A stretch of 64,000 nucleotides of DNA, taken from positions 620,001 through 684,000 of the forward strand of contig NZ_VTOW01000002.1 in NCBI RefSeq assembly GCF_012184425.1, read 5' to 3'. Below the pieces are notes generated by a model that worked only from the letters and a program-made list of their open reading frames with translations, did no database searches and was not told the DNA's origin. The DNA comes from Candidatus Manganitrophus noduliformans (GTDB lineage Bacteria; Nitrospirota; Nitrospiria; SBBL01; Manganitrophaceae). The translations under genes and the position numbers were made by a program. Shown here piece by piece: positions 1-64,000 of this stretch (position 1 is the stretch's first letter; each line of letters begins with the position of its first letter).

Positions 1-23
1 CCCCCCCGATTCCACCATCAGCG

Positions 24-1562
24 ATGTCGGCTTCCGCTGTGTCCGGCCCGGTTAATTCGTTTCAGAGAGAACAGATGCCCCCCGCCGATCGCCTGATATT
101 GGACCGCCCTCATAGGGATCTGATTGTCGAAACGCTTCCTACTCAAGGAAAGTCGGCGACGGCCCTCTTCGAGCGGCTCGGATGGAAGGAACAATCGGTC
201 CTCTTCGAGGGAATGCGAGGAGGGTGGTTCGATGGGCGGTTTTCACTCATGGCCGGAACTCCCTTTGCCAAGTTCGAGAGCAAAGAGGAGACAAGCCGAT
301 TCGAACTGCTCGGTGACGGGAAGGGATACGCTCATCATCAGAAGGGAAACCCGCTTGCTCACCTTCAGCGGTGGCTCGATCGATTTCAATCTTCCCTTTT
401 TGAAGGATCGCTTTCCGAAATTCCGTTCCTACAAGGAGGAGCGGCCGGATTTTTCAGCTATGATCTGGTCCGACGATGGGAAAATATCCCCGCCCCTTCC
501 GTCCGAAATCCGGCCATTCCCGATATCCTCCTTCTTTTCTTTAATCTCTTCGTTCTCCTCGATCATACAAGAGAGCGACTCTATCTGGTCTACAATCCCT
601 TTCCTGAAATGGAAATGGGAAAACCGGAGGAATCGGCCTGTCGGGACGGACGGGCGAAGATGGCTCACTTACGATCGGAGTTCCTCTCCTCTCGGCCGTC
701 GCGGGCAATTAAACCGCAAATCCTCACCCCGACCGTCGAAGAAGATTTTTCGGAACGCGAGTATGTTGAAATGGTTCTCCGGGCGAAGGAGTATATCGCA
801 GCCGGGGATATCTTTCAGACCAATCTCTCGCACCGTTTTCGTATCGCTTCCCCCGCTCCCTCTCCTTTTCAGATTTATCGGCGGCTTCGCAAGATCAACC
901 CCTCCCCTTTTGCCGCGTATCTCGATTTGGGCTTGATTCAGATTGCAAGCGGCTCGCCGGAACGGCTCGTTCGGGTAAGCACCTCGGGGGGAAGACGCCT
1001 CGTCTCGACGCGACCGATCGCGGGAACCCATCCGCGCGGGGGAGATGAAGCAGAAGACCAGCGGATGATTCAATCCTTGTACAAAAGCGAGAAGGAACGG
1101 GCGGAGCATCTGATGCTGGTCGATTTGGAACGGAACGATCTTGGAAAGGTCTGCCGATACGGCTCGATCGAAGTGGACGAGTTGATGTCGCTTGAAAAAT
1201 ACTCGCATGTCTTGCATCTGGTCTCAAATATCCAGGGAGAGCTTCGGCCGGAGATGACCTTGACGGAGGTCGTGCAGGCGCTTTTCCCGGGAGGGACGAT
1301 CACGGGGGTTCCGAAAGTTCGCTGCATGGAGATTCTCTCCGAGCTGGAGAAACGCGCCAGGGGCATTTACACCGGGGCCGTCGGCTATATCGACTTTACA
1401 GGGGAGATGGATCTGAACATCGCCATTCGGACCTGGGTCCGGCAGGGAGAGGAGATGACCTTTCAAGTGGGGGCCGGCATCGTCGCCGACTCCGATCCGG
1501 AGAAGGAATACCGAGAGACCCTTCAGAAGGCGGCCGCTTTGATAAAGGCGCTGGAACCATGA
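24..1562 (+). CDS. pabB: Aminodeoxychorismate synthase component I (PabB)
   Basis: Chorismate-binding enzyme of 512 residues that makes 4-amino-4-deoxychorismate for p-aminobenzoate and folate synthesis. The C-terminal half carries the family's conserved blocks in order: FQTNLSHRF, GSPERLV, STRPIAGTHPRG, LVDLERNDLGKVC, FPGGTITGVPKV, YTGAVGYID and GAGIVADSDPEKEY. The PIAGT block, rather than an anthranilate-synthase-type block, and the pabC gene next door favour PabB over TrpE. No amidotransferase (PabA) domain is attached. The frame is open to the window edge and there is no clear ribosome binding site before the first ATG, so the true start could lie upstream. An ATG at 75 is a shorter alternative. 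pabC follows 56 bases downstream on the same strand. Confidence 0.9.
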   Translation: MSASAVSGPVNSFQREQMPPADRLILDRPHRDLIVETLPTQGKSATALFERLGWKEQSVLFEGMRGGWFDGRFSLMAGTPFAKFESKEETSRFELLGDGKGYAHHQKGNPLAHLQRWLDRFQSSLFEGSLSEIPFLQGGAAGFFSYDLVRRWENIPAPSVRNPAIPDILLLFFNLFVLLDHTRERLYLVYNPFPEMEMGKPEESACRDGRAKMAHLRSEFLSSRPSRAIKPQILTPTVEEDFSEREYVEMVLRAKEYIAAGDIFQTNLSHRFRIASPAPSPFQIYRRLRKINPSPFAAYLDLGLIQIASGSPERLVRVSTSGGRRLVSTRPIAGTHPRGGDEAEDQRMIQSLYKSEKERAEHLMLVDLERNDLGKVCRYGSIEVDELMSLEKYSHVLHLVSNIQGELRPEMTLTEVVQALFPGGTITGVPKVRCMEILSELEKRARGIYTGAVGYIDFTGEMDLNIAIRTWVRQGEEMTFQVGAGIVADSDPEKEYRETLQKAAALIKALEP

Positions 1563-1618
1563 AACACGTGAGGCGCCAGGCCCTTACGCCCCACCCCTCA
1601 CCTTTCACGGCCGATTAG

Positions 1619-2470
1619 ATGTGGATCTACCTCCAAGATCGATTTGTCCCGAAAGAAGAGGCAAAGATCTCCGTCTTCGATCATGGTTTTCTTTATGGAG
1701 ACGGTCTCTTTGAGACCCTTCGCGCTTACGATGGGGTTGTTTTCCGTCTCTCGCGGCACCTGGAACGATTGGCCCGGTCGGCCCGGCGATTGGAACTTCC
1801 CCTTCCTCCCCTTCCTCGGCTTGAGGCCATTCTCTACGACACGCTGAAGCGAAACGCCCTACGGGATGCAATTCTCCGTCTCACCTTTACCCGTGGAGAG
1901 GGGGAGATCGGCCTCGATCCGGCGCTGTGCGATAAACCGACGCTGGTCGTCACGGCCCGGCCCTTTACCGGCTATCCTCCGGAATATTATCGCGATGGGA
2001 TTTCCGCCGTCATCGTTCAGGTCCGGCGGAACGCGACGACGGCGCTCGATCCGGCCCTGAAATCGATCAGCTTCCTGAACAACGTCATGGCAAAATCGGA
2101 GGCGACGAAAGCGGGAAGCGACGACGGGCTTCTTCTGAATCCGGAAGGATATCTCTCCGAAGGGACGACGAGCAATCTCTTCTGGGTGCGGCGGGGAAAA
2201 CTGGAAACCCCTTCACCGGCCGTGGGGCTTTTGGAGGGGATCACGCGGGAAGTGGTCATCGATCTGGCCCGGAAGAAGCGTCTTCCGACCGAGGAGGGAT
2301 TCTTCAAGCCCGACGCGCTCTTCGAAGCCGAGGAGGCCTTTCTCACGAACAGCGGTTTTGAATTGATGCCGGTGACGCGGATCAACGGGAACCCGATCGG
2401 TAGCGGGAAACCGGGGCCGATCACCCGCCGGCTTCATCAAGCCTTCAAAGAGGTGATCAGAGAGCGATAA
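1619..2470 (+). CDS. pabC: Aminodeoxychorismate lyase (PabC), fold-type IV PLP enzyme
   Basis: PLP-dependent lyase of 283 residues that splits aminodeoxychorismate into p-aminobenzoate and pyruvate. It has the class IV aminotransferase signatures: FDHGFLYGDGLFETLR near residue 20, the catalytic lysine in LKSISFLNNVMAKSEA near residue 148, and the phosphate-binding stretch GYLSEGTTSNLFWV. Branched-chain aminotransferases and D-amino-acid aminotransferases share this fold. The assignment to PabC rests on the length and on pabB directly upstream, with which it probably forms an operon. Its last 34 bases overlap the end of the convergent sensor-kinase gene. Confidence 0.85.
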   Translation: MWIYLQDRFVPKEEAKISVFDHGFLYGDGLFETLRAYDGVVFRLSRHLERLARSARRLELPLPPLPRLEAILYDTLKRNALRDAILRLTFTRGEGEIGLDPALCDKPTLVVTARPFTGYPPEYYRDGISAVIVQVRRNATTALDPALKSISFLNNVMAKSEATKAGSDDGLLLNPEGYLSEGTTSNLFWVRRGKLETPSPAVGLLEGITREVVIDLARKKRLPTEEGFFKPDALFEAEEAFLTNSGFELMPVTRINGNPIGSGKPGPITRRLHQAFKEVIRER

Positions 2471-4791
2471 ACCGCCTCTTTTAATGCCGTCATCCCGAAC
2501 GGCCTGAAGAGAATTTCCACTTTTCTCTCTTCAAGGAAACGCCGCGCCTCCGGGTTGATCCGCTCCTCGGCCAAGAAAAGAATCTTCTCCGCCATCACCG
2601 GATACTCTTTAAGAAGCGCATCGTGGAACGCCAGTCCCGGCATGTCGGCGATCCCGAGGTCGGTCAAGATCAGATCATAATCCTCCGATCGAAGCCGCTC
2701 CAATGCAGCACGACCGCTCTCCACCCCCTCGACACGGAATCCTTCCGACCGCAAGATATAGGTGCACATTTCCAGGGCCGCATTGGAGTCATCGACGATG
2801 AGAATTCTCCTCCCCGCATAGCTCCCCCCTTTGGCCCCCTCAGCCACTCTCCGATCCCTTCCCTGTCCGTTGATCGGAAAGGTGACGATAAAGGTCACCC
2901 CCTCTCCGAATAAATTTTCGATGAGGATCTCCCCGCCATGCTCCTTGACGATCCCGTAAGAAATGGAGAGCCCCAAACCGGTTCCGACGCCGACCTCTTT
3001 GGTCGTAAAAAACGGCTCGAAAACCTTCGGCAAGACGTCCGGGAGAATCCCTTGACCGGTATCGTGGAAGGAAATGGAAACAAGACCATTCCTGCTCTCG
3101 CTTGAAATCGTCAACCGTAAAGGGCTGGTGCTCAATTTCTTCTTTTCAAGCAGCGCTTGGTGCGCATTATGGATGATGTTGAAAAAGACCTGCTGCATCT
3201 GGTGCGGATCGACCCATATGGGAGGGATGGAATCGGAGAGGTTCTCGATGATTTCAACGCCGTCGGTTTCAAGCTGATATCGTTTTAGCTCAAGCGCTTT
3301 CCGGATAATATCGTTGATGTTGTTATAGCTCTTTTCGGCAGGATGGCGCCGGGCGAAGGTCAGAAGATTGCGGATGATCTCGGAGCAACTCATCGCCTCG
3401 CTGAATATTTTTTCGAGAAATTCCCGATCGCGCGGATTCTCGGTCGTCTCCAGCAAGAGCTGCGTAAACCCGACAACGCTCGTGAGGGGGTTATTGATCT
3501 CATGGGCCACCCCGGAAACCAACTCCCCGATGGCGGAGAGCTTTTCCGTTTGGATCAGTTGCCCCTGGAGCCGACGCAACTCCGTCACCTTCTGCTCCAG
3601 ATCTTGATACAGCTTGACATTATCGATCGCAATGGCGACCTGCGAGGCGATGGTCGTCAGAAAATCGAGCCGCTCCTGCTGAATCCGCCCCGCCTCCACC
3701 GATTTGGGGCAAAACAATCCAATCACCCCGATGGCTTTCCCTTTAACCATCAAAGGAATTCCAATCATAGAGGTGATTCCGGAGCGCTCGGTCACGTCCC
3801 GATAAACCAGGCGGTGATCTTTCCGCACATCCGGAACAAAGATCAACTTCTCTTTCTCGAAAACCTCTCCTAAAACCCCCTGCCCCGGACGAAGGGTGAG
3901 TGATTTCAGGGAGATCTGGTCTGAAAACCCGCGCGCGGCGACTACCTCCAAGAGCCGTTGAATCGGATTATACAACATGATCCAGACCGCCTCCGATTCG
4001 GTAATCCCGGCGACATGATTCAGAATAATTTTGACAACCGTATCGATCGACAATGAGGAGGTCGTCGCCTGACTGAGTTGAAAAAGGGCCAGCGCCTCTT
4101 TTTCCCTTCTCAAATGCGACTTCTGAAGCTGAATCCGCTCCAGAGCCAAACCAATCTGTCCGCCGACCGCCTCAAGCCATTTTTTTTCCCGCGGCGTCAG
4201 ATCCGTCGGCTGACTCGACCAGAATGAAAGAACCCCCACCACCCGCTCCGAAGACCGAAGCGGGACAGCGCCGCAAAGGGTCGTTCCCTCCTTTTGTAAA
4301 GACGGTAAAGAATCCTTCTGCTGGGCCTCTCCTCCCTTTGCAACCCTTTCGATAACCCCGTAACCTGACTTGGCTCGCCGTTCTTTTAAATCGGAGATCG
4401 ACTCAAGAGGAAGCGCAACAGAGGCCGCCAGACCGAGATCTTCTCCCTGCCAATCGACGAGAAAGAGCGCGCCGGCGGAAAGTGCCGGAAGCTGCTCCTG
4501 CACCTTTGCAAATACCTTTTTGAAAAGATCATCGACCTCCACCCCTTGCGTCATTAATACCGAGATCTCATTGAGCGCATCGAGATCCTCGATGGAAGAA
4601 CGAAGCTCTTGTTGATGATCAAGACGGAAGAGAGCGAATAAAACCCCGCCGACCAGCAAGGAGAAAAGAAAAATAGACAAAGGGATCGAAGCGGGAGAGA
4701 TATTTCTGGTGATCAGATATGCGAATAAAAGATAGGAAAAGGAGAGGACGAGAACCGCCGGAAGTATATACGGTCTGGTTTTGTTCTTCAC
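2437..4791 (-). CDS. Hybrid sensor histidine kinase (2 TM, GAF-GAF-HisKA-HATPase-REC)
   Basis: Membrane-bound signalling kinase of 784 residues. Two hydrophobic segments lie within residues 8-56. A GAF domain follows at roughly 80-210 and a second at about 235-390. A short coiled linker leads to the HisKA H-box VSGVAHEINNPLTS, with the phosphoacceptor at H430. The ATPase domain shows DTGQGI and GTGLGLSISYGIVKEHGG motifs. A response-regulator receiver domain (RILIVDDSNAALEMC, DLILTDLGIADMPG) occupies the last 120 residues, so this is a hybrid kinase. No output regulator lies next to it. The GAF domains suggest a soluble ligand or redox signal, but the ligand cannot be read from sequence. The CorC-type gene lies 41 bases upstream on the same strand. 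Confidence 0.92.
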   Translation of the reverse strand: MKNKTRPYILPAVLVLSFSYLLFAYLITRNISPASIPLSIFLFSLLVGGVLFALFRLDHQQELRSSIEDLDALNEISVLMTQGVEVDDLFKKVFAKVQEQLPALSAGALFLVDWQGEDLGLAASVALPLESISDLKERRAKSGYGVIERVAKGGEAQQKDSLPSLQKEGTTLCGAVPLRSSERVVGVLSFWSSQPTDLTPREKKWLEAVGGQIGLALERIQLQKSHLRREKEALALFQLSQATTSSLSIDTVVKIILNHVAGITESEAVWIMLYNPIQRLLEVVAARGFSDQISLKSLTLRPGQGVLGEVFEKEKLIFVPDVRKDHRLVYRDVTERSGITSMIGIPLMVKGKAIGVIGLFCPKSVEAGRIQQERLDFLTTIASQVAIAIDNVKLYQDLEQKVTELRRLQGQLIQTEKLSAIGELVSGVAHEINNPLTSVVGFTQLLLETTENPRDREFLEKIFSEAMSCSEIIRNLLTFARRHPAEKSYNNINDIIRKALELKRYQLETDGVEIIENLSDSIPPIWVDPHQMQQVFFNIIHNAHQALLEKKKLSTSPLRLTISSESRNGLVSISFHDTGQGILPDVLPKVFEPFFTTKEVGVGTGLGLSISYGIVKEHGGEILIENLFGEGVTFIVTFPINGQGRDRRVAEGAKGGSYAGRRILIVDDSNAALEMCTYILRSEGFRVEGVESGRAALERLRSEDYDLILTDLGIADMPGLAFHDALLKEYPVMAEKILFLAEERINPEARRFLEERKVEILFRPFGMTALKEAVYRSLITSLKA

Positions 4792-4832
4792 ATGAGGGTC
4801 CCAAAATTTAGACTTATATAAGGGAATCCCTC

Positions 4833-6191
4833 TTATTTGTCAATCGATACTTTGTGTGGAACCGTACTCCGCGGGGGCCCCAAAGTGCCTCCGCTTTGGG
4901 GTTGCGTTGTGTCCGGTTTTTTTTCAACTTTCAATTTGGCGATCCGGCGGCCGTCCATGTCGACGATGGTGAATTTATAATCGCCATATCGAATAATTTC
5001 TCCCCCCTTCGGCATATTCTGCAGCTGTGAGAGAGCAAATCCCCCCAACGTTTCATAATTAGCCGATTCCGGGATGGGAAGCCCATAGTCGGTGTTGAGG
5101 TCTCGAACCGAAAGCGACGCGTCGATCACCCAGGAGCCGTCCTTCAAGCGTTCGACGGGCCGATCCTCGACGTCGTATTCGTCTTGTATCTCACCGACAA
5201 TTTCCTCCACCAAGTCTTCCATCGTCACCAACCCTTCGACACTTCCATATTCGTTGATGACGATGGCCATTTGAATCCTTCGCCGTTGAAGCTCCTTTAG
5301 AAGATGGCTCACCTGCATGGTTTCAGGAACGAAATAGGCCGGATGAAGGAGGTCCTTTAAATGAACGGCCTTTTCCTGAATCAAGGCCGACATGAGATCC
5401 TTAAAATAAAGAATCCCAGTGATGTCGTTGATATTGGTTCGATAGACCGGATATCTTGAAAACTTATTTTCAGTTACATATTTCAGAATTTCTTGGAAAG
5501 GGGTATCGATTTGGACGGCATGGATCTTCGGACGCGGAACCATCACCTCTTTCACAGAAATATCATTAAACTCAAAAACACTATGGATCAGCTCCTGCTC
5601 CGTCTGGTTGAAAACTCCTTTTTCCCGGCCTTCTTTTAACAGGTATTTAATTTCCTCTTCAGAGATGAAGGTGCCTGGAATAACTTTTCCCCCAATCGGT
5701 TTCAGGACGAAACGAACCGACGTCGTCAGTACCCTTACAAAGGGCCCTAAAACCCGTGCCATCAGATCAAGCGGTTTCGCAAAGGCAAGGGCGATCTGTT
5801 CAGGATACTTCAGACTCAACGATTTTGGGACAAGTTCGCCCAAAATCAACGAAAGATATGAGATAACAATGACCATTACGGAGATGGAGGCCGCCTCACT
5901 GAATCGATTTAACAGGGGAATTTTGTCAAAAATTGGACGGATCGACTCCACGGCAACGGCACCGCCGACGGCTGCAGCAGCAGAACCGACCAGAGTCACG
6001 CCGATTTGAACGGTTGCAAGGAACCGTTCCGGTTCACTCTGAAGATGATAGAGAATCCCTGCGCGAGTATTCCCTTTTTCCGAAAGACTCTTGATATTGC
6101 TCTTTCGGGCGGTGATCACGGCAATTTCTGCGGCCGAAAAAAACGCATTGATCAGAATTAATACAATGATCAGCGTCAGTTCGAGTGTCAT
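4833..6191 (-). CDS. CNNM/CorB-type membrane protein with CBS pair and CorC_HlyC domain
   Basis: Protein of 452 residues with an N-terminal DUF21/CNNM membrane domain (about residues 1-190, several hydrophobic helices, starting MTLELTLIIVLILINAFFSAAEIA). A pair of CBS domains follows (about 205-335, with VMVPRPKIHAV and VINEYGSVEGLVTMEDLVEEIVGEIQDEYD), and then a C-terminal transporter-associated CorC_HlyC domain. The family is annotated as hemolysin-like, but characterised members act in magnesium or cobalt efflux and homeostasis. CBS domains commonly bind adenine nucleotides. It is divergent from the Rrf2 gene and precedes the sensor kinase on the same strand. The substrate is not determined by sequence. 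Confidence 0.88.
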   Translation of the reverse strand: MTLELTLIIVLILINAFFSAAEIAVITARKSNIKSLSEKGNTRAGILYHLQSEPERFLATVQIGVTLVGSAAAAVGGAVAVESIRPIFDKIPLLNRFSEAASISVMVIVISYLSLILGELVPKSLSLKYPEQIALAFAKPLDLMARVLGPFVRVLTTSVRFVLKPIGGKVIPGTFISEEEIKYLLKEGREKGVFNQTEQELIHSVFEFNDISVKEVMVPRPKIHAVQIDTPFQEILKYVTENKFSRYPVYRTNINDITGILYFKDLMSALIQEKAVHLKDLLHPAYFVPETMQVSHLLKELQRRRIQMAIVINEYGSVEGLVTMEDLVEEIVGEIQDEYDVEDRPVERLKDGSWVIDASLSVRDLNTDYGLPIPESANYETLGGFALSQLQNMPKGGEIIRYGDYKFTIVDMDGRRIAKLKVEKKPDTTQPQSGGTLGPPRSTVPHKVSIDK

Positions 6192-6254
6192 GAAGTTGTT
6201 CTCCTTCGCTTAACATAGCACAAAATCCTAGGTCGAACAAGAATAAGAATTCGC

Positions 6255-6283
6255 TTGACAGCTGAAGCTCTATCGTTTATAAA
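6255..6283 (+). promoter_or_regulatory. Sigma70-type promoter of the Rrf2/sulfur module
   Basis: TTGACA at 6255-6260 and TATAAA at 6278-6283 are separated by 17 bases, a near-consensus housekeeping promoter. The predicted transcription start is near 6290, about 33 bases before the Rrf2 start codon. The -10 box lies inside a perfect 16-base palindrome. Confidence 0.75.
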
Positions 6284-6291
6284 TTTATAAA
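6276..6291. promoter_or_regulatory. Perfect 16-bp AT-only palindrome over the -10 box
   Basis: TTTATAAATTTATAAA reads the same on both strands and covers the -10 element of the Rrf2 promoter. A palindrome in this place fits a repressor site, and the most obvious candidate is autoregulation by the dimeric Rrf2 protein encoded just downstream. Its AT-only composition means chance formation is not negligible. Confidence 0.5.
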
Positions 6292-6302
6292 ATACTTAAT
6301 CT

Positions 6303-6314
6303 CTATCGGAATAG
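6303..6314 (+). promoter_or_regulatory. Candidate Rrf2 operator CTAT-N4-ATAG
   Basis: CTATCGGAATAG contains the inverted repeat CTAT/ATAG with a 4-base spacer. It lies between the predicted transcription start and the Rrf2 start codon. The same core TCGGAATAG recurs in inverted orientation just upstream of sat (10009-10017), which suggests a shared operator. Confidence 0.4.
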
Positions 6315-6322
6315 TAGGATAT

Positions 6323-6787
6323 ATGGTTCATTTCTCGGCAAAAAGTGAATATGCAGTCTTGGCGATTCTTGCACTCTCCCTTCACTCCGGGGAGGGCCCT
6401 CTACAGGTCAGGGCGATCGCCCAAAAAGAGAGAATCCCCCTCCGTTTTTTAGAACAGGTGATGAATCATCTCAAGAAGCGTGGTTTCGTCGAGAGTGTGC
6501 GAGGTCCTCATGGCGGCTACCGTTTAACCCGGCTTCCGGAGCAGATCCGTTTAGGAGAGGTGCTTCAAGCGATGGAGGGCCCCCTCGTCGAAATCGACTC
6601 CGCCCAGCGCCGCCAGCGGGAATCGCTGAACGGAACGAATGGGGAGATCGACAACATCCTCATCAAGGAAGTCTGGCAAGAGGTGAACACCTCACTGAGA
6701 GATCATCTTGATTCGATCAATTTTAAAGACCTTGCTGAAAGAAAAAAGGAGTTGGAAGGAAAGCAGACATTGATGTTTCATATTTAG
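6323..6787 (+). CDS. Rrf2-family transcriptional regulator
   Basis: DNA-binding regulator of 154 residues. The winged helix-turn-helix spans about residues 1-80: MVHFSAKSEYAVLAILAL, then RIPLRFLEQVMNHLKKRGFV and SVRGPHGGYRLTR, which are typical Rrf2 features. The three cysteines that hold an Fe-S cluster in IscR and NsrR are absent; there is no cysteine in the protein. This makes it more like CymR-type members, which respond to cysteine metabolism through a partner protein. It heads a plus-strand run with a TSUP permease, aprA, aprB and sat, so regulation of sulfate assimilation is a reasonable inference. Confidence 0.85.
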   Translation: MVHFSAKSEYAVLAILALSLHSGEGPLQVRAIAQKERIPLRFLEQVMNHLKKRGFVESVRGPHGGYRLTRLPEQIRLGEVLQAMEGPLVEIDSAQRRQRESLNGTNGEIDNILIKEVWQEVNTSLRDHLDSINFKDLAERKKELEGKQTLMFHI

Positions 6788-6837
6788 CGAATCGTTCATA
6801 AGAAGCATGAGAAAGTGAGACTCCTAAGAAAGTAACC

Positions 6838-7779
6838 ATGAACCCCATCGATATCAGTTCGATCGTCCTAATCTCAATCACACTCTTTGCAGCCGTCGTG
6901 AATGGCGCGCTGGGGTATGGTTTTTCTTCAATTACGGTCCCCGTCGCCCTGATTTTCCATACCAATCGCATCCTCAATCCGGCGCTGGTTTTGATCGAAG
7001 TGGTCGTCAACATCTACGTCCTCATCATTAATAGAGAGAGCGTTCCGACCGTTTGGCGGCGGGTTTATCCGATTTTGATCGGTCTCGCCCCCGGCGTGGT
7101 TCTCGGCAGCTATCTCCTCTCCTCCATTCAACCCGGCTGGATTAAGTTCTTCACCTATCTCTTTCTCCTCCCGCTGATCCTGATTCAGGCGGCGGGAATT
7201 CGAAGGCCGATCCAATCGGAGAGGGCCCTCGGCGTTCCATTCGGCACCGGCATCGGATTTCTCTACTCCGTCACGACCGTTTCCGGCCCTCCTCTCGCCG
7301 TCTTTTTTAACAATCAGGGTTTTGTGAAGAAGGAGTTCCGCGCCGCCCTCGGGATCATCCGCGTCGCCGAATCGAGCCTAACCGCCCTGGCTTATTATTA
7401 CTTGGGACTCTATTCGGTGGAAAGCAAGGCGATCCTCTCGACCATCATCCCGAGCGTGATCGTCGGGATCCCGGTCGGCGCCTTTTTGATTCGCCAGATG
7501 GATGCGGAGACCTTCCGTCGCATCTGCATGAGCTTCGATGTCTGGATCGTCGGTTTCGGTCTCTCCCGCGTGCTGGTTGATCTGCATCTGGTCGGCAGTC
7601 CCTATGCCTATAGCGTCATGCTCTCCGCGCTCGCAGTGGACGGCTATCTTCTCTACACTTTTTTTACCCGGCGCAAACCGATTGAGATCCAAACCGAAAA
7701 TCCAGAGATAACACCGGAGGTGATCCCTTCGGTCCAGAACATCTCTCCGGTAGAGGGCCGATGGAGCCAGAAAGAATAA
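6838..7779 (+). CDS. TSUP (TauE/SafE, DUF81) family permease
   Basis: Integral membrane protein of 313 residues with about eight hydrophobic segments and the internal two-fold pattern of the TauE/SafE family. The N-terminal half carries NGALGYGFSSITVPVAL and the second half GTGIGFLYSVTTVSGPPLAVFF. Family members move sulfite, sulfonates, sulfate or other organic anions across the inner membrane. Placement between an Rrf2 regulator and aprA suggests sulfate uptake or sulfite export. The polar C-terminal tail after about residue 275 looks cytoplasmic. The direction of transport cannot be decided here. Confidence 0.85.
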   Translation: MNPIDISSIVLISITLFAAVVNGALGYGFSSITVPVALIFHTNRILNPALVLIEVVVNIYVLIINRESVPTVWRRVYPILIGLAPGVVLGSYLLSSIQPGWIKFFTYLFLLPLILIQAAGIRRPIQSERALGVPFGTGIGFLYSVTTVSGPPLAVFFNNQGFVKKEFRAALGIIRVAESSLTALAYYYLGLYSVESKAILSTIIPSVIVGIPVGAFLIRQMDAETFRRICMSFDVWIVGFGLSRVLVDLHLVGSPYAYSVMLSALAVDGYLLYTFFTRRKPIEIQTENPEITPEVIPSVQNISPVEGRWSQKE

Positions 7780-7816
7780 TCAACCTCAGCAACATGTAGC
7801 AAACTGAAAGGAGCCT

Positions 7817-9532
7817 ATGGAACGGAAGATCATCGAGACCGATATTCTCATCATCGGCGGGGGAACCGCCGGATGTATGGCGGCAGTGGAGGCAAAAGAA
7901 CGTTACCCGCAACTGAATGTGACGATCCTGGAGAAAGCCCACATCGACCGAAGCGGCTGCCTCGCCGGCGGGATGAACGCCATCAACGCCTATCTGAACA
8001 AGGGGGAGACCCCGGAGAGCTTCGTCCGGTATGTCCGGTCCGACTCGTGCGGCTTGATCCGGGAAGACCTGGTCAAGACGATGTCGGAGTTCTTCGAGTA
8101 TTGCGTGAAGAAGGTGGAGAAGTGGGGCCTGCCGATCCTCTGTGACGATCAGGGAAATTATCTTCCGAGAGGTCGATGGAACATCAAAATCAACGGCGAA
8201 TCGCTCAAGCCGATCCTTGCCAAAGCGGCCCGCTCGGCGGGGGCGCAGGTCTACAATTGGGTCACCGTCACCAACCTTCTCACGGATGGAGACCGGATCG
8301 CGGGGGCGGTCGGGTTCTCGCTCCGAAACGGCACTTTCTATGTCGTCAAAGCCAAAGCGACGATCATCGCGACCGGCGGCGCGGCGGGACTCTATCGGCC
8401 GAACAATCCGGGGGACGCTTCGCACAAAACCTGGTATTGCCCCTACAACACGGGAGCGGGATACGCCATGGGAATCCGGGCCGGCGCCGAGATGACCTCG
8501 TTCGAGATGCGCTACGTCGCCCTCCGGACGAAGGACACCATCGCGCCGACCGGCACGATCGCCCTCGGCGTGAGGGCGCCGCAGGTCAACGCCAAGGGGG
8601 AGCAGTTCATGAAAACCCGCTACGCCCACCTCGGCGGCGACGGCGCCCCGACCCCCTATCGGACGTACGGCCCGTTGATGGAAATTAAGGAAGGGCGCGG
8701 CCCGGTTTATCTCGACACCCGCGGCCTCACGGCGGAACAGGTTCGAGAGCTGAAGGCGGCTTATCTCGACATGTATCCCTCGATGGTCCTCTATTGGGCC
8801 GCCAACAACATCGATCCTTCCAAAGAGCCGATCGAAGTCCAAACGACCGAGCCCTACATCGTCGGCGGCCATTGCCAGGCCGGTTATTGGGTCGACGGCG
8901 AGCGCCGGACGACGTTGAAAGGCCTTTACGCCGCGGGGGACGTCGCCGGAGGCGCCCCTTATAAATTCGTCTCCGGATGCTGGGCGGAGGGGGTCATCGC
9001 CGCCCGGGCCGCCGGGGCCGATATCGCGAACATGCCGCCGATCACTGTTTCGGACCAGCAGATCGCGGCGGAGGAAGCGCGCGCTTTCGAGGCGATCAAG
9101 CGGCCAGGCAAAGTGCGCTACCCTATTCTCCCCACCGACATGGAGGCCCGGCTTCAGAAATTGCTGGAGCAGTATGCCGGCGGCGCCTCGACCTATTATG
9201 AGATGAACGAAGAGATGCTCCAGATCGCACGGCAGCGGCTGGCCAAATTCCCGGCCGACTTCGATCACCTGGTCGCAAACGACCTTCATCAACTGATGAA
9301 GGTGCACGAGATCATGGACCGGGTCGATGTCGCCCAAACGCTGGTCGAACACCTTCTCCACCGGAGAGAAACCCGCTGGCCGTCGTATCAGACCCGAACC
9401 GATTATCCCGAGCGGGATGATGTGAATTGGCTGAAGTTCGTCAACTCCCGGCGCGACCCGAAAACCGGGAACATCGAGGTCCTGACACGGCCCTACGAGC
9501 AGGTCATCCCTGGAGATCGGTACAAGCCGTAG
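7817..9532 (+). CDS. aprA: Adenylylsulfate (APS) reductase alpha subunit, short form
   Basis: FAD subunit of APS reductase, which interconverts APS and sulfite plus AMP. The Rossmann motif DILIIGGGTAGCMAAVEA is at residues 10-27. It is followed by the AprA-typical EKAHIDRSGCLAGGMNAINAY and GRWNIKINGESLKPILAKAA. FEMRYVALRTKDT matches the substrate-arginine region, and IVGGHCQAGYWVDGE plus GLYAAGDVAGG match the later active-site histidine and FAD contacts. At 571 residues it is shorter than the usual dissimilatory AprA of about 620-660. aprB and sat follow, but no qmoABC or dsrAB is in the window. Short AprAB pairs next to sat have been linked to assimilatory sulfate reduction in some Clostridia, so an assimilatory role is favoured here as an inference. 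Confidence 0.9.
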   Translation: MERKIIETDILIIGGGTAGCMAAVEAKERYPQLNVTILEKAHIDRSGCLAGGMNAINAYLNKGETPESFVRYVRSDSCGLIREDLVKTMSEFFEYCVKKVEKWGLPILCDDQGNYLPRGRWNIKINGESLKPILAKAARSAGAQVYNWVTVTNLLTDGDRIAGAVGFSLRNGTFYVVKAKATIIATGGAAGLYRPNNPGDASHKTWYCPYNTGAGYAMGIRAGAEMTSFEMRYVALRTKDTIAPTGTIALGVRAPQVNAKGEQFMKTRYAHLGGDGAPTPYRTYGPLMEIKEGRGPVYLDTRGLTAEQVRELKAAYLDMYPSMVLYWAANNIDPSKEPIEVQTTEPYIVGGHCQAGYWVDGERRTTLKGLYAAGDVAGGAPYKFVSGCWAEGVIAARAAGADIANMPPITVSDQQIAAEEARAFEAIKRPGKVRYPILPTDMEARLQKLLEQYAGGASTYYEMNEEMLQIARQRLAKFPADFDHLVANDLHQLMKVHEIMDRVDVAQTLVEHLLHRRETRWPSYQTRTDYPERDDVNWLKFVNSRRDPKTGNIEVLTRPYEQVIPGDRYKP

Positions 9533-9594
9533 AGGGATATCGATCGGCCCATGGAATGTCATTCATCGCGGTTTTAATTTAAGGAGGTTTTTAA

Positions 9595-9981
9595 ATGCCT
9601 GTTTGGGTAGATCCAGAAAAGTGCAACGGCTGTCACGGAGCCAGCCAGCCCCCCTGTCTTCGGATGTGTCCGGGCGACCTGATCGTCAAGGACCACACCG
9701 CCAATAAGGCCTATCTAAAATATCCGGAAGATTGCTGGGATTGTCTCCCCTGCGTCAAGGTCTGTCCGGAAGAGGCGATCGAGTTTCATCTCGCCTACCA
9801 GTTCGGAGGGAAGGGCGCCAAGCTGATTCCACATATCCACAAATCGCACGATCAGATCTCCTGGGAGCTGATCGATACGCAGGGAAACAGCGAGACGTTC
9901 ACCATCCGAACCAAACTGATGCCGGTGGCGCTCGATGAAAAGGTCGAAGGGGGAACACAGACACTCGACTTTTCGATTTAG
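9595..9981 (+). CDS. aprB: Adenylylsulfate (APS) reductase beta subunit, ferredoxin-like
   Basis: Electron-transfer subunit of APS reductase with 128 residues and two [4Fe-4S] clusters. The first cysteine set is CNGCHGASQPPCLRMCPGDL and the second is CWDCLPCVKVCPEEAIEF, the AprB arrangement with an enlarged first loop. The C-terminal part, which wraps round AprA in characterised enzymes, is short (about 50 residues after the second cluster; typical AprB is around 150). A strong ribosome binding site, AAGGAGG, precedes the ATG by about seven bases. It passes electrons to the FAD of AprA, encoded 62 bases upstream. Confidence 0.92.
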   Translation: MPVWVDPEKCNGCHGASQPPCLRMCPGDLIVKDHTANKAYLKYPEDCWDCLPCVKVCPEEAIEFHLAYQFGGKGAKLIPHIHKSHDQISWELIDTQGNSETFTIRTKLMPVALDEKVEGGTQTLDFSI

Positions 9982-10008
9982 CAGAAATTCATCTCAATTC
10001 AATTATCA

Positions 10009-10017
10009 CTATTCCGA
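10009..10017 (-). promoter_or_regulatory. Second copy of the candidate Rrf2 operator core
   Basis: CTATTCCGA on the plus strand is the exact reverse complement of the core TCGGAATAG found upstream of the Rrf2 gene. It sits in the 50-base gap before sat, and in its setting CTAT-N4-AAAG it keeps most of the dyad. Binding there would modulate sat separately from aprAB. Confidence 0.35.
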
Positions 10018-10031
10018 AAGGAGCTTCAAGC

Positions 10032-11204
10032 ATGGCTATTTCCGTTCCGCACGGTGGAAGATTGATCAACCGTTTTGTTGATCCGAAGGAGGTCGATCGG
10101 CTCACGCAAAAGGCCTCTCAAATGAAAAAGATCGAGTTGACCCCCCGCGAGATCTCCGATCTGGAGCTGATCGCAATCGGCGTCTTCTCTCCCCTGGAAG
10201 GATTCATGGGGAGCGCCGATTACCAGAGCGTGCTGGACCGGATGCGGCTTGCGAATGGCCTCCCATGGAGCCTCCCGATCACCCTCTCGGTCACCGCCGC
10301 CGAAGCCGCCGAATTGAAGCAAGGGATGGAAGTGGCCTTGATCCAGGAGACCGGGCTCCCCCTCGCCATTCTGAAGATCGACGAAATCTACCCCTTCGAC
10401 AAAGAGAAAGAGGCGGTCGCCGCCTACGGAACGAACGACGCCAGCCATCCCGGCGTCGCCTACACACAGACCCTCGGCGACTTTTACCTCGGAGGCAAGA
10501 TCGAGATGCTCCGCCGCTCGCCGATCCAGCGCTTCCACGAGCACCAGATGGACCCGGCGCAAACGCGCAAGCTCTTCGAGGAGAAGGACTGGAAGCGGAT
10601 CGTCGCCTTCCAGACCCGCAACCCGATCCACCGCGCCCACGAGTATATTCAGAAGTGCGCCCTGGAGATCACCGACGGCCTCTTGCTGCACCCGATCGTC
10701 GGGGAGACGAAGAGCGACGATGTCCCCGCCGATGTCCGGATGCGCTGCTACAAAGTGCTCCTCGAGAACTACTACCCGAAAGATCGGACGATCCTGGCCG
10801 TCTTCCCGGCGGCGATGCGCTACGCCGGCCCCAAGGAAGCAATCTTCCACGCCATCTGCCGGAAGAACTATGGGGTGACCCACTTCATCGTCGGCCGCGA
10901 TCACGCCGGCGTCGGCAACTTCTACGGCTCGTTCGATGCCCATCACATCTTTCAGAAATTTACGCTGGAAGAGCTCGGCATCCAGCCGCTCTTCTTCGAC
11001 CACACCTTCTACTGCAAACGCTGCCTTGGGATGGTCTCGGCCAAGACCTGCCCACACGATTCGTCGGAACATATCGCCCTCTCCGGAACCAAAGTGCGCG
11101 AGATGCTTCGCGGCGGGATCAAACCTCCCCCCGAGTTCAGCCGCGCCGAGGTCGCCGAGATTTTGATCGAGGCGATGTCCGATCAAGCCCGCCAGCCGAA
11201 ATAA
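10032..11204 (+). CDS. sat: Sulfate adenylyltransferase (ATP sulfurylase)
   Basis: Homomeric ATP sulfurylase of 390 residues that activates sulfate with ATP to give APS and pyrophosphate. The nucleotide-binding motifs are clear: QTRNPIHRAHEY near residue 195, LLHPIVGETKSDDVP, and GRDHAGVG near residue 290. The C-terminal CKRCLGMVSAKTCPH is the cysteine-rich zinc-binding region of bacterial and archaeal Sat. There is no fused APS kinase domain. With aprAB it forms the sulfate-to-sulfite route. A weak upstream GGAGC serves as the ribosome binding site. Confidence 0.95.
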   Translation: MAISVPHGGRLINRFVDPKEVDRLTQKASQMKKIELTPREISDLELIAIGVFSPLEGFMGSADYQSVLDRMRLANGLPWSLPITLSVTAAEAAELKQGMEVALIQETGLPLAILKIDEIYPFDKEKEAVAAYGTNDASHPGVAYTQTLGDFYLGGKIEMLRRSPIQRFHEHQMDPAQTRKLFEEKDWKRIVAFQTRNPIHRAHEYIQKCALEITDGLLLHPIVGETKSDDVPADVRMRCYKVLLENYYPKDRTILAVFPAAMRYAGPKEAIFHAICRKNYGVTHFIVGRDHAGVGNFYGSFDAHHIFQKFTLEELGIQPLFFDHTFYCKRCLGMVSAKTCPHDSSEHIALSGTKVREMLRGGIKPPPEFSRAEVAEILIEAMSDQARQPK

Positions 11205-11231
11205 GATCGATTCCCCGCTGAACACTGAAGA

Positions 11232-11281
11232 CCCCCCGGGCAGGACTGCAAGCCGAGAGGCCCAGCCTGCCCGGAGGGGGG
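11232..11281 (+). terminator. Long GC hairpin downstream of sat
   Basis: The arm CCCCCCGGGCAGG (11232-11244) pairs with CCTGCCCGG-A-GGGGGG ending at 11281, with one bulged base and a loop of about 21 bases. It follows the sat stop codon. No U-tract follows, so it may be a processing or stabilising hairpin or a Rho-assisted terminator rather than an intrinsic one. Confidence 0.5.
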
Positions 11282-11399
11282 CAGAAATAAGTCCTACCCC
11301 TTTCTGTTACCTCTAAAAAGGCTTTGGACAGCCACTTCTTTACTCGCCTCCATACTTTACCTGATTAACATCTCCTACTTATAGAAGCCTAAAAAAATA

Positions 11400-11428
11400 T
11401 TGCACGTATAAAAAATTAAGAATATAAT
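11400..11428 (+). promoter_or_regulatory. Promoter of the CO dehydrogenase operon
   Basis: A perfect -10 box TATAAT lies at 11423-11428, preceded by TTGCAC at 11400-11405 with a 17-base spacer. The -35 matches only the first three consensus bases, so an activator is plausible. The surrounding 60 bases are strikingly AT-rich compared with the genes. The predicted leader before coxM is about 60 bases and ends with a GGAAGGAGAG ribosome binding region. Confidence 0.65.
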
Positions 11429-11496
11429 TTGCCCTTCCAGCCATAGGACAGACCTCTCAGAACCTTAACCCTCGTCAAAAAGGAAGGAGAGAGAAG

Positions 11497-12378
11497 ATGA
11501 TCCCCCCGCGATTCGACTATTTTTCTCCCGGCACCCTCCCCGAAGCGATTTCCCTTCTGCAAAGACATGGCGACGATGCCAAAATCCTTGCGGGAGGACA
11601 TAGTCTCATCCCCCTCATGAAGCTTCGGTTCGCCTCCCCCGCCGTTTTGATCGATATCAACCGCATCCCCGACCTCGCCTATCTGCGTGAGTCCAACGGA
11701 TACCTGGCGATCGGCGCCCTCACACGGGAGTCGGACCTCGACCATTCCGAGCTGATTCAAACCAAATATCCGATTCTCGCCGACACGGCCGCCGTGATCG
11801 CCGATCCCCTCGTCCGGAACATGGCGACGGTCGGCGGCAATCTCGCCCACGGCGATCCGGCCAACGATCACCCGGCCACCATGCTCGCAATGGATGCGGA
11901 GGTGGTCGTCCTCGGCCCGAACGGCACACGCGCCATCCCGGTCAAAAATTTATTCAATGGGCCGCTCAGCACCTCGCTCAATTCCGACGAAATTCTCACC
12001 GAGATCCGGATTCCGATCCCCCCGCTTCACAGCGGGGGCGCTTATCTGAAAATAGAACGGAAGGTGGGCGATTTCGCCGCCGCCGCCGTCGCCGTCCAAC
12101 TCACCGTCGGAAAAGGAAACATCTGCGAGCGGATCGGGATCGGCCTCACCAACGTCGGCCCTACCCCGATCAAGGCGATCCGCGCCGAGCAGCTGCTGCG
12201 CGGGCAGACGATCAACGATCAGATCATCCGGCAGGCGGCGGAGACCGCCTCGGAAGAGGCCCAGCCGAGCGCCGACCAGCGGGGCTCCGTGGAGTACAAA
12301 CGGTCTCTGGTGAGGGTTTTAACCACCCGCGCGCTCAACCGGGCGCTCCAGCGGGCGATGGGAGGAAAAGAGCGATGA
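11497..12378 (+). CDS. coxM: CO dehydrogenase medium subunit (FAD)
   Basis: FAD-binding subunit of 293 residues of the aerobic molybdenum CO dehydrogenase. The two glycine motifs that hold FAD are present: [13 protein letters not shown] near residue 32 and [17 protein letters not shown] near residue 111. A C-terminal CO_deh_flav_C domain follows (about 180-285). It takes electrons from the iron-sulfur subunit and passes them to the quinone pool. The order M-S-L is that of form I enzymes. The stop codon overlaps the coxS start in an ATGA. Confidence 0.93.
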
Positions 12379-12860
12379 CGAAAAAGAAGATCGAAGTCAC
12401 CGTCAACGGGGCAAAGGTCGAATCGGAGGTAGAGCCGCGGCTTCTCTTGGTCCACTTCATCCGGGAGATCCTCCGGCTGACCGGAACCCACATCGGATGC
12501 GACACCAGCCACTGCGGCGCCTGCACTGTCTTGCTCGACGGCCGGGCGGTCAAATCGTGCACCCTCTTTGCCGTTCAGGCCGACGGGCGCCGGCTGATGA
12601 CCGTCGAAGGGCTGGAGCAGGAGGGAAAGCTTCATCCGATCCAGGAGGGATTCGTTCAGGAACATGGCTTACAGTGCGGCTACTGCACCCCCGGTATGTT
12701 GATGACCGGCTATGCCTTTCTTCAGAGAAACGGCAATCCGATCCCGTCGGAGGCGGAGATCCGCGAGGCAATCTCGGGAAATCTCTGCCGCTGCACCGGA
12801 TATGTCAACATCGTGAAAGCGATCCAAAACGCCGCCCACAAGATGCAGCAAGGCGTCTAA
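12375..12860 (+). CDS. coxS: CO dehydrogenase small subunit (2x [2Fe-2S])
   Basis: Iron-sulfur subunit of 161 residues. The N-terminal plant-ferredoxin-type cluster uses [15 protein letters not shown] and a further cysteine in AVKSC. The C-terminal helical cluster uses CGYCTPGM and GNLCRCTGY. It relays electrons from the molybdenum site in CoxL to FAD in CoxM. It is translationally coupled to coxM by a four-base overlap, and coxL starts 17 bases after its stop behind an AAAGGAG site. Confidence 0.95.
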
Positions 12861-12876
12861 CAAAAAGGAGCCCGAC

Positions 12877-15243
12877 ATGACACCTCGAACGAGCGAAGAG
12901 ATCGGTGGGATGGGACATTCCATTAAACGGATGGAGGACCCCCGCTTCATCCGGGGAAAAGGAAGTTATGTCGATGATATCCAGATGGCGGGGATGCTCC
13001 ATCTCGACATCGTCCGAAGCCCCTACGCCCACGCCAAAATCAAGCGGATCGATCCAAGCCGCGCGCTCGCCATCCCGGGGGTCCTCTCCGTCATCACGGG
13101 AGAAACCCTCGCCAAGTACAAGCTCCATTGGATGCCGACCCTCATGTCCGACACACAGATGGTCCTGCCGGTCGACAAAGTGATGTTCCAGGGGCAGGAG
13201 GTCGCCGCGGTCCTCGCCACCGACCGATACATCGCCGCCGACGGGGTGGAAGCGGTCGAGGTTGAATACGAGCCGTTGCCGGTCGTTGTCGATCCCTTCA
13301 AGGCGCTCGAGCCGGGCGCGCCCGTCTTGAGAACCGATAAGAAAGATAAAAAAGACAACCTCATCTGGCATTGGGAAAACGGCGACCGGGCCGCGACTGA
13401 AAAGGCGTTCCAAGAGGCGGAGGTGGTGGTCAAGGAGAAGATCTACCTGCCGCGGATTCATGTCTCCTCGATCGAGACCTGCGGCTGCGTCGCCCACTTC
13501 GAGAAAGCCACCGGAAAATTGAAGCTGATCATGACGACGCAGGCCCCCCATGCCATCCGGACGGTCCTGGCGCTGGTCGCCGGCCATGTCGGCCTCTCGG
13601 AGGAAAAAATCCGGGTGATCTCCCCCGACATCGGCGGCGGGTTCGGCGGAAAGGTGCCGGTTTATCCGGGGTATGTCATCGCCGTCGCCGCCTCGGTCCT
13701 CACCGGCAAGCCGGTCAAGTGGGTCGAGGACCGGATGGAGAATCTCCAGTCCGACTCCTTCGCCCGCGATTACCACATGACCGCCGAGATCGCCGCCAAA
13801 AAAGACGGCACGATGACGGCCCTTCGGATCAAGACCCTCGCCGACCACGGCTATACCGACGCGGCGGCGAACCCGTCGAAATACCCGGCCGGACTCTTCA
13901 GCATCTGCACCGGCTCTTACGATTTTAAAAATGCCTTCGTGGAGATGGACGCCGCCTACACCAACAAACCTCCCGGCGGGGTCGCTTACCGTTGCTCGTT
14001 CCGGGTCACCGAGGCGGCGCACGCCATCGAGCGGATGGTCGACATTCTCGCCCACCAATTGAACATCGATCCGGCGGCGCTGCGGAAAAAGAACTTCATC
14101 CGGAAGGAGCAGTTCCCTTACAAGTCCGTCCTCGGGTGGGAATATGACAGCGGCGACTATGCCCCCGCGCTCAATCTGGCGATGGAGAAGATCGGCTACG
14201 ATGCGCTTCGAAAAGAGCAGGCCGAAAAGAGAAAGCGCGGGGAGCTGATGGGGATCGGGATCTCCAGCTTCACCGAAATCGTCGGCGCCGGCCCCTCGAA
14301 AAATTTCGACATCCTGGGAATCAAAATGTTCGACAGCTGCGAGCTTCGGATCCATCCGACCGGCAAGGCGATCGCCCGCTTCGGCACCAAATCGCAGGGC
14401 CAGGGACATGAGACCACCTATGCGCAGATCATCGCCGAGGAGCTCGGCATTCCCGCCGTCCATGTTGCCGTGGAAGAGGGAGATACCGACACCGCCCCCT
14501 ACGGCCTCGGCACCTACGCCAGCCGGAGCACCCCCACCGCAGGCGCCGCGGCGGCCCTTGCCGCCCGGAAGGTCCGGGAGAAGGCGAAAAAGATCGCCGC
14601 CTACCTCATGGAGGTGAGCGAAGAGGACCTGATCTGGGAGCCGGGGAAGTTTATCGTCAAAGGGGTCCCGGGCAAATCGAAAACCATTCAGGAAATCGCC
14701 TTCGCCGCCTACACGAACCACCCCCAGGGAATGGAGGCGGGAATGGAGGCGGTGAACTATTACGATCCCCCTAACCTGACCTTTCCCTTCGGAAGTTATA
14801 TCTGCGTCGTCGACATCGACCGGGGAACCGGAGAGGTCAAGGTCCGCCGCTTCGTCGCGGTCGACGATTGCGGCAACATCATCAACCCGATGATCGTGGA
14901 GGGACAGATCCACGGCGGGCTGGCCCAGGGATTCGCCCCCGCCCTGCTCGAAGAGATCATCTACGACGACCAGGGGAACAACCTCTCCGGAAGCTTTATG
15001 GATTATCTCCTCCCCACTGCGGTGGAGACCCCCAAGTGGGAGACCGACAAGACCTGCACCCCCTCCCCCCATCATCCCCTCGGCGCGAAAGGGGTGGGGG
15101 AATCGGCCACGGTCGGGGCCCCCCCCGCCATCGCCAATGCCGTGGTCGACGCCCTCTGGCATCTGGGGGTCCGGCACATCGACATCCCGATCACCGCCGC
15201 GAAGGTCTGGAAGATTTTGAAGGAAAAAGGGGTCGCCGAGTAG
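12877..15243 (+). CDS. coxL: Form I CO dehydrogenase large subunit (Mo-Cu)
   Basis: Catalytic subunit of 788 residues that oxidises CO to CO2 at a Cu-S-Mo centre with the cytosine dinucleotide molybdenum cofactor. The decisive form I active-site loop AYRCSFR is intact at residues 370-376, so the copper-binding cysteine is C373. Form II relatives carry a different loop here. The catalytic glutamate lies in GVGES (E742), and the cofactor loops IGGGFGGK and GQGHETTYAQI are present. The length matches known form I proteins (about 800). The stop codon TAG is the first part of a palindrome that fills the gap to coxD. True CO oxidation, rather than another hydroxylase activity, is strongly supported. 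Confidence 0.95.
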   Translation: MTPRTSEEIGGMGHSIKRMEDPRFIRGKGSYVDDIQMAGMLHLDIVRSPYAHAKIKRIDPSRALAIPGVLSVITGETLAKYKLHWMPTLMSDTQMVLPVDKVMFQGQEVAAVLATDRYIAADGVEAVEVEYEPLPVVVDPFKALEPGAPVLRTDKKDKKDNLIWHWENGDRAATEKAFQEAEVVVKEKIYLPRIHVSSIETCGCVAHFEKATGKLKLIMTTQAPHAIRTVLALVAGHVGLSEEKIRVISPDIGGGFGGKVPVYPGYVIAVAASVLTGKPVKWVEDRMENLQSDSFARDYHMTAEIAAKKDGTMTALRIKTLADHGYTDAAANPSKYPAGLFSICTGSYDFKNAFVEMDAAYTNKPPGGVAYRCSFRVTEAAHAIERMVDILAHQLNIDPAALRKKNFIRKEQFPYKSVLGWEYDSGDYAPALNLAMEKIGYDALRKEQAEKRKRGELMGIGISSFTEIVGAGPSKNFDILGIKMFDSCELRIHPTGKAIARFGTKSQGQGHETTYAQIIAEELGIPAVHVAVEEGDTDTAPYGLGTYASRSTPTAGAAAALAARKVREKAKKIAAYLMEVSEEDLIWEPGKFIVKGVPGKSKTIQEIAFAAYTNHPQGMEAGMEAVNYYDPPNLTFPFGSYICVVDIDRGTGEVKVRRFVAVDDCGNIINPMIVEGQIHGGLAQGFAPALLEEIIYDDQGNNLSGSFMDYLLPTAVETPKWETDKTCTPSPHHPLGAKGVGESATVGAPPAIANAVVDALWHLGVRHIDIPITAAKVWKILKEKGVAE

Positions 15244-15263
15244 GGGCGTATTGCATACGCCCC
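15243..15263. repeat. REP-like palindrome at the coxL-coxD junction
   Basis: GGGGCGTAT at 15243-15251 pairs perfectly with ATACGCCCC at 15255-15263 around a three-base loop. It overlaps the coxL stop codon and ends one base before the coxD ribosome binding site AAAGGA. The arm resembles GTAG-headed REP elements; the bases GTAG lie at its left edge. It could shield the 3' end of the coxMSL message or limit read-through to the maturation genes. Confidence 0.6.
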
Positions 15264-15274
15264 AAAGGATCGAC

Positions 15275-16192
15275 ATGAAAGAAGAAATCGCCACGCTGCA
15301 ATCCCGGATGGCCGAGGCCGGGTATATCGCCGAGCGCCCGATCACGACGGCGCTCTTCTTGGCCCGGTCGCTCCAGCGGCCGCTGCTGATCGAGGGGGAG
15401 GCCGGGGTCGGGAAGACCGATGTGGCGCGGGTCTTCGCCCAGATTCAGCAGACCGAGCTGATCCGGCTCCAATGCTACGACGGACTCGACGTCCATTCCG
15501 CCCTCTACGAATGGAACTACCCCCGGCAGATCCTCCGCATTCGTATGGAGGAGCGGCGGGGACTCGATCCGGATCGATCCCATCGTCCGAACCCGATCGC
15601 CCAGATCGAGGAAGAGGTCTTCAGCCGCGACTGCCTCCTGGAACGTCCCCTTCTAAAAGCGATCACGCAAAAGGAGCGCCCTCCGGTTCTCCTCATCGAC
15701 GAAGTCGACCGCGCCGACGAGCGGTTCGAGGCTTTTCTGCTGGAGCTTCTCTCCGACTTTCAGGTCACCATCCCGGAGTTGGGAACGATCCGGGCGGAGC
15801 AGATTCCGATCGTCCTCCTCACCTCCAACCGGACCCGCGATTTAAGCGACGCGCTGCGGCGGCGCTGCCTCTACCTCTGGATCGATCCCCCCGGCTTCGA
15901 AAAAGAGATCGCGATCCTCCGAAGCCGCCTCCCCGACATCAACGCGCGGCTCGCCCAGGAGATCGGCCACTTCATGCAGCGAATCCGAACGCGCCGGCTC
16001 TATAAAACCCCCGGGATCGCCGAGACCCTCGACTGGGCCCGTGCCCTCATGCAGCTGCACAGAGATCATCTTGACCCGGAGGCCATCGAAGAAACGCTCG
16101 GCTGCGTGTTGAAGAATTATCACGACGTAAAGGCGTTCGGTCCGGAGGAGACGAAGACGCTGCTGGCGGAAGTGGAAAGGACCCTTCGATGA
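15275..16192 (+). CDS. coxD: CoxD, AAA+ ATPase of the MoxR type
   Basis: AAA+ ATPase of 305 residues. The Walker A motif GEAGVGKT has K47, the Walker B motif is PVLLIDEVDRAD, and a sensor region lies around VLLTSNRTRDLSDALRRRCL. In Oligotropha, CoxD is needed to build the Cu-S part of the active site on the apo-enzyme and works with the VWA protein CoxE. The ATG at 15275 is chosen because AAAGGA lies five bases upstream. An in-frame TTG at 15251 would start inside the palindrome and is unlikely. It overlaps coxE by four bases. Confidence 0.92.
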   Translation: MKEEIATLQSRMAEAGYIAERPITTALFLARSLQRPLLIEGEAGVGKTDVARVFAQIQQTELIRLQCYDGLDVHSALYEWNYPRQILRIRMEERRGLDPDRSHRPNPIAQIEEEVFSRDCLLERPLLKAITQKERPPVLLIDEVDRADERFEAFLLELLSDFQVTIPELGTIRAEQIPIVLLTSNRTRDLSDALRRRCLYLWIDPPGFEKEIAILRSRLPDINARLAQEIGHFMQRIRTRRLYKTPGIAETLDWARALMQLHRDHLDPEAIEETLGCVLKNYHDVKAFGPEETKTLLAEVERTLR

Positions 16193-17340
16193 AGACGCAA
16201 GCGTTTTCTGATTTCCCATCCCGTCCCGGCGATCTCATCGAGAATCTCGCCCTCTTCTGCCGACATCTCCGGGAGGCCGGCGTTCGGGTCGGCCCGTCGG
16301 AAGAAATCGACGCCGGCCGAGCGATCCTTCAGGCCGATCTGGCCGATCTCGACGAATTCCATCTCGCCCTCCGCTCCACCCTGGTCCGGCGTCACGCCGA
16401 CTTAGCGCCGTTCGATCGACTCTTCCGCAAATTCTGGAAGGGGGAGGAGATCGTCTCTTCCGAATCGCCTCCCCGCCCGGCGCGCCGATCCCGGCCCTCC
16501 GGAGAGGGTCCCCCCCTCTCTTGGCCCGGCGAAGAGGAGCGCTCCTCCCGATCCGAAGAGCGGCAAGAGACGGTTCAGGTCGGATCGAGCCGGGAAGCGC
16601 CGCTCCGGAAAAGGTCGTTCGAAACCCTTACCCCGGAAGAGCTCGATGAGATGGAGGCGCTCCTCGACAAGCTGGTCTGGCGGCTCGCCACACGCCGGAG
16701 CCGGCGGAGGGTCCCCGCCCATGGCGGAGAGGAGATCGATCTGCGCCGGAGCTTTCGCGCCGCGCTCTGGTATGGCGGGGAATTCATCACGCTAGCCCGC
16801 CGGACACGCCCGATCGAGCGGGCACGGCTGGTTTTCCTCTGCGACGTCAGCGGGTCGATGGACTCTTACAGCCGGTTCTTGATCCGGTTCCTCCTCTCCC
16901 TCCGACGGTTCACTGATTCGGTCGAGATCCTCGTTTTCAACACAAGCCTGACTCACCTGACGCCGCTTCTGAGGGTCCAGACGGTCGACCGTCTCCTCGA
17001 CGAGATTGCGGAAGCGGTCCCCGGCTGGTCGGGGGGGACGATGATCGGCGAATCGCTCGACGCATTTCTAACCGGATACCCGTCCTTGTTGAAGCCGGAA
17101 TCGGTGGTCGTTATCCTCAGCGATGGGCTTGACCGCGGGGAGACCGACCTGTTGGCTCATGCCATGCAAGGAATCCGGAGAAAAGCGAGAAAAATCATCT
17201 GGCTCAATCCGCTGTTGGGAGACCCCGAATACGCGCCGCTCTGCCAAGGTATGCAGGCCGCCCTCCCCTTTGTCGACCACTTCGGGGCCGCGCACAATCT
17301 TGAATCGCTGGAAACGCTGATCACCCAGCTTGGCGTCTGA
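16189..17340 (+). CDS. coxE: CoxE, von Willebrand factor A domain protein
   Basis: Protein of 383 residues in the CoxE/VWA_CoxE family. The C-terminal half is a VWA domain with an intact metal-ion adhesion site, CDVSGSMDSYSRF (D219, S221, S223). A charged, low-complexity linker occupies about residues 95-145. It is the usual partner of the MoxR ATPase and, in studied CO oxidisers, is required for inserting sulfur and copper into CoxL. The start overlaps the coxD stop (ATGA), so the pair should be made in matched amounts. Confidence 0.92.
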   Translation: MKTQAFSDFPSRPGDLIENLALFCRHLREAGVRVGPSEEIDAGRAILQADLADLDEFHLALRSTLVRRHADLAPFDRLFRKFWKGEEIVSSESPPRPARRSRPSGEGPPLSWPGEEERSSRSEERQETVQVGSSREAPLRKRSFETLTPEELDEMEALLDKLVWRLATRRSRRRVPAHGGEEIDLRRSFRAALWYGGEFITLARRTRPIERARLVFLCDVSGSMDSYSRFLIRFLLSLRRFTDSVEILVFNTSLTHLTPLLRVQTVDRLLDEIAEAVPGWSGGTMIGESLDAFLTGYPSLLKPESVVVILSDGLDRGETDLLAHAMQGIRRKARKIIWLNPLLGDPEYAPLCQGMQAALPFVDHFGAAHNLESLETLITQLGV

Positions 17341-17356
17341 TTGAAGGAGAAAGACG

Positions 17357-17944
17357 ATGGGACTCACATTCGATAAAAAATTTGAGATCAACGCGCCGAT
17401 CGAGGCGGCCTGGGCATTCCTGACCGATCCCAAACAGGTGGCCCAATGCCTCCCGGGCGCCGAGCTGACAAAACAGATCGATGCGACGACTTATGAAGGG
17501 ACCGTCTCCGCGAAGGTCGGGCCCATCATGGCGAAATACAAAGGGGAGGTCCGCCTGGAAAAACTGGACCGCGCAACCTATGAAGTGGTCGCCGTCGGCC
17601 GCGGCCAAGATGTGACGGGGAAGGGCGGGGCCGACGGAAAGATGGTCAGCCGTTTTCGAGCGATCGATCCGGGCAAGACGGAGATCTCCATCTCCTCCGA
17701 GGTCAACTTGACCGGGAAGCTGGTCCAATTCGGCCGCGGGCTCATTCAAGACGTCGCCGACCAAATCTTTCACAAATTCACCGCGGCGGTCCGCGAGCGC
17801 CTCGAAAAGCCGGCTGATGCCGCGGCGGCGGTCTCTCCTCCCTCCCCTGCGGCGCCGATCAACGCCTTCGCCCTGTTGAGCCGGGCGATCTGGCAATGGT
17901 TGCTGCGGCTCTTCGGAAAAAGGAGCGCCGATGGAAAGGGATAA
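17357..17944 (+). CDS. coxG: CoxG, SRPBCC-fold membrane-association factor
   Basis: Protein of 195 residues. The START/SRPBCC domain spans about residues 1-150 and opens with FDKKFEINAPIEAAWAFLTD; the conserved CLPGAELT follows. The C-terminal tail after a Pro/Ala-rich linker (AFALLSRAIWQWLLRLFGKR) is amphipathic and hydrophobic, as expected for attachment to the inner membrane. CoxG is reported to recruit CO dehydrogenase to the membrane, consistent with electron delivery to quinone. The gene overlaps the next one by 14 bases. Confidence 0.9.
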   Translation: MGLTFDKKFEINAPIEAAWAFLTDPKQVAQCLPGAELTKQIDATTYEGTVSAKVGPIMAKYKGEVRLEKLDRATYEVVAVGRGQDVTGKGGADGKMVSRFRAIDPGKTEISISSEVNLTGKLVQFGRGLIQDVADQIFHKFTAAVRERLEKPADAAAAVSPPSPAAPINAFALLSRAIWQWLLRLFGKRSADGKG

Positions 17945-19535
17945 TCCGAAAATCGCGGCGGTCGTCTTGGCCGCCGGCGCCTCCCAACGATTCGGCCAAT
18001 GCAAGCAGTTGATCCGGCTGAACGGCAAACCCCTTCTGCAGCATGCGCTCGATCCGGTCCTGAAAGCCGGGATGGATGAGGTGATCCTGGTCCTCGGGAC
18101 CGAGGCCGAGGCGATTCTCAAAGAGATCGATGTCGGCCGCGCCCGCGCCGTCCGGAACGACCGGCCGGAGGAGGGGATGAGCCGTTCGCTGAAGATCGCC
18201 CTGGCCGCTCTGTCCCCGGCGACGGAAGGAGCGCTCATCGTTCTGGCCGACCAGCCGTTCGTCTCCCCCGAGACGATGGCGGCCCTGGTCGACACCTTCC
18301 GCAAAACGCATCCCGCCGTGGTGATCCCTACCTACAACGGGTTCCGCGGAAACCCGGTTCTCCTTTCAAGGTCGCTCTTCGACGAGATGCAGCAGATTGA
18401 AGGGGACATCGGCTGCCGCGCCCTCTTCGGAAATCATCCCGGCCGGATCGTGAAGGTGGCGGTCGACGATCCGGGAGTGATCATCGACATCGACACTCCG
18501 GAAGATTTCGAGCGGGCGGCTGAAGGAAAACCGAAGGGGCCGTCCGAAAAGCCGAATGACCGGGCCGTCTCCGCCGTTCCGGACGACTTATCGCAGATCG
18601 AAGCCCGACTCCGCCGGATCGGAACCCCCTTCGCCCGAGCAACCGTGGTCCGGGCCGAGCGGCCGACCTCCGCCAAGCCGGGAGACAAAGCGATCATCCA
18701 GGAAGACGGCGCCCTCCACGGATGGATCGGGGGAAGCTGCGCCCGGGATACCGTGATCGAAAAAGGAATCGAGGCGATCCGCGGAGAGAAGCCCCTTTTC
18801 CTCCGGATCACCCCTCGAAAGGAGGAACCGATGGAAGGGATGGAAACGGTCCCGATGCCCTGCTATAGCGGGGGGACGATCGATCTTTTCATCGAGCCGC
18901 AACTGCCGAATCCGCCGCTGATCGTCTTGGGACGCGATCCGGTCGCCGCGGCGCTCGTCCGGCTCGGCAAGGCGATGCGATTCGACGTCACCCTGATCGA
19001 CCCTCTGGCCGATCCGAATTCGTTTCCGGCGGCCGACCGGCTGATTCATCGGCTCGACCTCCCCGCGCTCGAAATCGGAGCGCGCGCCGCGGTCATCGTC
19101 GCGACACACGGCCGGTTCGATGAAGAAGCAATCGAGCAGGCGGTCGGAACCGGCGCCGGATATATCGCCCTGGTCACAAGCAGGAAGCGGGCCGATGCGA
19201 TCTTACGGCGTTTGCGCGAGCGGGGGGTCTCTCCGGAAGCGCTGGGGCGGGTGAAGGCTCCCGCCGGTTTGAACCTCGGAGCAGAGACCGCCGAGGAGAT
19301 TGCGCTGAGCATCTTGGCTGAGATCGTTCAACTCCGGCGGGCCGAAAGAAAGGACCAACCGAAGGTCCGTCGGGAGGATAAAGTCGTCGCTAAGACCAAA
19401 GATCCAATTTGCGGGATGATGGTCAACCCGGTCGGAGCCGAATACAAATCTGAATATCAAGGAAAGTTATTTCATTTCTGCTGCGACGGGTGTAAAGCGA
19501 AGTTTGACGCCGCCCCGGCCGCCCATGCTGCGTAG
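17931..19535 (+). CDS. Three-domain fusion: MocA-like cytidylyltransferase, XdhC, YHS
   Basis: Fusion of 534 residues. Residues 1-195 are a MobA/MocA-type nucleotidyltransferase (VVLAAGASQRFGQCKQLI; ADQPFVSP; PTYNGFRGNPVL), expected to convert Mo-molybdopterin to the cytosine dinucleotide form used by CoxL. Residues about 210-290 match the XdhC/CoxI N-terminal domain (GGSCARD), and about 315-465 the XdhC Rossmann domain (LIVLGRDPVAAALVRLGKAM). Residues 490-530 are a YHS metal-binding domain (DPICGMMVNP with C494; FHFCCDGCKAKF with C517, C518 and C521). MocA and XdhC are usually separate. YHS domains occur in copper and heavy-metal proteins, and CoxL needs copper, so metal delivery is an inference worth testing. 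It starts inside coxG. Confidence 0.88.
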   Translation: MERDNPKIAAVVLAAGASQRFGQCKQLIRLNGKPLLQHALDPVLKAGMDEVILVLGTEAEAILKEIDVGRARAVRNDRPEEGMSRSLKIALAALSPATEGALIVLADQPFVSPETMAALVDTFRKTHPAVVIPTYNGFRGNPVLLSRSLFDEMQQIEGDIGCRALFGNHPGRIVKVAVDDPGVIIDIDTPEDFERAAEGKPKGPSEKPNDRAVSAVPDDLSQIEARLRRIGTPFARATVVRAERPTSAKPGDKAIIQEDGALHGWIGGSCARDTVIEKGIEAIRGEKPLFLRITPRKEEPMEGMETVPMPCYSGGTIDLFIEPQLPNPPLIVLGRDPVAAALVRLGKAMRFDVTLIDPLADPNSFPAADRLIHRLDLPALEIGARAAVIVATHGRFDEEAIEQAVGTGAGYIALVTSRKRADAILRRLRERGVSPEALGRVKAPAGLNLGAETAEEIALSILAEIVQLRRAERKDQPKVRREDKVVAKTKDPICGMMVNPVGAEYKSEYQGKLFHFCCDGCKAKFDAAPAAHAA

Positions 19536-19547
19536 AGTGAAGACCCC

Positions 19548-20114
19548 ATGAAAAACGGCGACAAGCCAATTCCTGTTTTGATCGGAGCGCACGGCGGATA
19601 CCGCGAGCTGAAGTCGTATCAAAACGCGGAGATCGTTTATGACGCCACCGTGAGGTTCTGCGACCGGTTTGTGGAGCACCGATCACGCACGCGCGACCAG
19701 ATGGTTCAGGCGGCGCGGAGCGGCAAGCAGAACATCGCCGAGGGGAGCGTGGCGTCGGGCACTTCTAGGAAAACAGAACTGAAACTGGTGAGCGTGGCGC
19801 GGGCGAGCCTCGAAGAATTGTTGCTGGACTACCAGGACTATTTAAGGCAACACGGGCTGGCCCTTTGGGCAAAGAATCACTCCACCGCGCAAGCGGTGAG
19901 AAAACTCGCTTTTGAAAAGGATAGGTCGTATAAGACCTATAGGACCTATGTCGAAAAAGAAAGTGCAGAAACTGCTGCAAACACATTGATCTGCTTGATC
20001 CACCAAACCAACTACCTGCTCGACCGGCAATTGCGACAGCTTGAAAAACAGTTTCTAAATGAAGGCGGTTTCGCAGAGCGGCTCTACCGGGCGAGAAAGA
20101 AAAGACCTTTATAG
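19548..20114 (+). CDS. Four-helix-bundle (S23-like) protein with suffix domain
   Basis: Protein of 188 residues of the four-helix-bundle family related to proteins encoded in 23S rRNA intervening sequences (SRTRDQMVQAARSGKQNIAEGS is cut here to its core, DQMVQAARSGKQNIAEGS). The C-terminal helix LIHQTNYLLDRQLRQLEKQF matches the suffix extension. The function is unknown. It sits inside the CO dehydrogenase operon between two cofactor genes, where family members are not expected, and is followed immediately by a TATAGGTCC-type palindrome. A related sequence lies inside the coding region and encodes RSYKTYRTY. This looks like an inserted cassette. Confidence 0.8.
   Translation: MKNGDKPIPVLIGAHGGYRELKSYQNAEIVYDATVRFCDRFVEHRSRTRDQMVQAARSGKQNIAEGSVASGTSRKTELKLVSVARASLEELLLDYQDYLRQHGLALWAKNHSTAQAVRKLAFEKDRSYKTYRTYVEKESAETAANTLICLIHQTNYLLDRQLRQLEKQFLNEGGFAERLYRARKKRPL
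19922..19941. repeat. Internal inverted repeat related to the downstream palindrome
   Basis: ATAGGTC and GACCTAT flank six bases inside the four-helix-bundle coding region, followed at once by AGGACCTAT. The same words make up the palindrome after the gene, so the gene and the repeats appear to belong together. Confidence 0.55.
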
Positions 20115-20142
20115 GTCCTATACGACCGATAGGACCTATAAG
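20108..20142. repeat. ATAGGTCCTAT palindrome after the four-helix-bundle gene
   Basis: ATAGGTCCTAT (20111-20121) and ATAGGACCTAT (20129-20139) are perfect reverse complements with a seven-base loop. Flanking TT and AA extend the stem to 13 pairs, with one further possible G-U pair. A further partial unit, AGACCTATAA, follows. It starts over the stop codon of the four-helix-bundle gene and ends 14 bases before the xdhC ATG, replacing any normal ribosome binding site. Confidence 0.75.
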
Positions 20143-20156
20143 ACCTATAAATTTTT

Positions 20157-21287
20157 ATGGAAACTTTTGACTTCATCGATCAACTCCGCCGCACCCGGAC
20201 CCGCGCCGCCATGGCGACGCTGATCCGGACCCGCGGGACGACCCCCCGCAAAGAAGGGACCAAAATGCTCGTCGATGAGGCGGGCCAGATCCTCGGCTCG
20301 GTGACCATCGGCGGCTGCGTCGATGCGCAGGTGATCGAGGCCGGCGGAGAGGTCCTCCGCGACGGACGGCCCCGCCTTCTGTCGCTCCGACTGGGGGATG
20401 AGGAAGCCTGGGAGATCGGCTTAACCTGCGGGGGAACCCTCGACATCCTCATCGAGCCGATCCACCCCTCCGACCCGGCAGACCCCACCGCCCGCGGATA
20501 TGATGCGGCGCGCGCAGCCGCCGAACAGGGAGGAGCGGTCTTGGCGGCCGTCATCGGTGGAGAGGGCCTGTCGATCGGGGCGCGATTCCTGATCGGCACA
20601 ACGGGAGAGGTAAAGGGTCCGGTCGATTCGGCGCTCGCCGAGGCGCTTCGCCGGGAAATCCCCGCTCGGATTGCAAATCAAGCCGTTTCCGAGACGATTC
20701 CCCTCACGTTGTCCGACGGCCGAATGATTGATCTCTTCCTCGAAACCTTCGGCGCCCCACCGACGCTGCTGATCTTCGGCGCCGGGGCGGTCGCCATCCC
20801 GCTCGCGACCTTCGGGAAGGGACTCGGCTTCCGGACCGTCCTGGTCGACGGCCGTCCCCGTTTCGCCAATCGGACACGTTTTCCGGACGCCGACGACATC
20901 CGGGTCGGGATTCCCTCGGAGATCGCCGAAGCCTTTCCGCTGAACCGGGGGGTTTGGGTCGTCCTGGTCGCCCATGATTACAAGTATGACGTGCCGGTTC
21001 TGGCGCGCGCCCTCCGGACCGATGTCCCCTACATCGGAATGCTCGGGAGCCGCCGGCGGGGACGGGCGATCCTCGACCTCCTCCGAGAAAAAGGGATCGA
21101 CGAAGGGTCGCTTCAACGGATTCGCGTCCCGATCGGCCTCGACCTCGGCGCGCAGTCGGCGGCGGAGATTGCGATCAGCATCCTGTCGGAGATCCTCGCC
21201 GTGAAGTATGGGCGTGAAGGAACCCCGTTGAGCCGACCCGCGGTTGCAACGACCTCCGGCCGCTCCGCACCGGGAGGACCCCAATGA
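20157..21287 (+). CDS. XdhC/CoxI family molybdenum-enzyme maturation factor
   Basis: Protein of 376 residues with the XdhC_CoxI N-terminal domain (TRGTTPRKEGTKMLVDEAG, GSVTIGGCVDAQVIEA, LTCGGTLDILIEP) and a C-terminal XdhC Rossmann domain (TLLIFGAGAVAIPLATFGKG, YIGMLGSRRRG). XdhC in Rhodobacter binds the molybdenum cofactor, promotes its sulfuration by a NifS-type desulfurase and inserts it. Here sufS is encoded three genes downstream. The ATG has no recognisable ribosome binding site, since repeat sequence lies directly before it. The four-base overlap with the next gene keeps the downstream genes coupled. Confidence 0.88.
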   Translation: METFDFIDQLRRTRTRAAMATLIRTRGTTPRKEGTKMLVDEAGQILGSVTIGGCVDAQVIEAGGEVLRDGRPRLLSLRLGDEEAWEIGLTCGGTLDILIEPIHPSDPADPTARGYDAARAAAEQGGAVLAAVIGGEGLSIGARFLIGTTGEVKGPVDSALAEALRREIPARIANQAVSETIPLTLSDGRMIDLFLETFGAPPTLLIFGAGAVAIPLATFGKGLGFRTVLVDGRPRFANRTRFPDADDIRVGIPSEIAEAFPLNRGVWVVLVAHDYKYDVPVLARALRTDVPYIGMLGSRRRGRAILDLLREKGIDEGSLQRIRVPIGLDLGAQSAAEIAISILSEILAVKYGREGTPLSRPAVATTSGRSAPGGPQ

Positions 21288-22312
21288 AGGCGATATTGGT
21301 CCGGCGGGAGGCGCTTCGCCCCGAGACGCTCGTTCTTCAGCGTCTCTGCCATGATCTCTCCGACTCCGAGGGGAAAATACTTTTCAGAAAGGGAGCGCCG
21401 ATTCTAGAAGCGGATCTCCCCGCCCTCCTCGCCGCCCCCTGGGAAACGCTTCACCTGGTCCAGCTGGAGCCGGGGGACCTCGATGAAATCGCGGCGGGAG
21501 AACGCCTGGCCCGCGCAATCGCCGGAACCGGGGTCGTCATCCAGGCGGGGGCGCACGGCAAGCAGACCCTCCGCGCATCGCACAAAGGGCTGCTGAAGAT
21601 CGACGCGGCGACCCTTCAAGGGATCAATGCCCTTTCGGGGATCGCCGTTTATACTCTCCTGAACGGCCAGGTCGTCTGCGGCGGAGATGTGATCGCCTAT
21701 GCGCAGATCACCCCGCTTGCCCTGCCCGACAAGACGATCGAAGCGGTGGAGCGGTGGACCCGGCCGGCGGGATGCCTCCTCTCCGTCGCCCCCTTCTTCC
21801 CCTGCTCGATCGGCCTCATCCTCTCTGAGCGAAGCGATCCGGTCGCAAGGGAGCGTTTTCTCAATGTCCTGAAAAAAAAGCTCGATTGGTTCGGCGCCAC
21901 GATACGGGAAGTCGTTGATCTCCCCCCCGATCCCGAGGTGATCCGCGTCTCGCTCGTGGACGCCGTCGCGTCGGGGGCGACGCTGATCTTGATCGCCGGC
22001 AGCAATGCCATGGACCCGCTCGACCCCTTTCTCCTCGCCTTGGAAAGGGCGGGGGCCCGGATGGAACGGATCGGGATACCGGCCCACCCGGGAACGTTGC
22101 TCTGGCTCGCCGGTTACAAGGGTGTCCCCCTGATCGGACTCCCCCGCTGCGGGCTTTTCTCACAGACAACCGTCTTTGATCTCATTCTCCCCAAACTCTT
22201 GGCGCGCGGAAGGATCTCCCCGGAGGAGATCGCCGACCTCGGCCACGGGGGGATCTTAAATCGCGACATGATGTTCCGTTTTCCCCCCTATGAGAGGGAG
22301 AGCGCGCCATGA
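21284..22312 (+). CDS. Molybdopterin-binding (MoaB/MogA-fold) protein
   Basis: Protein of 342 residues. The C-terminal half resembles the MoCF_biosynth (molybdopterin-binding) fold: ATLILIAGSNAMDPLDPFLLALERAG, GIPAHPGTLLWLAGYKGVPLIGLPRCGLFS. The N-terminal part (about 1-160) resembles regions found in such proteins next to xanthine or CO dehydrogenase genes. It probably binds or hands over the cofactor to CoxL, but it is not MoeA itself. It overlaps xdhC and sufU by four bases at each end, so it belongs to the same translational unit. Confidence 0.78.
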   Translation: MKAILVRREALRPETLVLQRLCHDLSDSEGKILFRKGAPILEADLPALLAAPWETLHLVQLEPGDLDEIAAGERLARAIAGTGVVIQAGAHGKQTLRASHKGLLKIDAATLQGINALSGIAVYTLLNGQVVCGGDVIAYAQITPLALPDKTIEAVERWTRPAGCLLSVAPFFPCSIGLILSERSDPVARERFLNVLKKKLDWFGATIREVVDLPPDPEVIRVSLVDAVASGATLILIAGSNAMDPLDPFLLALERAGARMERIGIPAHPGTLLWLAGYKGVPLIGLPRCGLFSQTTVFDLILPKLLARGRISPEEIADLGHGGILNRDMMFRFPPYERESAP

Positions 22313-22689
22313 TCGCCTACGGCGGGCGGATCTTGGAGCACTACCGCCATCCCCGAAATGCCGGATCGCTCCCAGACCCCGACATCTCTTATGAGGATGT
22401 AAATCCCCTCTGCGGAGACCGGATTCGGATCATGTTGAAGCTCGCCGCGGGAGAGACGGTGGACGCGGCGCGGTTTCGGGCCGACGGCTGCATCATCAGC
22501 CAGGCGGCCAGCTCCCTTCTCACCGAGATGGTCACCGGCCGGCGGCTCGATGAAATCGAAACGCTTGCTCCTGAAACGTTGCTGCAGGCGCTCCAATGGG
22601 AGCTTCGGCCCGCGCGGATCAAATGCGCCCTCCTCCCCTATGAGATCCTTCAAACCGGAATCAAAGAATACCGCCGAGAACACCGATGA
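22309..22689 (+). CDS. sufU: SufU-type iron-sulfur/sulfur-transfer protein
   Basis: NifU/IscU-fold protein of 126 residues with the three expected cysteines in NPLCGD, ADGCIISQAASSLL and IKCALLPY. SufU-type proteins accept persulfide sulfur from SufS through a zinc site and serve as a scaffold or relay. The position between a molybdopterin-binding protein gene and a cysteine desulfurase gene, coupled to both by ATGA overlaps, suggests a dedicated sulfur route for CO dehydrogenase rather than a general Suf operon. No sufBCD genes are in the window. Confidence 0.85.
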   Translation: MIAYGGRILEHYRHPRNAGSLPDPDISYEDVNPLCGDRIRIMLKLAAGETVDAARFRADGCIISQAASSLLTEMVTGRRLDEIETLAPETLLQALQWELRPARIKCALLPYEILQTGIKEYRREHR

Positions 22690-23921
22690 GCCTCGACGCC
22701 GAACAATTGCGGAAAGACTTTCCCCTTCTTGAGCGGACCGTTCATGGAAAACCGCTGATCTATCTGGACAACGCCGCCACGACACAAAAACCGGTCCAGG
22801 TCCTCGATGCTATCCGGGACTATTACCTCTCCTCCAATGCGAACGTTCATCGCAGCATTTACGCGCTGGGAGAAGAGGCGACCGCCCGGTATGAAGCGGC
22901 GCGGGACCGCGTGGCCCGATTCATCGACGTTCCCCGGGAAGGGGTTGTCTTCACGCGGGGAACGACCGAAGCGATCAATCTCGTCGCGCAGAGCGGGGGG
23001 AGGAGCTTTCTTCGGAAAGGCGATGAGATCTTGCTCACTGACTTGGAACATCACAGCAACCTGATCCCCTGGCAGCTTGTCGCGAAGGAGCGCGGCGCTC
23101 GGCTGCGCTTCCTCCCGGTCCGCGACGGCGCGCTTGACCTCGATCGGCTCGCCGACTGCGTCACCCGCAAGACCCGGCTGATCGCCGTGACCGCGCTTTC
23201 AAACGCCCTCGGCAGCGTGACGCCGTTGGAGCGATTCCGAGAAGCGGCCCTTTCGGTCGGGGCGCTGCTCCTTGTCGATGCCGCACAGGCGGTCGCCCAT
23301 CAGCCGATCTCCTTTGCCTCCATCGGCTGCGATTTCCTCGCCGTCTCCGGCCACAAGATGCTCGGCCCGACCGGGATCGGCGTCCTGGCCGCTCGGCCCG
23401 ATCTGTTGGAGCGGATGCCCCCTTTTTTCGGAGGGGGGGAGATGATCCGGGAGGTCTGGCCGGAGACGGCGACCTGGAACACCCTTCCCTGGAAATTCGA
23501 GGCAGGGACCCCGCACGTCGCCGGGGCGGTTGGCCTCGCCGCTGCGATCGATTATCTCGACCGGGTCGGAATGAAGGGGATCCAGGCGCACGGGGCGGCG
23601 TTGGCGGAGGAGGCCGCGGCCGGCCTCTTGAAGATTCGGGGAACGACCCTGTATGGCCCCAAGCCGGGAGAGGCCCGCGGCCCGATCGTCTCCTTTACTT
23701 GTGATGGAATCCATCCCCATGATCTCGCCGCCTCCCTCGATGAAGAGGGGATCGCCATCCGGGCCGGTCACCACTGCGCCCAGCCGCTGATGCGCCGTCT
23801 CGGAATCGCCGGGACCGCCCGCGCGAGCTTCGGCCTCTATAATACTTCGGCCGACTTAAAGATATTTCTCGAAGCGGTGACCCGGGCGGTCGATCTCTTC
23901 CGCTCCCTTCGCCGGGGCTGA
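22686..23921 (+). CDS. sufS: SufS-type cysteine desulfurase
   Basis: PLP enzyme of 411 residues that takes sulfur from cysteine as a persulfide. The PLP lysine is in SGHKMLGPTGIGVLA. The catalytic cysteine is in AGHHCAQPLMRRL, and the conserved RGTTEAINLVAQ and DLEHHSNLIPW are present. The motif and length mark a group II (SufS/CsdA) enzyme. As the last gene of the CO dehydrogenase operon it is a likely source of the bridging sulfur in the Cu-S-Mo centre or of the CoxS clusters. That role is inferred from position; the enzyme class is clear. Confidence 0.92.
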   Translation: MSLDAEQLRKDFPLLERTVHGKPLIYLDNAATTQKPVQVLDAIRDYYLSSNANVHRSIYALGEEATARYEAARDRVARFIDVPREGVVFTRGTTEAINLVAQSGGRSFLRKGDEILLTDLEHHSNLIPWQLVAKERGARLRFLPVRDGALDLDRLADCVTRKTRLIAVTALSNALGSVTPLERFREAALSVGALLLVDAAQAVAHQPISFASIGCDFLAVSGHKMLGPTGIGVLAARPDLLERMPPFFGGGEMIREVWPETATWNTLPWKFEAGTPHVAGAVGLAAAIDYLDRVGMKGIQAHGAALAEEAAAGLLKIRGTTLYGPKPGEARGPIVSFTCDGIHPHDLAASLDEEGIAIRAGHHCAQPLMRRLGIAGTARASFGLYNTSADLKIFLEAVTRAVDLFRSLRRG

Positions 23922-24008
23922 GTCACAAACCCTCAATAAATCATTCAAAACGGCTCTCACGAAGCCGATGACCGATCGGCTCTCAGGCCTTCAAAACGGA
24001 CAAATTCA

Positions 24009-24037
24009 TTGACATGGTTCTCCCGATGTTATAAGAT
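24009..24037 (+). promoter_or_regulatory. Promoter upstream of the Mrp ATPase gene
   Basis: TTGACA at 24009-24014 is followed, after 17 bases, by TAAGAT at 24032-24037. An alternative -10, TATAAG, overlaps it with a 15-base spacer. The gap before it (23922-24008) holds short direct repeats (TTCAAAACGG twice, CGGCTCTCA twice) and no clear terminator. Confidence 0.6.
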
Positions 24038-24066
24038 TCGGGCCATATTTATTCGGAGTGCCGGAA

Positions 24067-24990
24067 ATGTCCCCAGAAGCTCAAAAAGATTTAAAAACAA
24101 TTCTTAAAAAGATTCACTTTACCGATGACGCGCAGGTGATGAAGCAGCTGGTCGACCAGTCGCTCCAGGTCAAGATCCGGATGGGCCAGATCCGCCGGAA
24201 AATCGTGATCATGAGCGGAAAAGGCGGCGTCGGAAAAAGCATGACCACCGCCAATATCTCCCTTGCCTTTGCCCGGCAGGGAAACAAGGTCGGGGTCCTC
24301 GACGTCGATTTAAACGGCCCCTGCATTCCGAAGATGCTTGGCGTCAAAGACCGCTTCGAGTTCACCTCCGAAGGAGCGATCCCGCCGGTCGGGCCGTATG
24401 AAATGAAGGTCGCCTCGATGGATTTCTTCCTTCGCCAGGAAGACTCTCCGGTCCGTTGGAAGGGACCGATGGAGCTCTCCCCGGTTTGGCTCGGATTAAT
24501 GGAAATGAACGTCATCCGCGAATTTCTCGGGGACGTCAACTGGGGCGAGATCGATTATCTCTTCACCGATCTTCCCCCCGGCGCCGCCGCCGATAAGCCG
24601 CCGGTGATCGCCGGATTCATCCCGGAGCTGGACGGCGCGGTCGTCGTCACCACCCCTTCCGAAGTCGCCAAAACCGTCGTGAAGAAATCGATCGTCTATG
24701 CCCGCGATCTCGGCATTCCGATTATCGGACTGGTCGAAAACATGAGCGGCGCCCTCTGCCCGAATTGCAGCACCGCCGTCCCCTTCTTTGAGGGAGGATG
24801 CGAAGACCTCTGCGAAGAGCTCGATGTTCCCCTTTTGGGAAAGATCCCCTTCGACCGCGAATTGTCGCACGCGTGTGACTCGGGCGAGCCGCTCGCGGCG
24901 ACGCATCCGATTTCGAAGCGGTTCGATGAGATCGCCAACCGGATTCAACAGCTCTTGGATTATAAAAAGATCGTTGCCGAAAAATTGTAG
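24067..24990 (+). CDS. Mrp/NBP35-type P-loop ATPase
   Basis: Soluble ATPase of 307 residues of the Mrp/ApbC/NBP35 group, which carries or transfers iron-sulfur clusters. It has the deviant Walker A motif SGKGGVGKSMTTAN, the switch region DVDLNGPCIPKMLG, and DLPPGAAADKP. The CPNC pair in ENMSGALCPNCSTA normally binds the bridging cluster in the dimer. The ATG at 24067 lies eight bases after a GGAG site. A GTG at 24058 overlaps that site and is rejected. It heads a plus-strand group with a PCP_red protein and two metal-binding helical proteins, for which it may provide clusters. Confidence 0.9.
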   Translation: MSPEAQKDLKTILKKIHFTDDAQVMKQLVDQSLQVKIRMGQIRRKIVIMSGKGGVGKSMTTANISLAFARQGNKVGVLDVDLNGPCIPKMLGVKDRFEFTSEGAIPPVGPYEMKVASMDFFLRQEDSPVRWKGPMELSPVWLGLMEMNVIREFLGDVNWGEIDYLFTDLPPGAAADKPPVIAGFIPELDGAVVVTTPSEVAKTVVKKSIVYARDLGIPIIGLVENMSGALCPNCSTAVPFFEGGCEDLCEELDVPLLGKIPFDRELSHACDSGEPLAATHPISKRFDEIANRIQQLLDYKKIVAEKL

Positions 24991-25032
24991 CGTCCCACAA
25001 AATCTCTGATTTTTCCTTTTACGGAGGACCCC

Positions 25033-25749
25033 ATGAAGTTCGTATGTATGAAGTGTGAAAGTTTCATGACCTTTGAGAATGTCCAAGTCCCGGGAGAACA
25101 ATCGCTCGGCGTGACCTTCGCCTGCCCGACCTGTAATGCCAAGGTGGCGATGGTGACCAACCCCGGCGAGACGGCGATGGTCCAGGCGCTCGGCGTGAAG
25201 CTGGGCGGACGGACCGCTCCGGCCGAGCCGATGGAGCTGACCCGGCAGACATTGAAAGAGACCCCCGACAACTTCAGCAAGCCGGCCCCCTCTCCCACGG
25301 TCCAGAAAGAAATGATGGCGGCCGAGATGGCCAAGGCCTCTTCCTCCGGCGGCGGGACCTGTCCCTTCTCCAGCATGATCGCCCAGATGCAGGGGGGAAC
25401 CAAGAAGGAGGCGGCCACCGGGGAATTGACCTGGACCGCCGAAGCGAAGGAGCGGATCGAGAAGGTCCCCTCGTTCATGCGGCCGATGATCCAGATGGGG
25501 ATCGAAAGCTACGCCCGGCGCAACGGCCTCTCGACGATCACCCCGGACGTCATGGACGCCTCCAAGAATGATCAAGGTGAGATGGTCTGGTCGAAGGAGG
25601 CGGAAAGCCGCCTCGACAACATCCCCTCTTTCATCCGCCCGATGGCCAAAAAAGAGATCGAGCGGATGGCCAAAGAGCGGGGACAGACGCAGATCACCGC
25701 CGATCTGATGGAAGAAGCCAAATCGAAGTTCATCGGCATGGGTTATTAA
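25033..25749 (+). CDS. Zinc-ribbon protein with two PCP_red domains
   Basis: Protein of 238 residues. The N-terminus has two CxxC pairs (CMKCESF and CPTCNAK, about residues 4-38), forming a probable zinc or iron ribbon. A linker of about 80 residues follows, including a CPFSSM segment. Two tandem copies of the PCP_red domain close the protein (about residues 135-180 and 188-235). Each begins W-T/S-x-E-A and contains PSFxRPM and a later T-I/Q-IT pattern. PCP_red is named from the C-terminus of light-independent protochlorophyllide reductase subunit B, but nothing here points to chlorophyll synthesis. The function is unknown; it is probably linked to its neighbours, which start within 15 bases. 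Confidence 0.8.
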   Translation: MKFVCMKCESFMTFENVQVPGEQSLGVTFACPTCNAKVAMVTNPGETAMVQALGVKLGGRTAPAEPMELTRQTLKETPDNFSKPAPSPTVQKEMMAAEMAKASSSGGGTCPFSSMIAQMQGGTKKEAATGELTWTAEAKERIEKVPSFMRPMIQMGIESYARRNGLSTITPDVMDASKNDQGEMVWSKEAESRLDNIPSFIRPMAKKEIERMAKERGQTQITADLMEEAKSKFIGMGY

Positions 25750-25761
25750 GCGGAAGAAACC

Positions 25762-26460
25762 ATGTCGACGACGATGGACGCCCAAACGTTTATCCACTCC
25801 CTTGAGGAAGAGATCCTGCATCATGAAGCGGTGCATCATCCCTTCCTCAAGCGCTTCGCCTCCGAGAAGCTGACGGTCGAGCAGATCCAGACCTTCGGCC
25901 TTCAGCATTATCAACTGGTCAAGGTCTTCGTCAACTACATGACCAACCTGCTTCCGAAGATTCCGGACAAAGACGCCGCCGATCTTTTCCGGACCGTGTT
26001 TGACGACGAGTTCGGCCAGCACACCATCTTCCGAAGCCACCCCGCCCTTTATCGAAATTTCTTGAAGGCGCTCGGTCTCCCGGACGAAGCCTGGGGCAGG
26101 GTGAAGATCCTTCCGGAGACCTCCCGCTTCATCGAGGGCCACAAGGAGATGACCCGAGGGAAAGACTTTCTCTTCGCCCTCGGCGCCATCGGTCCCGGAC
26201 ACGAGTTCTCCATCCCGACGATGTTCGCCTATTTAATTGAAGGGCTCAAGAAAAACACGAGCCTGACCGATGAGGATGTCGAGTACTTCTCGCTTCATAT
26301 CGTCGAAGATGTCGAGCACGCCGTCGTCTTCAACAAGCTGATCTCCCGCCACGTCGAAACCGAAGAGGGCCAAAAGCGCCTCCGCGACGGCGCCCTGCAA
26401 TCGCTCGCCTACCGGAAAACCTTCTGGGACGGACTGCAACGGGCGGTCTTCGGCGCTTGA
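25762..26460 (+). CDS. Heme-oxygenase-like diiron (iron-containing redox enzyme) protein
   Basis: All-helical protein of 232 residues of the TenA/PqqC/CADD superfamily. The putative metal ligands of the diiron subgroup are all present: E83 and H93 in DDEFGQHTIFRSHPAL, E148 in GPGHEFS, and H179, D183 and H186 in HIVEDVEHAVVF (the H-x3-D-x2-H pattern). The set argues for an active diiron site rather than a thiaminase-type TenA. Related proteins perform oxidative C-C or C-N cleavage, for example in p-aminobenzoate or undecene formation. The substrate here is unknown. It starts 12 bases after the PCP_red gene. Confidence 0.82.
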   Translation: MSTTMDAQTFIHSLEEEILHHEAVHHPFLKRFASEKLTVEQIQTFGLQHYQLVKVFVNYMTNLLPKIPDKDAADLFRTVFDDEFGQHTIFRSHPALYRNFLKALGLPDEAWGRVKILPETSRFIEGHKEMTRGKDFLFALGAIGPGHEFSIPTMFAYLIEGLKKNTSLTDEDVEYFSLHIVEDVEHAVVFNKLISRHVETEEGQKRLRDGALQSLAYRKTFWDGLQRAVFGA

Positions 26461-26685
26461 TCCTTTTCTGATCACCCGCCCCACTCAAGAAAGAACGAAC
26501 TGATTCATTTCTTCTCACTTCCGAATTCATCGCCGTTCCATTCCCGATAAAAAAATCAAAAAGAGCATCTCTCTTCACTCCATTTCTACCGGCACTCATT
26601 TTGCTGTTTCACCGGACACGTCGAGCAGTCCGATTTCTTCTAAAACTTCAAGCAATAAAACAACCTCTAACCGAAGGAGTGAGAA

Positions 26686-27981
26686 ATGGCGATGAACCCA
26701 TTCAAAGAGAGAGGGATCCCTCTGGAAAAACAGATCCGAAACTGGAAGCAGATCGCCCTGCTCCCCTATCGAAAACAGCAGGTCGATGCCTACACCCGCA
26801 CCCGGATTATTCTCATGAACGGAATCGAGAACGAAGGGTGGTTCTTCAAACATTCCTTCGCCCGAAACACCGACCATAAGGAGATTCAGGCGCGCCTCGC
26901 CGAAACGCGACGGGTGGAGCACCAGCAGCAGGTCACGATCAACTGGCTCAACCCGCCGGACCAGACAATTTTGGAGACGAGCATCGCCTACGAGCAGGTG
27001 GCGATCGATCTCACCGCCTATTTGGCCCGCACCGAGCCCGATCCTTACGTAAAGGAAGTGTTCGATTTCGGACTTCTTGAAGATTTCGATCATCTATTTC
27101 GTTTCGCCCAGATGCTCGACCTGATCGAGGGGAAAGATCCGGACGAAATTCTCCAGGGAAAAACCGATGTCTTCCCCGGACGGCCGACGCAGGACCATCA
27201 CAACGATCCGATCCTTCGCCTTCGGAAACATTACGAGAAGAACCAGGCGAATCCGATCTCAAAAGCGAACATCCTGACCCTTCTCTCGGCGGAGCAGCAG
27301 ACCGCCCTGTTCTACAAGTCACATGGGTTTCAGTATGGGAGTCCCGATTTAAGGGAGCTGTACGCCGAAATTTCGGAGGTCGAAGAGGAGCATGTCACAC
27401 AGTATGAATCGCTGATGGATCCTAAGGAAACCTGGCATGAGAAATGGGTCTGCCATGAATTTGTGGAGTGCGCCAATTATTATGCCTGCTACACGACGGA
27501 AGTCGATCCGAAGCTGAAGCAGATCTGGGAAATGTTCCTCGGCTACGAATTGGAGCATTTGAGGATCGCCGGCGAGATGCTCAAGAAGTACGACAAACGC
27601 GATCCGGAGGAGATCGTCGGAACAACCCTTCCGACCCCCGGCACATTTGAGGAGAACAAAGCGTACGTCGCCGACGTTCTCTTCAACACGGTCAACAAAC
27701 GCCTGATGCCCGACGGCGCGTTCGAGCGAATCGACGCGCTTCCGAGCAACTGGCCGAGCTACGCCTATCAACGGATCGTCAACGCGTCCGGAGCCCCTTC
27801 TGAGGAGGTCGTGCGGCTGAGAATGGAGTCGGCCGGACAGGAGCTCGTCCGGGCAAGCGAAGCATTAGCGAAGCGAACCGCCGAGATCCGCCTGAGATCA
27901 CTCGACGCCGAGAAAGCCCCCAACACGGCGCCGGAGCGGGCCGAGGAGGTGAAGCCGCAATACGTGGCGCGGGCCGCGTAA
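26686..27981 (+). CDS. Ferritin-like helical protein, putative diiron site(s)
   Basis: Unnamed protein of 431 residues built of long amphipathic helices. Carboxylate-histidine pairs typical of ferritin-like metal sites recur: E78-H79 in RRVEHQQQ, E132-x3-H136 in LLEDFDHLF, E233-x2-H236 in VEEEHVTQY, and E288-x2-H291 in YELEHLRIA. This suggests two four-helix bundles in tandem. The last 50 residues are charged and probably disordered. A ribosome binding site, GAAGGAG, lies seven bases before the ATG. It follows the diiron protein on the same strand with a 225-base gap, so it may have its own promoter. The reaction is unknown. Confidence 0.7.
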   Translation: MAMNPFKERGIPLEKQIRNWKQIALLPYRKQQVDAYTRTRIILMNGIENEGWFFKHSFARNTDHKEIQARLAETRRVEHQQQVTINWLNPPDQTILETSIAYEQVAIDLTAYLARTEPDPYVKEVFDFGLLEDFDHLFRFAQMLDLIEGKDPDEILQGKTDVFPGRPTQDHHNDPILRLRKHYEKNQANPISKANILTLLSAEQQTALFYKSHGFQYGSPDLRELYAEISEVEEEHVTQYESLMDPKETWHEKWVCHEFVECANYYACYTTEVDPKLKQIWEMFLGYELEHLRIAGEMLKKYDKRDPEEIVGTTLPTPGTFEENKAYVADVLFNTVNKRLMPDGAFERIDALPSNWPSYAYQRIVNASGAPSEEVVRLRMESAGQELVRASEALAKRTAEIRLRSLDAEKAPNTAPERAEEVKPQYVARAA

Positions 27982-28017
27982 CCGTCCCGTTTATCTTCAG
28001 GGTTTTATCGTTGAAAG

Positions 28018-28052
28018 GCCGCTGCCGCTTTCGAAATGGAAGCGGCGGCGGC
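28018..28052. terminator. Hairpin between convergent genes
   Basis: GCCGCTGCCGCTT (28018-28030) pairs with AAGCGGCGGCGGC (28040-28052) with a single wobble position and a nine-base loop. It lies between the ends of the ferritin-like gene and anmK. Neither side has a clear U-tract, so a two-way termination role is likely but not certain. Confidence 0.55.
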
Positions 28053-28060
28053 TCAATGGA

Positions 28061-29230
28061 TTATTTCAGATTGAAAGAAGCTCCCGGAACAATCTTTCCC
28101 AAGAGGACAGGCCGTCGCGCCCCGGTCACGGAGGGGATGTTCGTCGGCTGGCCGTGGAAGGTTTGATAGGCAAAGAGGGCGAAGGTCATCGCTTCGATGG
28201 CGCGGCTTTCATAGCCGAACGCCTCGAACGGTTGAACGGGGATGGGAGCGAGCAGTTCGGCAAGGCACTCCATCAGGACCGGATTCCGCACCCCGCCCCC
28301 TCCGACGATCACCTCGTGAAGGCTTCCCCGTTTTAAGATGAATCGATCGATGTTCTCGGAGATCGCCGAAGCGGTGAAAGTCGTCGCCGTCGCCACCAGG
28401 TCCTCCGGCGGGAGACGGCGCATCCGGGTCGATTGGAGAATCGACGCCACCATCGACGCCCCGAAGACCTCGCGGCCGGTGCTCTTCGGCGGCTTTCTTC
28501 GGATAAAAGGATGGCGCATCAGCTCCGACAAAAGGGCCGCGTCCGCTTTTCCCCGGCGCGCCATCTTTCCCCCTTCGTCGATCTCCTTCCCGGTGAGGGT
28601 CCGGACCAACCCGTCGATCACCATGTTCCCCGGCCCCATATCGAAGGCCGCCGTCTTTTCCAGAGACGCCCCCGCTTTCAGATAGGTGACATTGCTGATC
28701 CCTCCGATGTTCACAACGGCGCGCGACCGTTTTGGATCGGAAAGGAGAAGGAAATGAAGATAGGGGGTCAGCGGCGCCCCCTCGCCTCCAGCGGCCATAT
28801 CGCGGGGGCGAAAGTCGGCGATGGTGGTAATTCCCGTCCGCTCGGCGATCACCGACGGCTCCCCGATCTGGAGGGTGGAGCGGATCGCCCGCTTGCCTTC
28901 CCGCTTCGGCTCCGGAAGATGATGAACCGTCTGTCCATGCGATCCGATCAATTCAATTTTGCCAAGAGGCACCCGCCCCTTCCGGGCAATCTCCCGCGCC
29001 GCCTCGGCGAAGAGCTCGCCGACGTAAAAATTCAGATGACAGACGTTCGCAATCGATTGAGGGAAACCGGAGGCCAGATCGATTAATTGCCGCGGGAGAG
29101 ATTTCGGATAGGGATAAACCTCAAAGGCGATCAACTCCAATTGAAGCCGCCCTCGATTTTTTCGGATATCGACCAGAGCGGCATCGATGCCGTCCGAAGA
29201 GGTTCCCGATATGAGGCCGATGATCTTCAC
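28061..29230 (-). CDS. anmK: Anhydro-N-acetylmuramic acid kinase
   Basis: Sugar kinase of 389 residues that phosphorylates and opens 1,6-anhydro-N-acetylmuramic acid released during murein recycling. It starts MKIIGLISGTSSDGIDAALVD, carrying the family's N-terminal ATP-binding motif. SHGQTVHHLP, NIGGISNVTYL and FDMGPGNMVIDGLV follow in order. The GTG at 29228-29230 is the only sensible start, since an in-frame stop lies a short way upstream. It has no clear ribosome binding site. It is divergent from the pterin dehydratase gene across two REP-like palindromes. Confidence 0.93.
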   Translation of the reverse strand: MKIIGLISGTSSDGIDAALVDIRKNRGRLQLELIAFEVYPYPKSLPRQLIDLASGFPQSIANVCHLNFYVGELFAEAAREIARKGRVPLGKIELIGSHGQTVHHLPEPKREGKRAIRSTLQIGEPSVIAERTGITTIADFRPRDMAAGGEGAPLTPYLHFLLLSDPKRSRAVVNIGGISNVTYLKAGASLEKTAAFDMGPGNMVIDGLVRTLTGKEIDEGGKMARRGKADAALLSELMRHPFIRRKPPKSTGREVFGASMVASILQSTRMRRLPPEDLVATATTFTASAISENIDRFILKRGSLHEVIVGGGGVRNPVLMECLAELLAPIPVQPFEAFGYESRAIEAMTFALFAYQTFHGQPTNIPSVTGARRPVLLGKIVPGASFNLK

Positions 29231-29267
29231 AAGGCGGAAGGCTACCGAATTTGATGAGAAAGGTCAA

Positions 29268-29296
29268 GTAGAGACGTTCCGGCGGAACGTCTCTAC
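29268..29296. repeat. REP-like palindrome 1 (GTAGAGACG type)
   Basis: GTAGAGACGTTCC at 29268-29280 and its reverse complement at 29284-29296 flank three bases; with the outer G-C of the loop the stem reaches 14 pairs. It is headed by GTAG, as in REP elements mobilised by REP-associated tyrosine transposases, though none is encoded in the window. Confidence 0.8.
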
Positions 29297-29332
29297 TTGT
29301 TCCGAAGGGTCCGGCGTGTTATTGTCATCGCA

Positions 29333-29363
29333 GGTAGAGACGTCCCGCCGGGACGTCTCTACC
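29333..29363. repeat. REP-like palindrome 2 (GTAGAGACG type)
   Basis: GGTAGAGACGTCCC at 29333-29346 pairs perfectly with GGGACGTCTCTACC at 29350-29363. Compared with palindrome 1, TTCC/GGAA is replaced by CCC/GGG on both arms, so pairing is kept while sequence differs. It ends 25 bases before the next start codon. Confidence 0.8.
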
Positions 29364-29388
29364 GTAACGGTGGATAGAGGAGGTCATC

Positions 29389-29730
29389 ATGGCGAGTGAA
29401 TTGGCGCAGAAAGAATGTATCCCCTGTAAGGGAGGCGTTCCTCCGCTGAAGGGGAAAGAGCTATCCATTCTCCTGGAAAAACTCGGGAACGGCTGGAAGG
29501 TGATCGACGAACATCATCTCGAAAAGGAGTACACCTTCCCCAATTTTCGGCAGGCGCTCGATTTTACGATTCGGGCCGGCGAGCTGGCCGAGGCGCAGTT
29601 CCATCACCCCGACATCTATCTGGCCTGGGGAAAGGTCAAATTGACCATCTGGACGCATAAAATCAACGGCCTGACCGAGAGCGACTTTGTCTGGGCGGCC
29701 AAGGCCGATCAAGAGCGGGAAAAACTGTAA
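29389..29730 (+). CDS. 4a-hydroxytetrahydrobiopterin dehydratase (PCD/DCoH family)
   Basis: Small protein of 113 residues. The catalytic motif EAQFHHPDIYLAWGKV (histidine pair followed by P-D and aromatic residues) and the ending LTESDFVWAAK are those of pterin-4a-carbinolamine dehydratases. The enzyme recycles the pterin cofactor or, in bacteria without aromatic hydroxylases, may act in molybdopterin or folate chemistry. A strong AGGAGG lies before the ATG. The neighbours give no operon context. Confidence 0.9.
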   Translation: MASELAQKECIPCKGGVPPLKGKELSILLEKLGNGWKVIDEHHLEKEYTFPNFRQALDFTIRAGELAEAQFHHPDIYLAWGKVKLTIWTHKINGLTESDFVWAAKADQEREKL

Positions 29731-29773
29731 GGCGATCGGCCGGATTGTCGATCATCCTCTATCGGAATTCGAT

Positions 29774-29802
29774 TTGACTTATTCCTCACATGGTGTTATT
29801 TT
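29774..29802 (+). promoter_or_regulatory. Promoter placing the metal-transporter start at the ATG
   Basis: TTGACT at 29774-29779 and TATTTT at 29797-29802 are 17 bases apart. The expected transcription start, about seven bases further, coincides with the ATG at 29809. The gene also lacks a ribosome binding site, so the message is probably leaderless. Confidence 0.5.
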
Positions 29803-29808
29803 TTCCCG

Positions 29809-30765
29809 ATGCTTTTAAGCCGACAGCATAAAAAGTTGTCCTTCCAAGCGGTTCTCCTCCTGGGAAGCCTTCTCTTTGCGACCGGACTCCACGCGGAAGA
29901 TAAAATCCCGATCGTGGTGACCCTCCCGGTCCTTAAAGATTTCACGGAACAGATCGGCGGTTCCAGTGTCGAGGTCAAGTCGCTGATCACCGGCATGGAA
30001 AGCGAGCATACCTACACCCCCAAGCCGAGCGACCTCCTTGCCATTAAAGAAGCGAAACTGCTGGTCAAGATCGGATTGGGATTGGAGATCTGGGTCAACG
30101 CCCTGATCAAAAATGCCGACCGCCCCGATTTGAGGATCGTCACCACCTCCGACGGGGTGGGACTCATCCGCGATCACGCCGAACGGCCCGAACGAGAGCA
30201 CCTGGACAAAACCATCGACCCGCAGCATGCCTTCAAGGAACAACATACGATGGGGAATCCTCATATCTGGCTCGATCCGGAAAATGTTAAAATAATGATC
30301 AGGCACATTACGGACGAGCTGATCCGCTTCGATCCGGCCCGCCGCGGCGAATACCTGAAAAATCAGTCGCGCTACATCCTGGAACTGGAATCGCTCGAAG
30401 CGGAGCTGAAGAAAAAGGTGAACCGCCTGCCGAACCGAAACATCGTCACCCATCATCCGGCGTGGCCCTACTATGCCCGGCGGTTCGGCTTCGTCATCAA
30501 AGGGGATATTCTGACCCAGGTCGGCACCGAGCCGTCGGCCAAACATCTCGGCGAACTGATCAAGTTGATGAAGCGGGAGAAGGTGAAAGTGATCGTCTCG
30601 GAGCCGCAGCTCAACCCAAAAGTTCCCCAAATCCTCTCCGAGGAGACGGGGGCCGGAGTGGTCGTTCTCTCCCCGTTGCCGGGCGCCCTTCCGGGAACCG
30701 AGAGTTATGTCGACCTGATCCGTTACAACACCGAGACCTTGATCAAGGCTTTGGGAGGATCTTAA
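29809..30765 (+). CDS. Zinc/manganese ABC transporter substrate-binding protein
   Basis: Periplasmic binding protein of 318 residues of the ZnuA/TroA cluster. A signal peptide spans about residues 1-30 (VLLLGSLLFATGLHA). Metal-ligand histidines appear in MESEHTYTP, NPHIWLDP and VTHHPAWPYYARRFG, and an acidic or polar ligand region is expected near SEPQLNPK. The family imports Zn(II), Mn(II) or Fe(II). No long histidine-rich loop is present; only a short DKTIDPQHAFKEQH stretch is seen, so the metal cannot be named with confidence. It overlaps the ATPase gene by one base (TAATG). Confidence 0.9.
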   Translation: MLLSRQHKKLSFQAVLLLGSLLFATGLHAEDKIPIVVTLPVLKDFTEQIGGSSVEVKSLITGMESEHTYTPKPSDLLAIKEAKLLVKIGLGLEIWVNALIKNADRPDLRIVTTSDGVGLIRDHAERPEREHLDKTIDPQHAFKEQHTMGNPHIWLDPENVKIMIRHITDELIRFDPARRGEYLKNQSRYILELESLEAELKKKVNRLPNRNIVTHHPAWPYYARRFGFVIKGDILTQVGTEPSAKHLGELIKLMKREKVKVIVSEPQLNPKVPQILSEETGAGVVVLSPLPGALPGTESYVDLIRYNTETLIKALGGS

Positions 30766-31595
30766 TGGCCCATCCGGCCTTGAAAACGGTTCCGACACCG
30801 CACACCGCCGCAAAACCGATCATTCATTTCGTCCGCGCCACGTTCGCCTTTGCCAACCGGATCGCCATGGAAGAGATCACCCTCGATATCATGGAAGGGG
30901 AGTTTGCCGGCGTCATCGGGCCGAACGGCTCCGGGAAGACCACCTTCCTCAAAGCGATCCTCGGCCTCGTCCATCCGGTTTCTGGAAGCGTCCAGATCTT
31001 TGATTGCGAATGCCATGCCTTACGATGCGAGCACCGCGCCCGCATCGGATATCTTCCCCAAAAGGAACTGATCGACCCCCATTACCCGATCACCGCGTGG
31101 GAGGTGGTGATGATGGGCCGCTATGCCGCGATCGGGCTCTTTCGCCGTCCTGCGAAGGCAGACCGGGAAATCGTCTTCGAGTCGCTGCAAGCGGTCGGCG
31201 TCGAACCGTTGAAGGATCTCCCCTTCGGCAGTCTCTCCGGCGGACAGCAACAGCGGGTCCTCATCGCGCGGGCGCTGGCCCAACGTCCGCAGATCCTTTT
31301 GCTGGACGAGCCGACCACCGGGATTGACGCCGCCGCGCAGCATCATCTGATCGATCTGATTCGGAGCCTGCATCAGAACTACGGCCTGACGATTGTTTTC
31401 GTGACGCACGACATCAACATCATCAGCCCTGTCGTCGACTCTCTGATTCTCTTAAAAACCCGGCTCTACGGGAAGGGGCCTCCCCGCGACATTTTAAAGC
31501 AGGAGATTCTCTCCGGCGTATACGGCAAAGAGACCCTCCTCGCCGAACGGGAGAAGGGACCCTACGTCATCATGAGCGATCACCATCATCACTGA
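30765..31595 (+). CDS. Zinc/manganese ABC transporter ATP-binding protein
   Basis: ATPase subunit of 276 residues with Walker A GPNGSGKTT, signature LSGGQQQRVLIARAL, Walker B ILLLDEPTTG and the H-loop VTHD. The start is set by the TAATG overlap with the binding-protein gene and a GGGAGG site. A much longer open frame reaching upstream is rejected because it would lie inside that gene. The C-terminus ends in four histidines, a feature seen in metal-transport ATPases that may sense the metal. Confidence 0.93.
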   Translation: MAHPALKTVPTPHTAAKPIIHFVRATFAFANRIAMEEITLDIMEGEFAGVIGPNGSGKTTFLKAILGLVHPVSGSVQIFDCECHALRCEHRARIGYLPQKELIDPHYPITAWEVVMMGRYAAIGLFRRPAKADREIVFESLQAVGVEPLKDLPFGSLSGGQQQRVLIARALAQRPQILLLDEPTTGIDAAAQHHLIDLIRSLHQNYGLTIVFVTHDINIISPVVDSLILLKTRLYGKGPPRDILKQEILSGVYGKETLLAEREKGPYVIMSDHHHH

Positions 31596-31596
31596 T

Positions 31597-32442
31597 ATGC
31601 TTGAAATGCTTTCATACGGTTTCATGCAGCGGGCGCTGCTCGCCTCTTTCTTGATCGGACTGGTCTGCTCGGTCATCGGGGTCTTCGTCGTCTTGAAGGG
31701 GCTTTCATTTATCGGGGCGGGGACGGCGCATGCCGCTTTTGCGGGGGTGGCGCTCGCCTTCCTGATCGGGGCGAACCCTCTCCTGATGGCCGTTTTCTTC
31801 GGCCTCTCCACCGTCTGGATCACCGGCTACCTGCAACAGACCGGAAAGATGAAGCCGGATGTCTCGATCGGGATCTTCTACACCTTGACGATGGCGCTGG
31901 CCATTCTCTTTATCGGCCTGATGAAGGCGTACAATCCGGAGGTCTACGGTTATCTCTTCGGAAGCATCCTCTCAGTCACCCCGTCGGATCTGAAGGCGAT
32001 TCTCCTTCTCTCCCTCGGCATCCTCCTGACGATCTTTCTCTTCTTCAAAGAGTTCCACTTTATCTCATTCGACCAGGAGATGGCGGAGGCGAGCGGCATT
32101 CCGGCCCGCAATCTCTTTTTTCTCCTGCTGAGCCTCATCTCCCTGACCATCGTGATCTCCCTTCAAGCGGTCGGCGCGATTTTGGTCTTCGCGCTGTTGG
32201 TGATCCCCGCCGCCGCGGCCCAGCAGTGGGCGACCAAGATGAGAACGATGATCATTATCTCCATCCTCATCGGCATCTCTTCCTCCTGGGCGGGGGTGAT
32301 TCTCTCCTACTGGTTCGACCTTCCCTCCGGATCAACGATCGTTCTCCTGGCAACGCTCTTCTTCTTCCTCTCGGTCCTCTTTTCACCGAAGCGACGACGG
32401 AGCGCGTTTCGCAAGGAATCGGCGGAAAAAATCCCGGAGTAA
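31597..32442 (+). CDS. Zinc/manganese ABC transporter permease
   Basis: Membrane permease of 281 residues of the ABC-3 family with about eight transmembrane helices (for example RALLASFLIGLVCSVIGVFV near the start). The family motif GLSFIGAGTAHAAFAGVAL is present, and SLQAVGAILVFALLVIPAAAA lies near residue 185. It starts one base after the ATPase stop codon and ends the three-gene importer operon. A regulator (Zur, MntR) is not encoded nearby. Confidence 0.93.
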   Translation: MLEMLSYGFMQRALLASFLIGLVCSVIGVFVVLKGLSFIGAGTAHAAFAGVALAFLIGANPLLMAVFFGLSTVWITGYLQQTGKMKPDVSIGIFYTLTMALAILFIGLMKAYNPEVYGYLFGSILSVTPSDLKAILLLSLGILLTIFLFFKEFHFISFDQEMAEASGIPARNLFFLLLSLISLTIVISLQAVGAILVFALLVIPAAAAQQWATKMRTMIIISILIGISSSWAGVILSYWFDLPSGSTIVLLATLFFFLSVLFSPKRRRSAFRKESAEKIPE

Positions 32443-32487
32443 ACGCTCCACCGCGACTGCCGCCCGCCCGACAATCTCATTTCTACC

Positions 32488-35157
32488 TCATGAGGTCGAC
32501 CTCAGAAACATCCGCTCCAGAGCGATATTTGCATGAAAAGCAAAGTGCAGAAAGAGCTGATAATCTTCCTGGCTGATCACCTCTTTGGAGAGAGCCTTGT
32601 CCGCATAGAAGAACCCGATGACATTCCCCTTGGCGTGAATCGGGCTGATCACGAAGGACCGGGACTCGAAGAGAGAGAGAAAAGTCTTCGATATCAGGGA
32701 TCGGACCGGCTCGACATGAATATCCTGGACGAATACCGCCTTTTTCTCCAAGTAAACTTTTCCAAAAATATTATCGGCGGGGTCATTCGGAAGCTTCAAC
32801 CGATCCGCCAGTTCCTGAGACAGGGCGCCAAGACCGTAGCGGCCCGTAATTTGTGTTTTCGAAGGATTACAGAGAACGAGAAGGGCCCGGTCAAAACCGA
32901 TTCCGATGTGAATCCCTTCCAGGATGGCGCTGAAAAGGACATTGATATCTTGATTCTCGGCGATGTGATTGGAAATGTCCCGCAGGAACTTCAACTGCAG
33001 CGAAGGCCGGTCGATCCCTTCGATTTTTTCCGGCGCTTCAATCTTTTCTGTCTCATTCGTCGATTCTTTGATCTGGACCGGAGGGATCGGCACCTCTTCC
33101 TCGGCTCCCTCCGAGACCCGGAATATCTTTCCGAGACGCTCCAGCAAACCACTCCGGGGGGAGGAAGTTTTTGAACCGGATGTGGGAGGCCTGAATTTCT
33201 CCGCTTCAATTTCAAAGCTGTCCGAAACTTCCTTGATATTTTTGTATGCCTTCTGGATCAAGCCCAATCCCTCCTCGGGCGGGATCTTCAGGCAGACCTC
33301 CATCTGCTGCATCAACCCGGCCATCTCTTCTTCCGTCCCCTTCTCCGTGAAGAGATTCCCGACGATTCTGTTTGCGAGGTATGAGACGGCCCAGAGCTGT
33401 TCCCGAGGGGTGTTCGCAGGGGAAAAAAGGATCTGGTCGGAGGCGGCCAACGGCTCCGCCAGATGATCAGGAACCTTGCACTCCTTCGCCATGGCGATGC
33501 CGAGCTGGTTGACGGAGGCCCCCAAAACCTGTTGCTCCGCTTTCCACAAAGGGAGCCCCGATTTTTCCACCAGGCGCTGAATCTCAAGATGCGACTCCGG
33601 AAGATAATAAGCAAGCGAGATCGGTCCGAGATTGTAAAAAAGCGTTGCGAGAAAGAGCTCTTCTTGTTTCGGATAGTGGAGGCGTTCACCCAATTCTTTC
33701 GCGAGGGTGGCCGCGATGAAGGCGTCTGCAATGATCTTTTTTAAATCGATCCCGGGGTGCTGCTTTTGGAATAACTCCACAAACGACAGACCGAGACTCA
33801 CCGAACGGATCATATCGAGGCCGAGAACCACGACGGCCCTTGAGACGGTGTAGACCTCCCCGTAGCCGCCGTTGAAGTAGGCAGAATTGGCCACTTTAAG
33901 GACCTTCACGGCGAATCCCTGATCCTGAAGGATGCTTCTGGCCACATCGGCGGCGCCTGAAACTTTGTCCTCCGCCGCGCGCAGCGTCTGAATCACCGTA
34001 TCGCGCAAAACAGGAAGATCCCCCCGATGATGGATCCGATCCTGTAACTTCTGGAGGATCGTCGGCTGAGCCGTTGATTTGAACTCTGCCTTCGGCGACT
34101 CCGGTGTCGGCTTGGAAGGGGGCGCCGCTTTTGAAGGACCCGAAGGGGGAGTTTGCGCCCCCCCTTCAATCTTCGATTTTTCCGAGGTCGCCAAGGCGGC
34201 CTTTTTCATCCGCACCCGGTCTTTCTCGATCTCCTCGTTAAAAAGTTGGTGGAGATTTTGGGCCAGCCCCGCTTGGACCTCGCTGAGCGGCTTCGACAAA
34301 CACCGCTCCAACTCCCTCTGCATCTGCGCCGCGGAAGGGCACCGATTCCCCGCCTCCTTGACGAGCGACTTCGAGATGACCGTCTCGACCTGCTCCGAGA
34401 TATCGGCATTAAACCGGCGCGGCGGATCGAATTTCGCCTCTCGAACACGGTCGAGTGTGTTGATTTCGCTGTCCCCTTTGAAGAGCCGCTTGCCGGTGGC
34501 ACACTCGTACAAGACAATTCCCAGAGAAAAAAGGTCGGAGCGGTGATCGACTTTCTTTCCCCAGGCCTGCTCGGGAGACATGTAGGCGAATTTTCCTTTC
34601 AACGTTCCGGTCCGGGTTTCGTTCTCCTGGAGGGCCGCCTTGGCGATGCCGAAATCGACCAGCTTGATCTCGCCGTCGTAGGAGATCAGAATGTTCTGCG
34701 GGCTGATGTCCCGGTGAACCAGGTTCAGCTCGTTTCCGTGCAGATCTTTCTTCTTGTGCGCATGCTCCAGCCCGCTGCAGACGCGGCTGACGATGAAGAG
34801 AATCTGATCGATCGGAAGGGGCCGGTTGCTCTTTTGACTCCGCTCCATGATCGTCCGAAGATCTCTCCCCATCACATATTCCATCCCGATGTAGTACGAC
34901 TCTTCAACCTGTCCGAAATCGAACACCTGGACGATATTCGGATGGGAGAGTTGGGCCGCGACTTTGGCCTCGTTGATGAACATCGAGACGAATTCGGCAT
35001 TCTCGGTAAACTGGGGAAGAATCCGCTTGATGGCAAGAAGCCGCTCGAATCCTTTCGATCCGGTCTGCTTCGCGAGGAAGACCTCCGCCATGCCCCCCTT
35101 GGCAATCTTATCGATGAGGAGATACTTTCCGTATTGCACGGGAAAATCGGTCGGCAT
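32488..35157 (-). CDS. Serine/threonine kinase - HDOD - GAF fusion
   Basis: Signalling protein of about 889 residues. Residues 5-290 form a Hanks-type kinase: KIAKGGMAEVFLAKQ, LAIKRI, HRDISPQNILI, VDFGIAK. A proline-rich linker (about 325-365) leads to an HDOD domain (about 375-590: GDLPVLRDTV, VLKVANSAYFNGG, AVVVLGLDMIRSVSLG). After a second linker comes a GAF domain (about 730-885: ILEGIHIGIGFDRALLVLC). HDOD proteins act in c-di-GMP, stress or motility signalling. The ATG at 35157 is preferred, since a TTG at 35235 would add 26 residues without a ribosome binding site. The phosphatase gene lies upstream on the same strand. Confidence 0.88.
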   Translation of the reverse strand: MPTDFPVQYGKYLLIDKIAKGGMAEVFLAKQTGSKGFERLLAIKRILPQFTENAEFVSMFINEAKVAAQLSHPNIVQVFDFGQVEESYYIGMEYVMGRDLRTIMERSQKSNRPLPIDQILFIVSRVCSGLEHAHKKKDLHGNELNLVHRDISPQNILISYDGEIKLVDFGIAKAALQENETRTGTLKGKFAYMSPEQAWGKKVDHRSDLFSLGIVLYECATGKRLFKGDSEINTLDRVREAKFDPPRRFNADISEQVETVISKSLVKEAGNRCPSAAQMQRELERCLSKPLSEVQAGLAQNLHQLFNEEIEKDRVRMKKAALATSEKSKIEGGAQTPPSGPSKAAPPSKPTPESPKAEFKSTAQPTILQKLQDRIHHRGDLPVLRDTVIQTLRAAEDKVSGAADVARSILQDQGFAVKVLKVANSAYFNGGYGEVYTVSRAVVVLGLDMIRSVSLGLSFVELFQKQHPGIDLKKIIADAFIAATLAKELGERLHYPKQEELFLATLFYNLGPISLAYYLPESHLEIQRLVEKSGLPLWKAEQQVLGASVNQLGIAMAKECKVPDHLAEPLAASDQILFSPANTPREQLWAVSYLANRIVGNLFTEKGTEEEMAGLMQQMEVCLKIPPEEGLGLIQKAYKNIKEVSDSFEIEAEKFRPPTSGSKTSSPRSGLLERLGKIFRVSEGAEEEVPIPPVQIKESTNETEKIEAPEKIEGIDRPSLQLKFLRDISNHIAENQDINVLFSAILEGIHIGIGFDRALLVLCNPSKTQITGRYGLGALSQELADRLKLPNDPADNIFGKVYLEKKAVFVQDIHVEPVRSLISKTFLSLFESRSFVISPIHAKGNVIGFFYADKALSKEVISQEDYQLFLHFAFHANIALERMFLRSTS

Positions 35158-35259
35158 TTCCGGTCGCCCTATCGTGATGGTCGGGATACGCTTTTGAAGC
35201 ACTGAGGAAAGAGAGGGAAGAAGACCCGTAAGCAAGTAAATCGCACGGTGCCGAACTTG

Positions 35260-37407
35260 TCAAGGAAAGGGGGGCTCTCCCTCGATCACAGGGCCTGATA
35301 TTTCCAGCTTCCCTGCAATCATCACGGAAGGGACTCTAAAGGCGGCCGTTCTTTGAATTCCGGGATCAGCGCCGTTGCTTTCTTTGTTGATTGAAGAGAG
35401 GGTCACCAACTTCACTTTTACCTCATTTTCAGCGACGCTCACCCGCCCGTATCCATGCCCGTCAGTATCGGCATATCTCAGATGCCCGTTCACGTCGAGA
35501 TCTTTTGCCGCCTCGATGGCGGAGAGGGCGTTGGTTTGAGCGGCGGCAACGCCGGCGACGACCCCGTTCAACAAGGTGTTGTTCAGATTATTCGTAACAC
35601 GGTTCTCACCGGGCTCATCCGCCCGGGTGGCATCGTAGCTGATGAGGCTTTGCAACAACCGTTCATTCTCCGTCGGATTCTCTCTTTCTGAAAGCTGCCT
35701 CGCTGCGGCAAACATCGAGACGGAGCTAACACTCCCGCAGACAAACTCCGCCATCGCCGGCGCCGGCGCCGGGGGACTCGCGTCGTAATTGCTCAGGACG
35801 ACTCCCGCAAAGTGGGCATGGAAATCTCCGGAGAGCGAGAGGACGTCCCTGATCCCGTTGGAGACAAGGAAAGCCATTAACTCGTTTCGCTCCGTCGCAT
35901 AACCGTCCCAGCTGTCGGTGGAGAGAACCACATCGGGCAGCCCGGTGTTCAACGCGCTGAGGTTGACCAAAAACCGCATCAACGGAACCGAATTCCCCCA
36001 TACCTTCCAGCGGGCCTCCGACCGGAGCATCAACGCTTTCCACCACTCCTTCTGTGTTCCCCCCAAGATCGTCCCCGGCGGCCGGTTGAAACGGGGATTG
36101 ATCTGCACCCCTCCTGCGAAAATGAAAGAGTCGGGATCGCCGTTGTTCGCCGTTCGGCCGGCATCGAGCTGATTGACCAGCTCCAACGGCAGCAACATCC
36201 GAGGATCGACGAAGACCGACCCGTTCCCGCTGATCTCTTCCGGCACGGGGTGATCGCTCCGGTAAGAGCGGTTGTCGGTCACCGCCAGCTCCAGCCATCG
36301 GCCGAAACGGAAGCTTCGATAGATCGTCAACGTGTCGATCGCTTTAAGGTTGTCTTCATTGTCGGCGAAATTGGACTCATCGACCCGGTCGTTCAGCGTC
36401 TCCCTCACCTCGGCGAATTCAAACGCTTTCGTCTGCTGGAGATCGGGGTCGATATCGCCCCGTTGGAGCAGATTGACCGGAAGGTATTCGAACCAGGCCT
36501 GGTTGGCCGCCACCTTTCGCGGCTGGGAAGGTTCATCGGTGCTGCCGTTCGTTCCGGCAGATTCGTAATTGGCCTCGGTTTGCCAGCTGTCGTCCGAAAA
36601 TTCATGATCGTCCCAAATATGGATGAACGGCCATCGGGCCCGCGCCTCCAGCAGATCGGGATCGGTCAAGTATTCCCGATAGAGATGACGATAGTCGTCC
36701 AGCGTCCGGGCATAAGAGATGCCGTCCGACGTTTTCCCTCCGTTCGGAAACGCCCCGACCTCCCGCCGGTTCCCGTCGCCGTCGATCAGCCCTCCGGGAA
36801 TCGGCTGAAATGCTTCGTCCAACGGTGCCATCAAGGGATCGTTGTTCGTCTCATAGATGAAGTCGCCGAGATGGAGCACGAAGCGGATTTGTTGATCGGC
36901 CGGCTGGTTTCGATCATCGTTGATCATCCGGCGATAAGCATTATAGAAACCGTGTCCCCGGTCCTGGCAACTGACGAAGGCAAAATGGATTTCCTTCGCA
37001 TCGGACAACGGAGGCGCAGTCAGAGTGCGGCCCGTCGGAGAGACCTGTCTTGAAGCGGTGATGAACCGGTAAAAATAAAAGGTATCGGGCTGGAGATTTT
37101 CGACCACCACCCGCAACGTGTAGTCGCTGGCGGAAGAGACATGAAAGGTTTCCTGGAGGACCAGACTGGTGAAAGCCTCATCCAGTGCGACTTCGGCGGT
37201 CACGGAATGCGGCTGCCCGAGCAAATGAGGAAGGGCGCGCGTCCAGATAACAACCGAATTCGGCCTCGGATCGCCGGAGGCCACCCCCTGGGGAAAGGTT
37301 TTGGAGGTACTGCTTTTACCGTTCGAAGCGCAAGCGGTCAGCAGACCGGGAAGGCCGGCCGCGACGAGAAAGGCGCCGGAGAGCTTTAAAAAGTCGCGTC
37401 TTAACAC
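35260..37407 (-). CDS. PhoD-like alkaline phosphatase, Tat/lipoprotein signal
   Basis: Exported metallophosphoesterase of 715 residues. The N-terminus MLRRDFLKLSGAFLVAAG has a twin-arginine motif, and LLTAC (about residues 22-26) is a possible lipobox. A PhoD N-terminal domain is followed by the catalytic domain with FVSCQDRGHG, LHLGDFIYET, WDDHEFSDD and SGDFHAHFAG, the ligands for the Fe-Ca site. It releases phosphate from phosphodiesters or monoesters outside the cytoplasm. It is longer than Bacillus PhoD (about 580), with insertions in the middle and a C-terminal addition. No Pho box was recognised. Confidence 0.88.
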   Translation of the reverse strand: MLRRDFLKLSGAFLVAAGLPGLLTACASNGKSSTSKTFPQGVASGDPRPNSVVIWTRALPHLLGQPHSVTAEVALDEAFTSLVLQETFHVSSASDYTLRVVVENLQPDTFYFYRFITASRQVSPTGRTLTAPPLSDAKEIHFAFVSCQDRGHGFYNAYRRMINDDRNQPADQQIRFVLHLGDFIYETNNDPLMAPLDEAFQPIPGGLIDGDGNRREVGAFPNGGKTSDGISYARTLDDYRHLYREYLTDPDLLEARARWPFIHIWDDHEFSDDSWQTEANYESAGTNGSTDEPSQPRKVAANQAWFEYLPVNLLQRGDIDPDLQQTKAFEFAEVRETLNDRVDESNFADNEDNLKAIDTLTIYRSFRFGRWLELAVTDNRSYRSDHPVPEEISGNGSVFVDPRMLLPLELVNQLDAGRTANNGDPDSFIFAGGVQINPRFNRPPGTILGGTQKEWWKALMLRSEARWKVWGNSVPLMRFLVNLSALNTGLPDVVLSTDSWDGYATERNELMAFLVSNGIRDVLSLSGDFHAHFAGVVLSNYDASPPAPAPAMAEFVCGSVSSVSMFAAARQLSERENPTENERLLQSLISYDATRADEPGENRVTNNLNNTLLNGVVAGVAAAQTNALSAIEAAKDLDVNGHLRYADTDGHGYGRVSVAENEVKVKLVTLSSINKESNGADPGIQRTAAFRVPSVMIAGKLEISGPVIEGEPPFP

Positions 37408-37479
37408 GGTGAAGACAATATCATAAACCTGCCCGCTTCAATCTTTTGGTGGAGCGTTAAAGATCGTCGAGCACAAAAG

Positions 37480-37507
37480 AAAAGGGCGGACGAGGGTCCG
37501 CCCTTTT
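37480..37507 (-). terminator. Intrinsic terminator of the lipoprotein gene
   Basis: A perfect 12-base stem, AAAAGGGCGGAC with GTCCGCCCTTTT, and a four-base loop, lies 17 bases after the minus-strand lipoprotein stop codon. The minus-strand transcript continues with a U-rich stretch (CUUUUGUG), as expected for intrinsic termination. It also separates this unit from the phosphatase gene. Confidence 0.85.
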
Positions 37508-37523
37508 CGACGTCGATCCAATA

Positions 37524-38927
37524 CTAAGGTATACAGGGTATCGATACCAATGGAAAACCAAAGCTGGGGCGCAGCAGGAAACAATCCCCTGCAACAAGAC
37601 TCTCTGAAGGGAAAGTAACACCGTCTCCTGTAACGGTAGCTGAGCCTTCCTCAATTCGAATAATGGGCTCCGTCGTAAGAGCTGTGCTTTCCCGAAGCGT
37701 CCATTTCGTCCCCTGCGGGATGACCACATTGACGGTACCGGTCAGCCCACTGCCGCCCCCGGGAGGCACTGGACTGAACAGACCGAACACATCCTCAATC
37801 GCGAAGTCGCTATTGTATTCCTGATCAAACGTGATGCTGTCGTCCGCTCCATTCAGGGTCACGCCGAACGGCACAAACCCAAACGAAAAATCAACATTCG
37901 GGCTATTAGCCGGATCGTCCACATCAAGGCTGAACGGCGGCGGGCTGTTGATGCCGATCTTCGTAATGACCAGCGTCTCCGCCGTCAACGCCGCATGGAG
38001 TGTCGCCCCATTCAGGGCCAGCTTGGTTGGGAAGCTGACATCGTTCAGATCTTCCACAGGAAACAACGCATTAAGCGCGCCCAGACCGAGTTCGGCCGTG
38101 AGCGTTCCCCCCGGACCGTCGGCGGTGAATTCAAAGACCTTCTCGGTCGCGGCGATATTGATGTTGAAATCGCTCGCCGCATCGACGATGTTAATCGCCT
38201 GTACGATCGAAAAGGTGAACTGTGCGTGATCGATGCCGAGTTCCGTAAATGTTGCCCGCACAACCCCTTCCAACGTTTCCGGAAGCTCCACGTCAGGGCG
38301 GGCGGCGGATGCAATCGCCTTCAACTGGGCGAGGTCCAATTGAAGGGAAACGGACCCGCTGCTGTAATCGATCGTCGCTAGAACGAAATTATCATATTTA
38401 ATTTCAAGCGTACCCTCTTCGGCATTGCCGCCGGGGGTTAATACAACCGTGATGTGACTGTAGAAATCGATACAAGGTTGACCCTCGAGGGTAACTTGCC
38501 CCAACAACGGATCAGAGCAGAGCAGCGTTTCATCCGGATCGAAGGTGATGGCATCTCCGGTTCTTTGGCCGTTCTCAAGGATCAGCGCAATCGCCTCCCC
38601 GAGTTGGGCTTCCAAATTGGCCGTCGGATCGGGATCGGGCGGAATGCCGAGCGCATTCAGAATCGTTTCGGCCGCTGAAGAATTGCCGACAGATTTCCCT
38701 ATCGAACCGAGCAGGCTTTTCGAAGCCCCGCCGACCGTGTCGGCCGCCCCCGCTGCGGCCTGCTCTGGGGTCACTTCAACCGGAGCACCCGCGCTCGACC
38801 CTTTAGACCCCCCACCCCCGCACGCCGCGATTGCTCCGACGGCGACAAAAAACAAGAGCCCCCATAGGATATAGCGCGTGGAGGAAGGCCACGCTTCATT
38901 TTTCATTTTACGTATGAGCCAACGCAT
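37524..38927 (-). CDS. Unrecognised lipoprotein
   Basis: Protein of 467 residues that I do not recognise. It begins with a lipoprotein signal: a basic start, the hydrophobic stretch ILWGLLFFVAVGAIAA, and a cysteine followed by GGGGSKGSS, a flexible glycine linker. The remainder is acidic and rich in beta-forming residues, with many Asp-Pro/Asn-rich turns and no cysteine pairs or catalytic motif that I can name. It ends FLLRPSFGFPLVSIPCIP. A ribosome binding site, AAGGA, precedes the ATG. A tiny lipoprotein-like ORF lies 27 bases upstream on the same strand. Confidence 0.75.
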   Translation of the reverse strand: MRWLIRKMKNEAWPSSTRYILWGLLFFVAVGAIAACGGGGSKGSSAGAPVEVTPEQAAAGAADTVGGASKSLLGSIGKSVGNSSAAETILNALGIPPDPDPTANLEAQLGEAIALILENGQRTGDAITFDPDETLLCSDPLLGQVTLEGQPCIDFYSHITVVLTPGGNAEEGTLEIKYDNFVLATIDYSSGSVSLQLDLAQLKAIASAARPDVELPETLEGVVRATFTELGIDHAQFTFSIVQAINIVDAASDFNINIAATEKVFEFTADGPGGTLTAELGLGALNALFPVEDLNDVSFPTKLALNGATLHAALTAETLVITKIGINSPPPFSLDVDDPANSPNVDFSFGFVPFGVTLNGADDSITFDQEYNSDFAIEDVFGLFSPVPPGGGSGLTGTVNVVIPQGTKWTLRESTALTTEPIIRIEEGSATVTGDGVTFPSESLVAGDCFLLRPSFGFPLVSIPCIP

Positions 38928-38954
38928 TTGAGTTCCTTTTTGAGTTTGAATGGT

Positions 38955-39035
38955 TTATACCGAGCAAGCGCCGAGCACAACCGCGACCAAAACGAATAGA
39001 ACAGGGTGGTAAAGCCGACCGATAAGTTGGTTCAT
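38955..39035 (-). CDS. Very small lipoprotein-like peptide (26 residues)
   Basis: A 26-codon ORF with a strong AAGGAGA ribosome binding site seven bases before its ATG. The peptide starts MNQLIGRLYHP, continues with a hydrophobic core and ends VVLGACSV, so a perfect lipobox (LGAC) leaves only three residues after cleavage. It may be a leader peptide, an entericidin- or lysis-type peptide, or a remnant signal. It precedes the larger lipoprotein gene in the same direction. The stretch 39036-39246 has no gene and contains an 8-bp hairpin. Confidence 0.5.
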   Translation of the reverse strand: MNQLIGRLYHPVLFVLVAVVLGACSV

Positions 39036-39128
39036 GTGATCTCTCCTTTTATTTTTTATTTTTATTCTCTATCGAAAACCCGGTCTTAAAATGCTCCCAT
39101 TCATAAAATACTTTTAATGTATGAGTCA

Positions 39129-39148
39129 ACCCCCTCTTTGGAGGGGGT
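39129..39148. other. Small GC hairpin in the divergent intergenic region
   Basis: ACCCCCTC and GAGGGGGT flank a TTTG loop. It lies in the otherwise AT-rich 210-base gap between the divergent small-lipoprotein and exporter genes. Its role is unknown; an operator or an attenuating structure is possible. Confidence 0.4.
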
Positions 39149-39246
39149 ATCCAAATAAAGACATCCCCATCATCCCTTGAAGAAATCGCTTTTTTCTTTT
39201 AAGGTAAGCTTCATGAATCGACTTTTAACGACTTGCAGGACACTTT

Positions 39247-41766
39247 ATGTCATTGGTTGATCGTATCCTCGGCAGCATTGCGCGCTCCGTCTGTAAAGAT
39301 CGCGGGCGATGGGCCGTTGTTTTCCTATCGATCGCGCTGATTGCCTCTTTTTCAATCTCCCGGATCCAATTGACGCTGGACGCGGAAGACTTTCTCCCCA
39401 AAAAGCCGCCCCGGGATCGACACTTTCAACAGCAAGTATTGGAACAATTTGGAGGGAAGGCGCCGGTCGTCATTGTTTTTCGAAGCAACAAAAAGATCGA
39501 AGCCCGAAACATCGCGCCGCTCATCGAAGCCGTCGCCGGGAAATTAAACGCCGTCGAAGAGGTCAAAAAAGTGACCTTCCGTCTGGAGCCCAAGCTGAAG
39601 GCGTTCATCGACGCGGAGCTGCCGAGGATGCTTCTGCTCCACCTGAACCCGAAAGACTTAAACCTTTTTTCAAAAAAAATAAGCGCCTCAACGATGAAGA
39701 CGCTGATTCTTCCGACCGAATTCGGAAACCCGCAGCCGGAGGGGGTCCTCAATCGGGACCCGTTGGGACTCTTCACATTGACCGGCCCCTATCTTTTCGA
39801 CTTGATGACCGGGTTCCGGATCGTGCTGGTCGACGGGTATTTTGCCTTCAGAGGAGAGGAGTCGTTCTTTATTTTGGTCGAGCCCAAAGATCCGATCCGC
39901 AAAGCGGAGGACGCCAAACGGATCACGACGAAGATCGATGCGGTTCTCAACGAGGTTCGCGCCGACCCTTCGTTTGAATCGCTCTTCAAAGAGATCGATG
40001 CGACCCCGATCGGCCGCCCTTACATCTATGCCTCCACCTTTGACACGGCCATGAAGGACGCCAAACAATCCCTTTTTTATTCCGTCGCATCGATTTTTCT
40101 CCTCCTGGTCCTGTTCTACCGGCGGCTCGCCGCTCCGCTTCTCGTCATGCTCCCCGTCTTTTTTGGTCTTCTGATCATTGCCGGTTTAAGCGCGTTGATC
40201 TTTCCCTCCGTGAATCTCTTCTCTTTGCTCTTCGCCGCCGTCCTTGCCGGACTCGGCATCGATTTCTCCATTCATATCGGAACGCACTATTGGCTTCACT
40301 CTCATCCGTCCCGGCCTCGCGAAGAGGCGGTTGTCGGCGCGGTCGTGCGGCCCGGCAGAGGCAATCTGTTCAGCGCCCTCACCACGGCGGCCGCTTTTTC
40401 GGCGCTTGCATTCAGTCAATACAGAGGGATCATCCAAACCGGTCTCCTCACGGCGATCGGGATTTTGGTGATGTTGCTAAGCGCCGTCACTTTTTTCCCC
40501 TTTTTTATCTCTTTTTCTAAAAAACCAATCGAGACACCCAAGGCGATCCTCCGCTGGACCGAAGCTTTTATTTTCTTAAGCGAGCGGTTTCCGAAGCGGG
40601 GAGTGTTTGTCTGGGGACTCCTGGTCGTGATCGCCACGTTCGGTGTGTTTCGGCTTGGTTACGAAGATCATCCGTGGAGCGTGGCGGTTCGGGGGAACAA
40701 AGAGGCGGAGGAAGTTCTTAATTTAGACAAAAGAGTCGGGATGAGCTTTGTCCCCATTTTGATCGTGAGTCGCGGGGAGACCGAGACGGAAGCCATCGAG
40801 AAAGACCGGCGGGTGGCGAAGATTCTCGCCCAAATTCGGAAGGGAGCGGGGATCGCGTTTTTTCAATCGGTCACGAGCCTCCTTCCCGAGGAATCCCAAC
40901 AGCGGGAAAACATCGCCTTCATCAACGCAAATCAATCCCTCTTTTCTGCGGAAAGATTCCGAAAAGATTTTCATGGAATTTTAAAAGAGGGCGGCCGAGA
41001 TTCCGAATACTTGTTGGGCCCCTACACGGATCAGGTTGCAAAAACACTCGGCCCGCCGAGGCAGACGCCGATCCGCCTGGAAGAACTCAAAGAATGGGGT
41101 CTGAGGCCGGAAATCGATCGCCATCTTGGGACGATTGGAAACGATCCTCTGGCGGTCACCTACGTTTACCTCACGCAATTTCCGTGGGCAAAGGGGGTGG
41201 TCAAGCGGTTTACCAGCCGGTTTGAGGCGGCCGGCGGAGGACAACTCGATGGGGTTTTTCTCGCGGGCGAAGGGATCGGCTCGGAAAGCCACGCGAACCT
41301 TCTCAAAAAAGAGGTGATCCAGGCCGGCTCCATTGCCCTGATCCTGGTCACCCTGTTGCTGACCGTTGCTTTTAGGAAACCTTCATCGATTGCCTTGACG
41401 TTGCTCCCGTTGCTCTGCTCGGTCTGGATCACCCTGGGGGTGACCGGCTTTTTGGGCTATGAGCTCAACTTCCTCACCCTTTCCGTGACGCCGATTCTGC
41501 TCGGGATCGGGATCGATTACGGCATTCATATCATGGAGCGTTATCGGAAAGAGGGCTCCGTCCGGGTGGTGCTGAAAGAAACCGGCTCGGGCCTGACGGC
41601 GACCAGCCTGACCACCGCCTTCGCCTTTTTAAGCTTTTGCTTCTCGGAGAGTCCAGCGGTTCGCGAGTTCGGCATCGTCGCATCAATCGGGCTGGGGATC
41701 TGCCTGCTCGCCTCGCTCCATCTTCTTCCCTGCATTTTTGAGAGCAGACGATCTCGGAAGGTTTGA
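39247..41766 (+). CDS. MMPL/RND-superfamily exporter
   Basis: Integral membrane protein of 839 residues with the two-fold RND layout. One helix near residue 30 is followed by a large periplasmic loop (about 45-275), then a cluster of helices (about 280-430). A second helix (about 455-475) leads to a second periplasmic loop (about 480-690) and a second helix cluster (about 700-830). The conserved FAAVLAGLGIDFSIHIGTHY and SVTPILLGIGIDYGIHIMERY are the paired proton-path motifs of the MMPL/HpnN group. Relatives export lipids, including hopanoids. No hopanoid genes are in the window, so the cargo is open. Confidence 0.85.
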   Translation: MSLVDRILGSIARSVCKDRGRWAVVFLSIALIASFSISRIQLTLDAEDFLPKKPPRDRHFQQQVLEQFGGKAPVVIVFRSNKKIEARNIAPLIEAVAGKLNAVEEVKKVTFRLEPKLKAFIDAELPRMLLLHLNPKDLNLFSKKISASTMKTLILPTEFGNPQPEGVLNRDPLGLFTLTGPYLFDLMTGFRIVLVDGYFAFRGEESFFILVEPKDPIRKAEDAKRITTKIDAVLNEVRADPSFESLFKEIDATPIGRPYIYASTFDTAMKDAKQSLFYSVASIFLLLVLFYRRLAAPLLVMLPVFFGLLIIAGLSALIFPSVNLFSLLFAAVLAGLGIDFSIHIGTHYWLHSHPSRPREEAVVGAVVRPGRGNLFSALTTAAAFSALAFSQYRGIIQTGLLTAIGILVMLLSAVTFFPFFISFSKKPIETPKAILRWTEAFIFLSERFPKRGVFVWGLLVVIATFGVFRLGYEDHPWSVAVRGNKEAEEVLNLDKRVGMSFVPILIVSRGETETEAIEKDRRVAKILAQIRKGAGIAFFQSVTSLLPEESQQRENIAFINANQSLFSAERFRKDFHGILKEGGRDSEYLLGPYTDQVAKTLGPPRQTPIRLEELKEWGLRPEIDRHLGTIGNDPLAVTYVYLTQFPWAKGVVKRFTSRFEAAGGGQLDGVFLAGEGIGSESHANLLKKEVIQAGSIALILVTLLLTVAFRKPSSIALTLLPLLCSVWITLGVTGFLGYELNFLTLSVTPILLGIGIDYGIHIMERYRKEGSVRVVLKETGSGLTATSLTTAFAFLSFCFSESPAVREFGIVASIGLGICLLASLHLLPCIFESRRSRKV

Positions 41767-41776
41767 TCCGGACGGT

Positions 41777-43207
41777 TTATTCTTGATTGTTCGTGATCTT
41801 CTTTTCCCGGCGGGCGACGCCGGTTTCGGTGGCCGCTTTCGAGACCGCCTGGGCGACCACCTTTGCGACCTTTCGGTTAAAGACGCCGGGAACAATATAA
41901 TCTTCGGAGAGCTCGTCTTTTCGGATCACGGAGGCGATCGCCTCCGCTGCGGCGAGATTCATCGCGTCGTTGATCTCGGAAGCGCGGACATCCAAGGCCC
42001 CCCGGAAAATTCCGGGAAAGGCGAGGACGTTGTTGATCTGGTTGGGGTAGTCGGATCGTCCCGTCGCCATGATCCGGACGATCCCCTCCGTCTCCTCCGG
42101 CATGATCTCGGGGGACGGATTGGCCAGGGCGAAAACGATCGGATCGCGCGCCATCTTTTTCACCGCGGCGGCGTGGAGGATGCCGGCGACCGAAACGCCG
42201 ATGAAGACATCGGCCCCGACCAGCGCATCCTCCAGTTTCCCCTTTACCCGCTCCGGATTGGTTCGCTTCGCATACCGGCGCATCACCGGGTTCATCTCGA
42301 CTCTTCGGCCGGCACAGAGGATGCCGTCCCGATCGCAGCCGATAATCCGCTTTACCCCGGAAGAGAGAAGCATGTCGATGATCGCGGTGCCCGCGGCCCC
42401 CACGCCGTTCACGACGACTTTGAGATCCTCCCGCTTCTTTTTTACGATCCTCACGGCATTCAACAACGCGGCCAAAACCACCACGGCGGTCCCGTGTTGA
42501 TCATCGTGAAAAACCGGGATGTCGAGCGTCTTCTTAAGACGCCGCTCGATTTCGAAGCAACGGGGCGAAGAAATATCTTCCAAATTGATCCCGCCGAAGC
42601 CGGTGGCAATCCGCTGGACCGTTTCGACGATCTCATCCGGATCTTGCGTCGCAAGACAGATCGGATAGGCGTCGATCCCGGCGAACTCTTTGAAGAGCAT
42701 CGCCTTCCCTTCCATCACCGGCAGCGCCGCCTCCGGTCCGATGTTGCCCAGCCCCAAAACCGCCGAGCCGTCGGTCACCACGGCAACGCTGTTCTTCTTG
42801 ATCGTCAGGGCGAAGGCTTTGCCTTTGTCCTCCTGAATCGCCCGGCAGACCTGCGCCACCCCCGGGGTGTAGACACGGGAGAGATCGTCGCGGGTTTTGA
42901 TCGGAATGCGATTCGCAATCTCGATTTTCCCCCCGAGATGAAGCAAAAAGGTCCGGTCGGAGAGATGAACCACTTCGACGCCGGGAATCCGCTTGACCGC
43001 CTCCACGATCCGGGCCGTATGCGCTTCATCCCGTGTGCTGACGGTGATATCGCGGGTGATCCCCCCCCGATCGACGCTGACGATATCGATCGCGCCGATA
43101 TCCCCCCCGGCCCCTCCGATCGCCGACGTAATTTGGCCGAGCATGCCGATTTTATTCTTGAATTTCAGCCGCAGCGTTACGCTGCGGCTGGCGCTGGGAT
43201 AAACCAT
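41777..43207 (-). CDS. NAD-dependent malic enzyme with N-terminal ACT domain
   Basis: Malate dehydrogenase (oxaloacetate-decarboxylating) of 476 residues, giving pyruvate and CO2. An ACT domain occupies about residues 8-85 (LRLKFKNKIGMLGQITSAIG, GAIDIVSVDRGG) and suggests amino-acid control. The malic domain follows with YTPGVAQVCRAI, KNSVAVVTDGSAVLGLGN and FHDDQHGTAVV. The NAD domain has VVNGVGAAGTAI and FALANPSPEI. The C-terminus shows PGVFNRKVAKVVAQAV. It converges on the exporter gene with a 10-base gap and lies downstream of the prohibitin-like gene. No good ribosome binding site precedes the ATG. Confidence 0.93.
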   Translation of the reverse strand: MVYPSASRSVTLRLKFKNKIGMLGQITSAIGGAGGDIGAIDIVSVDRGGITRDITVSTRDEAHTARIVEAVKRIPGVEVVHLSDRTFLLHLGGKIEIANRIPIKTRDDLSRVYTPGVAQVCRAIQEDKGKAFALTIKKNSVAVVTDGSAVLGLGNIGPEAALPVMEGKAMLFKEFAGIDAYPICLATQDPDEIVETVQRIATGFGGINLEDISSPRCFEIERRLKKTLDIPVFHDDQHGTAVVVLAALLNAVRIVKKKREDLKVVVNGVGAAGTAIIDMLLSSGVKRIIGCDRDGILCAGRRVEMNPVMRRYAKRTNPERVKGKLEDALVGADVFIGVSVAGILHAAAVKKMARDPIVFALANPSPEIMPEETEGIVRIMATGRSDYPNQINNVLAFPGIFRGALDVRASEINDAMNLAAAEAIASVIRKDELSEDYIVPGVFNRKVAKVVAQAVSKAATETGVARREKKITNNQE

Positions 43208-43351
43208 ATTAAAAAGAACTCTGACAATAAACGAGCCGAAGCCGCGTCGGAGGCAGAATTCCGACGACGCGCTTCTACGCAGGGGTCTATGGGACGCGAA
43301 GACACGATGAACGCCGCCCCATCCTCCGGCACCCCACTTTCTTATTTTACA

Positions 43352-44173
43352 CTATTTTGTTTTCAGGCTGTTGACGTCGATGAACGGCATCGCCCCCCCG
43401 GAGACCTGAGGGAGTTTCCCGTCCCATTTTTCGATCGCGCGAAGCTGCAGCAGGATCGGCGTCAGGGTTTCCCGCTGTAACCGTTGCCCTTCCGCCTCGG
43501 CGCGCGCCTGGGTGATCCGCTGATCCGCCTCGATCTTGATCCGGTCCAGATCCCGTCTTGCCTTGAGCGCCGACTGCTCGGCGGTCTGCTTCGCCTCGAT
43601 CGCCCGGTTGAATTCCTCCGAGAAGGAGAAGTCGATGATCGAGAATTCGTCAACAAGGATATGAAACTGGACCAGCCGTTCAATCAAAGTCGTCTTGATC
43701 GCATCCTTGACCTCGCCCCGCCGGGTGATCAGCTCCTCGGCCGTAAAATGCGCCGTCGCCGCCTTGACCGCCTCCTGGACCGCGGGATCGATCACCCGCT
43801 CCTTGTAGCTGACGCCGACCTCCTGGTAGACTTTCTGCGCGCGGCTCGGATCGATATGAAAATTCACCGCGATCGTCGAGGAAACGTTCTGAAGGTCTTT
43901 CGACGCCGCCGGCGCGGCGGTTTGCGACTTCTGGACCCTCACATCCATCAGAACCACCTCTTCAACAAAGGGGATCTTGAAGTGCAGCCCCTCATCCAGC
44001 GTCACATCCCTGATCCCGCTCAGCTTGCTGAAGACCACCCCCCGCTGCCCGGCTCCGACCACCTGAAAGGAGCTGAAGAGAACAATCAGCAACAGCAGGA
44101 CGACGGCTCCGAGCACGATCAATCGTGGAAGATTCGCCCCACCCGGCATTTTCATCTCATAGATATCGGCCAT
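43352..44173 (-). CDS. Prohibitin/SPFH (Band 7) membrane protein
   Basis: Protein of 273 residues. One transmembrane helix at about residues 17-38 (LIVLGAVVLLLLIVLFSSF) is followed by an SPFH/Band 7 domain (about 40-210: GAGQRGVVFSKLSGIRDVTLDEGLHFKIPF) and a coiled-coil tail rich in Ala, Glu, Arg and Gln. Prohibitins form ring-shaped scaffolds in the inner membrane, often with FtsH-type proteases. The start has an excellent AAAGGAGG site. The 144 bases before malic enzyme carry only a weak hairpin, so the two may be co-transcribed. Confidence 0.9.
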   Translation of the reverse strand: MADIYEMKMPGGANLPRLIVLGAVVLLLLIVLFSSFQVVGAGQRGVVFSKLSGIRDVTLDEGLHFKIPFVEEVVLMDVRVQKSQTAAPAASKDLQNVSSTIAVNFHIDPSRAQKVYQEVGVSYKERVIDPAVQEAVKAATAHFTAEELITRRGEVKDAIKTTLIERLVQFHILVDEFSIIDFSFSEEFNRAIEAKQTAEQSALKARRDLDRIKIEADQRITQARAEAEGQRLQRETLTPILLQLRAIEKWDGKLPQVSGGAMPFIDVNSLKTK

Positions 44174-44490
44174 TCATATACCTCCTTTGTTTTAAATTCG
44201 GTTTCGGTTACATCTACCTGTTCGATCACCAATAATTCGTTGCGCTCCGGGAAGCGATGCCGGGGGTCGAGCCGTCGAGGGCTCCTCTGCGGGATGAAAT
44301 CCGTATCGCGGTGGATCTCGTCGAGAAGGTCTGATTCGAACGGACGCCAGTGGAGGAAGAAAGTCCCTCCGTGTGGAGGGCTATCCCGATCGGACCGAGC
44401 GGAGAGTGAATGAAATTATTATAAAAAGGGGGGAGTTGACTCATTCGCTTGTCCCTTCTTAACACATTCTCGACCGAATGGCAAGAATGT
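44174..44490. other. Intergenic stretch without recognised genes
   Basis: Roughly 320 bases between the divergent prohibitin-like and secreted-protein genes. The GC-rich part (about 44225-44400) contains short open frames without ribosome binding sites, family features or codon pattern. I see no RNA gene or repeat in it. Confidence 0.5.
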
Positions 44491-44493
44491 CAA

Positions 44494-44522
44494 TTGACTG
44501 GGTCGCCGAATCCCGCTATGAT
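44494..44522 (+). promoter_or_regulatory. Strong sigma70-type promoter
   Basis: TTGACT at 44494-44499 and TATGAT at 44517-44522 are spaced by 17 bases. The expected start is near 44529, giving a leader of about 14 bases that contains the AAAGGAGAG ribosome binding site of the following gene. Confidence 0.75.
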
Positions 44523-44542
44523 AGAAAGCAAAGGAGAGAGCA

Positions 44543-45298
44543 ATGAATCAGATCACGCGAACGTTCGGTTTTCTCTTCATCTTGTTCTTTTGGGTCAGCT
44601 TCGTCCAGGCGGAAGAAACGCCCATTCCTCAGGTGGAGCGCTATTTTCCGGATGAGGTGGGAATGTCCTGGAGCTATCGGGGATCGGTCGTTGACGACGT
44701 GCAACGCGTCGGCGCTTATATCAACACCGCCGCCGTCAAGGGAACCGCGGAGAAAAAAGGAACTCAAGTAAAGATCTTTACGGAGAGCAATCAGGCCGAT
44801 GAGGGCCCCGCCGAGAGCTACTTCGTCAGAGATGAAGAAGGGATCTCCTACTACGGCGGCAAACCGACGACCCCTTTCGAAAACCAGCTCGTCCCCTATC
44901 GGGTCATTCGATTCCCGCTGATTCTCAACAAACCTTTCTCTCAAATCGACAAGTCGATCACCTTCGCCCGCGATTTGGACGAGGATGGAAAAGAGGAACA
45001 GGCCCACGTCCAGGCGGAGATTGTCGCCTTGGGATTCGAGACGGTCTCGGTGCCGGCGGGGGTGTTTAAGGATTCCTTGAAATTAGAGGGGAGGATGAAA
45101 GTTTTCATCACCCTCTCCGGCGATGGGAAGGTCCTCCTCATGACCGACAAGACGACCAATTGGTTCGCGCCCGATGTCGGCATGGTCAAGGGGATCGAGA
45201 AGACCGAATTCCCCTCCCCGGACGGAGGGAATCCGACCGGATCGATCATCACCGAGGAGCTGTCCGAGTATTCAACAGGACGATCCTCGGCACATTAA
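44543..45298 (+). CDS. Secreted protein of unknown function
   Basis: Protein of 251 residues with a cleavable signal peptide (FGFLFILFFWVSFVQAEE, about residues 8-25). The mature part is predicted beta-rich and resembles, in general layout, periplasmic proteins with the YFPDEVGMSWSYRG opening that describe themselves as DUF3108/TapB-like. It includes FETVSVPAGVFKDSLKLEG and WFAPDVGMVKGIEK, motifs repeated across that group. No catalytic site is visible. It has its own strong promoter and converges on the small membrane-protein gene with a seven-base gap. Confidence 0.7.
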   Translation: MNQITRTFGFLFILFFWVSFVQAEETPIPQVERYFPDEVGMSWSYRGSVVDDVQRVGAYINTAAVKGTAEKKGTQVKIFTESNQADEGPAESYFVRDEEGISYYGGKPTTPFENQLVPYRVIRFPLILNKPFSQIDKSITFARDLDEDGKEEQAHVQAEIVALGFETVSVPAGVFKDSLKLEGRMKVFITLSGDGKVLLMTDKTTNWFAPDVGMVKGIEKTEFPSPDGGNPTGSIITEELSEYSTGRSSAH

Positions 45299-45305
45299 TT
45301 GGAAT

Positions 45306-45551
45306 TCACTCCTCTCGGGACATCTTCCAGACGAAAGCCATCGCAATCAGAAGGGGCAGGACGATGATCGCAACCTTGATCAGTTCGATCACGGCCGCGT
45401 CTTTTGCTTCGGAAGGGGTCATTTCGGAGGGAAGAAATGTCTTGAGGTAGTGGATCTCTTCCACCGAATGCCGGGCGACCAGAAAGATCGGCACCCAGAG
45501 GAGAAGAAGAGTCAATCCGACGACGATCCGCTTCTTCCGGCGCGGCTCCAT
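45306..45551 (-). CDS. Small membrane protein (81 residues), unknown
   Basis: A two-helix membrane protein: helix 1 at about residues 9-26 (IVVGLTLLLLWVPIFLVA) and helix 2 at about 54-76 (VIELIKVAIIVLPLLIAMAF), joined by an extracytoplasmic loop with HYLKTFLP. The ATG overlaps the stop codon of the flavoprotein gene (TGATG), which settles the start and indicates coupling. A longer in-frame extension upstream would lie inside that gene and is rejected. No family is recognised. Confidence 0.65.
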   Translation of the reverse strand: MEPRRKKRIVVGLTLLLLWVPIFLVARHSVEEIHYLKTFLPSEMTPSEAKDAAVIELIKVAIIVLPLLIAMAFVWKMSREE

Positions 45552-46924
45552 CACTCTCTCCCGACCATTTCGTCGGCCAGATAGAGCATGATCTCCGCCA
45601 GCGACGGATGGATGTGGCTGATCTTCGCATACTCCTCCACCGTCGACCGGAAATGCATCGCGACCGCCGCTTGGTGAATGAGAATCGACGCCTCTGCGCC
45701 GACAATGGCGGCGCCCAAGATCTCCCCCCACTGCGCATCGGCGACGATCTTGATAAACCCTTCTGTTCGATCGGTGATAATCGCTTTTCCGAGATCGCTG
45801 AAAGGAAACTTTCCGACACGGACCGGAATTCCCCGCTCCCGCGCGTCGCGCTCGGAGAGGCCGACCCGCGCGAACTCCGGATCGCAAAAGACCGCGCGGG
45901 GAAAGACCCGGTAGTCGGCCTTTTGGACCGGCCCCTTCACTAGGTTCGTCCCGGCGATCTCTCCCTCGTAGGTCGCCATGTTGACGATTTGAGCCCCCCC
46001 GGTCACATCCCCCGCCGCGTAGATATTCGGATTGCTCGTTTGAAGGAAATCGTTCGCAACGATCCCGAGGGGGTGCGTCTCCACGCCGGCGGCCGAAAGA
46101 TGGAGCCCGTCGATATTTCCGGTCCGGCCGGTCGCGATCATGATCACCTCGGCCTCTACTTTCTGGACCCGCTCATGTTCCTCAAAAGAGATCCACTCCC
46201 CCTGCCGATCCCGCTCGATCATCACCTCCCGGACCCCGGTCCGGAGGTCGATGCCGTCGTTCCGAAGAATCTCGGCGAGCGCCTCGCTGACATCTTCGTC
46301 TTCGTGGCTTAAGATCCGCTCGCCTCGCTGCAGGAGGGTCACCTTCACCCCCATCCGGGCGAAGAACTGGCCGAACTCGGTCCCCTCGACCCCGCCGCCG
46401 ATGATCACCATCGACTCCGGAAGCGATTCCATCTCCAGCGCTTCATCGCTCGTGATATAGCCGGCCTCTTCCAGGCCGGGAATCGGCGGAATCATCGCCC
46501 GCGATCCGGTGGCGATGAGGAACCGCTCGGCGGAATATCGTTCGTCGCCGACTTGGACCTCTTTTCCGGAGAGAAACCGCGCCCGCCCCGAAAGCAGCGT
46601 GATATTCGGATGCCGGAGGACCCCCTGGTACGCATCGTCGGCCATCTCGGCGATCAATTTATCTTTGCGCTGTTTGATCTGATCGAAACGGATGCCGACA
46701 TGTTTCCCCGGATAGATTCCCACCTCGGGCGCTTTCTTGAGCAATCCGATCAATTCCGAAGAACGAAGATAAGCTTTCGTCGGCATACATCCCTTGAGGA
46801 TGCAGAGCCCGCCGAAGGGACCGGTCTCGACCAGGCCGACCTTCGCCCCCAGCTTCGCCGCCGCCTTGGCCCCATACCGCCCCGCGCTTCCGGCCCCGAT
46901 CACCATGACATCGAATGTTTTCAT
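45551..46924 (-). CDS. Dihydrolipoamide dehydrogenase-like flavoprotein
   Basis: Pyridine nucleotide-disulfide oxidoreductase of 457 residues. The FAD motif VIGAGSAGRYGAKAAAKLGA and the redox disulfide GGLCILKGCMPTKAYL (C-x4-C) are near the N-terminus. An NAD motif, IIGGGVEGTEFGQFFARMG, lies near the middle and the second FAD motif IYAAGDVTGG later. The C-terminal base region is HIHPSLAE. These fit lipoamide dehydrogenase or a related reductase such as mercuric reductase, but there is no N-terminal HMA domain and no C-terminal vicinal cysteines. The ATG at 46924 is used because an upstream extension would run into the permease gene. Confidence 0.88.
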   Translation of the reverse strand: MKTFDVMVIGAGSAGRYGAKAAAKLGAKVGLVETGPFGGLCILKGCMPTKAYLRSSELIGLLKKAPEVGIYPGKHVGIRFDQIKQRKDKLIAEMADDAYQGVLRHPNITLLSGRARFLSGKEVQVGDERYSAERFLIATGSRAMIPPIPGLEEAGYITSDEALEMESLPESMVIIGGGVEGTEFGQFFARMGVKVTLLQRGERILSHEDEDVSEALAEILRNDGIDLRTGVREVMIERDRQGEWISFEEHERVQKVEAEVIMIATGRTGNIDGLHLSAAGVETHPLGIVANDFLQTSNPNIYAAGDVTGGAQIVNMATYEGEIAGTNLVKGPVQKADYRVFPRAVFCDPEFARVGLSERDARERGIPVRVGKFPFSDLGKAIITDRTEGFIKIVADAQWGEILGAAIVGAEASILIHQAAVAMHFRSTVEEYAKISHIHPSLAEIMLYLADEMVGRE

Positions 46925-46979
46925 GCCGCGATTATGATACCTCACTTTCGTCTTGTTCTCAACAATGTGATTCGGATCG

Positions 46980-48146
46980 TCAGGAAGCCCGGAAGGCTTC
47001 GACGATTTTTTGGCGGGAGGCGCGGACCGCCGGGAGGAAGCCGCCGAGGAAGCCCATCGCGAGCGCGAAGGCAAGCGACTGGACGACAATCGCCGGAGAG
47101 AGAATAAAACGGAAAGCCAGCTCGGAAAAGGTGGCGAAGTTGGTCGTTGAGACGGTGACGAACTGGAGGAGCGAGGCGAGGAGGATCCCGATCCCCCCGC
47201 CGATTGAAGCGAGCAGGAGCGATTCAAAAAGAAAAGCGCCGAGAATGCTCCGCCGGGGGAAGCCGAGGGCCCGCATCGTCCCGATCTCGGTCGTCCGGTT
47301 GGCGACCGAAGCGTACATCGTGATCATCGCCCCGATCATCGCCCCCAGGCTGAAGATCACGGTGACGAAGAGCCCCAGCACCCGGATAAAGGTCGCCATC
47401 ATCTCCGACTGCTCGGCGTAATATTGCTTCTCCCGCGCCACCTCTACCGTCAGCCGGGGGTCGGACTCCAGGCGCGATTTGAGGGAGGAAAAATCACCGG
47501 CGCTTGAGAGCTGCGCGGTGATCGATGAGAAGACCGGCCGGCGGAAGGCCTGAACCAGCTGCTCGGCATCGACCCAGATCTCCGATTCAAACCCCGCCCC
47601 CTCCGCATCGAATACACCGACGACGGTCCAGTCCCGCATGCCGAACCGGATCGTCTCCCCCAGCCCGGCCCCCTGAAAGCCCTCCGCGACGGGGCGCCCG
47701 ACGATCACCTCCGAAAGCCCCGGCCGCCAGCGGCGACCCTCCACCAGTTTCACCTGCGGACGCATCGTGAGCGACTCGGGGGCCACCCCCCGGATCTGGA
47801 CGTGGGACGGATTGCTGCTCCCCCGCTTGGGGAGATTGATCAGAACGACGACTTCGGAGGCCGCCAGACGATTCCCCTCCGGACCGACGGCGATCTCCGG
47901 TTGGCTCTTGACGATGTTGACCGCATTCCGATCGAGCATGCTCATGAATTCCGATTCGGCCCCTTGGCGGACGATGATGGCGTTTTTATCCGACCCGGTC
48001 CCCACCAGCGTCTTCTCCAGCCCGTTCGCCAGCATCAATACCGCCGAGAAAACGAAGATCACCAGCGCAATTCCTCCCGCCGTCAGGAAGGTCGTCAGCC
48101 GCCGCGTCCAGAGATTACGAAAACTGTAGTTGAGAGGAATGATCAT
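46980..48146 (-). CDS. ABC transporter permease, MacB/FtsX type (second copy)
   Basis: Permease of 388 residues with an N-terminal helix (about 18-40), a MacB periplasmic core domain (about 45-235) and three C-terminal helices carrying the FtsX domain (about 260-385: SLGAMIGAMITMYASVANRTTEIGTMRALGF). It starts four bases inside the preceding permease gene and so is its translationally coupled partner. The two permeases plus ATPase and adaptor form a MacAB-like system that works on a periplasmic substrate, such as a lipoprotein, peptide or drug. The substrate is unknown. Confidence 0.9.
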   Translation of the reverse strand: MIIPLNYSFRNLWTRRLTTFLTAGGIALVIFVFSAVLMLANGLEKTLVGTGSDKNAIIVRQGAESEFMSMLDRNAVNIVKSQPEIAVGPEGNRLAASEVVVLINLPKRGSSNPSHVQIRGVAPESLTMRPQVKLVEGRRWRPGLSEVIVGRPVAEGFQGAGLGETIRFGMRDWTVVGVFDAEGAGFESEIWVDAEQLVQAFRRPVFSSITAQLSSAGDFSSLKSRLESDPRLTVEVAREKQYYAEQSEMMATFIRVLGLFVTVIFSLGAMIGAMITMYASVANRTTEIGTMRALGFPRRSILGAFLFESLLLASIGGGIGILLASLLQFVTVSTTNFATFSELAFRFILSPAIVVQSLAFALAMGFLGGFLPAVRASRQKIVEAFRAS

Positions 48147-49315
48147 CCCACCCTCCTCAACCCATCCACAATCCGCACCTGCACCGCCCGCCAGGTGGGG
48201 AAAGCGCTGGCGGCGAGGCCGACGATGAGCGCCATCAGGGCACAGATGATTTGCGTGCTCGTCGCCACATCGAACGCCGGGAAGATCGCCCCCATCGCAT
48301 CCCCCATCGCCCGCTCGAAACCGTTCGCCGCGGGGTAGGTGATCAGTATTCCCAAAAGACCGCCCGTCAGGGCGATGAGGAGCGACTCGCCGATGATGAA
48401 AACAATCAGATGCCGCGCCCCGAAGCCGAGGGTCTTGAGGACCGCATACTCCGAGAGACGCTCGCGCGCCGTCATCGCCATGGTGTTCGAGAGGACCAAA
48501 AGAATCACCCCGATGATCACCATCGAAATGATCCGAAGCGCCACTAGAATCGTCTCGCTCATCGAAATGAAGCCGAGGACGAAGACCCGCTCCGTTTCGG
48601 TGAGCGTTTCCGCGAGCGAATTCTTGAACCGCCGGTCGATCGCCTCCGCCACCTCCGCCGCCTGTTTCGGGTTCTGAACCTTCACGACATACCAGCCGAC
48701 ATTCCCCGCCTGAAACGGCGCCGTCTGCCGGAGCTTCTCGTCGAGGTATTGGTAGTGGAAGTGAAACTGCGTCTCATCGGTCGACTTTTGCTCCCCGGTG
48801 TAGATCCCCCGGATGACAAACTCCCACTCTCCCGGAAAGATCATCCCGCGCATCTGGATCGTATCGCCGACCTTCCAGTTGAAGCGCTCCGCCAGCTTCC
48901 GCCCCGCCACCGCGGCGTTCCGCTGCTGCTTGAACACCGCCTCCTGCTCTGGGGGGAGCTGGAACTCGGGGTAAATTTCGTACCAGGTGGTCGCATCGAC
49001 GGCGAACTGGGGAAACTGCGAATGCTTCTCGTCGATGTAAATCCCGCCGAACCAGTTGGCGTACGACACGTCGGCCACCCCGGGGATTCCCCGAATCGCC
49101 TCTCGATAAGAGAGCGGCAACGAAAAACCGAGCGAAACGGCATTGCGGGTGATCAGCCGGTTCGGCGCCGAGGCATCGACCCCGGAGTACCAGGCGCCGA
49201 TCACCGTCCGGATCAAGCCGAAGGCGCTGATGGCGATGGCGATTCCGAAGACGGTCAGAATCGACCGGAGCGGATGGCGCAGGGTGTTTTTCAAGATGAG
49301 GCGGAATAATTCCAT
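48143..49315 (-). CDS. ABC transporter permease, MacB/FtsX type (first copy)
   Basis: Permease of 390 residues, same layout as its downstream partner: a helix at about 18-40, a MacB-type periplasmic domain (about 50-250), and an FtsX domain with three helices at the C-terminus ([40 protein letters not shown]). Two different permeases suggest a heterodimeric channel, unlike E. coli MacB in which ATPase and permease are one chain. It begins at the last base of the ATPase gene. Confidence 0.9.
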
Positions 49316-49989
49316 CAGGCGAAGGACCCCTTGTCTAAATGTCGCACCGCCTTCGCACGTTCCGCCGCGCGGGGATCGTGGGTCACCATCACGATCGTTT
49401 TTCCATATTCCGTATTCAGCCGGCCGAGGAGGTTCATGACCTCCTCGGCGGAGGTTCGATCGAGATCGCCCGTCGGCTCGTCGGCGACCAACAACGGCGG
49501 ATCGGTCACAATCGCCCGGGCGATCGCCACCCGCTGCTCCTGACCGCCGGAGAGCTGCTTGGGATAGTGATGAATCCGGTCGGCCAAACCGACCAGCTCC
49601 AGCGCCACGGCGGCATGCTCCCGCCGCTCCTGCTTCGCAAGCGGGGTCAGGAGGAGCGGCAGCTCGACGTTTTCAAGCGCCGTCAGGACCGGCAGGAGGT
49701 TGTAGAACTGGAAGATAAAACCGATCGTCTGCGACCGCCACCGGGCCAATTCCGATTCGGTGAGCGCGCCGAGCTCGGTCCCGGCCACACGAAGGAGGCC
49801 GCGCGTCGGACGATCGATTCCGGCGATCAGATTCAGCAGGGTCGTTTTTCCGGAGCCCGACGGCCCCATCAGCGCAAGGAACTCTCCCTCCGGCACCGTC
49901 ATCGAGATGTTTTGGAGCACCGGAATTTCCAGCGTGTCCCGATGATACGATTTTGAAACGTCGATTAGTTCGATGAGTGAATCAGCCAT
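49315..49989 (-). CDS. ABC transporter ATPase, MacB/LolD type
   Basis: ATPase of 224 residues with Walker [10 protein letters not shown], the signature [15 protein letters not shown], Walker [13 protein letters not shown] and H-loop VTHD, of the LolD/MacB-type (FtsE-like) group. The ATG at 49989 starts the standard [16 protein letters not shown] longer frame to 50076 would read through the inverted repeats between this gene and the adaptor and is rejected. Its 3' end touches the first permease gene. Confidence 0.92.
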
Positions 49990-50002
49990 AAAACCGTTAT
50001 GG

Positions 50003-50086
50003 GTTAAACGTGAATCGTTAATCGTAAAAGCGAAAAGGCCCATTGGTTTCCGATTTTCACGTTTAACGAATAACAATTAACGATTC
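50003..50086. repeat. Interleaved inverted repeats between adaptor and ATPase genes
   Basis: GTTAAACGTGAA (50003-50014) pairs with TTCACGTTTAAC (50056-50067), and AATCGTTAAT (50013-50022) pairs with ATTAACGATT (50076-50085). The two pairings interleave rather than nest, so only one hairpin, or a pseudoknot, can form at once. The adaptor stop codon lies inside the outer repeat. It may control coupling between the two genes, or may simply be a degenerate dispersed repeat. Confidence 0.55.
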
Positions 50087-51312
50087 GCACTCTCTCCTAT
50101 CTGAACCCGATCTCCGGGAGCCAGATTCTCAGGGGGATTGAGGACCACCCGGTCGCCCGGCTTGAGTCCTTGCTTGATCTCGACCTGGCTCCCGAGCGGC
50201 CCACCAGTCTCCACCGGAACCATCTCGACATGCTCTTCCCGAATGCGAAAGGCCACTTTTCGATCTTCCCGGGTGACGATCGCGCCGGGGTTCACCGTGA
50301 CGATCGGCGCTCCTCCTTGATCGGCCTTAGGCTCGGAGAGGAAGGCGACCTTGGCGCTCATCTCGGGGAGGACCCGGTCGTCGAGGTTGAGAAAACGAAT
50401 CTTGGTCAAAACCGTCGCCTTGGCCCGGTCGGCCGTCGGGACGATTGTCTGAACAACCCCCTCGTATTTCGTTTCCGGATAGGCGTCGAGGGTGATCTCG
50501 GCCGCCTGGCCGATCCGGACCTTTTCGATATTCGATTCGGAGACGTCGGCCTCCACCTGAAGCGACGACATGTCGGCCATCGTCACCACCGCCGCCTTTA
50601 CCTGCGTCGATGTGCCGAAGGGGGCCACCACCTCCCCGACCTCGGCGTTCTTCGTCAGGACTGTCCCGTCGAACGGCGCCCGGATGACGGTGTTCTCCAC
50701 TTCGACTTCGGCGGAACGGACCGCCGCCTCGGCCGCTTTCACCCCCGCCGCGGCCGAGGCGAGCGCCGCCTTTGACCCGCGGTATTGCGCCTCCGCTGCG
50801 TCGAAATCTGCCTGAGGAACAAGCCCCTCCTCCAGCAGACTTTTCTTCCGTTCGTAATCGGAGGTCGCATTGTCGAGCGCCGCTTTCGCCTGATCATACG
50901 CCGAGCGGGCGACATTGAGATTCGCCCTGGCGCGCGCCAAGGCCGCTTCCATGTCGTCGCTCTCCAGCCGGCCGATGATGTCCCCTTTCTTCACCCGGTC
51001 CCCTTCGCGCACCCGCAATTCGACCAGCCGGCCGGTCCCCTTGGAGGCGACCGCGGCGCGCCGCTGGGCGACCACGTAACCGCTGGCGTTGAGGAACGGA
51101 ACCGACTGAGACGGATCGAGGGAGGAGACGGTCGCCACTTCGACCGATTTCGCCGCGCCGCTGAAGGCGCGAAGGCCGATCACAACCCCCATCGCCGTGA
51201 CCAGAAAGAGAACAATCCAGAGCCCTTTTCGGCTTCGACGGGGGGTCGATCCGGCTCCGGTATTTTTCCAATCAATCTTGAGACGGGAGAGGTCGGAAGG
51301 CTTCGTTTCGAT
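50077..51312 (-). CDS. Periplasmic adaptor (HlyD/MacA/RND-MFP family), probable ATC start
   Basis: Membrane-fusion protein of about 411 residues. A basic N-terminal stretch and one transmembrane helix (GLWIVLFLVTAMGVVIGL) are followed by barrel-sandwich halves (VASKGTGRLVELRVREGDRV; NTVIRAPFDGTVL), a coiled-coil hairpin rich in Ala (about 100-190) and beta-barrel domains. It links the inner-membrane ABC parts to an outer-membrane channel, which is not encoded here. The first ATG (51192) would cut the membrane helix in half. The frame stays open to a stop at 51325, with no ATG, GTG or TTG, but AAAGGA lies seven bases before an ATC at 51310-51312, taken here as the start. Confidence 0.8.
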   Translation of the reverse strand: METKPSDLSRLKIDWKNTGAGSTPRRSRKGLWIVLFLVTAMGVVIGLRAFSGAAKSVEVATVSSLDPSQSVPFLNASGYVVAQRRAAVASKGTGRLVELRVREGDRVKKGDIIGRLESDDMEAALARARANLNVARSAYDQAKAALDNATSDYERKKSLLEEGLVPQADFDAAEAQYRGSKAALASAAAGVKAAEAAVRSAEVEVENTVIRAPFDGTVLTKNAEVGEVVAPFGTSTQVKAAVVTMADMSSLQVEADVSESNIEKVRIGQAAEITLDAYPETKYEGVVQTIVPTADRAKATVLTKIRFLNLDDRVLPEMSAKVAFLSEPKADQGGAPIVTVNPGAIVTREDRKVAFRIREEHVEMVPVETGGPLGSQVEIKQGLKPGDRVVLNPPENLAPGDRVQIGESANR

Positions 51313-51325
51313 GGCGATTTCCTTT

Positions 51326-51350
51326 CAATGAAATGGGCGTCTTTTCATTG
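51326..51350. promoter_or_regulatory. Inverted repeat before the adaptor gene
   Basis: CAATGAAA (51326-51333) and TTTCATTG (51343-51350) form an 8+8 inverted repeat with a nine-base spacer, ending next to the adaptor's ribosome binding site on the minus strand. It fits a TetR-type operator or an mRNA hairpin near the start. No repressor gene is adjacent. Confidence 0.45.
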
Positions 51351-51460
51351 TAATGGCAATGTGTCGGTTCTTCAAGGAGGGATTTGCCGTTGACCTCGGC
51401 CGCTCCCTTCTCATATGATGCCAAGGTTGGCTTGTTGATCTCGAGTTGAATCGATCCGAT

Positions 51461-52216
51461 ATGGCGCGACTGACACTTTCAAACCACGATCACCTCGATT
51501 ACACGCTGACCCTCCCCTCCCGGCCGGCCGAGATTCTCGTCGTCTACATCCACGGGTTCGCCTCGCACCAACGGGGGGAGAAGGCGATTTATTTCCGGGA
51601 TCGCGCGGTCGAACGAGGGATGGCCTACCTGGCCTTTGATCTGCGGGGACACGGCGATTCGAGCGGAACGATCCGGGAGTTGACCCTCACCCGCGGGCTG
51701 GAGGACCTCTCCGCCATCCTCGCCGGCCCCGCCGCTCCCTTCCGGAAAATCGTTCTGATCGGCTCCTCGATGGGAGGCCAACTCGCGGTTTGGACCGCGG
51801 CCTGGAACCCGAACCGGATCGCCGCCGCCGTCTTGATCGCCCCCTCTTTCTCTTTCTACCAGAACCGGCTGCGCGATCTGGGGGAGGGGGGACTCCGGCG
51901 CCTGAACCAGGAGGGGGAGATGCGGATCAAAAACGAGTGGATCGATGTAACGGTCGGACGCGAGATGATCGAAGACGCGAAGGGGTACGACATTGAGAAA
52001 ATCCTTCCCACCTATCTGACCCCGACGCTGATTCTTCATGGAACGGCCGATGCGACCGTTCCCCCGGAAGGAAGCTTCGACTTTCTCCGCCGCGCCGCGG
52101 CCCGCCCGCTCGATCTGGTCCTCATCGGCGGGGGAGATCATCGCCTCAGCCAACAAAAAGATTACCTCTTCGACATGATGACGGCGTTTCTTCATCGCGT
52201 CGGTCTCGTGTCTTAG
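51461..52216 (+). CDS. Alpha/beta hydrolase (acyl-esterase type)
   Basis: Serine hydrolase of 251 residues. The oxyanion region VYIHGFASHQRGEKA, the nucleophile elbow GSSMGG, the acid in LHGTADATVPPEG and the histidine in GGGDHRLS are all present, a complete triad. It resembles palmitoyl-thioesterase/YqiA-like esterases, including the two-residue AFDLRGHGDS block of general alpha/beta hydrolases. The substrate is unknown. The ATG at 51461 is preferred to a TTG at 51446. It is divergent from the adaptor gene. Confidence 0.85.
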   Translation: MARLTLSNHDHLDYTLTLPSRPAEILVVYIHGFASHQRGEKAIYFRDRAVERGMAYLAFDLRGHGDSSGTIRELTLTRGLEDLSAILAGPAAPFRKIVLIGSSMGGQLAVWTAAWNPNRIAAAVLIAPSFSFYQNRLRDLGEGGLRRLNQEGEMRIKNEWIDVTVGREMIEDAKGYDIEKILPTYLTPTLILHGTADATVPPEGSFDFLRRAAARPLDLVLIGGGDHRLSQQKDYLFDMMTAFLHRVGLVS

Positions 52217-52380
52217 CCTCTCTGCCGACCCCGATTTCGCCCCGCGGCTTGTGAAAGAAGTGCACACAAGATCAGATTAAAACTGTCACTGGAACGGGAC
52301 GATCTCCTCATCGCGCGGCTAAGGTCGCGGTCTTGATCTTGCAAATTTTCCCCCTTGAAAACCAACTGGAGGGAAGCGCG

Positions 52381-53010
52381 ATGATTGAATTCCAGGCCAA
52401 ATTCAAAGAGGACCTTAAGCCGAGGCCGGTGCCGGGACTTTCGGACCGGCAGATCGACGATCATTTCGATGTAAAGTACAAAGGCTACGTGACCAAATTC
52501 AATGAGATCCAGAACAAATTGAAAGAAGCCGATAAGCAGAAGGCGAATCCCAACTACAGCGAGACGCGCGAGCTGCTCGTCGAGCGGCTCTACTGCCACA
52601 ACTCGATCAAGCTCCACGAGGCCTTCTGGCAATGCCTCTCCGGCAGGAGCGATCCGCCCGACATTCTCAAACAGATGATCTCGGAGGACTTCGGCTCCTA
52701 CGACAACTGGAAGCAAGAGTTCAAAGCGTGCGGCCTCTCGGCGCGGGGCTGGTCGATCTGCGGCTTCGATCTCGACAGCGGCCGGATTTTTAATGTCTTG
52801 ACCGACAACCACTCCATCGGCGCGTGGAACATCATCCCGTTGATGATCCTGGACATGTACGAACATGCCTATTACATCGACTACGGCGCCTCGGTGAAAA
52901 GCTATGTCGAGGAGGGCTTTCTCCCGAACATGAGCTGGAACTTCGCCGCTCACATGTTGAACCGTTATCCCCTCGCTCAATACCGGACTTCCCTGCGGAA
53001 AGCCGCCTGA
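52381..53010 (+). CDS. Fe/Mn superoxide dismutase, divergent
   Basis: Protein of 209 residues. The C-terminal signature reads DMYEHAYYIDYG, which supplies the Asp and His metal ligands. The first two histidines are seen in DDHFDVKYKGYV and NSIKLHEAFW. The usual HH pair (KHHxTYV) is replaced by KYKGYV, so the second shell differs from the common enzymes. Family membership is clear and superoxide removal is expected. Whether iron or manganese is used cannot be read from sequence. GGAGGG lies seven bases before the ATG at 52381; an in-frame extension to 52333 lacks support. Confidence 0.88.
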   Translation: MIEFQAKFKEDLKPRPVPGLSDRQIDDHFDVKYKGYVTKFNEIQNKLKEADKQKANPNYSETRELLVERLYCHNSIKLHEAFWQCLSGRSDPPDILKQMISEDFGSYDNWKQEFKACGLSARGWSICGFDLDSGRIFNVLTDNHSIGAWNIIPLMILDMYEHAYYIDYGASVKSYVEEGFLPNMSWNFAAHMLNRYPLAQYRTSLRKAA

Positions 53011-53145
53011 GAAGTCTCTTTTCGGATGATGGAATGCGGATGGCGGCGCGGCAAAGGCGGGGAAACAGGACCTTCTCTTCATCTTTACACGCCGCCATCC
53101 GAAATCCGAACTCCGCAATATCATTCGCCTCTCCATATTTTTATA

Positions 53146-53175
53146 TTGACGAACAATCCCCCGGTTGTGTATCCT
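53146..53175 (+). promoter_or_regulatory. Candidate promoter of the small membrane-protein cluster
   Basis: TTGACG at 53146-53151 and TATCCT at 53170-53175 are spaced by 18 bases. The surrounding 287-base gap (53011-53297) holds no other feature that I recognise apart from AT-rich sequence at its centre. Confidence 0.45.
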
Positions 53176-53297
53176 CAAAAGCAAGTTCATCCCTATTCAT
53201 TACAAAACGGTTGAGACAGCCTGCGCCGCATCGCTCGGAAGGACGCGCAGCTTTACATCTCAGTCTCATCGTGATTCCTTGACCAAGGAGAGAAGAT

Positions 53298-53390
53298 ATG
53301 AAAAATCCGCTTGATACGATTGGTGGCACAGTGACGGCCGGTTTTGTGTTGACGTTCATTCTCTTTTTCGTTGTCAGGGCATTGGTATAA
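53298..53390 (+). CDS. Single-helix membrane peptide, 30 residues
   Basis: A 30-codon ORF with an AAGGAG ribosome binding site eight bases before the ATG. The peptide opens MKNPLDTIGGTVTAG and continues as one hydrophobic helix (FVLTFILFFVVRALV). Such peptides are often accessory subunits of membrane complexes. It ends 49 bases before the first PuuD-like gene in the same direction, so a partner role is plausible. No family is recognised. Confidence 0.6.
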   Translation: MKNPLDTIGGTVTAGFVLTFILFFVVRALV

Positions 53391-53439
53391 CCCCTGTCGA
53401 TCGGCAAGATACCTCTCTACTAACTAGGAAGGAAAAACA

Positions 53440-53928
53440 ATGACCATTGAGCTCATTTTTAGATGGGGGCACTTTCTGGCCGGGATTATGTGGATCGGCC
53501 TCCTCTACTACTTCAACTTCATCCAAGGCGCATACATGAAAACGGCCAGTCCCGAGGGAAAGGCCGATGTTTCCAAGCACCTGGTCCCGCGCGCCCTCTG
53601 GTGGTTCCGCTGGGCGGCCGCCTTTACCTGGATCTTCGGCGCCTTGATCCTGATGGTCCGAGGCATTCTCTTTGAAGCGTTCCTCCTCCAAGGAGCGGCC
53701 GCCGTGATTGGAGTGGGCGCCTGGCTCGGCACGATCATGCTCTTTAATGTCTGGGTGATCATCTGGCCGAACCAGCAGAAGGTGCTCGGCATCGTTCAGG
53801 CGACGGCGGAAGAGAAGACCAAAGCGGCTCGGATCGCCTTCCTCGCGTCGCGCACCAACACAATGCTGTCGATCCCGATGCTCTTCTTCATGGCGAGTTC
53901 CAGCCACGCACCGGCCGGTCTCTTCTAA
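53440..53928 (+). CDS. PuuD-like (urate oxidase N-terminal domain-type) membrane protein 1
   Basis: Membrane protein of 162 residues with about four hydrophobic segments. It opens RWGHFLAGIMWIGLLYYFNF; conserved VPRALWWFRW, IMLFNVWVIIWPNQQKV and a final ARIAFLASRTN follow. This resembles the membrane part of PuuD-type urate hydroxylase, but it is much shorter and has no cytochrome c domain, so that function name should not be transferred. H in WGHF and the WPNQ block are shared with the next gene. It probably forms a homo- or hetero-oligomer in the inner membrane. Confidence 0.72.
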   Translation: MTIELIFRWGHFLAGIMWIGLLYYFNFIQGAYMKTASPEGKADVSKHLVPRALWWFRWAAAFTWIFGALILMVRGILFEAFLLQGAAAVIGVGAWLGTIMLFNVWVIIWPNQQKVLGIVQATAEEKTKAARIAFLASRTNTMLSIPMLFFMASSSHAPAGLF

Positions 53929-54009
53929 GAATCATCGCCTTTCATCGAGAGAGGGACCGGTCCGAGGGGAAGGGATACCGCTTTTTGGGTTCAGCTCGTC
54001 GGGCACGCC

Positions 54010-54516
54010 ATGGAGCTTGAGCAGATGATCAGTTCTGAAACCGTTTTACCGTTATTACTTCGTTGGATTCATTTCGTCGCCGGGATCACCTGGATCGGCC
54101 TGCTCTACTACTTCAATCTCGTCCAGGTCCCCTTCATGAAAGAGACCGATGCGGCGACGAAAAGCGGGGTGGTGTTGCGGCTTGTGCCGCGCGCCCTCTG
54201 GTGGTTTCGCTGGTCTGCCTTGGTGACCGTCTTGGCGGGGATTTTATTATTAATGGTAGGGCGAATCGTCAACACGTCGATTATGATCGGCGGCACCCTC
54301 GGCCTCATCATGCTCTTCAATGTCTGGGTCCTCATCTGGCCGAATCAAAAGAAAGTCATCCAGATGACCGGCGACGCCACCGCCACCAAAACGCCGCCGC
54401 CCCCCCAGATGGCCAAACACGCCCGGATCGCCTATCTCGCCTCAAGAACGAACTTCTATCTCTCCTTCCCGATGCTCCTCTTCATGGGAATGTCGGCGCA
54501 TTTTCCGCAGTTTTAG
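54010..54516 (+). CDS. PuuD-like membrane protein 2 (tandem paralogue)
   Basis: Membrane protein of 168 residues, a clear duplicate of its neighbour. It shares RWIHFVAGITWIGLLYYFNL, VPRALWWFRW, IMLFNVWVLIWPNQKKV and ARIAYLASRTN at the same spacing. The periplasmic or cytoplasmic loop near residues 125-140 is Pro/Ala-rich. Conserved histidine and tryptophan residues could bind heme, but this is not established. Keeping two copies side by side with a 30-residue membrane peptide suggests a small complex. Confidence 0.72.
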   Translation: MELEQMISSETVLPLLLRWIHFVAGITWIGLLYYFNLVQVPFMKETDAATKSGVVLRLVPRALWWFRWSALVTVLAGILLLMVGRIVNTSIMIGGTLGLIMLFNVWVLIWPNQKKVIQMTGDATATKTPPPPQMAKHARIAYLASRTNFYLSFPMLLFMGMSAHFPQF

Positions 54517-54537
54517 TCTTCCGTTCTAGCAAGACAG

Positions 54538-55536
54538 CTACTCATCCTCCTCTTCTTCGCGCGGAATACCCGACACCGTGAACGGCGTGTTGCTCGTAGC
54601 GAAGTCGGCGTTGACGACCAGATAGAGGTGCCACGCCCGGGCGATGGTCGACGGCCCGCGGAAGGTCGGGTCGGTCCTCCGCTCAAGGACCTTCCAGCGC
54701 AACCGGCCATGGCCGAGCTGGACGAATGTCAGCGTCGGCGGAGCGCCCTGAACGACGATCAATCGGCCCCGGTCGAGCAGCAGGCCGTCCCCCCCGACCA
54801 GCGGCTCGACGTCGATCGGATGGATTTTGCGGCCGTCCGGCGCCTTGTCCTTCAAGTCGATCAGGAAGAGCTTTCCGTTGTTCGACTGCACCACGATGAG
54901 CCGCTTGCCCCCTCGAAGCGAAACAATCCCGTTGAGGTTGAACGCCCCCGCTTCGTATTCAACCTCCGGCCCCATCGGAATCCCTTCCGGCAGGCCGCTC
55001 CCCGCCTCGACCTGCTCGGCCGTCACACGCCAGAGGGTGGGGCGAAACGAATCGGTGATGAAGACATCCCCCTCTTTCGTGACGACGAGATCATTGAGAA
55101 AACCGCCTCCGCCGGTCTCGAATGACGCGACAAGTTCCTTGGTCGCGATGTCATAAACCGAGAGCGTTCCGGTGTTCCCGCCGGCCACATACAATTTTCC
55201 CTTTGCGACTTTCATTCCAACCGCCGATTTGCCGCTCTCGCCGGGGATAAACTCCGTTACGGTGGGATCATTCAACATTCCCCGGTAGAGAGCGCCGTCA
55301 CCGACCGCGCCGACGAAGAATGCGCCGCTGCGCTTATCGAACGCCACCCCCTCCGGGTTGCCGTGCGTGGAGGGGTCAAGGGTGAAAACAACGGTCTCCT
55401 CCGGATCGTGGCCCGGACCGTTCGGCTTGCCGCCGCCCGATCCCGGCTTGGCGAATACAGGCGAGCCTCCAGCGACCAACAGAACCACTGTAAAAATTGC
55501 GACAAGGATTCTTACTGCGTGATTCCACCTCATCAT
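54538..55536 (-). CDS. Secreted beta-propeller (SMP-30/gluconolactonase-like)
   Basis: Protein of 332 residues with a signal peptide (ILVAIFTVVLLVAGGSPVFA, about residues 10-29). A glycine-rich stretch precedes a six-bladed propeller-like pattern: NPEGVAFDKRSGAFFVG, GMKVAKGKLYVAGG, GFLNDLVVTKEGDVFITDS, LNGIVSLRGGKRLIVVQS. The Asp and Asn in FLNDLVV and LNGI are positions that bind calcium in SMP-30 enzymes. It could be a lactonase or a structural sensor. The last residues are acidic. The gene is convergent with the PuuD-like pair. Confidence 0.75.
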   Translation of the reverse strand: MMRWNHAVRILVAIFTVVLLVAGGSPVFAKPGSGGGKPNGPGHDPEETVVFTLDPSTHGNPEGVAFDKRSGAFFVGAVGDGALYRGMLNDPTVTEFIPGESGKSAVGMKVAKGKLYVAGGNTGTLSVYDIATKELVASFETGGGGFLNDLVVTKEGDVFITDSFRPTLWRVTAEQVEAGSGLPEGIPMGPEVEYEAGAFNLNGIVSLRGGKRLIVVQSNNGKLFLIDLKDKAPDGRKIHPIDVEPLVGGDGLLLDRGRLIVVQGAPPTLTFVQLGHGRLRWKVLERRTDPTFRGPSTIARAWHLYLVVNADFATSNTPFTVSGIPREEEEDE

Positions 55537-55614
55537 GACTCTCCTCCATTTGTCATTGATCTCACAACGTAAGACGATAGAACCGGGACAAGAACTTGAG
55601 TCGATCGGGCGATG

Positions 55615-56181
55615 TCAGGAATCCGACTTCAACCCGGAGAGGGCATTGTAATAGCGGACGACGTTTCTTTTTTTATAGAGATACCAGCTCAGTAAGCCGA
55701 TGAGAATCGCGGAGAGGATGAACCGTGGAATGAAGGCGTGGGCCGGCGCATCACTCCAACGGGGGGTCAGATATTTTCCGAACTCGGGAATCGCGAAGAA
55801 CGCAACGAGGAGCGGCCGGGTCCAGGGCCGTTCTTTCCAGAGGCCGTAGGCGATCGGAACCGCCGCAACATAGAGCAGAATAAAGGGGAGCATCTTGACG
55901 AGAAAATCGCTTTGGGTGGCGAGCCGATTATCGACAATATAATCTTCATTTCCCGGCACGGTCACAGTCATGAAAGTAATGATGAGCCCGATCGTCGCAA
56001 GGGACGCAAGAAAAACCATCAACACCAACAGAAGAAGGGGACGCTGTCTCTCCGCCGCTTGGTTACCGGCCGCGTCGGCACGCGCCGAAAGCTTCGTTCC
56101 GCAGGCGCTGCACGCCGGCTGCCCGGAGCCTTGGTATTCGGTGGGGGTTCTGCAGTTGGGACAAACCAGTACCGGATTCAT
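55615..56181 (-). CDS. Zinc-ribbon membrane protein, unknown
   Basis: Protein of 188 residues. An N-terminal zinc ribbon (CPNCRTPTEYQ with CSACGTK) is followed by four hydrophobic helices (about residues 48-70, 90-112, 120-140 and 150-170). The central stretch GLWKERPWTRPLLVAFFAIPE resembles small membrane proteins of the DUF2569 type. No enzymatic motif is visible. It is divergent from the FIST-domain gene. Confidence 0.65.
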   Translation of the reverse strand: MNPVLVCPNCRTPTEYQGSGQPACSACGTKLSARADAAGNQAAERQRPLLLLVLMVFLASLATIGLIITFMTVTVPGNEDYIVDNRLATQSDFLVKMLPFILLYVAAVPIAYGLWKERPWTRPLLVAFFAIPEFGKYLTPRWSDAPAHAFIPRFILSAILIGLLSWYLYKKRNVVRYYNALSGLKSDS

Positions 56182-56395
56182 CGACAGGACCGATATGCTA
56201 ACGAAATTCGTTTGAAAGCCATTTCTTACTCACTTTCTATGTCGGGGTTTTCTGAAGATCCACACCCCTTTTTACCTGAATTCGCTCCCTTTTTCCAGTG
56301 TGAAAAATGAGAGGACGCGATCCCCCTCGACAGACGGGTTCCAATAAAGGTATGATGTTGCGTTACAGGATATCAACTATTGAGGAGATCATTCG

Positions 56396-57592
56396 ATGAA
56401 ATGGGCATCCGCACTCAGCGAGGGAAAATCCACCCCGGAAGTGATCGCAGAATTGACGGAGGCGATCCGGAGCCAAATGGAAAACGAACCGATCGACCTC
56501 GCCTTCCTCTTTGTCTCCCCGGCGCTTCTGAATGACAAGATACCGGCCGCCGTGATGGAGGCGATCGGGTGCAGGACCCTGGTCGGCTGCTCCGGCGGGG
56601 GAATCATCGGCGGGGGGCGGGAAATCGAACACCTTCCGGCGGCGGCGCTGATCGCGGCCCGGCTCCCGGAGGTGGAGATTGCTCCGTTCCATTTGGACTC
56701 GTCGGATCTTCCCGACCTCGATGCGAGCCCGAAAAAATGGCAGGACTGTTTTCAGGTCGATTCCGACCTGAAGTCGCAGTTCGTCCTCTTCGCCGATCCG
56801 CTCACGTTCGAAGCCGAGAAGGGACTGATGGGACTCGACTTCGCCTATCCGAGGGCGGTCAAGGTCGGCGGGCTTGTCAGCGGCGGGAACAGCCCCGGCG
56901 AAAACGCCCTTTTTCTGAATCAAAAGATCTATCGCTCCGGAATGGTCGGCGTGGCCTTGAGCGGAAATATCGAAGTCGATACGATCGTGGCGCAAGGTTG
57001 CCGGCCGATCGGCGCCCCTCTTTCGATTACGAAATGCAACCGGAACCTCCTCACCGAGCTCGACCACAAACCCCCTCTGGAGGTCCTTCAAGAAATCTAC
57101 GAGCAATTAAGCGAGGAAGATCAGAAGTTGATGCAGCATTCTCTCTTTCTGGGATTGGCGATGACGCCGTTCAAAGAGACCTTGACAAGAGGCGACTTCC
57201 TGATTCGAAACCTCGTCGGTATGGATTCGAAAACGGGGAGCCTGGCGGTGGGGGCCTTCCTTCGCGAGGGACAGCTGGTTCAGTTCCATCTGCGGGACGC
57301 CGAAACCTCGACGGAAGATCTGAAGTGGTACCTGACGGAATACCAGATGGAAGGAAAGGCCCGATCGGCAAAAGGGGCCCTTCTCTTCTCCTGCATGGGG
57401 CGCGGCGAGCATCTCTACGGCAAGCCGAACCACGACAGCGAGCTCTTTCACACCCGGTTCGGCCCGCTCCCTCTGGGGGGATTCTTTTGCAACGGAGAGA
57501 TCGGCGCCGTCGGCGGGACGACGTTCCTGCACGGGTATACAAGCTGTTTCGGCATCTTCAAACCGGCTTCGACCCAATCATCTAGCGGCTAA
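56396..57592 (+). CDS. FIST-domain sensory protein
   Basis: Protein of 398 residues with FIST_N (about 25-215: DLAFLFVSPAL, LVGCSGGGIIGGGREIE) and FIST_C (about 220-375: GALLFSCMGRGEHLYG, LGGFFCNGEIG). FIST proteins sense small ligands, thought to be amino acids or similar, and often sit next to signalling genes, but none is adjacent here. It stands alone as a complete pair of domains without a transmitter. Its last 11 bases overlap the end of the convergent lipoprotein gene. Confidence 0.88.
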   Translation: MKWASALSEGKSTPEVIAELTEAIRSQMENEPIDLAFLFVSPALLNDKIPAAVMEAIGCRTLVGCSGGGIIGGGREIEHLPAAALIAARLPEVEIAPFHLDSSDLPDLDASPKKWQDCFQVDSDLKSQFVLFADPLTFEAEKGLMGLDFAYPRAVKVGGLVSGGNSPGENALFLNQKIYRSGMVGVALSGNIEVDTIVAQGCRPIGAPLSITKCNRNLLTELDHKPPLEVLQEIYEQLSEEDQKLMQHSLFLGLAMTPFKETLTRGDFLIRNLVGMDSKTGSLAVGAFLREGQLVQFHLRDAETSTEDLKWYLTEYQMEGKARSAKGALLFSCMGRGEHLYGKPNHDSELFHTRFGPLPLGGFFCNGEIGAVGGTTFLHGYTSCFGIFKPASTQSSSG

Positions 57593-58109
57593 ATCCGAAC
57601 CCGAAACCGAGCCCGATTCCGATCGAGGGCTCCGATCGGCCTCCCTCTCCCGGCGGCCAAAGATGGATATGCTCGCTCTGCAGGACCGGCTGGACCATCT
57701 CCGCCTCTCCGACCTGCTCCGAACGCCCCCCCTCCACCAATCCGACCGCCGTCAGCCTTCGCCCGCTACGGAAGACCGAAGGGTCCAAAAAGGCGGGGTG
57801 AATGAGGACAAACCGTCCCCCCGATTCATCCACGTTGATCGGAGCGCGGTCTCGTCCGAGCGGCTTCTGGAGAATTTCAATCTCGGTTTTATTCTGGAGG
57901 TTGCGGATCTCGATAATTTCGCCGCCGACCAGCATCCTCCTTCCTTTGTACGACTCGGGATTTTTCTTCACCTCTCGAAATGAAATCTCTTGATCGACTT
58001 TGCGCTCCAGATCCTCAGGGATCACCTTCGGACCACAAGAGAAAAGTATCGAAGAAGAAAGAAGAAGGAAGAGCACCGCCGGCATCTTGGAATTTAATTT
58101 TTTTTTCAT
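57582..58109 (-). CDS. Slp-family outer-membrane lipoprotein
   Basis: Lipoprotein of 175 residues with a signal sequence ending ILFSC. The Slp pattern follows: DQEISFREVKKNPESYKGRRMLVGGEIIEI, KTEIEILQKPL and GRRLTAVGLVEG. Slp is an outer-membrane lipoprotein induced in starvation. The C-terminus is rich in Gly and Phe (GIGLGFGFGF). It follows the cytochrome c gene on the same strand with a 110-base gap and may be the last gene of the pilus-operon transcript. Confidence 0.85.
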   Translation of the reverse strand: MKKKLNSKMPAVLFLLLSSSILFSCGPKVIPEDLERKVDQEISFREVKKNPESYKGRRMLVGGEIIEIRNLQNKTEIEILQKPLGRDRAPINVDESGGRFVLIHPAFLDPSVFRSGRRLTAVGLVEGGRSEQVGEAEMVQPVLQSEHIHLWPPGEGGRSEPSIGIGLGFGFGFSR

Positions 58110-58219
58110 TGCTGTCCCCTTAAGCGCAGGAAATCAATCCGGCATGAATAGATAATGATGATGTAATTAATTTTAATATTAAGGGGACTTAAAAGTCGAT
58201 GGGTGATGGTTGGATCTGT

Positions 58220-58702
58220 CTACATCGGCTCTTCCTCTTTCCACATCGTCCGAAGATAGTGGACGATCATCCATACCTCCTCTTCGGTCAGGTGCCGGGG
58301 AACAAAAGCGAACATGGCCGTATCCGGAATGCCGTATCGAATGGTCCAGAAGATCTCCCCGTCGGTCCTCAGCCTCTGGAATTGGACATCGGTGAAATTG
58401 CGCGGAGGGGGACTGAGCATTACCCCGGCTTCTCCATCGCCATGCCCGTTCATTCCGTGGCAGACAAAGCAGTTTCCCCTTCCCTCATACAGGGCCTTGC
58501 CGTTTGAGATCGCATCTCCGGAGAGGGGAATCGGGTTTTTAAGCTTTCTCGCATCGGAGGGAGCGCGCGGGCGGCTCATATCAAAGGCCGACACCATCGG
58601 ATCGGTGCCGGTCGTCACAAAGATGCTGGTCGCCATATGAATCAAACCCGAGAATAGAAGGATGATCGATCCCAGGATCAAGAAAATGCGGATTGGGCTC
58701 AT
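58220..58702 (-). CDS. Membrane-anchored monoheme cytochrome c
   Basis: Class I cytochrome of 160 residues. An uncleaved N-terminal helix (FLILGSIILLFSGLIHMA) anchors it. One heme site is present, CFVCH in GRGNCFVCHGMNGHGDGEAG, and a distal methionine is plausible at TAMFAF. The ending HLTEEEVWMIVHYLRTM is the usual C-terminal helix. The ATG overlaps the preceding pilus gene's stop codon (TAATG), so it is translated with the assembly operon, which is unusual. Confidence 0.9.
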   Translation of the reverse strand: MSPIRIFLILGSIILLFSGLIHMATSIFVTTGTDPMVSAFDMSRPRAPSDARKLKNPIPLSGDAISNGKALYEGRGNCFVCHGMNGHGDGEAGVMLSPPPRNFTDVQFQRLRTDGEIFWTIRYGIPDTAMFAFVPRHLTEEEVWMIVHYLRTMWKEEEPM

Positions 58703-59292
58703 TATTGATTTCTTCCTTCGGAGAGCTGAAGGGTCACTTCAGCTTGGGTGTCTTTGTCGGCCAGGACGGCGACGGAGCTCGACAGCTCCCGGATGAGAAA
58801 GCGGCTGAAGAGAAGCCCCCCCCTCTCACCGATGACCGTCTCCTGCCTTCTTGAGAAAAAGCCTTCCTGTTTTCCATTTCCCCGGTCCAAAAAACCGAGA
58901 TAGCGAATCTCCGCCAAATCGGCCCTCGCCCGCGCCAGGGCCAGCTCCTCCGGGGTCGGACCCGTGATCACCGGCGGGGGAGGAAGCATCGGCTCGGCCG
59001 GGGGAGGCGGAACCGGACGCGGGGCGACCGCCCGCGGCGGCGCGGGGGGCTTGGGGGGGGGGATCGGCGCGAAGATATTTTTAACCTCTGCCGGCAGGGG
59101 AGGAGGTTCTTGGCTCAAGAGCTCCGTTTGGATTTTGATCGGAGAGTTCCTCCCCGCCTTCGCGGCGGTCTGAACCGCCCCCTTTACATATTTCAACGGG
59201 GCTCGCTGGGGACCTTCACTAAAAAGGGCCCGATACGAGAGAAGCGCTCCCCAGAAAACCAACAGGCCGATTAAGAGTTTTTTCTGATCCAT
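58702..59292 (-). CDS. PilP-like pilus/secretion assembly protein
   Basis: Protein of 196 residues with one N-terminal helix (LLIGLLVFWGALLSYRALF), a long proline-rich spacer (about residues 60-115) and a C-terminal globular part (YLGFLDRGNGKQEGFFSR, VIGERGGLLFSRFLIREL). The layout (anchor, proline-rich linker, small beta domain) is that of PilP/GspC-like subunits that join the inner-membrane ring to the secretin. The ATG at 59292 is used because a longer frame runs into the previous gene. It overlaps the cytochrome gene by one base. Confidence 0.7.
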   Translation of the reverse strand: MDQKKLLIGLLVFWGALLSYRALFSEGPQRAPLKYVKGAVQTAAKAGRNSPIKIQTELLSQEPPPLPAEVKNIFAPIPPPKPPAPPRAVAPRPVPPPPAEPMLPPPPVITGPTPEELALARARADLAEIRYLGFLDRGNGKQEGFFSRRQETVIGERGGLLFSRFLIRELSSSVAVLADKDTQAEVTLQLSEGRNQ

Positions 59293-59299
59293 CCGTCCT

Positions 59300-59833
59300 C
59301 TACGAACGCTTTCCTTCTCGGAAATAGGCTGCGATCCGAAGTTGAAGCTGGATCGCTTCCCCTTCTCTGCTGGAGGAGGCAAGCACCAGATTCTCCAGAA
59401 CGAGGAAATAGCCCGACTGCTCCAAACGATAAATCAAATTCCGGATATCCCGATAGCTCCCTTTGACGCTGAATGAAATCAGCACCTTCATCAGCCCCGG
59501 CGCGCCGACGTTTTCCGGCTGATACGAAATCGCCGGAATCGAGAGGCGATGGGCCGCGGCCGAATCGGAAACAAACGAGACCACTTCCGAAAGCGCCGTC
59601 TCCTCGGGAAGGCGCTGGCGGAAGAGAATCAACTCTTGCTGCGCCGTTTTCAGCGTGGTGAGTTGACCGATTTTCGGCCGCTCCGATTGCCATGTGGTTT
59701 CCCTGGCAATGATCTCTTTCTGAAGCGGAACGACCCTTCCGGCGTGCACAAAGAGAAGGATTCCCGCGAAGAGAACAAACAAAAAAAGATGCGGGCCGAA
59801 ACGGGCGACGAACCCCTTTACGGAGAGGATCAT
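59300..59833 (-). CDS. PilO-like assembly protein
   Basis: Protein of 177 residues with one helix near the N-terminus (LFLFVLFAGILLFV), a coiled-coil (about 40-75) and a C-terminal ferredoxin-like domain (LMKVLISFSVKGSYRDIRNLIYRLEQSGYFLVLENLVL), typical of PilO/GspM. It pairs with PilN in the inner-membrane alignment complex. It overlaps the pilN gene by four bases. Confidence 0.82.
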   Translation of the reverse strand: MILSVKGFVARFGPHLFLFVLFAGILLFVHAGRVVPLQKEIIARETTWQSERPKIGQLTTLKTAQQELILFRQRLPEETALSEVVSFVSDSAAAHRLSIPAISYQPENVGAPGLMKVLISFSVKGSYRDIRNLIYRLEQSGYFLVLENLVLASSSREGEAIQLQLRIAAYFREGKRS

Positions 59834-60399
59834 ATCCCTCCTCTCCTGGCATTGTACTTAAATCGGATGGAGAAATTCACCTCCTTTTTCCCCTCTCTCT
59901 CCGATTCCTCCTGTTGCATCAAGAAGGCCTCTTCAAAGGGAGATTCCTGGAGACGTCCGATCAACTCGGTGACCTCTTTTAAAGAGGGGGCGGACCCTCC
60001 CAGGATCACCTGGCCGGTGTTGAAGTCGGGCTGAATCCGGGCGACGGAGAGTTTGGCGGGAACACGCTCTTCCAGATCGGAAAGAAAGGCGGTCCAGGAG
60101 AAACTCTTTTGGCGGAGGAGCTGGTTGATCAGTTGGATCTCATTCTGCATCGCTTTGACCGCGTCGTCCGAAACCCTCCGCCCCATCTTTCCGATTTCTT
60201 CCTGGAGCTCCCGCTGCTCATTCATCACGCGGCCGATTCGGGCGTCAAAGGCCGCCTTGCTCTCCTTCATCTCGTTGAGCTTCATCAGATCGATTCCGAT
60301 CAACACGGTCATCGCGACGATCGCGAGATAAAGGGTGAGCAGAATGACCCTTCGCTTGAGGTAGTCTCCCGACGAGAGATTGATATCAAACCGATCCAA
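59830..60399 (-). CDS. PilN-like assembly protein
   Basis: Protein of 189 residues. A short cytoplasmic start with FDINLSS, the PilN signature that docks into PilM, is followed by one helix (VILLTLYLAIVAMTVLIGI) and a coiled-coil. A ferredoxin-like domain follows at about 95-185 (LEERVPAKLSVARIQPDF, VILGGSAPSLKEVTELIGRL). It forms the inner-membrane platform with PilO. It overlaps pilO by four bases and starts four bases after pilM ends. Confidence 0.85.
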   Translation of the reverse strand: MDRFDINLSSGDYLKRRVILLTLYLAIVAMTVLIGIDLMKLNEMKESKAAFDARIGRVMNEQRELQEEIGKMGRRVSDDAVKAMQNEIQLINQLLRQKSFSWTAFLSDLEERVPAKLSVARIQPDFNTGQVILGGSAPSLKEVTELIGRLQESPFEEAFLMQQEESEREGKKEVNFSIRFKYNARRGGI

Positions 60400-60403
60400 C
60401 GGG

Positions 60404-61351
60404 TTATCCTCCGACCGCGGCCGCCGCCGCAGAGATCATCCGCAGGGTCCATTCGGAGGATTCGGGAAGCGAAGACGGAACCGACCGGATGACTTGAGAC
60501 GGGTTCAAGAAAACAGGAGTGATATGAAATATCTCCTGAAAATGGGCTTCCATTTCGGGAGCGCTATTTTCGAGCAGGAGGAAGAGATGGGTCAGCGTTT
60601 GAAGACGGTTGCCCCCCTCATCGTAAAAAGAGAGGGAATTCCCCAGCTCCTCCAAGAGAAAGTCGGTCGAGCGTTCCGCATCTCCTCCCGTGTGGGGAAC
60701 CTCCTTCACCCGGATGAAACGGACATGTCCTTTCTCAAAGACCAAGACGGTGAAATTTCGGTCGATCAGACAGACAAAAACGAAGTGGCCCGTCTCCCCC
60801 ACGGTCCGAGTGATGAGGGGCCGGAACAGGTTGAAGAGATAAAACGAAGTAGGAGAAATACGCCGCGCCTCGATCGGGCGCGCTTCATCGAGCGATTCAT
60901 ACTGCTCGATCACCTCTTTCTTGACCGCCGTTGCAAGGATCTTCGTCCGGCCCCCTTCACGGAAAAGCACCTGATACGAAAACCGTGACGCGCCCAACGG
61001 ATAGAGGAAGGTCTTCTCCATGTGCCACTGGATCAGTTTTTCGAAGTCCTTCCGGCCCGTTGGAAGCTGCTGCAGGTCGAGCAACAGCATCCGAACCGCC
61101 GAATCGGGAAGGGCCAGCGTCAGGTGGCGAACGCGGGGAAAGCGATCCAACATGGAACCGACCGATTTTTTCCACCGGTCGATCTGAAGAATATTTTTTT
61201 CAACCGGAGAGGGACGGCAGACCCCTTCTTCCAACGTCTCAACGGCGCAATGTCGAATGTCGATCGAATCCCCCCGCTGCGCCGCTGAAGCAATCGAGAG
61301 ATGGGTCGGCCCGATGGAGAGACCGACATGATCTTGCTTCAAAAAACCCAT
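60404..61351 (-). CDS. PilM-like actin-fold assembly protein
   Basis: Cytoplasmic protein of 315 residues resembling the PilM/GspL group. It opens DHVGLSIGPTHLSIASAA, and LTLALPDSAVRMLLLDLQQLP plus FEKLIQWHMEKTFLYPL follow. Further on, FVFVCLIDRNFTVLVFEKGHVRF matches the actin-like core. It binds the PilN tail and connects the ring to the ATPase. It is followed directly by pilN (four bases). Confidence 0.82.
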   Translation of the reverse strand: MGFLKQDHVGLSIGPTHLSIASAAQRGDSIDIRHCAVETLEEGVCRPSPVEKNILQIDRWKKSVGSMLDRFPRVRHLTLALPDSAVRMLLLDLQQLPTGRKDFEKLIQWHMEKTFLYPLGASRFSYQVLFREGGRTKILATAVKKEVIEQYESLDEARPIEARRISPTSFYLFNLFRPLITRTVGETGHFVFVCLIDRNFTVLVFEKGHVRFIRVKEVPHTGGDAERSTDFLLEELGNSLSFYDEGGNRLQTLTHLFLLLENSAPEMEAHFQEIFHITPVFLNPSQVIRSVPSSLPESSEWTLRMISAAAAAVGG

Positions 61352-61378
61352 TTAAAGACCCACGTAACGTGCTTAATC

Positions 61379-63100
61379 TTATTGAATAAACGTGACCCGA
61401 TTGATCTCCTTGAGGGTCGTCTCCCCTTTGAATACTTTCTCCAGCCCCGCTTGGCGCAGCGTCGTCATCCCCTCTGCCAGCGCCGCGCGGCGGACTTCGG
61501 AGGTCGGGCGGCGCGACAGGATCATCTCACGGATCGTATCGGAGAGATTGAGAAACTCGGTGATCGCAGCCCTCCCCTTGAACCCGGTCCCATTGCACTC
61601 CGGGCACCCCTTCGGAAGGGCGAAGAGCCGATCTTTATACTCCGCCGGATTGAGCCCCGAAATCTCCAAGAGATCTTCAGGGAGGGTCGCCTCTTGTTTA
61701 CAGATCACACAGAGACCCCGAACCAGCCGCTGCGCCAAAATGCAATTGAGGGAGGAGACGAAATTATACGGCTCGATCCCCATGTTGACGAACCGCCCGA
61801 TGACATCGAACGCATTGTTGGCGTGGACGGTGGTAAAAACAAGGTGCCCCGTCAGCGCCGACTGGATGGCGATGTGGGCCGTCTCCGCATCCCGGATCTC
61901 CCCCACCAGAATCTTGTCGGGATCGTGCCGCAAGATGGAGCGGAGTCCCCTGGCGAAGGTCAGCCCCTTCTTTTCATTGACCGGGATCTGAACCACATCC
62001 TGCAGTTGGTATTCGACCGGATCTTCGATGGTGATGATCTTGTCCTCGCGCGTGTTGATCTCGGTGAGCGCCGCATAGAGGGTCGTTGTCTTGCCGCTTC
62101 CGGTCGGCCCGGTCACCAGGACCATGCCGTACGGCTCCATGATTGCTTTTCGGAATTTTCTCAGATCCCCCTCGTTAAAACCGAGCCGGTCGAGGCGAAG
62201 CTCATTGAGCTCCGCCGTAATGTACTCTTTGTCCAGAATCCGGATCACGACATCTTCGCCGAAGACGCTCGGAAGAATCGAAACCCGGAAATCGACCTTT
62301 CGCTCTTCCAGCCGCATCTTGAAGCGGCCGTCTTGCGGAACCCGCTTCTCGGCGATATCGAGCTCGGAGAGGACCTTGATCCGGGTGATCAGCGCCGGAT
62401 GAAACTTGATATCGAGGGGATCCATCGCGCGATAGAGCACCCCGTCGATCCGGTATTTCATCTGCACCTGCGTCTCGCTCGCTTCAATATGGATGTCGCT
62501 CGCCCGCTTATGAAGGGCGTTGAGAATCAGCGTATCGAGGAGCTTGATGACCGGGCTGGTGTCCTTGCTGACCTTCTCGATCGAGAGGATCTCCTCCCCC
62601 TTCTCATCCTCTTTGATCAGCACCGGTCTGAAGTCGGCCTGAATCTGCTGTAGCACCTGGCCCGATCCCTCGCTCCGCTTCAACGTCTCGAGGAGGGCGG
62701 TCCGGCTGCTGAGCCCGAAGGTGATCTTCTCTTTCAGAATCAGCGCCAGTTCATCCATCGCCGCGAGTTTGGTCGGGTCGGAGATGAGAATGAGGATCTT
62801 CCCTTCCGCTTCTCCGTAAGGAACGAAGGGATAACGATACATTAACTCGACCGGAATTTTCTTGAAGTAAGCGGAATCGATCTTGAAATGATCGAGCGGA
62901 TAATACGGAAGGTGATACTGCTCGGCGAGCGCCTGGGCGAGGTCTTCCTCCGTGATGAACCCCTTCTCGATCAATGCCTCGCCGAGACGCATCCCCTTCC
63001 CGCTGTACGCTTCGAGGACCTGATCGATCACCTCCAGGGTCACCTTTCCCCTTTTGACCAGGAGGGCGCCGATCGGTATTCTTTTTGTGAAAGGTTTCAT
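61379..63100 (-). CDS. Type IV pilus/type II secretion assembly ATPase (PilB/GspE)
   Basis: Hexameric ATPase of 573 residues. An N-terminal MshEN-type domain (about 5-150, LGEALIEKGFITEEDLAQALAE) precedes the catalytic part with Walker A GPTGSGKTT, Asp box DPVEYQL, Walker B ILVGEIRDAET and the His box. A zinc motif (CVICKQ with GCPECNGTGFKGR) near residues 470-510 identifies the PilB/GspE class rather than the retraction ATPase PilT. It powers pilin or pseudopilin polymerisation. It overlaps the pilC-like gene by four bases. Confidence 0.93.
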   Translation of the reverse strand: MKPFTKRIPIGALLVKRGKVTLEVIDQVLEAYSGKGMRLGEALIEKGFITEEDLAQALAEQYHLPYYPLDHFKIDSAYFKKIPVELMYRYPFVPYGEAEGKILILISDPTKLAAMDELALILKEKITFGLSSRTALLETLKRSEGSGQVLQQIQADFRPVLIKEDEKGEEILSIEKVSKDTSPVIKLLDTLILNALHKRASDIHIEASETQVQMKYRIDGVLYRAMDPLDIKFHPALITRIKVLSELDIAEKRVPQDGRFKMRLEERKVDFRVSILPSVFGEDVVIRILDKEYITAELNELRLDRLGFNEGDLRKFRKAIMEPYGMVLVTGPTGSGKTTTLYAALTEINTREDKIITIEDPVEYQLQDVVQIPVNEKKGLTFARGLRSILRHDPDKILVGEIRDAETAHIAIQSALTGHLVFTTVHANNAFDVIGRFVNMGIEPYNFVSSLNCILAQRLVRGLCVICKQEATLPEDLLEISGLNPAEYKDRLFALPKGCPECNGTGFKGRAAITEFLNLSDTIREMILSRRPTSEVRRAALAEGMTTLRQAGLEKVFKGETTLKEINRVTFIQ

Positions 63101-64000
63101 CGGATCGTTCCTGCAAGATGGAAAATGGGAAGGTACATGGCGATCAAGATCATCGCCACCAGGGAGCCGATCGTCAAAAGAAGGACCGGCTCGACCCAGG
63201 TCGTCACCCGCGAGAGGTAGAGATCCAGCTCCTCCTCATGGAAATTGGCCACCTCGTTGAGCATCTCCTCCAGCGAGCCGGTCGATTCCCCGACGGCGAT
63301 CATCTCGATCGAGATCTTCGGAAAAAGATCGATCTGAGAGAGGGCGGTCGAGATCCCGATTCCCGTCTTAACCGCCTCCCCGGCCCGCTCGACGTCATCA
63401 CGGACCACCCGATTGGTCATCGCCGACGCCACCATCCGGATCGCCTCCACCAGCGGGATGCCGCTCTTCAGGATCGTCGATAAGGTCCGGCTGATCCGGA
63501 TCAAGTGATGCCGCCGGACAATCGGCTTGATAAAGGGGAAAGAGAGCGAGAGCCGGTCGGCCTGCGCCCGTCCCCATCCGCTTTGGTAGAGGCTCCAGAG
63601 AAGCGCCCCGAGACCGGCGGCGGCCACCGACAGCAGGAAAAGATTCCCCTGAATAAAGTGGACGAGTCCAAGCAAGACCTTTGTGAAGAGGGGAAGATCG
63701 ACCTGTGATCCCTCATAGATTTCGGTGAAAGAAGGCATTACGTAGATCAGCAGAAAGCCGAGCACGCCGAACCCGATCGCCAAAAGAAAAGAAGGATAGG
63801 CCAACGCCCCGACGACCTTTTTCTTCACCTCCAAGATCTTCTTTTGATAATCCATGAAGCGACCGATGACCTCGACCAGGTTCCCGCTCTTCTCCCCCGC
63901 CCGGAGGGAGGAGACATAGAGATCCGAAAAGTAGCCGGGATGTTTCGCCATGGCGTCGGACATCGCGCTGCCGCTTCGAATATCCCGCTGCACCGCCTTG
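63097..64000 (-). CDS. Inner-membrane platform protein PilC/GspF (partial)
   Basis: C-terminal 300 residues or so of a GspF/PilC platform protein. The start lies beyond the right window edge; the family is about 400 residues long. Two GspF domains are visible: part of the first (SDLYVSSLRAGEKSGNLVEV), then helices (about 60-85 and 110-140), and the second (HHLIRISRTLSTILKSGIPL, EMIAVGESTGSLEEMLNEVA) with a C-terminal helix (VEPVLLLTIGSLVAMILIAMYL). It anchors the assembly ATPase. It is translationally coupled to pilB. Confidence 0.92.
   Translation of the reverse strand, partial: KAVQRDIRSGSAMSDAMAKHPGYFSDLYVSSLRAGEKSGNLVEVIGRFMDYQKKILEVKKKVVGALAYPSFLLAIGFGVLGFLLIYVMPSFTEIYEGSQVDLPLFTKVLLGLVHFIQGNLFLLSVAAAGLGALLWSLYQSGWGRAQADRLSLSFPFIKPIVRRHHLIRISRTLSTILKSGIPLVEAIRMVASAMTNRVVRDDVERAGEAVKTGIGISTALSQIDLFPKISIEMIAVGESTGSLEEMLNEVANFHEEELDLYLSRVTTWVEPVLLLTIGSLVAMILIAMYLPIFHLAGTIR

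Follow-up and report, generated by a model that had tools for sequence, protein, structure and literature searches.

A YHS domain at the C-terminus of CoxF, near-exclusively associated with form I coxL, as a candidate copper site in the maturation of aerobic CO dehydrogenase

The question of how the Mo-S site of aerobic carbon monoxide dehydrogenase acquires its copper is raised here by one gene of a cox operon in the window (the whole 64,000-nucleotide stretch of DNA that was analysed). The first-pass annotation had placed this gene in a CO dehydrogenase operon with a form I coxL, a reading borne out by the AYRCSFR motif of the large subunit and its TIGR02416 score of 1253 bits, and had seen MocA, XdhC and YHS domains on its single chain, all of which are recovered by Pfam above the gathering scores. 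The features concerned are:

11497-12378, + strand: coxM, FAD subunit (Pfam)
12375-12860, + strand: coxS, 2Fe-2S subunit (Pfam)
12877-15243, + strand: coxL, form I (AYRCSFR; TIGR02416, 1253 bits against a cut-off of 991)
15251-16192, + strand: coxD, MoxR-type AAA+ ATPase (Pfam and NCBIfam)
16189-17340, + strand: coxE, VWA protein (PF05762, E 1e-55)
17357-17944, + strand: coxG (PF06240, E 2e-22)
17931-19535, + strand: MocA-CoxF(XdhC)-YHS fusion, 534 residues, intact open reading frame
17958-18437, + strand, within the fusion: MocA-like CTP:molybdopterin cytidylyltransferase domain, residues 10-169 (NTP_transf_3, PF12804, E 4e-39)
18615-19325, + strand, within the fusion: CoxF-type XdhC module with C270 and C311 (Pfam and tree placement)
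19398-19523, + strand, within the fusion: YHS domain, residues 490-531 (PF04945, E 1e-14)
20157-21287, + strand: second XdhC protein (XdhC2), general type with CGG motif and no tail, outside the CoxF clade in both trees
22309-22689, + strand: IscU/SufU-like scaffold, a probable sulfur supply (PF01592, E 7e-28)
22686-23921, + strand: SufS cysteine desulfurase, the probable source of the Mo/Cu bridging sulfur (TIGR01979, 535 bits, over the cut-off)

The genes run in the order coxM-coxS-coxL-coxD-coxE-coxG-fusion-(23S rRNA-IVP-like gene)-XdhC2-(342-aa gene)-IscU-SufS. The gene between the fusion and XdhC2 (19548-20114, + strand) resembles 23S rRNA intervening-sequence proteins (PF05635, 29.9 bits, under its cut-off) and is 94% conserved in a same-genus genome; the 342-residue protein (21284-22312, + strand) has no Pfam or NCBIfam match and is conserved in the same-genus genome G003. 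The operon copy of G003 (L031) has coxL, coxE and sufS split over several frames, possibly through sequencing errors, and an intact fusion gene. Directly upstream of the cox operon (7817-11204, + strand) lie genes for an FAD_binding_2 flavoprotein, a 4Fe-4S protein and ATP sulfurylase, an aprAB-sat-like set.

All four Pfam domains of the fusion exceed their gathering scores, including XdhC_CoxI (residues 229-292, E 3.5e-15), XdhC_C (residues 330-465, E 3.3e-32) and YHS, which reaches 54.7 bits against a cut-off of 30.3 with the D/C/C/C ligands present. The N-terminal domain scores 171.6 bits with the NCBIfam equivalog TIGR03310, under its cut-off of 186.45, and is accordingly called MocA-like rather than MocA proper. 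An assembly artefact as the source of the fusion is ruled out by the G003 copy (96% identity) and by fusions of the same domain order at L033 and L044, the lineages concerned being the window genus, a Thermoanaerobaculia MAG (its sister in the tree) and a Thermoplasmata MAG. Fold prediction with AlphaFold2 on 46 relatives gave high confidence for the XdhC part and for the tail, whose YHS fold reaches a pLDDT of 89-97 apart from the last residues; the linker between them is less certain (pLDDT 71-75), and its length varies from 24 to 84 residues where measured.

The gene itself can be assigned, from its position and from phylogenetic trees, to CoxF. In Oligotropha, mutation of coxE or coxF yields a CO dehydrogenase with sulfurated Mo sites but no copper, and CoxF, a member of the XdhC family, has been proposed as the copper supplier on the basis of a short motif, M107CPSHGTM (PMC4240915). 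The remark of the first-pass annotation that it knew of no standard copper chaperone for this enzyme is therefore superseded, since the window gene is, on this assignment, an ortholog of that very candidate. It shares its operon with coxMSL of form I and with coxDE. In genomes from the same order (G016, G013), coxM-S-L-G-D-E is followed by an XdhC-YHS gene without MocA, then by a separate MocA, a second XdhC and SufS; the XdhC-YHS gene after coxE thus occupies the coxF position of the Afipia (Oligotropha) cluster coxMSLDEFG. In a careful tree of 58 XdhC domains, built with the tail removed, all tailed and proteobacterial CoxF proteins fall on one branch (98/95), with the XdhC module of the fusion inside it, and the tail-less CoxF proteins form a single clade (100/100) nested inside the tailed set. 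A 180-row tree agrees on both points, with 3 changes of tail label against 53 in shuffles, one of the 3 being a frameshifted locus (L072). C270 and C311 are invariant across the CoxF clade.

The fusion foreseen by the annotation is real, but its three-domain order is not the unit tied to form I coxL. MocA is a separate gene within less than 4 kb in 27 of the 72 tailed loci and is fused in only four, so that the constant unit is XdhC-YHS. The MocA fusion is a rare, lineage-specific addition, seen here in three lineages.

Does the tail have the makings of a metal site? An alignment of 46 relatives shows no variation at D491, C494, M496, F516, C517 and C521, a conservation that is partly circular, several of these residues having been required by the selection pattern; a search with an HMM found no tailed XdhC without the ligand residues. 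The four cysteines named by the annotation (C494, C517, C518 and C521) are all present as stated. As a metal-binding set, C494, C517 and C521 are retained and C518, which is Cys in only 36 of 72 relatives, is dropped; the ligands are likely to be D491, C494, C517 and C521. The same DPxCxM...FCxxxC module occurs in a copper-type P1B ATPase of the same genome (L003) and three times in the copper-type ATPase of a relative (L019). Against PDB sequences the tail gave only weak matches, to phenol hydroxylase and TA0938. YHS domains are found too in proteins without a copper role. The YHS domain of the Mycobacterium phlei adenylyl cyclase gives specific activation by copper, its proposed ligands being an Asp and three Cys (PMC4626032), a set which D491, C494, C517 and C521 match. 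The YHS domain of toluene-4-hydroxylase was solved without metal, and TRASH/YHS folds can hold other ions, such as cadmium in ribosomal L24e (PMC4626032). The M107CPSHGTM motif is poorly conserved: relatives have K, R or Q in place of its His, and its second Met is found in 8 of 12 tail-less and 3 of 71 tailed CoxF proteins. Wherever the tail exists, it makes a better candidate for the copper site.

The distribution of the tail was followed in three samples, and tails were detected by pattern and then checked with an HMM built from the pattern matches. Among XdhC reading frames of at least 200 residues in 30 genomes or records picked for a CoxF-like match, 29 of 77 are tailed, and 26 of these 29 lie within 3.5 kb of a form I coxL; the tail-less XdhC near form I (7 of 48) are second-type XdhC or Bradyrhizobium CoxF. 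In 60 evenly drawn Chloroflexota genomes with 63 XdhC reading frames, all seven tailed proteins stand beside form I and none of the 52 XdhC away from it is tailed. The p values for these two samples (Fisher, 4e-11, and 6e-7, respectively) assume independent sequences, an assumption that does not hold, few independent evolutionary events being involved. Among the XdhC proteins of 149 evenly drawn Actinomycetota genomes, 27 give a match that extends through the tail (317-424 bits, against 157 bits for the next complete protein); 24 of them, three being contig-edge fragments, are 24-129 bp from a coxL of form I level, and the other three have a form I coxL on another contig. Conversely, every one of the 24 actinomycetote genomes with a form I coxL over the cut-off has a tailed protein, one copy being cut by a contig end. 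The picture differs in the Pseudomonadota, where 200 genomes yielded no tailed XdhC and the nine with a form I coxL all have a tail-less CoxF.

In most of the sampled phyla CoxF normally carries the YHS tail, which is new here, and the association of the tail with form I coxL is near-exclusive. Among sampled XdhC no tail was seen outside the CoxF clade (0 of 99 sequences of the other branch in the 180-row tree). Tailed proteins without a nearby form I coxL have one either some 14 kb along the same contig (L060/L144) or over the cut-off elsewhere in the genome (L035/L118, L041, L042, L044, L049 and L059); for one other, L054, the genome (G347) shows only short form-I-like fragments. A contig end truncates L186/L071, an apparent exception. 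The L072 locus, whose frame is broken, lacks a tail by the pattern yet matches the YHS HMM at 28 bits; no other tail-less XdhC scored in the HMM check. The annotation had named, as one observation that would refute copper, tails equally common beside copper-free molybdenum hydroxylases; when such tails were looked for, none was found unless a form I coxL was also in the genome, and the copper hypothesis survived.

Several loci deserve mention in their own right. A Chloroflexi CoxF (L035, 9935-11119) has two YHS domains and is unlinked to coxL, a form I coxL being present elsewhere in the genome. The tails of mycobacterial CoxF (L077, L079, L093, L097) are clear by pattern and HMM; that of L079, the only mycobacterial tail tested in this way, gave no Pfam YHS report at E 0.001, and standard annotation can miss such tails. 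At several proteobacterial loci (L133, L261-L265) the form I coxL has SYRCSFR in place of AYRCSFR, and motif searches with AYxCSFR would miss them. One genome of the Pseudomonadota (G285) has two tail-less CoxF-like XdhC (241 and 234 bits) and many other Mo hydroxylases, with no form I coxL; these CoxF-like proteins may serve other enzymes.

Taken together, we put at roughly 0.6 the probability that the YHS tail holds copper for CoxF to insert. The gene product is CoxF, which serves the maturation of the form I Mo-Cu enzyme, and it carries two additional domains. On its flexible linker, the tail would bind a thiophilic metal, most likely Cu(I), through D491, C494, C517 and C521; CoxF would dock, perhaps with CoxE and CoxD, on the folded, sulfurated apo-CO dehydrogenase, and the tail would hand copper to the Mo-SH group to give [CuSMoO2]. 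On the same polypeptide, the N-terminal MocA domain would produce the cytosine dinucleotide cofactor, presumably a convenience outside the copper step. Several points weigh against a copper donor: with one gain and one loss, the association with form I may be a matter of descent within the CoxF clade and not of copper as such, CoxF of the Oligotropha type is tail-less, and YHS domains without a copper role, or solved without metal, exist elsewhere.

The main rivals to Cu(I) transfer are a copper-sensing gate and a docking role. As a sensor, the tail would on binding copper switch the conformation of CoxF, so that the cofactor is inserted or released only with copper available. The only regulatory YHS domain studied biochemically, that of the adenylyl cyclase, acts in this way (PMC4626032), and the variable length of the linker also favours such a switch; nevertheless, in the Oligotropha model the cofactor is inserted before copper arrives, and the sulfurated, copper-free Mo of coxF mutants is explained more directly by a donor than by a gate on Moco insertion, which leaves the sensor unlikely. 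Slightly less plausible again, in our view, is that the tail plays no part in copper handling and serves instead as a structural or docking module, holding zinc for instance, for the recognition of form I CoxL or CoxE. Such a module is compatible with the other ions in TRASH/YHS folds and the metal-free crystal structure of one YHS domain (PMC4626032), with the fact that Oligotropha manages without a tail, and with the strict pairing with form I coxL, which would also be expected of a partner-recognition domain; against it, invariance within the tail is confined to the metal ligands and a few neighbouring residues, most other positions being variable, and close relatives of the tail are found in a copper-type ATPase of the same genome.

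The operon also contains SufS and IscU, and its active site needs a sulfido bridge, both of which would suit tail cysteines that carry sulfur as persulfide for the bridging sulfide. This is very improbable in view of a second molybdenum hydroxylase operon in the same genome (L029; G000:C1:1778000-1797900), whose large subunit scores far under the CO dehydrogenase cut-off. Its MocA, XdhC2, IscU and SufS genes follow the order of the cox operon, apparently a second use of one cassette for sulfur and cofactor, and a search of this second operon found neither CoxDEG nor a YHS-tailed protein; cofactor cytidylation, cofactor insertion and sulfur supply therefore need no tail. Moreover, SufS-like genes are present in only 7 of the 72 tailed loci, and other sulfurated hydroxylases need sulfur too, yet their XdhC are tail-less.

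The trees point to a single gain of the tail, at the base of CoxF or close to it, followed by one real loss. The tail-less clade comprises Oligotropha, Bradyrhizobium, Zhengella and Granulosicoccaceae, while other gammaproteobacteria (L038, L051) keep the tail, and no free-standing YHS-like reading frame was seen beside tail-less CoxF in 13 such loci. Oligotropha CoxF has no tail and its enzyme is nevertheless a proper copper enzyme, so that at least one lineage can do without the tail, which is not universally required for copper insertion. Its absence from Oligotropha, the genetic model, may be why it went unnoticed until now. We see about even odds that an ancestral CoxF with a copper-holding YHS domain loaded Cu(I) into the Mo-S site, and that this domain was lost once, in the proteobacterial lineage containing Oligotropha, where another copper route serves instead. 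If so, the tail would be the dedicated copper donor of most aerobic CO oxidisers, mycobacteria included. Mycobacterium smegmatis offers a form I enzyme and mutants (PMC6794299); together with the tailed mycobacterial CoxF, its genetics would turn the question of copper insertion into a simple experiment. The YHS tail on CoxF would also allow CO dehydrogenase operons of the copper type to be recognised from sequence. The link between coxF and copper was already known (PMC4240915); what appears to be new is the YHS tail on CoxF in most phyla sampled and its tie to form I coxL. In the open-access literature that was searched, no paper links YHS to XdhC or carbon monoxide, though the architecture may already be listed in subscription papers or domain-architecture databases.

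Among known systems, the closest is CoxF of Oligotropha (Afipia) carboxidovorans OM5, encoded on pHCG3, which shares with the window protein an orthologous XdhC, the place after coxE, the two invariant Cys and a C-x-S-x-G motif where other XdhC proteins have CGG, but has neither a YHS tail nor a MocA domain. The XdhC/CoxI/PaoD Moco chaperones (2WE8, a Rv0376c homologue) have the same two-part XdhC fold (Foldseek E 9e-20), whereas they belong to another clade, carry the CGG motif and are tailed in 0 of 99 sampled. The MocA cytidylyltransferase belongs to the same domain family as the N-terminal domain of the window protein, which differs in scoring under the equivalog cut-off and in being fused to CoxF. 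Finally, the YHS/TRASH domains of copper P1B ATPases and of the M. phlei adenylyl cyclase show the same type of DPxCxM ... FCxxxC signature (PMC4626032); there they are borne by transporters or signalling enzymes, whereas in CoxF the domain is carried by a metal-cluster maturation factor.
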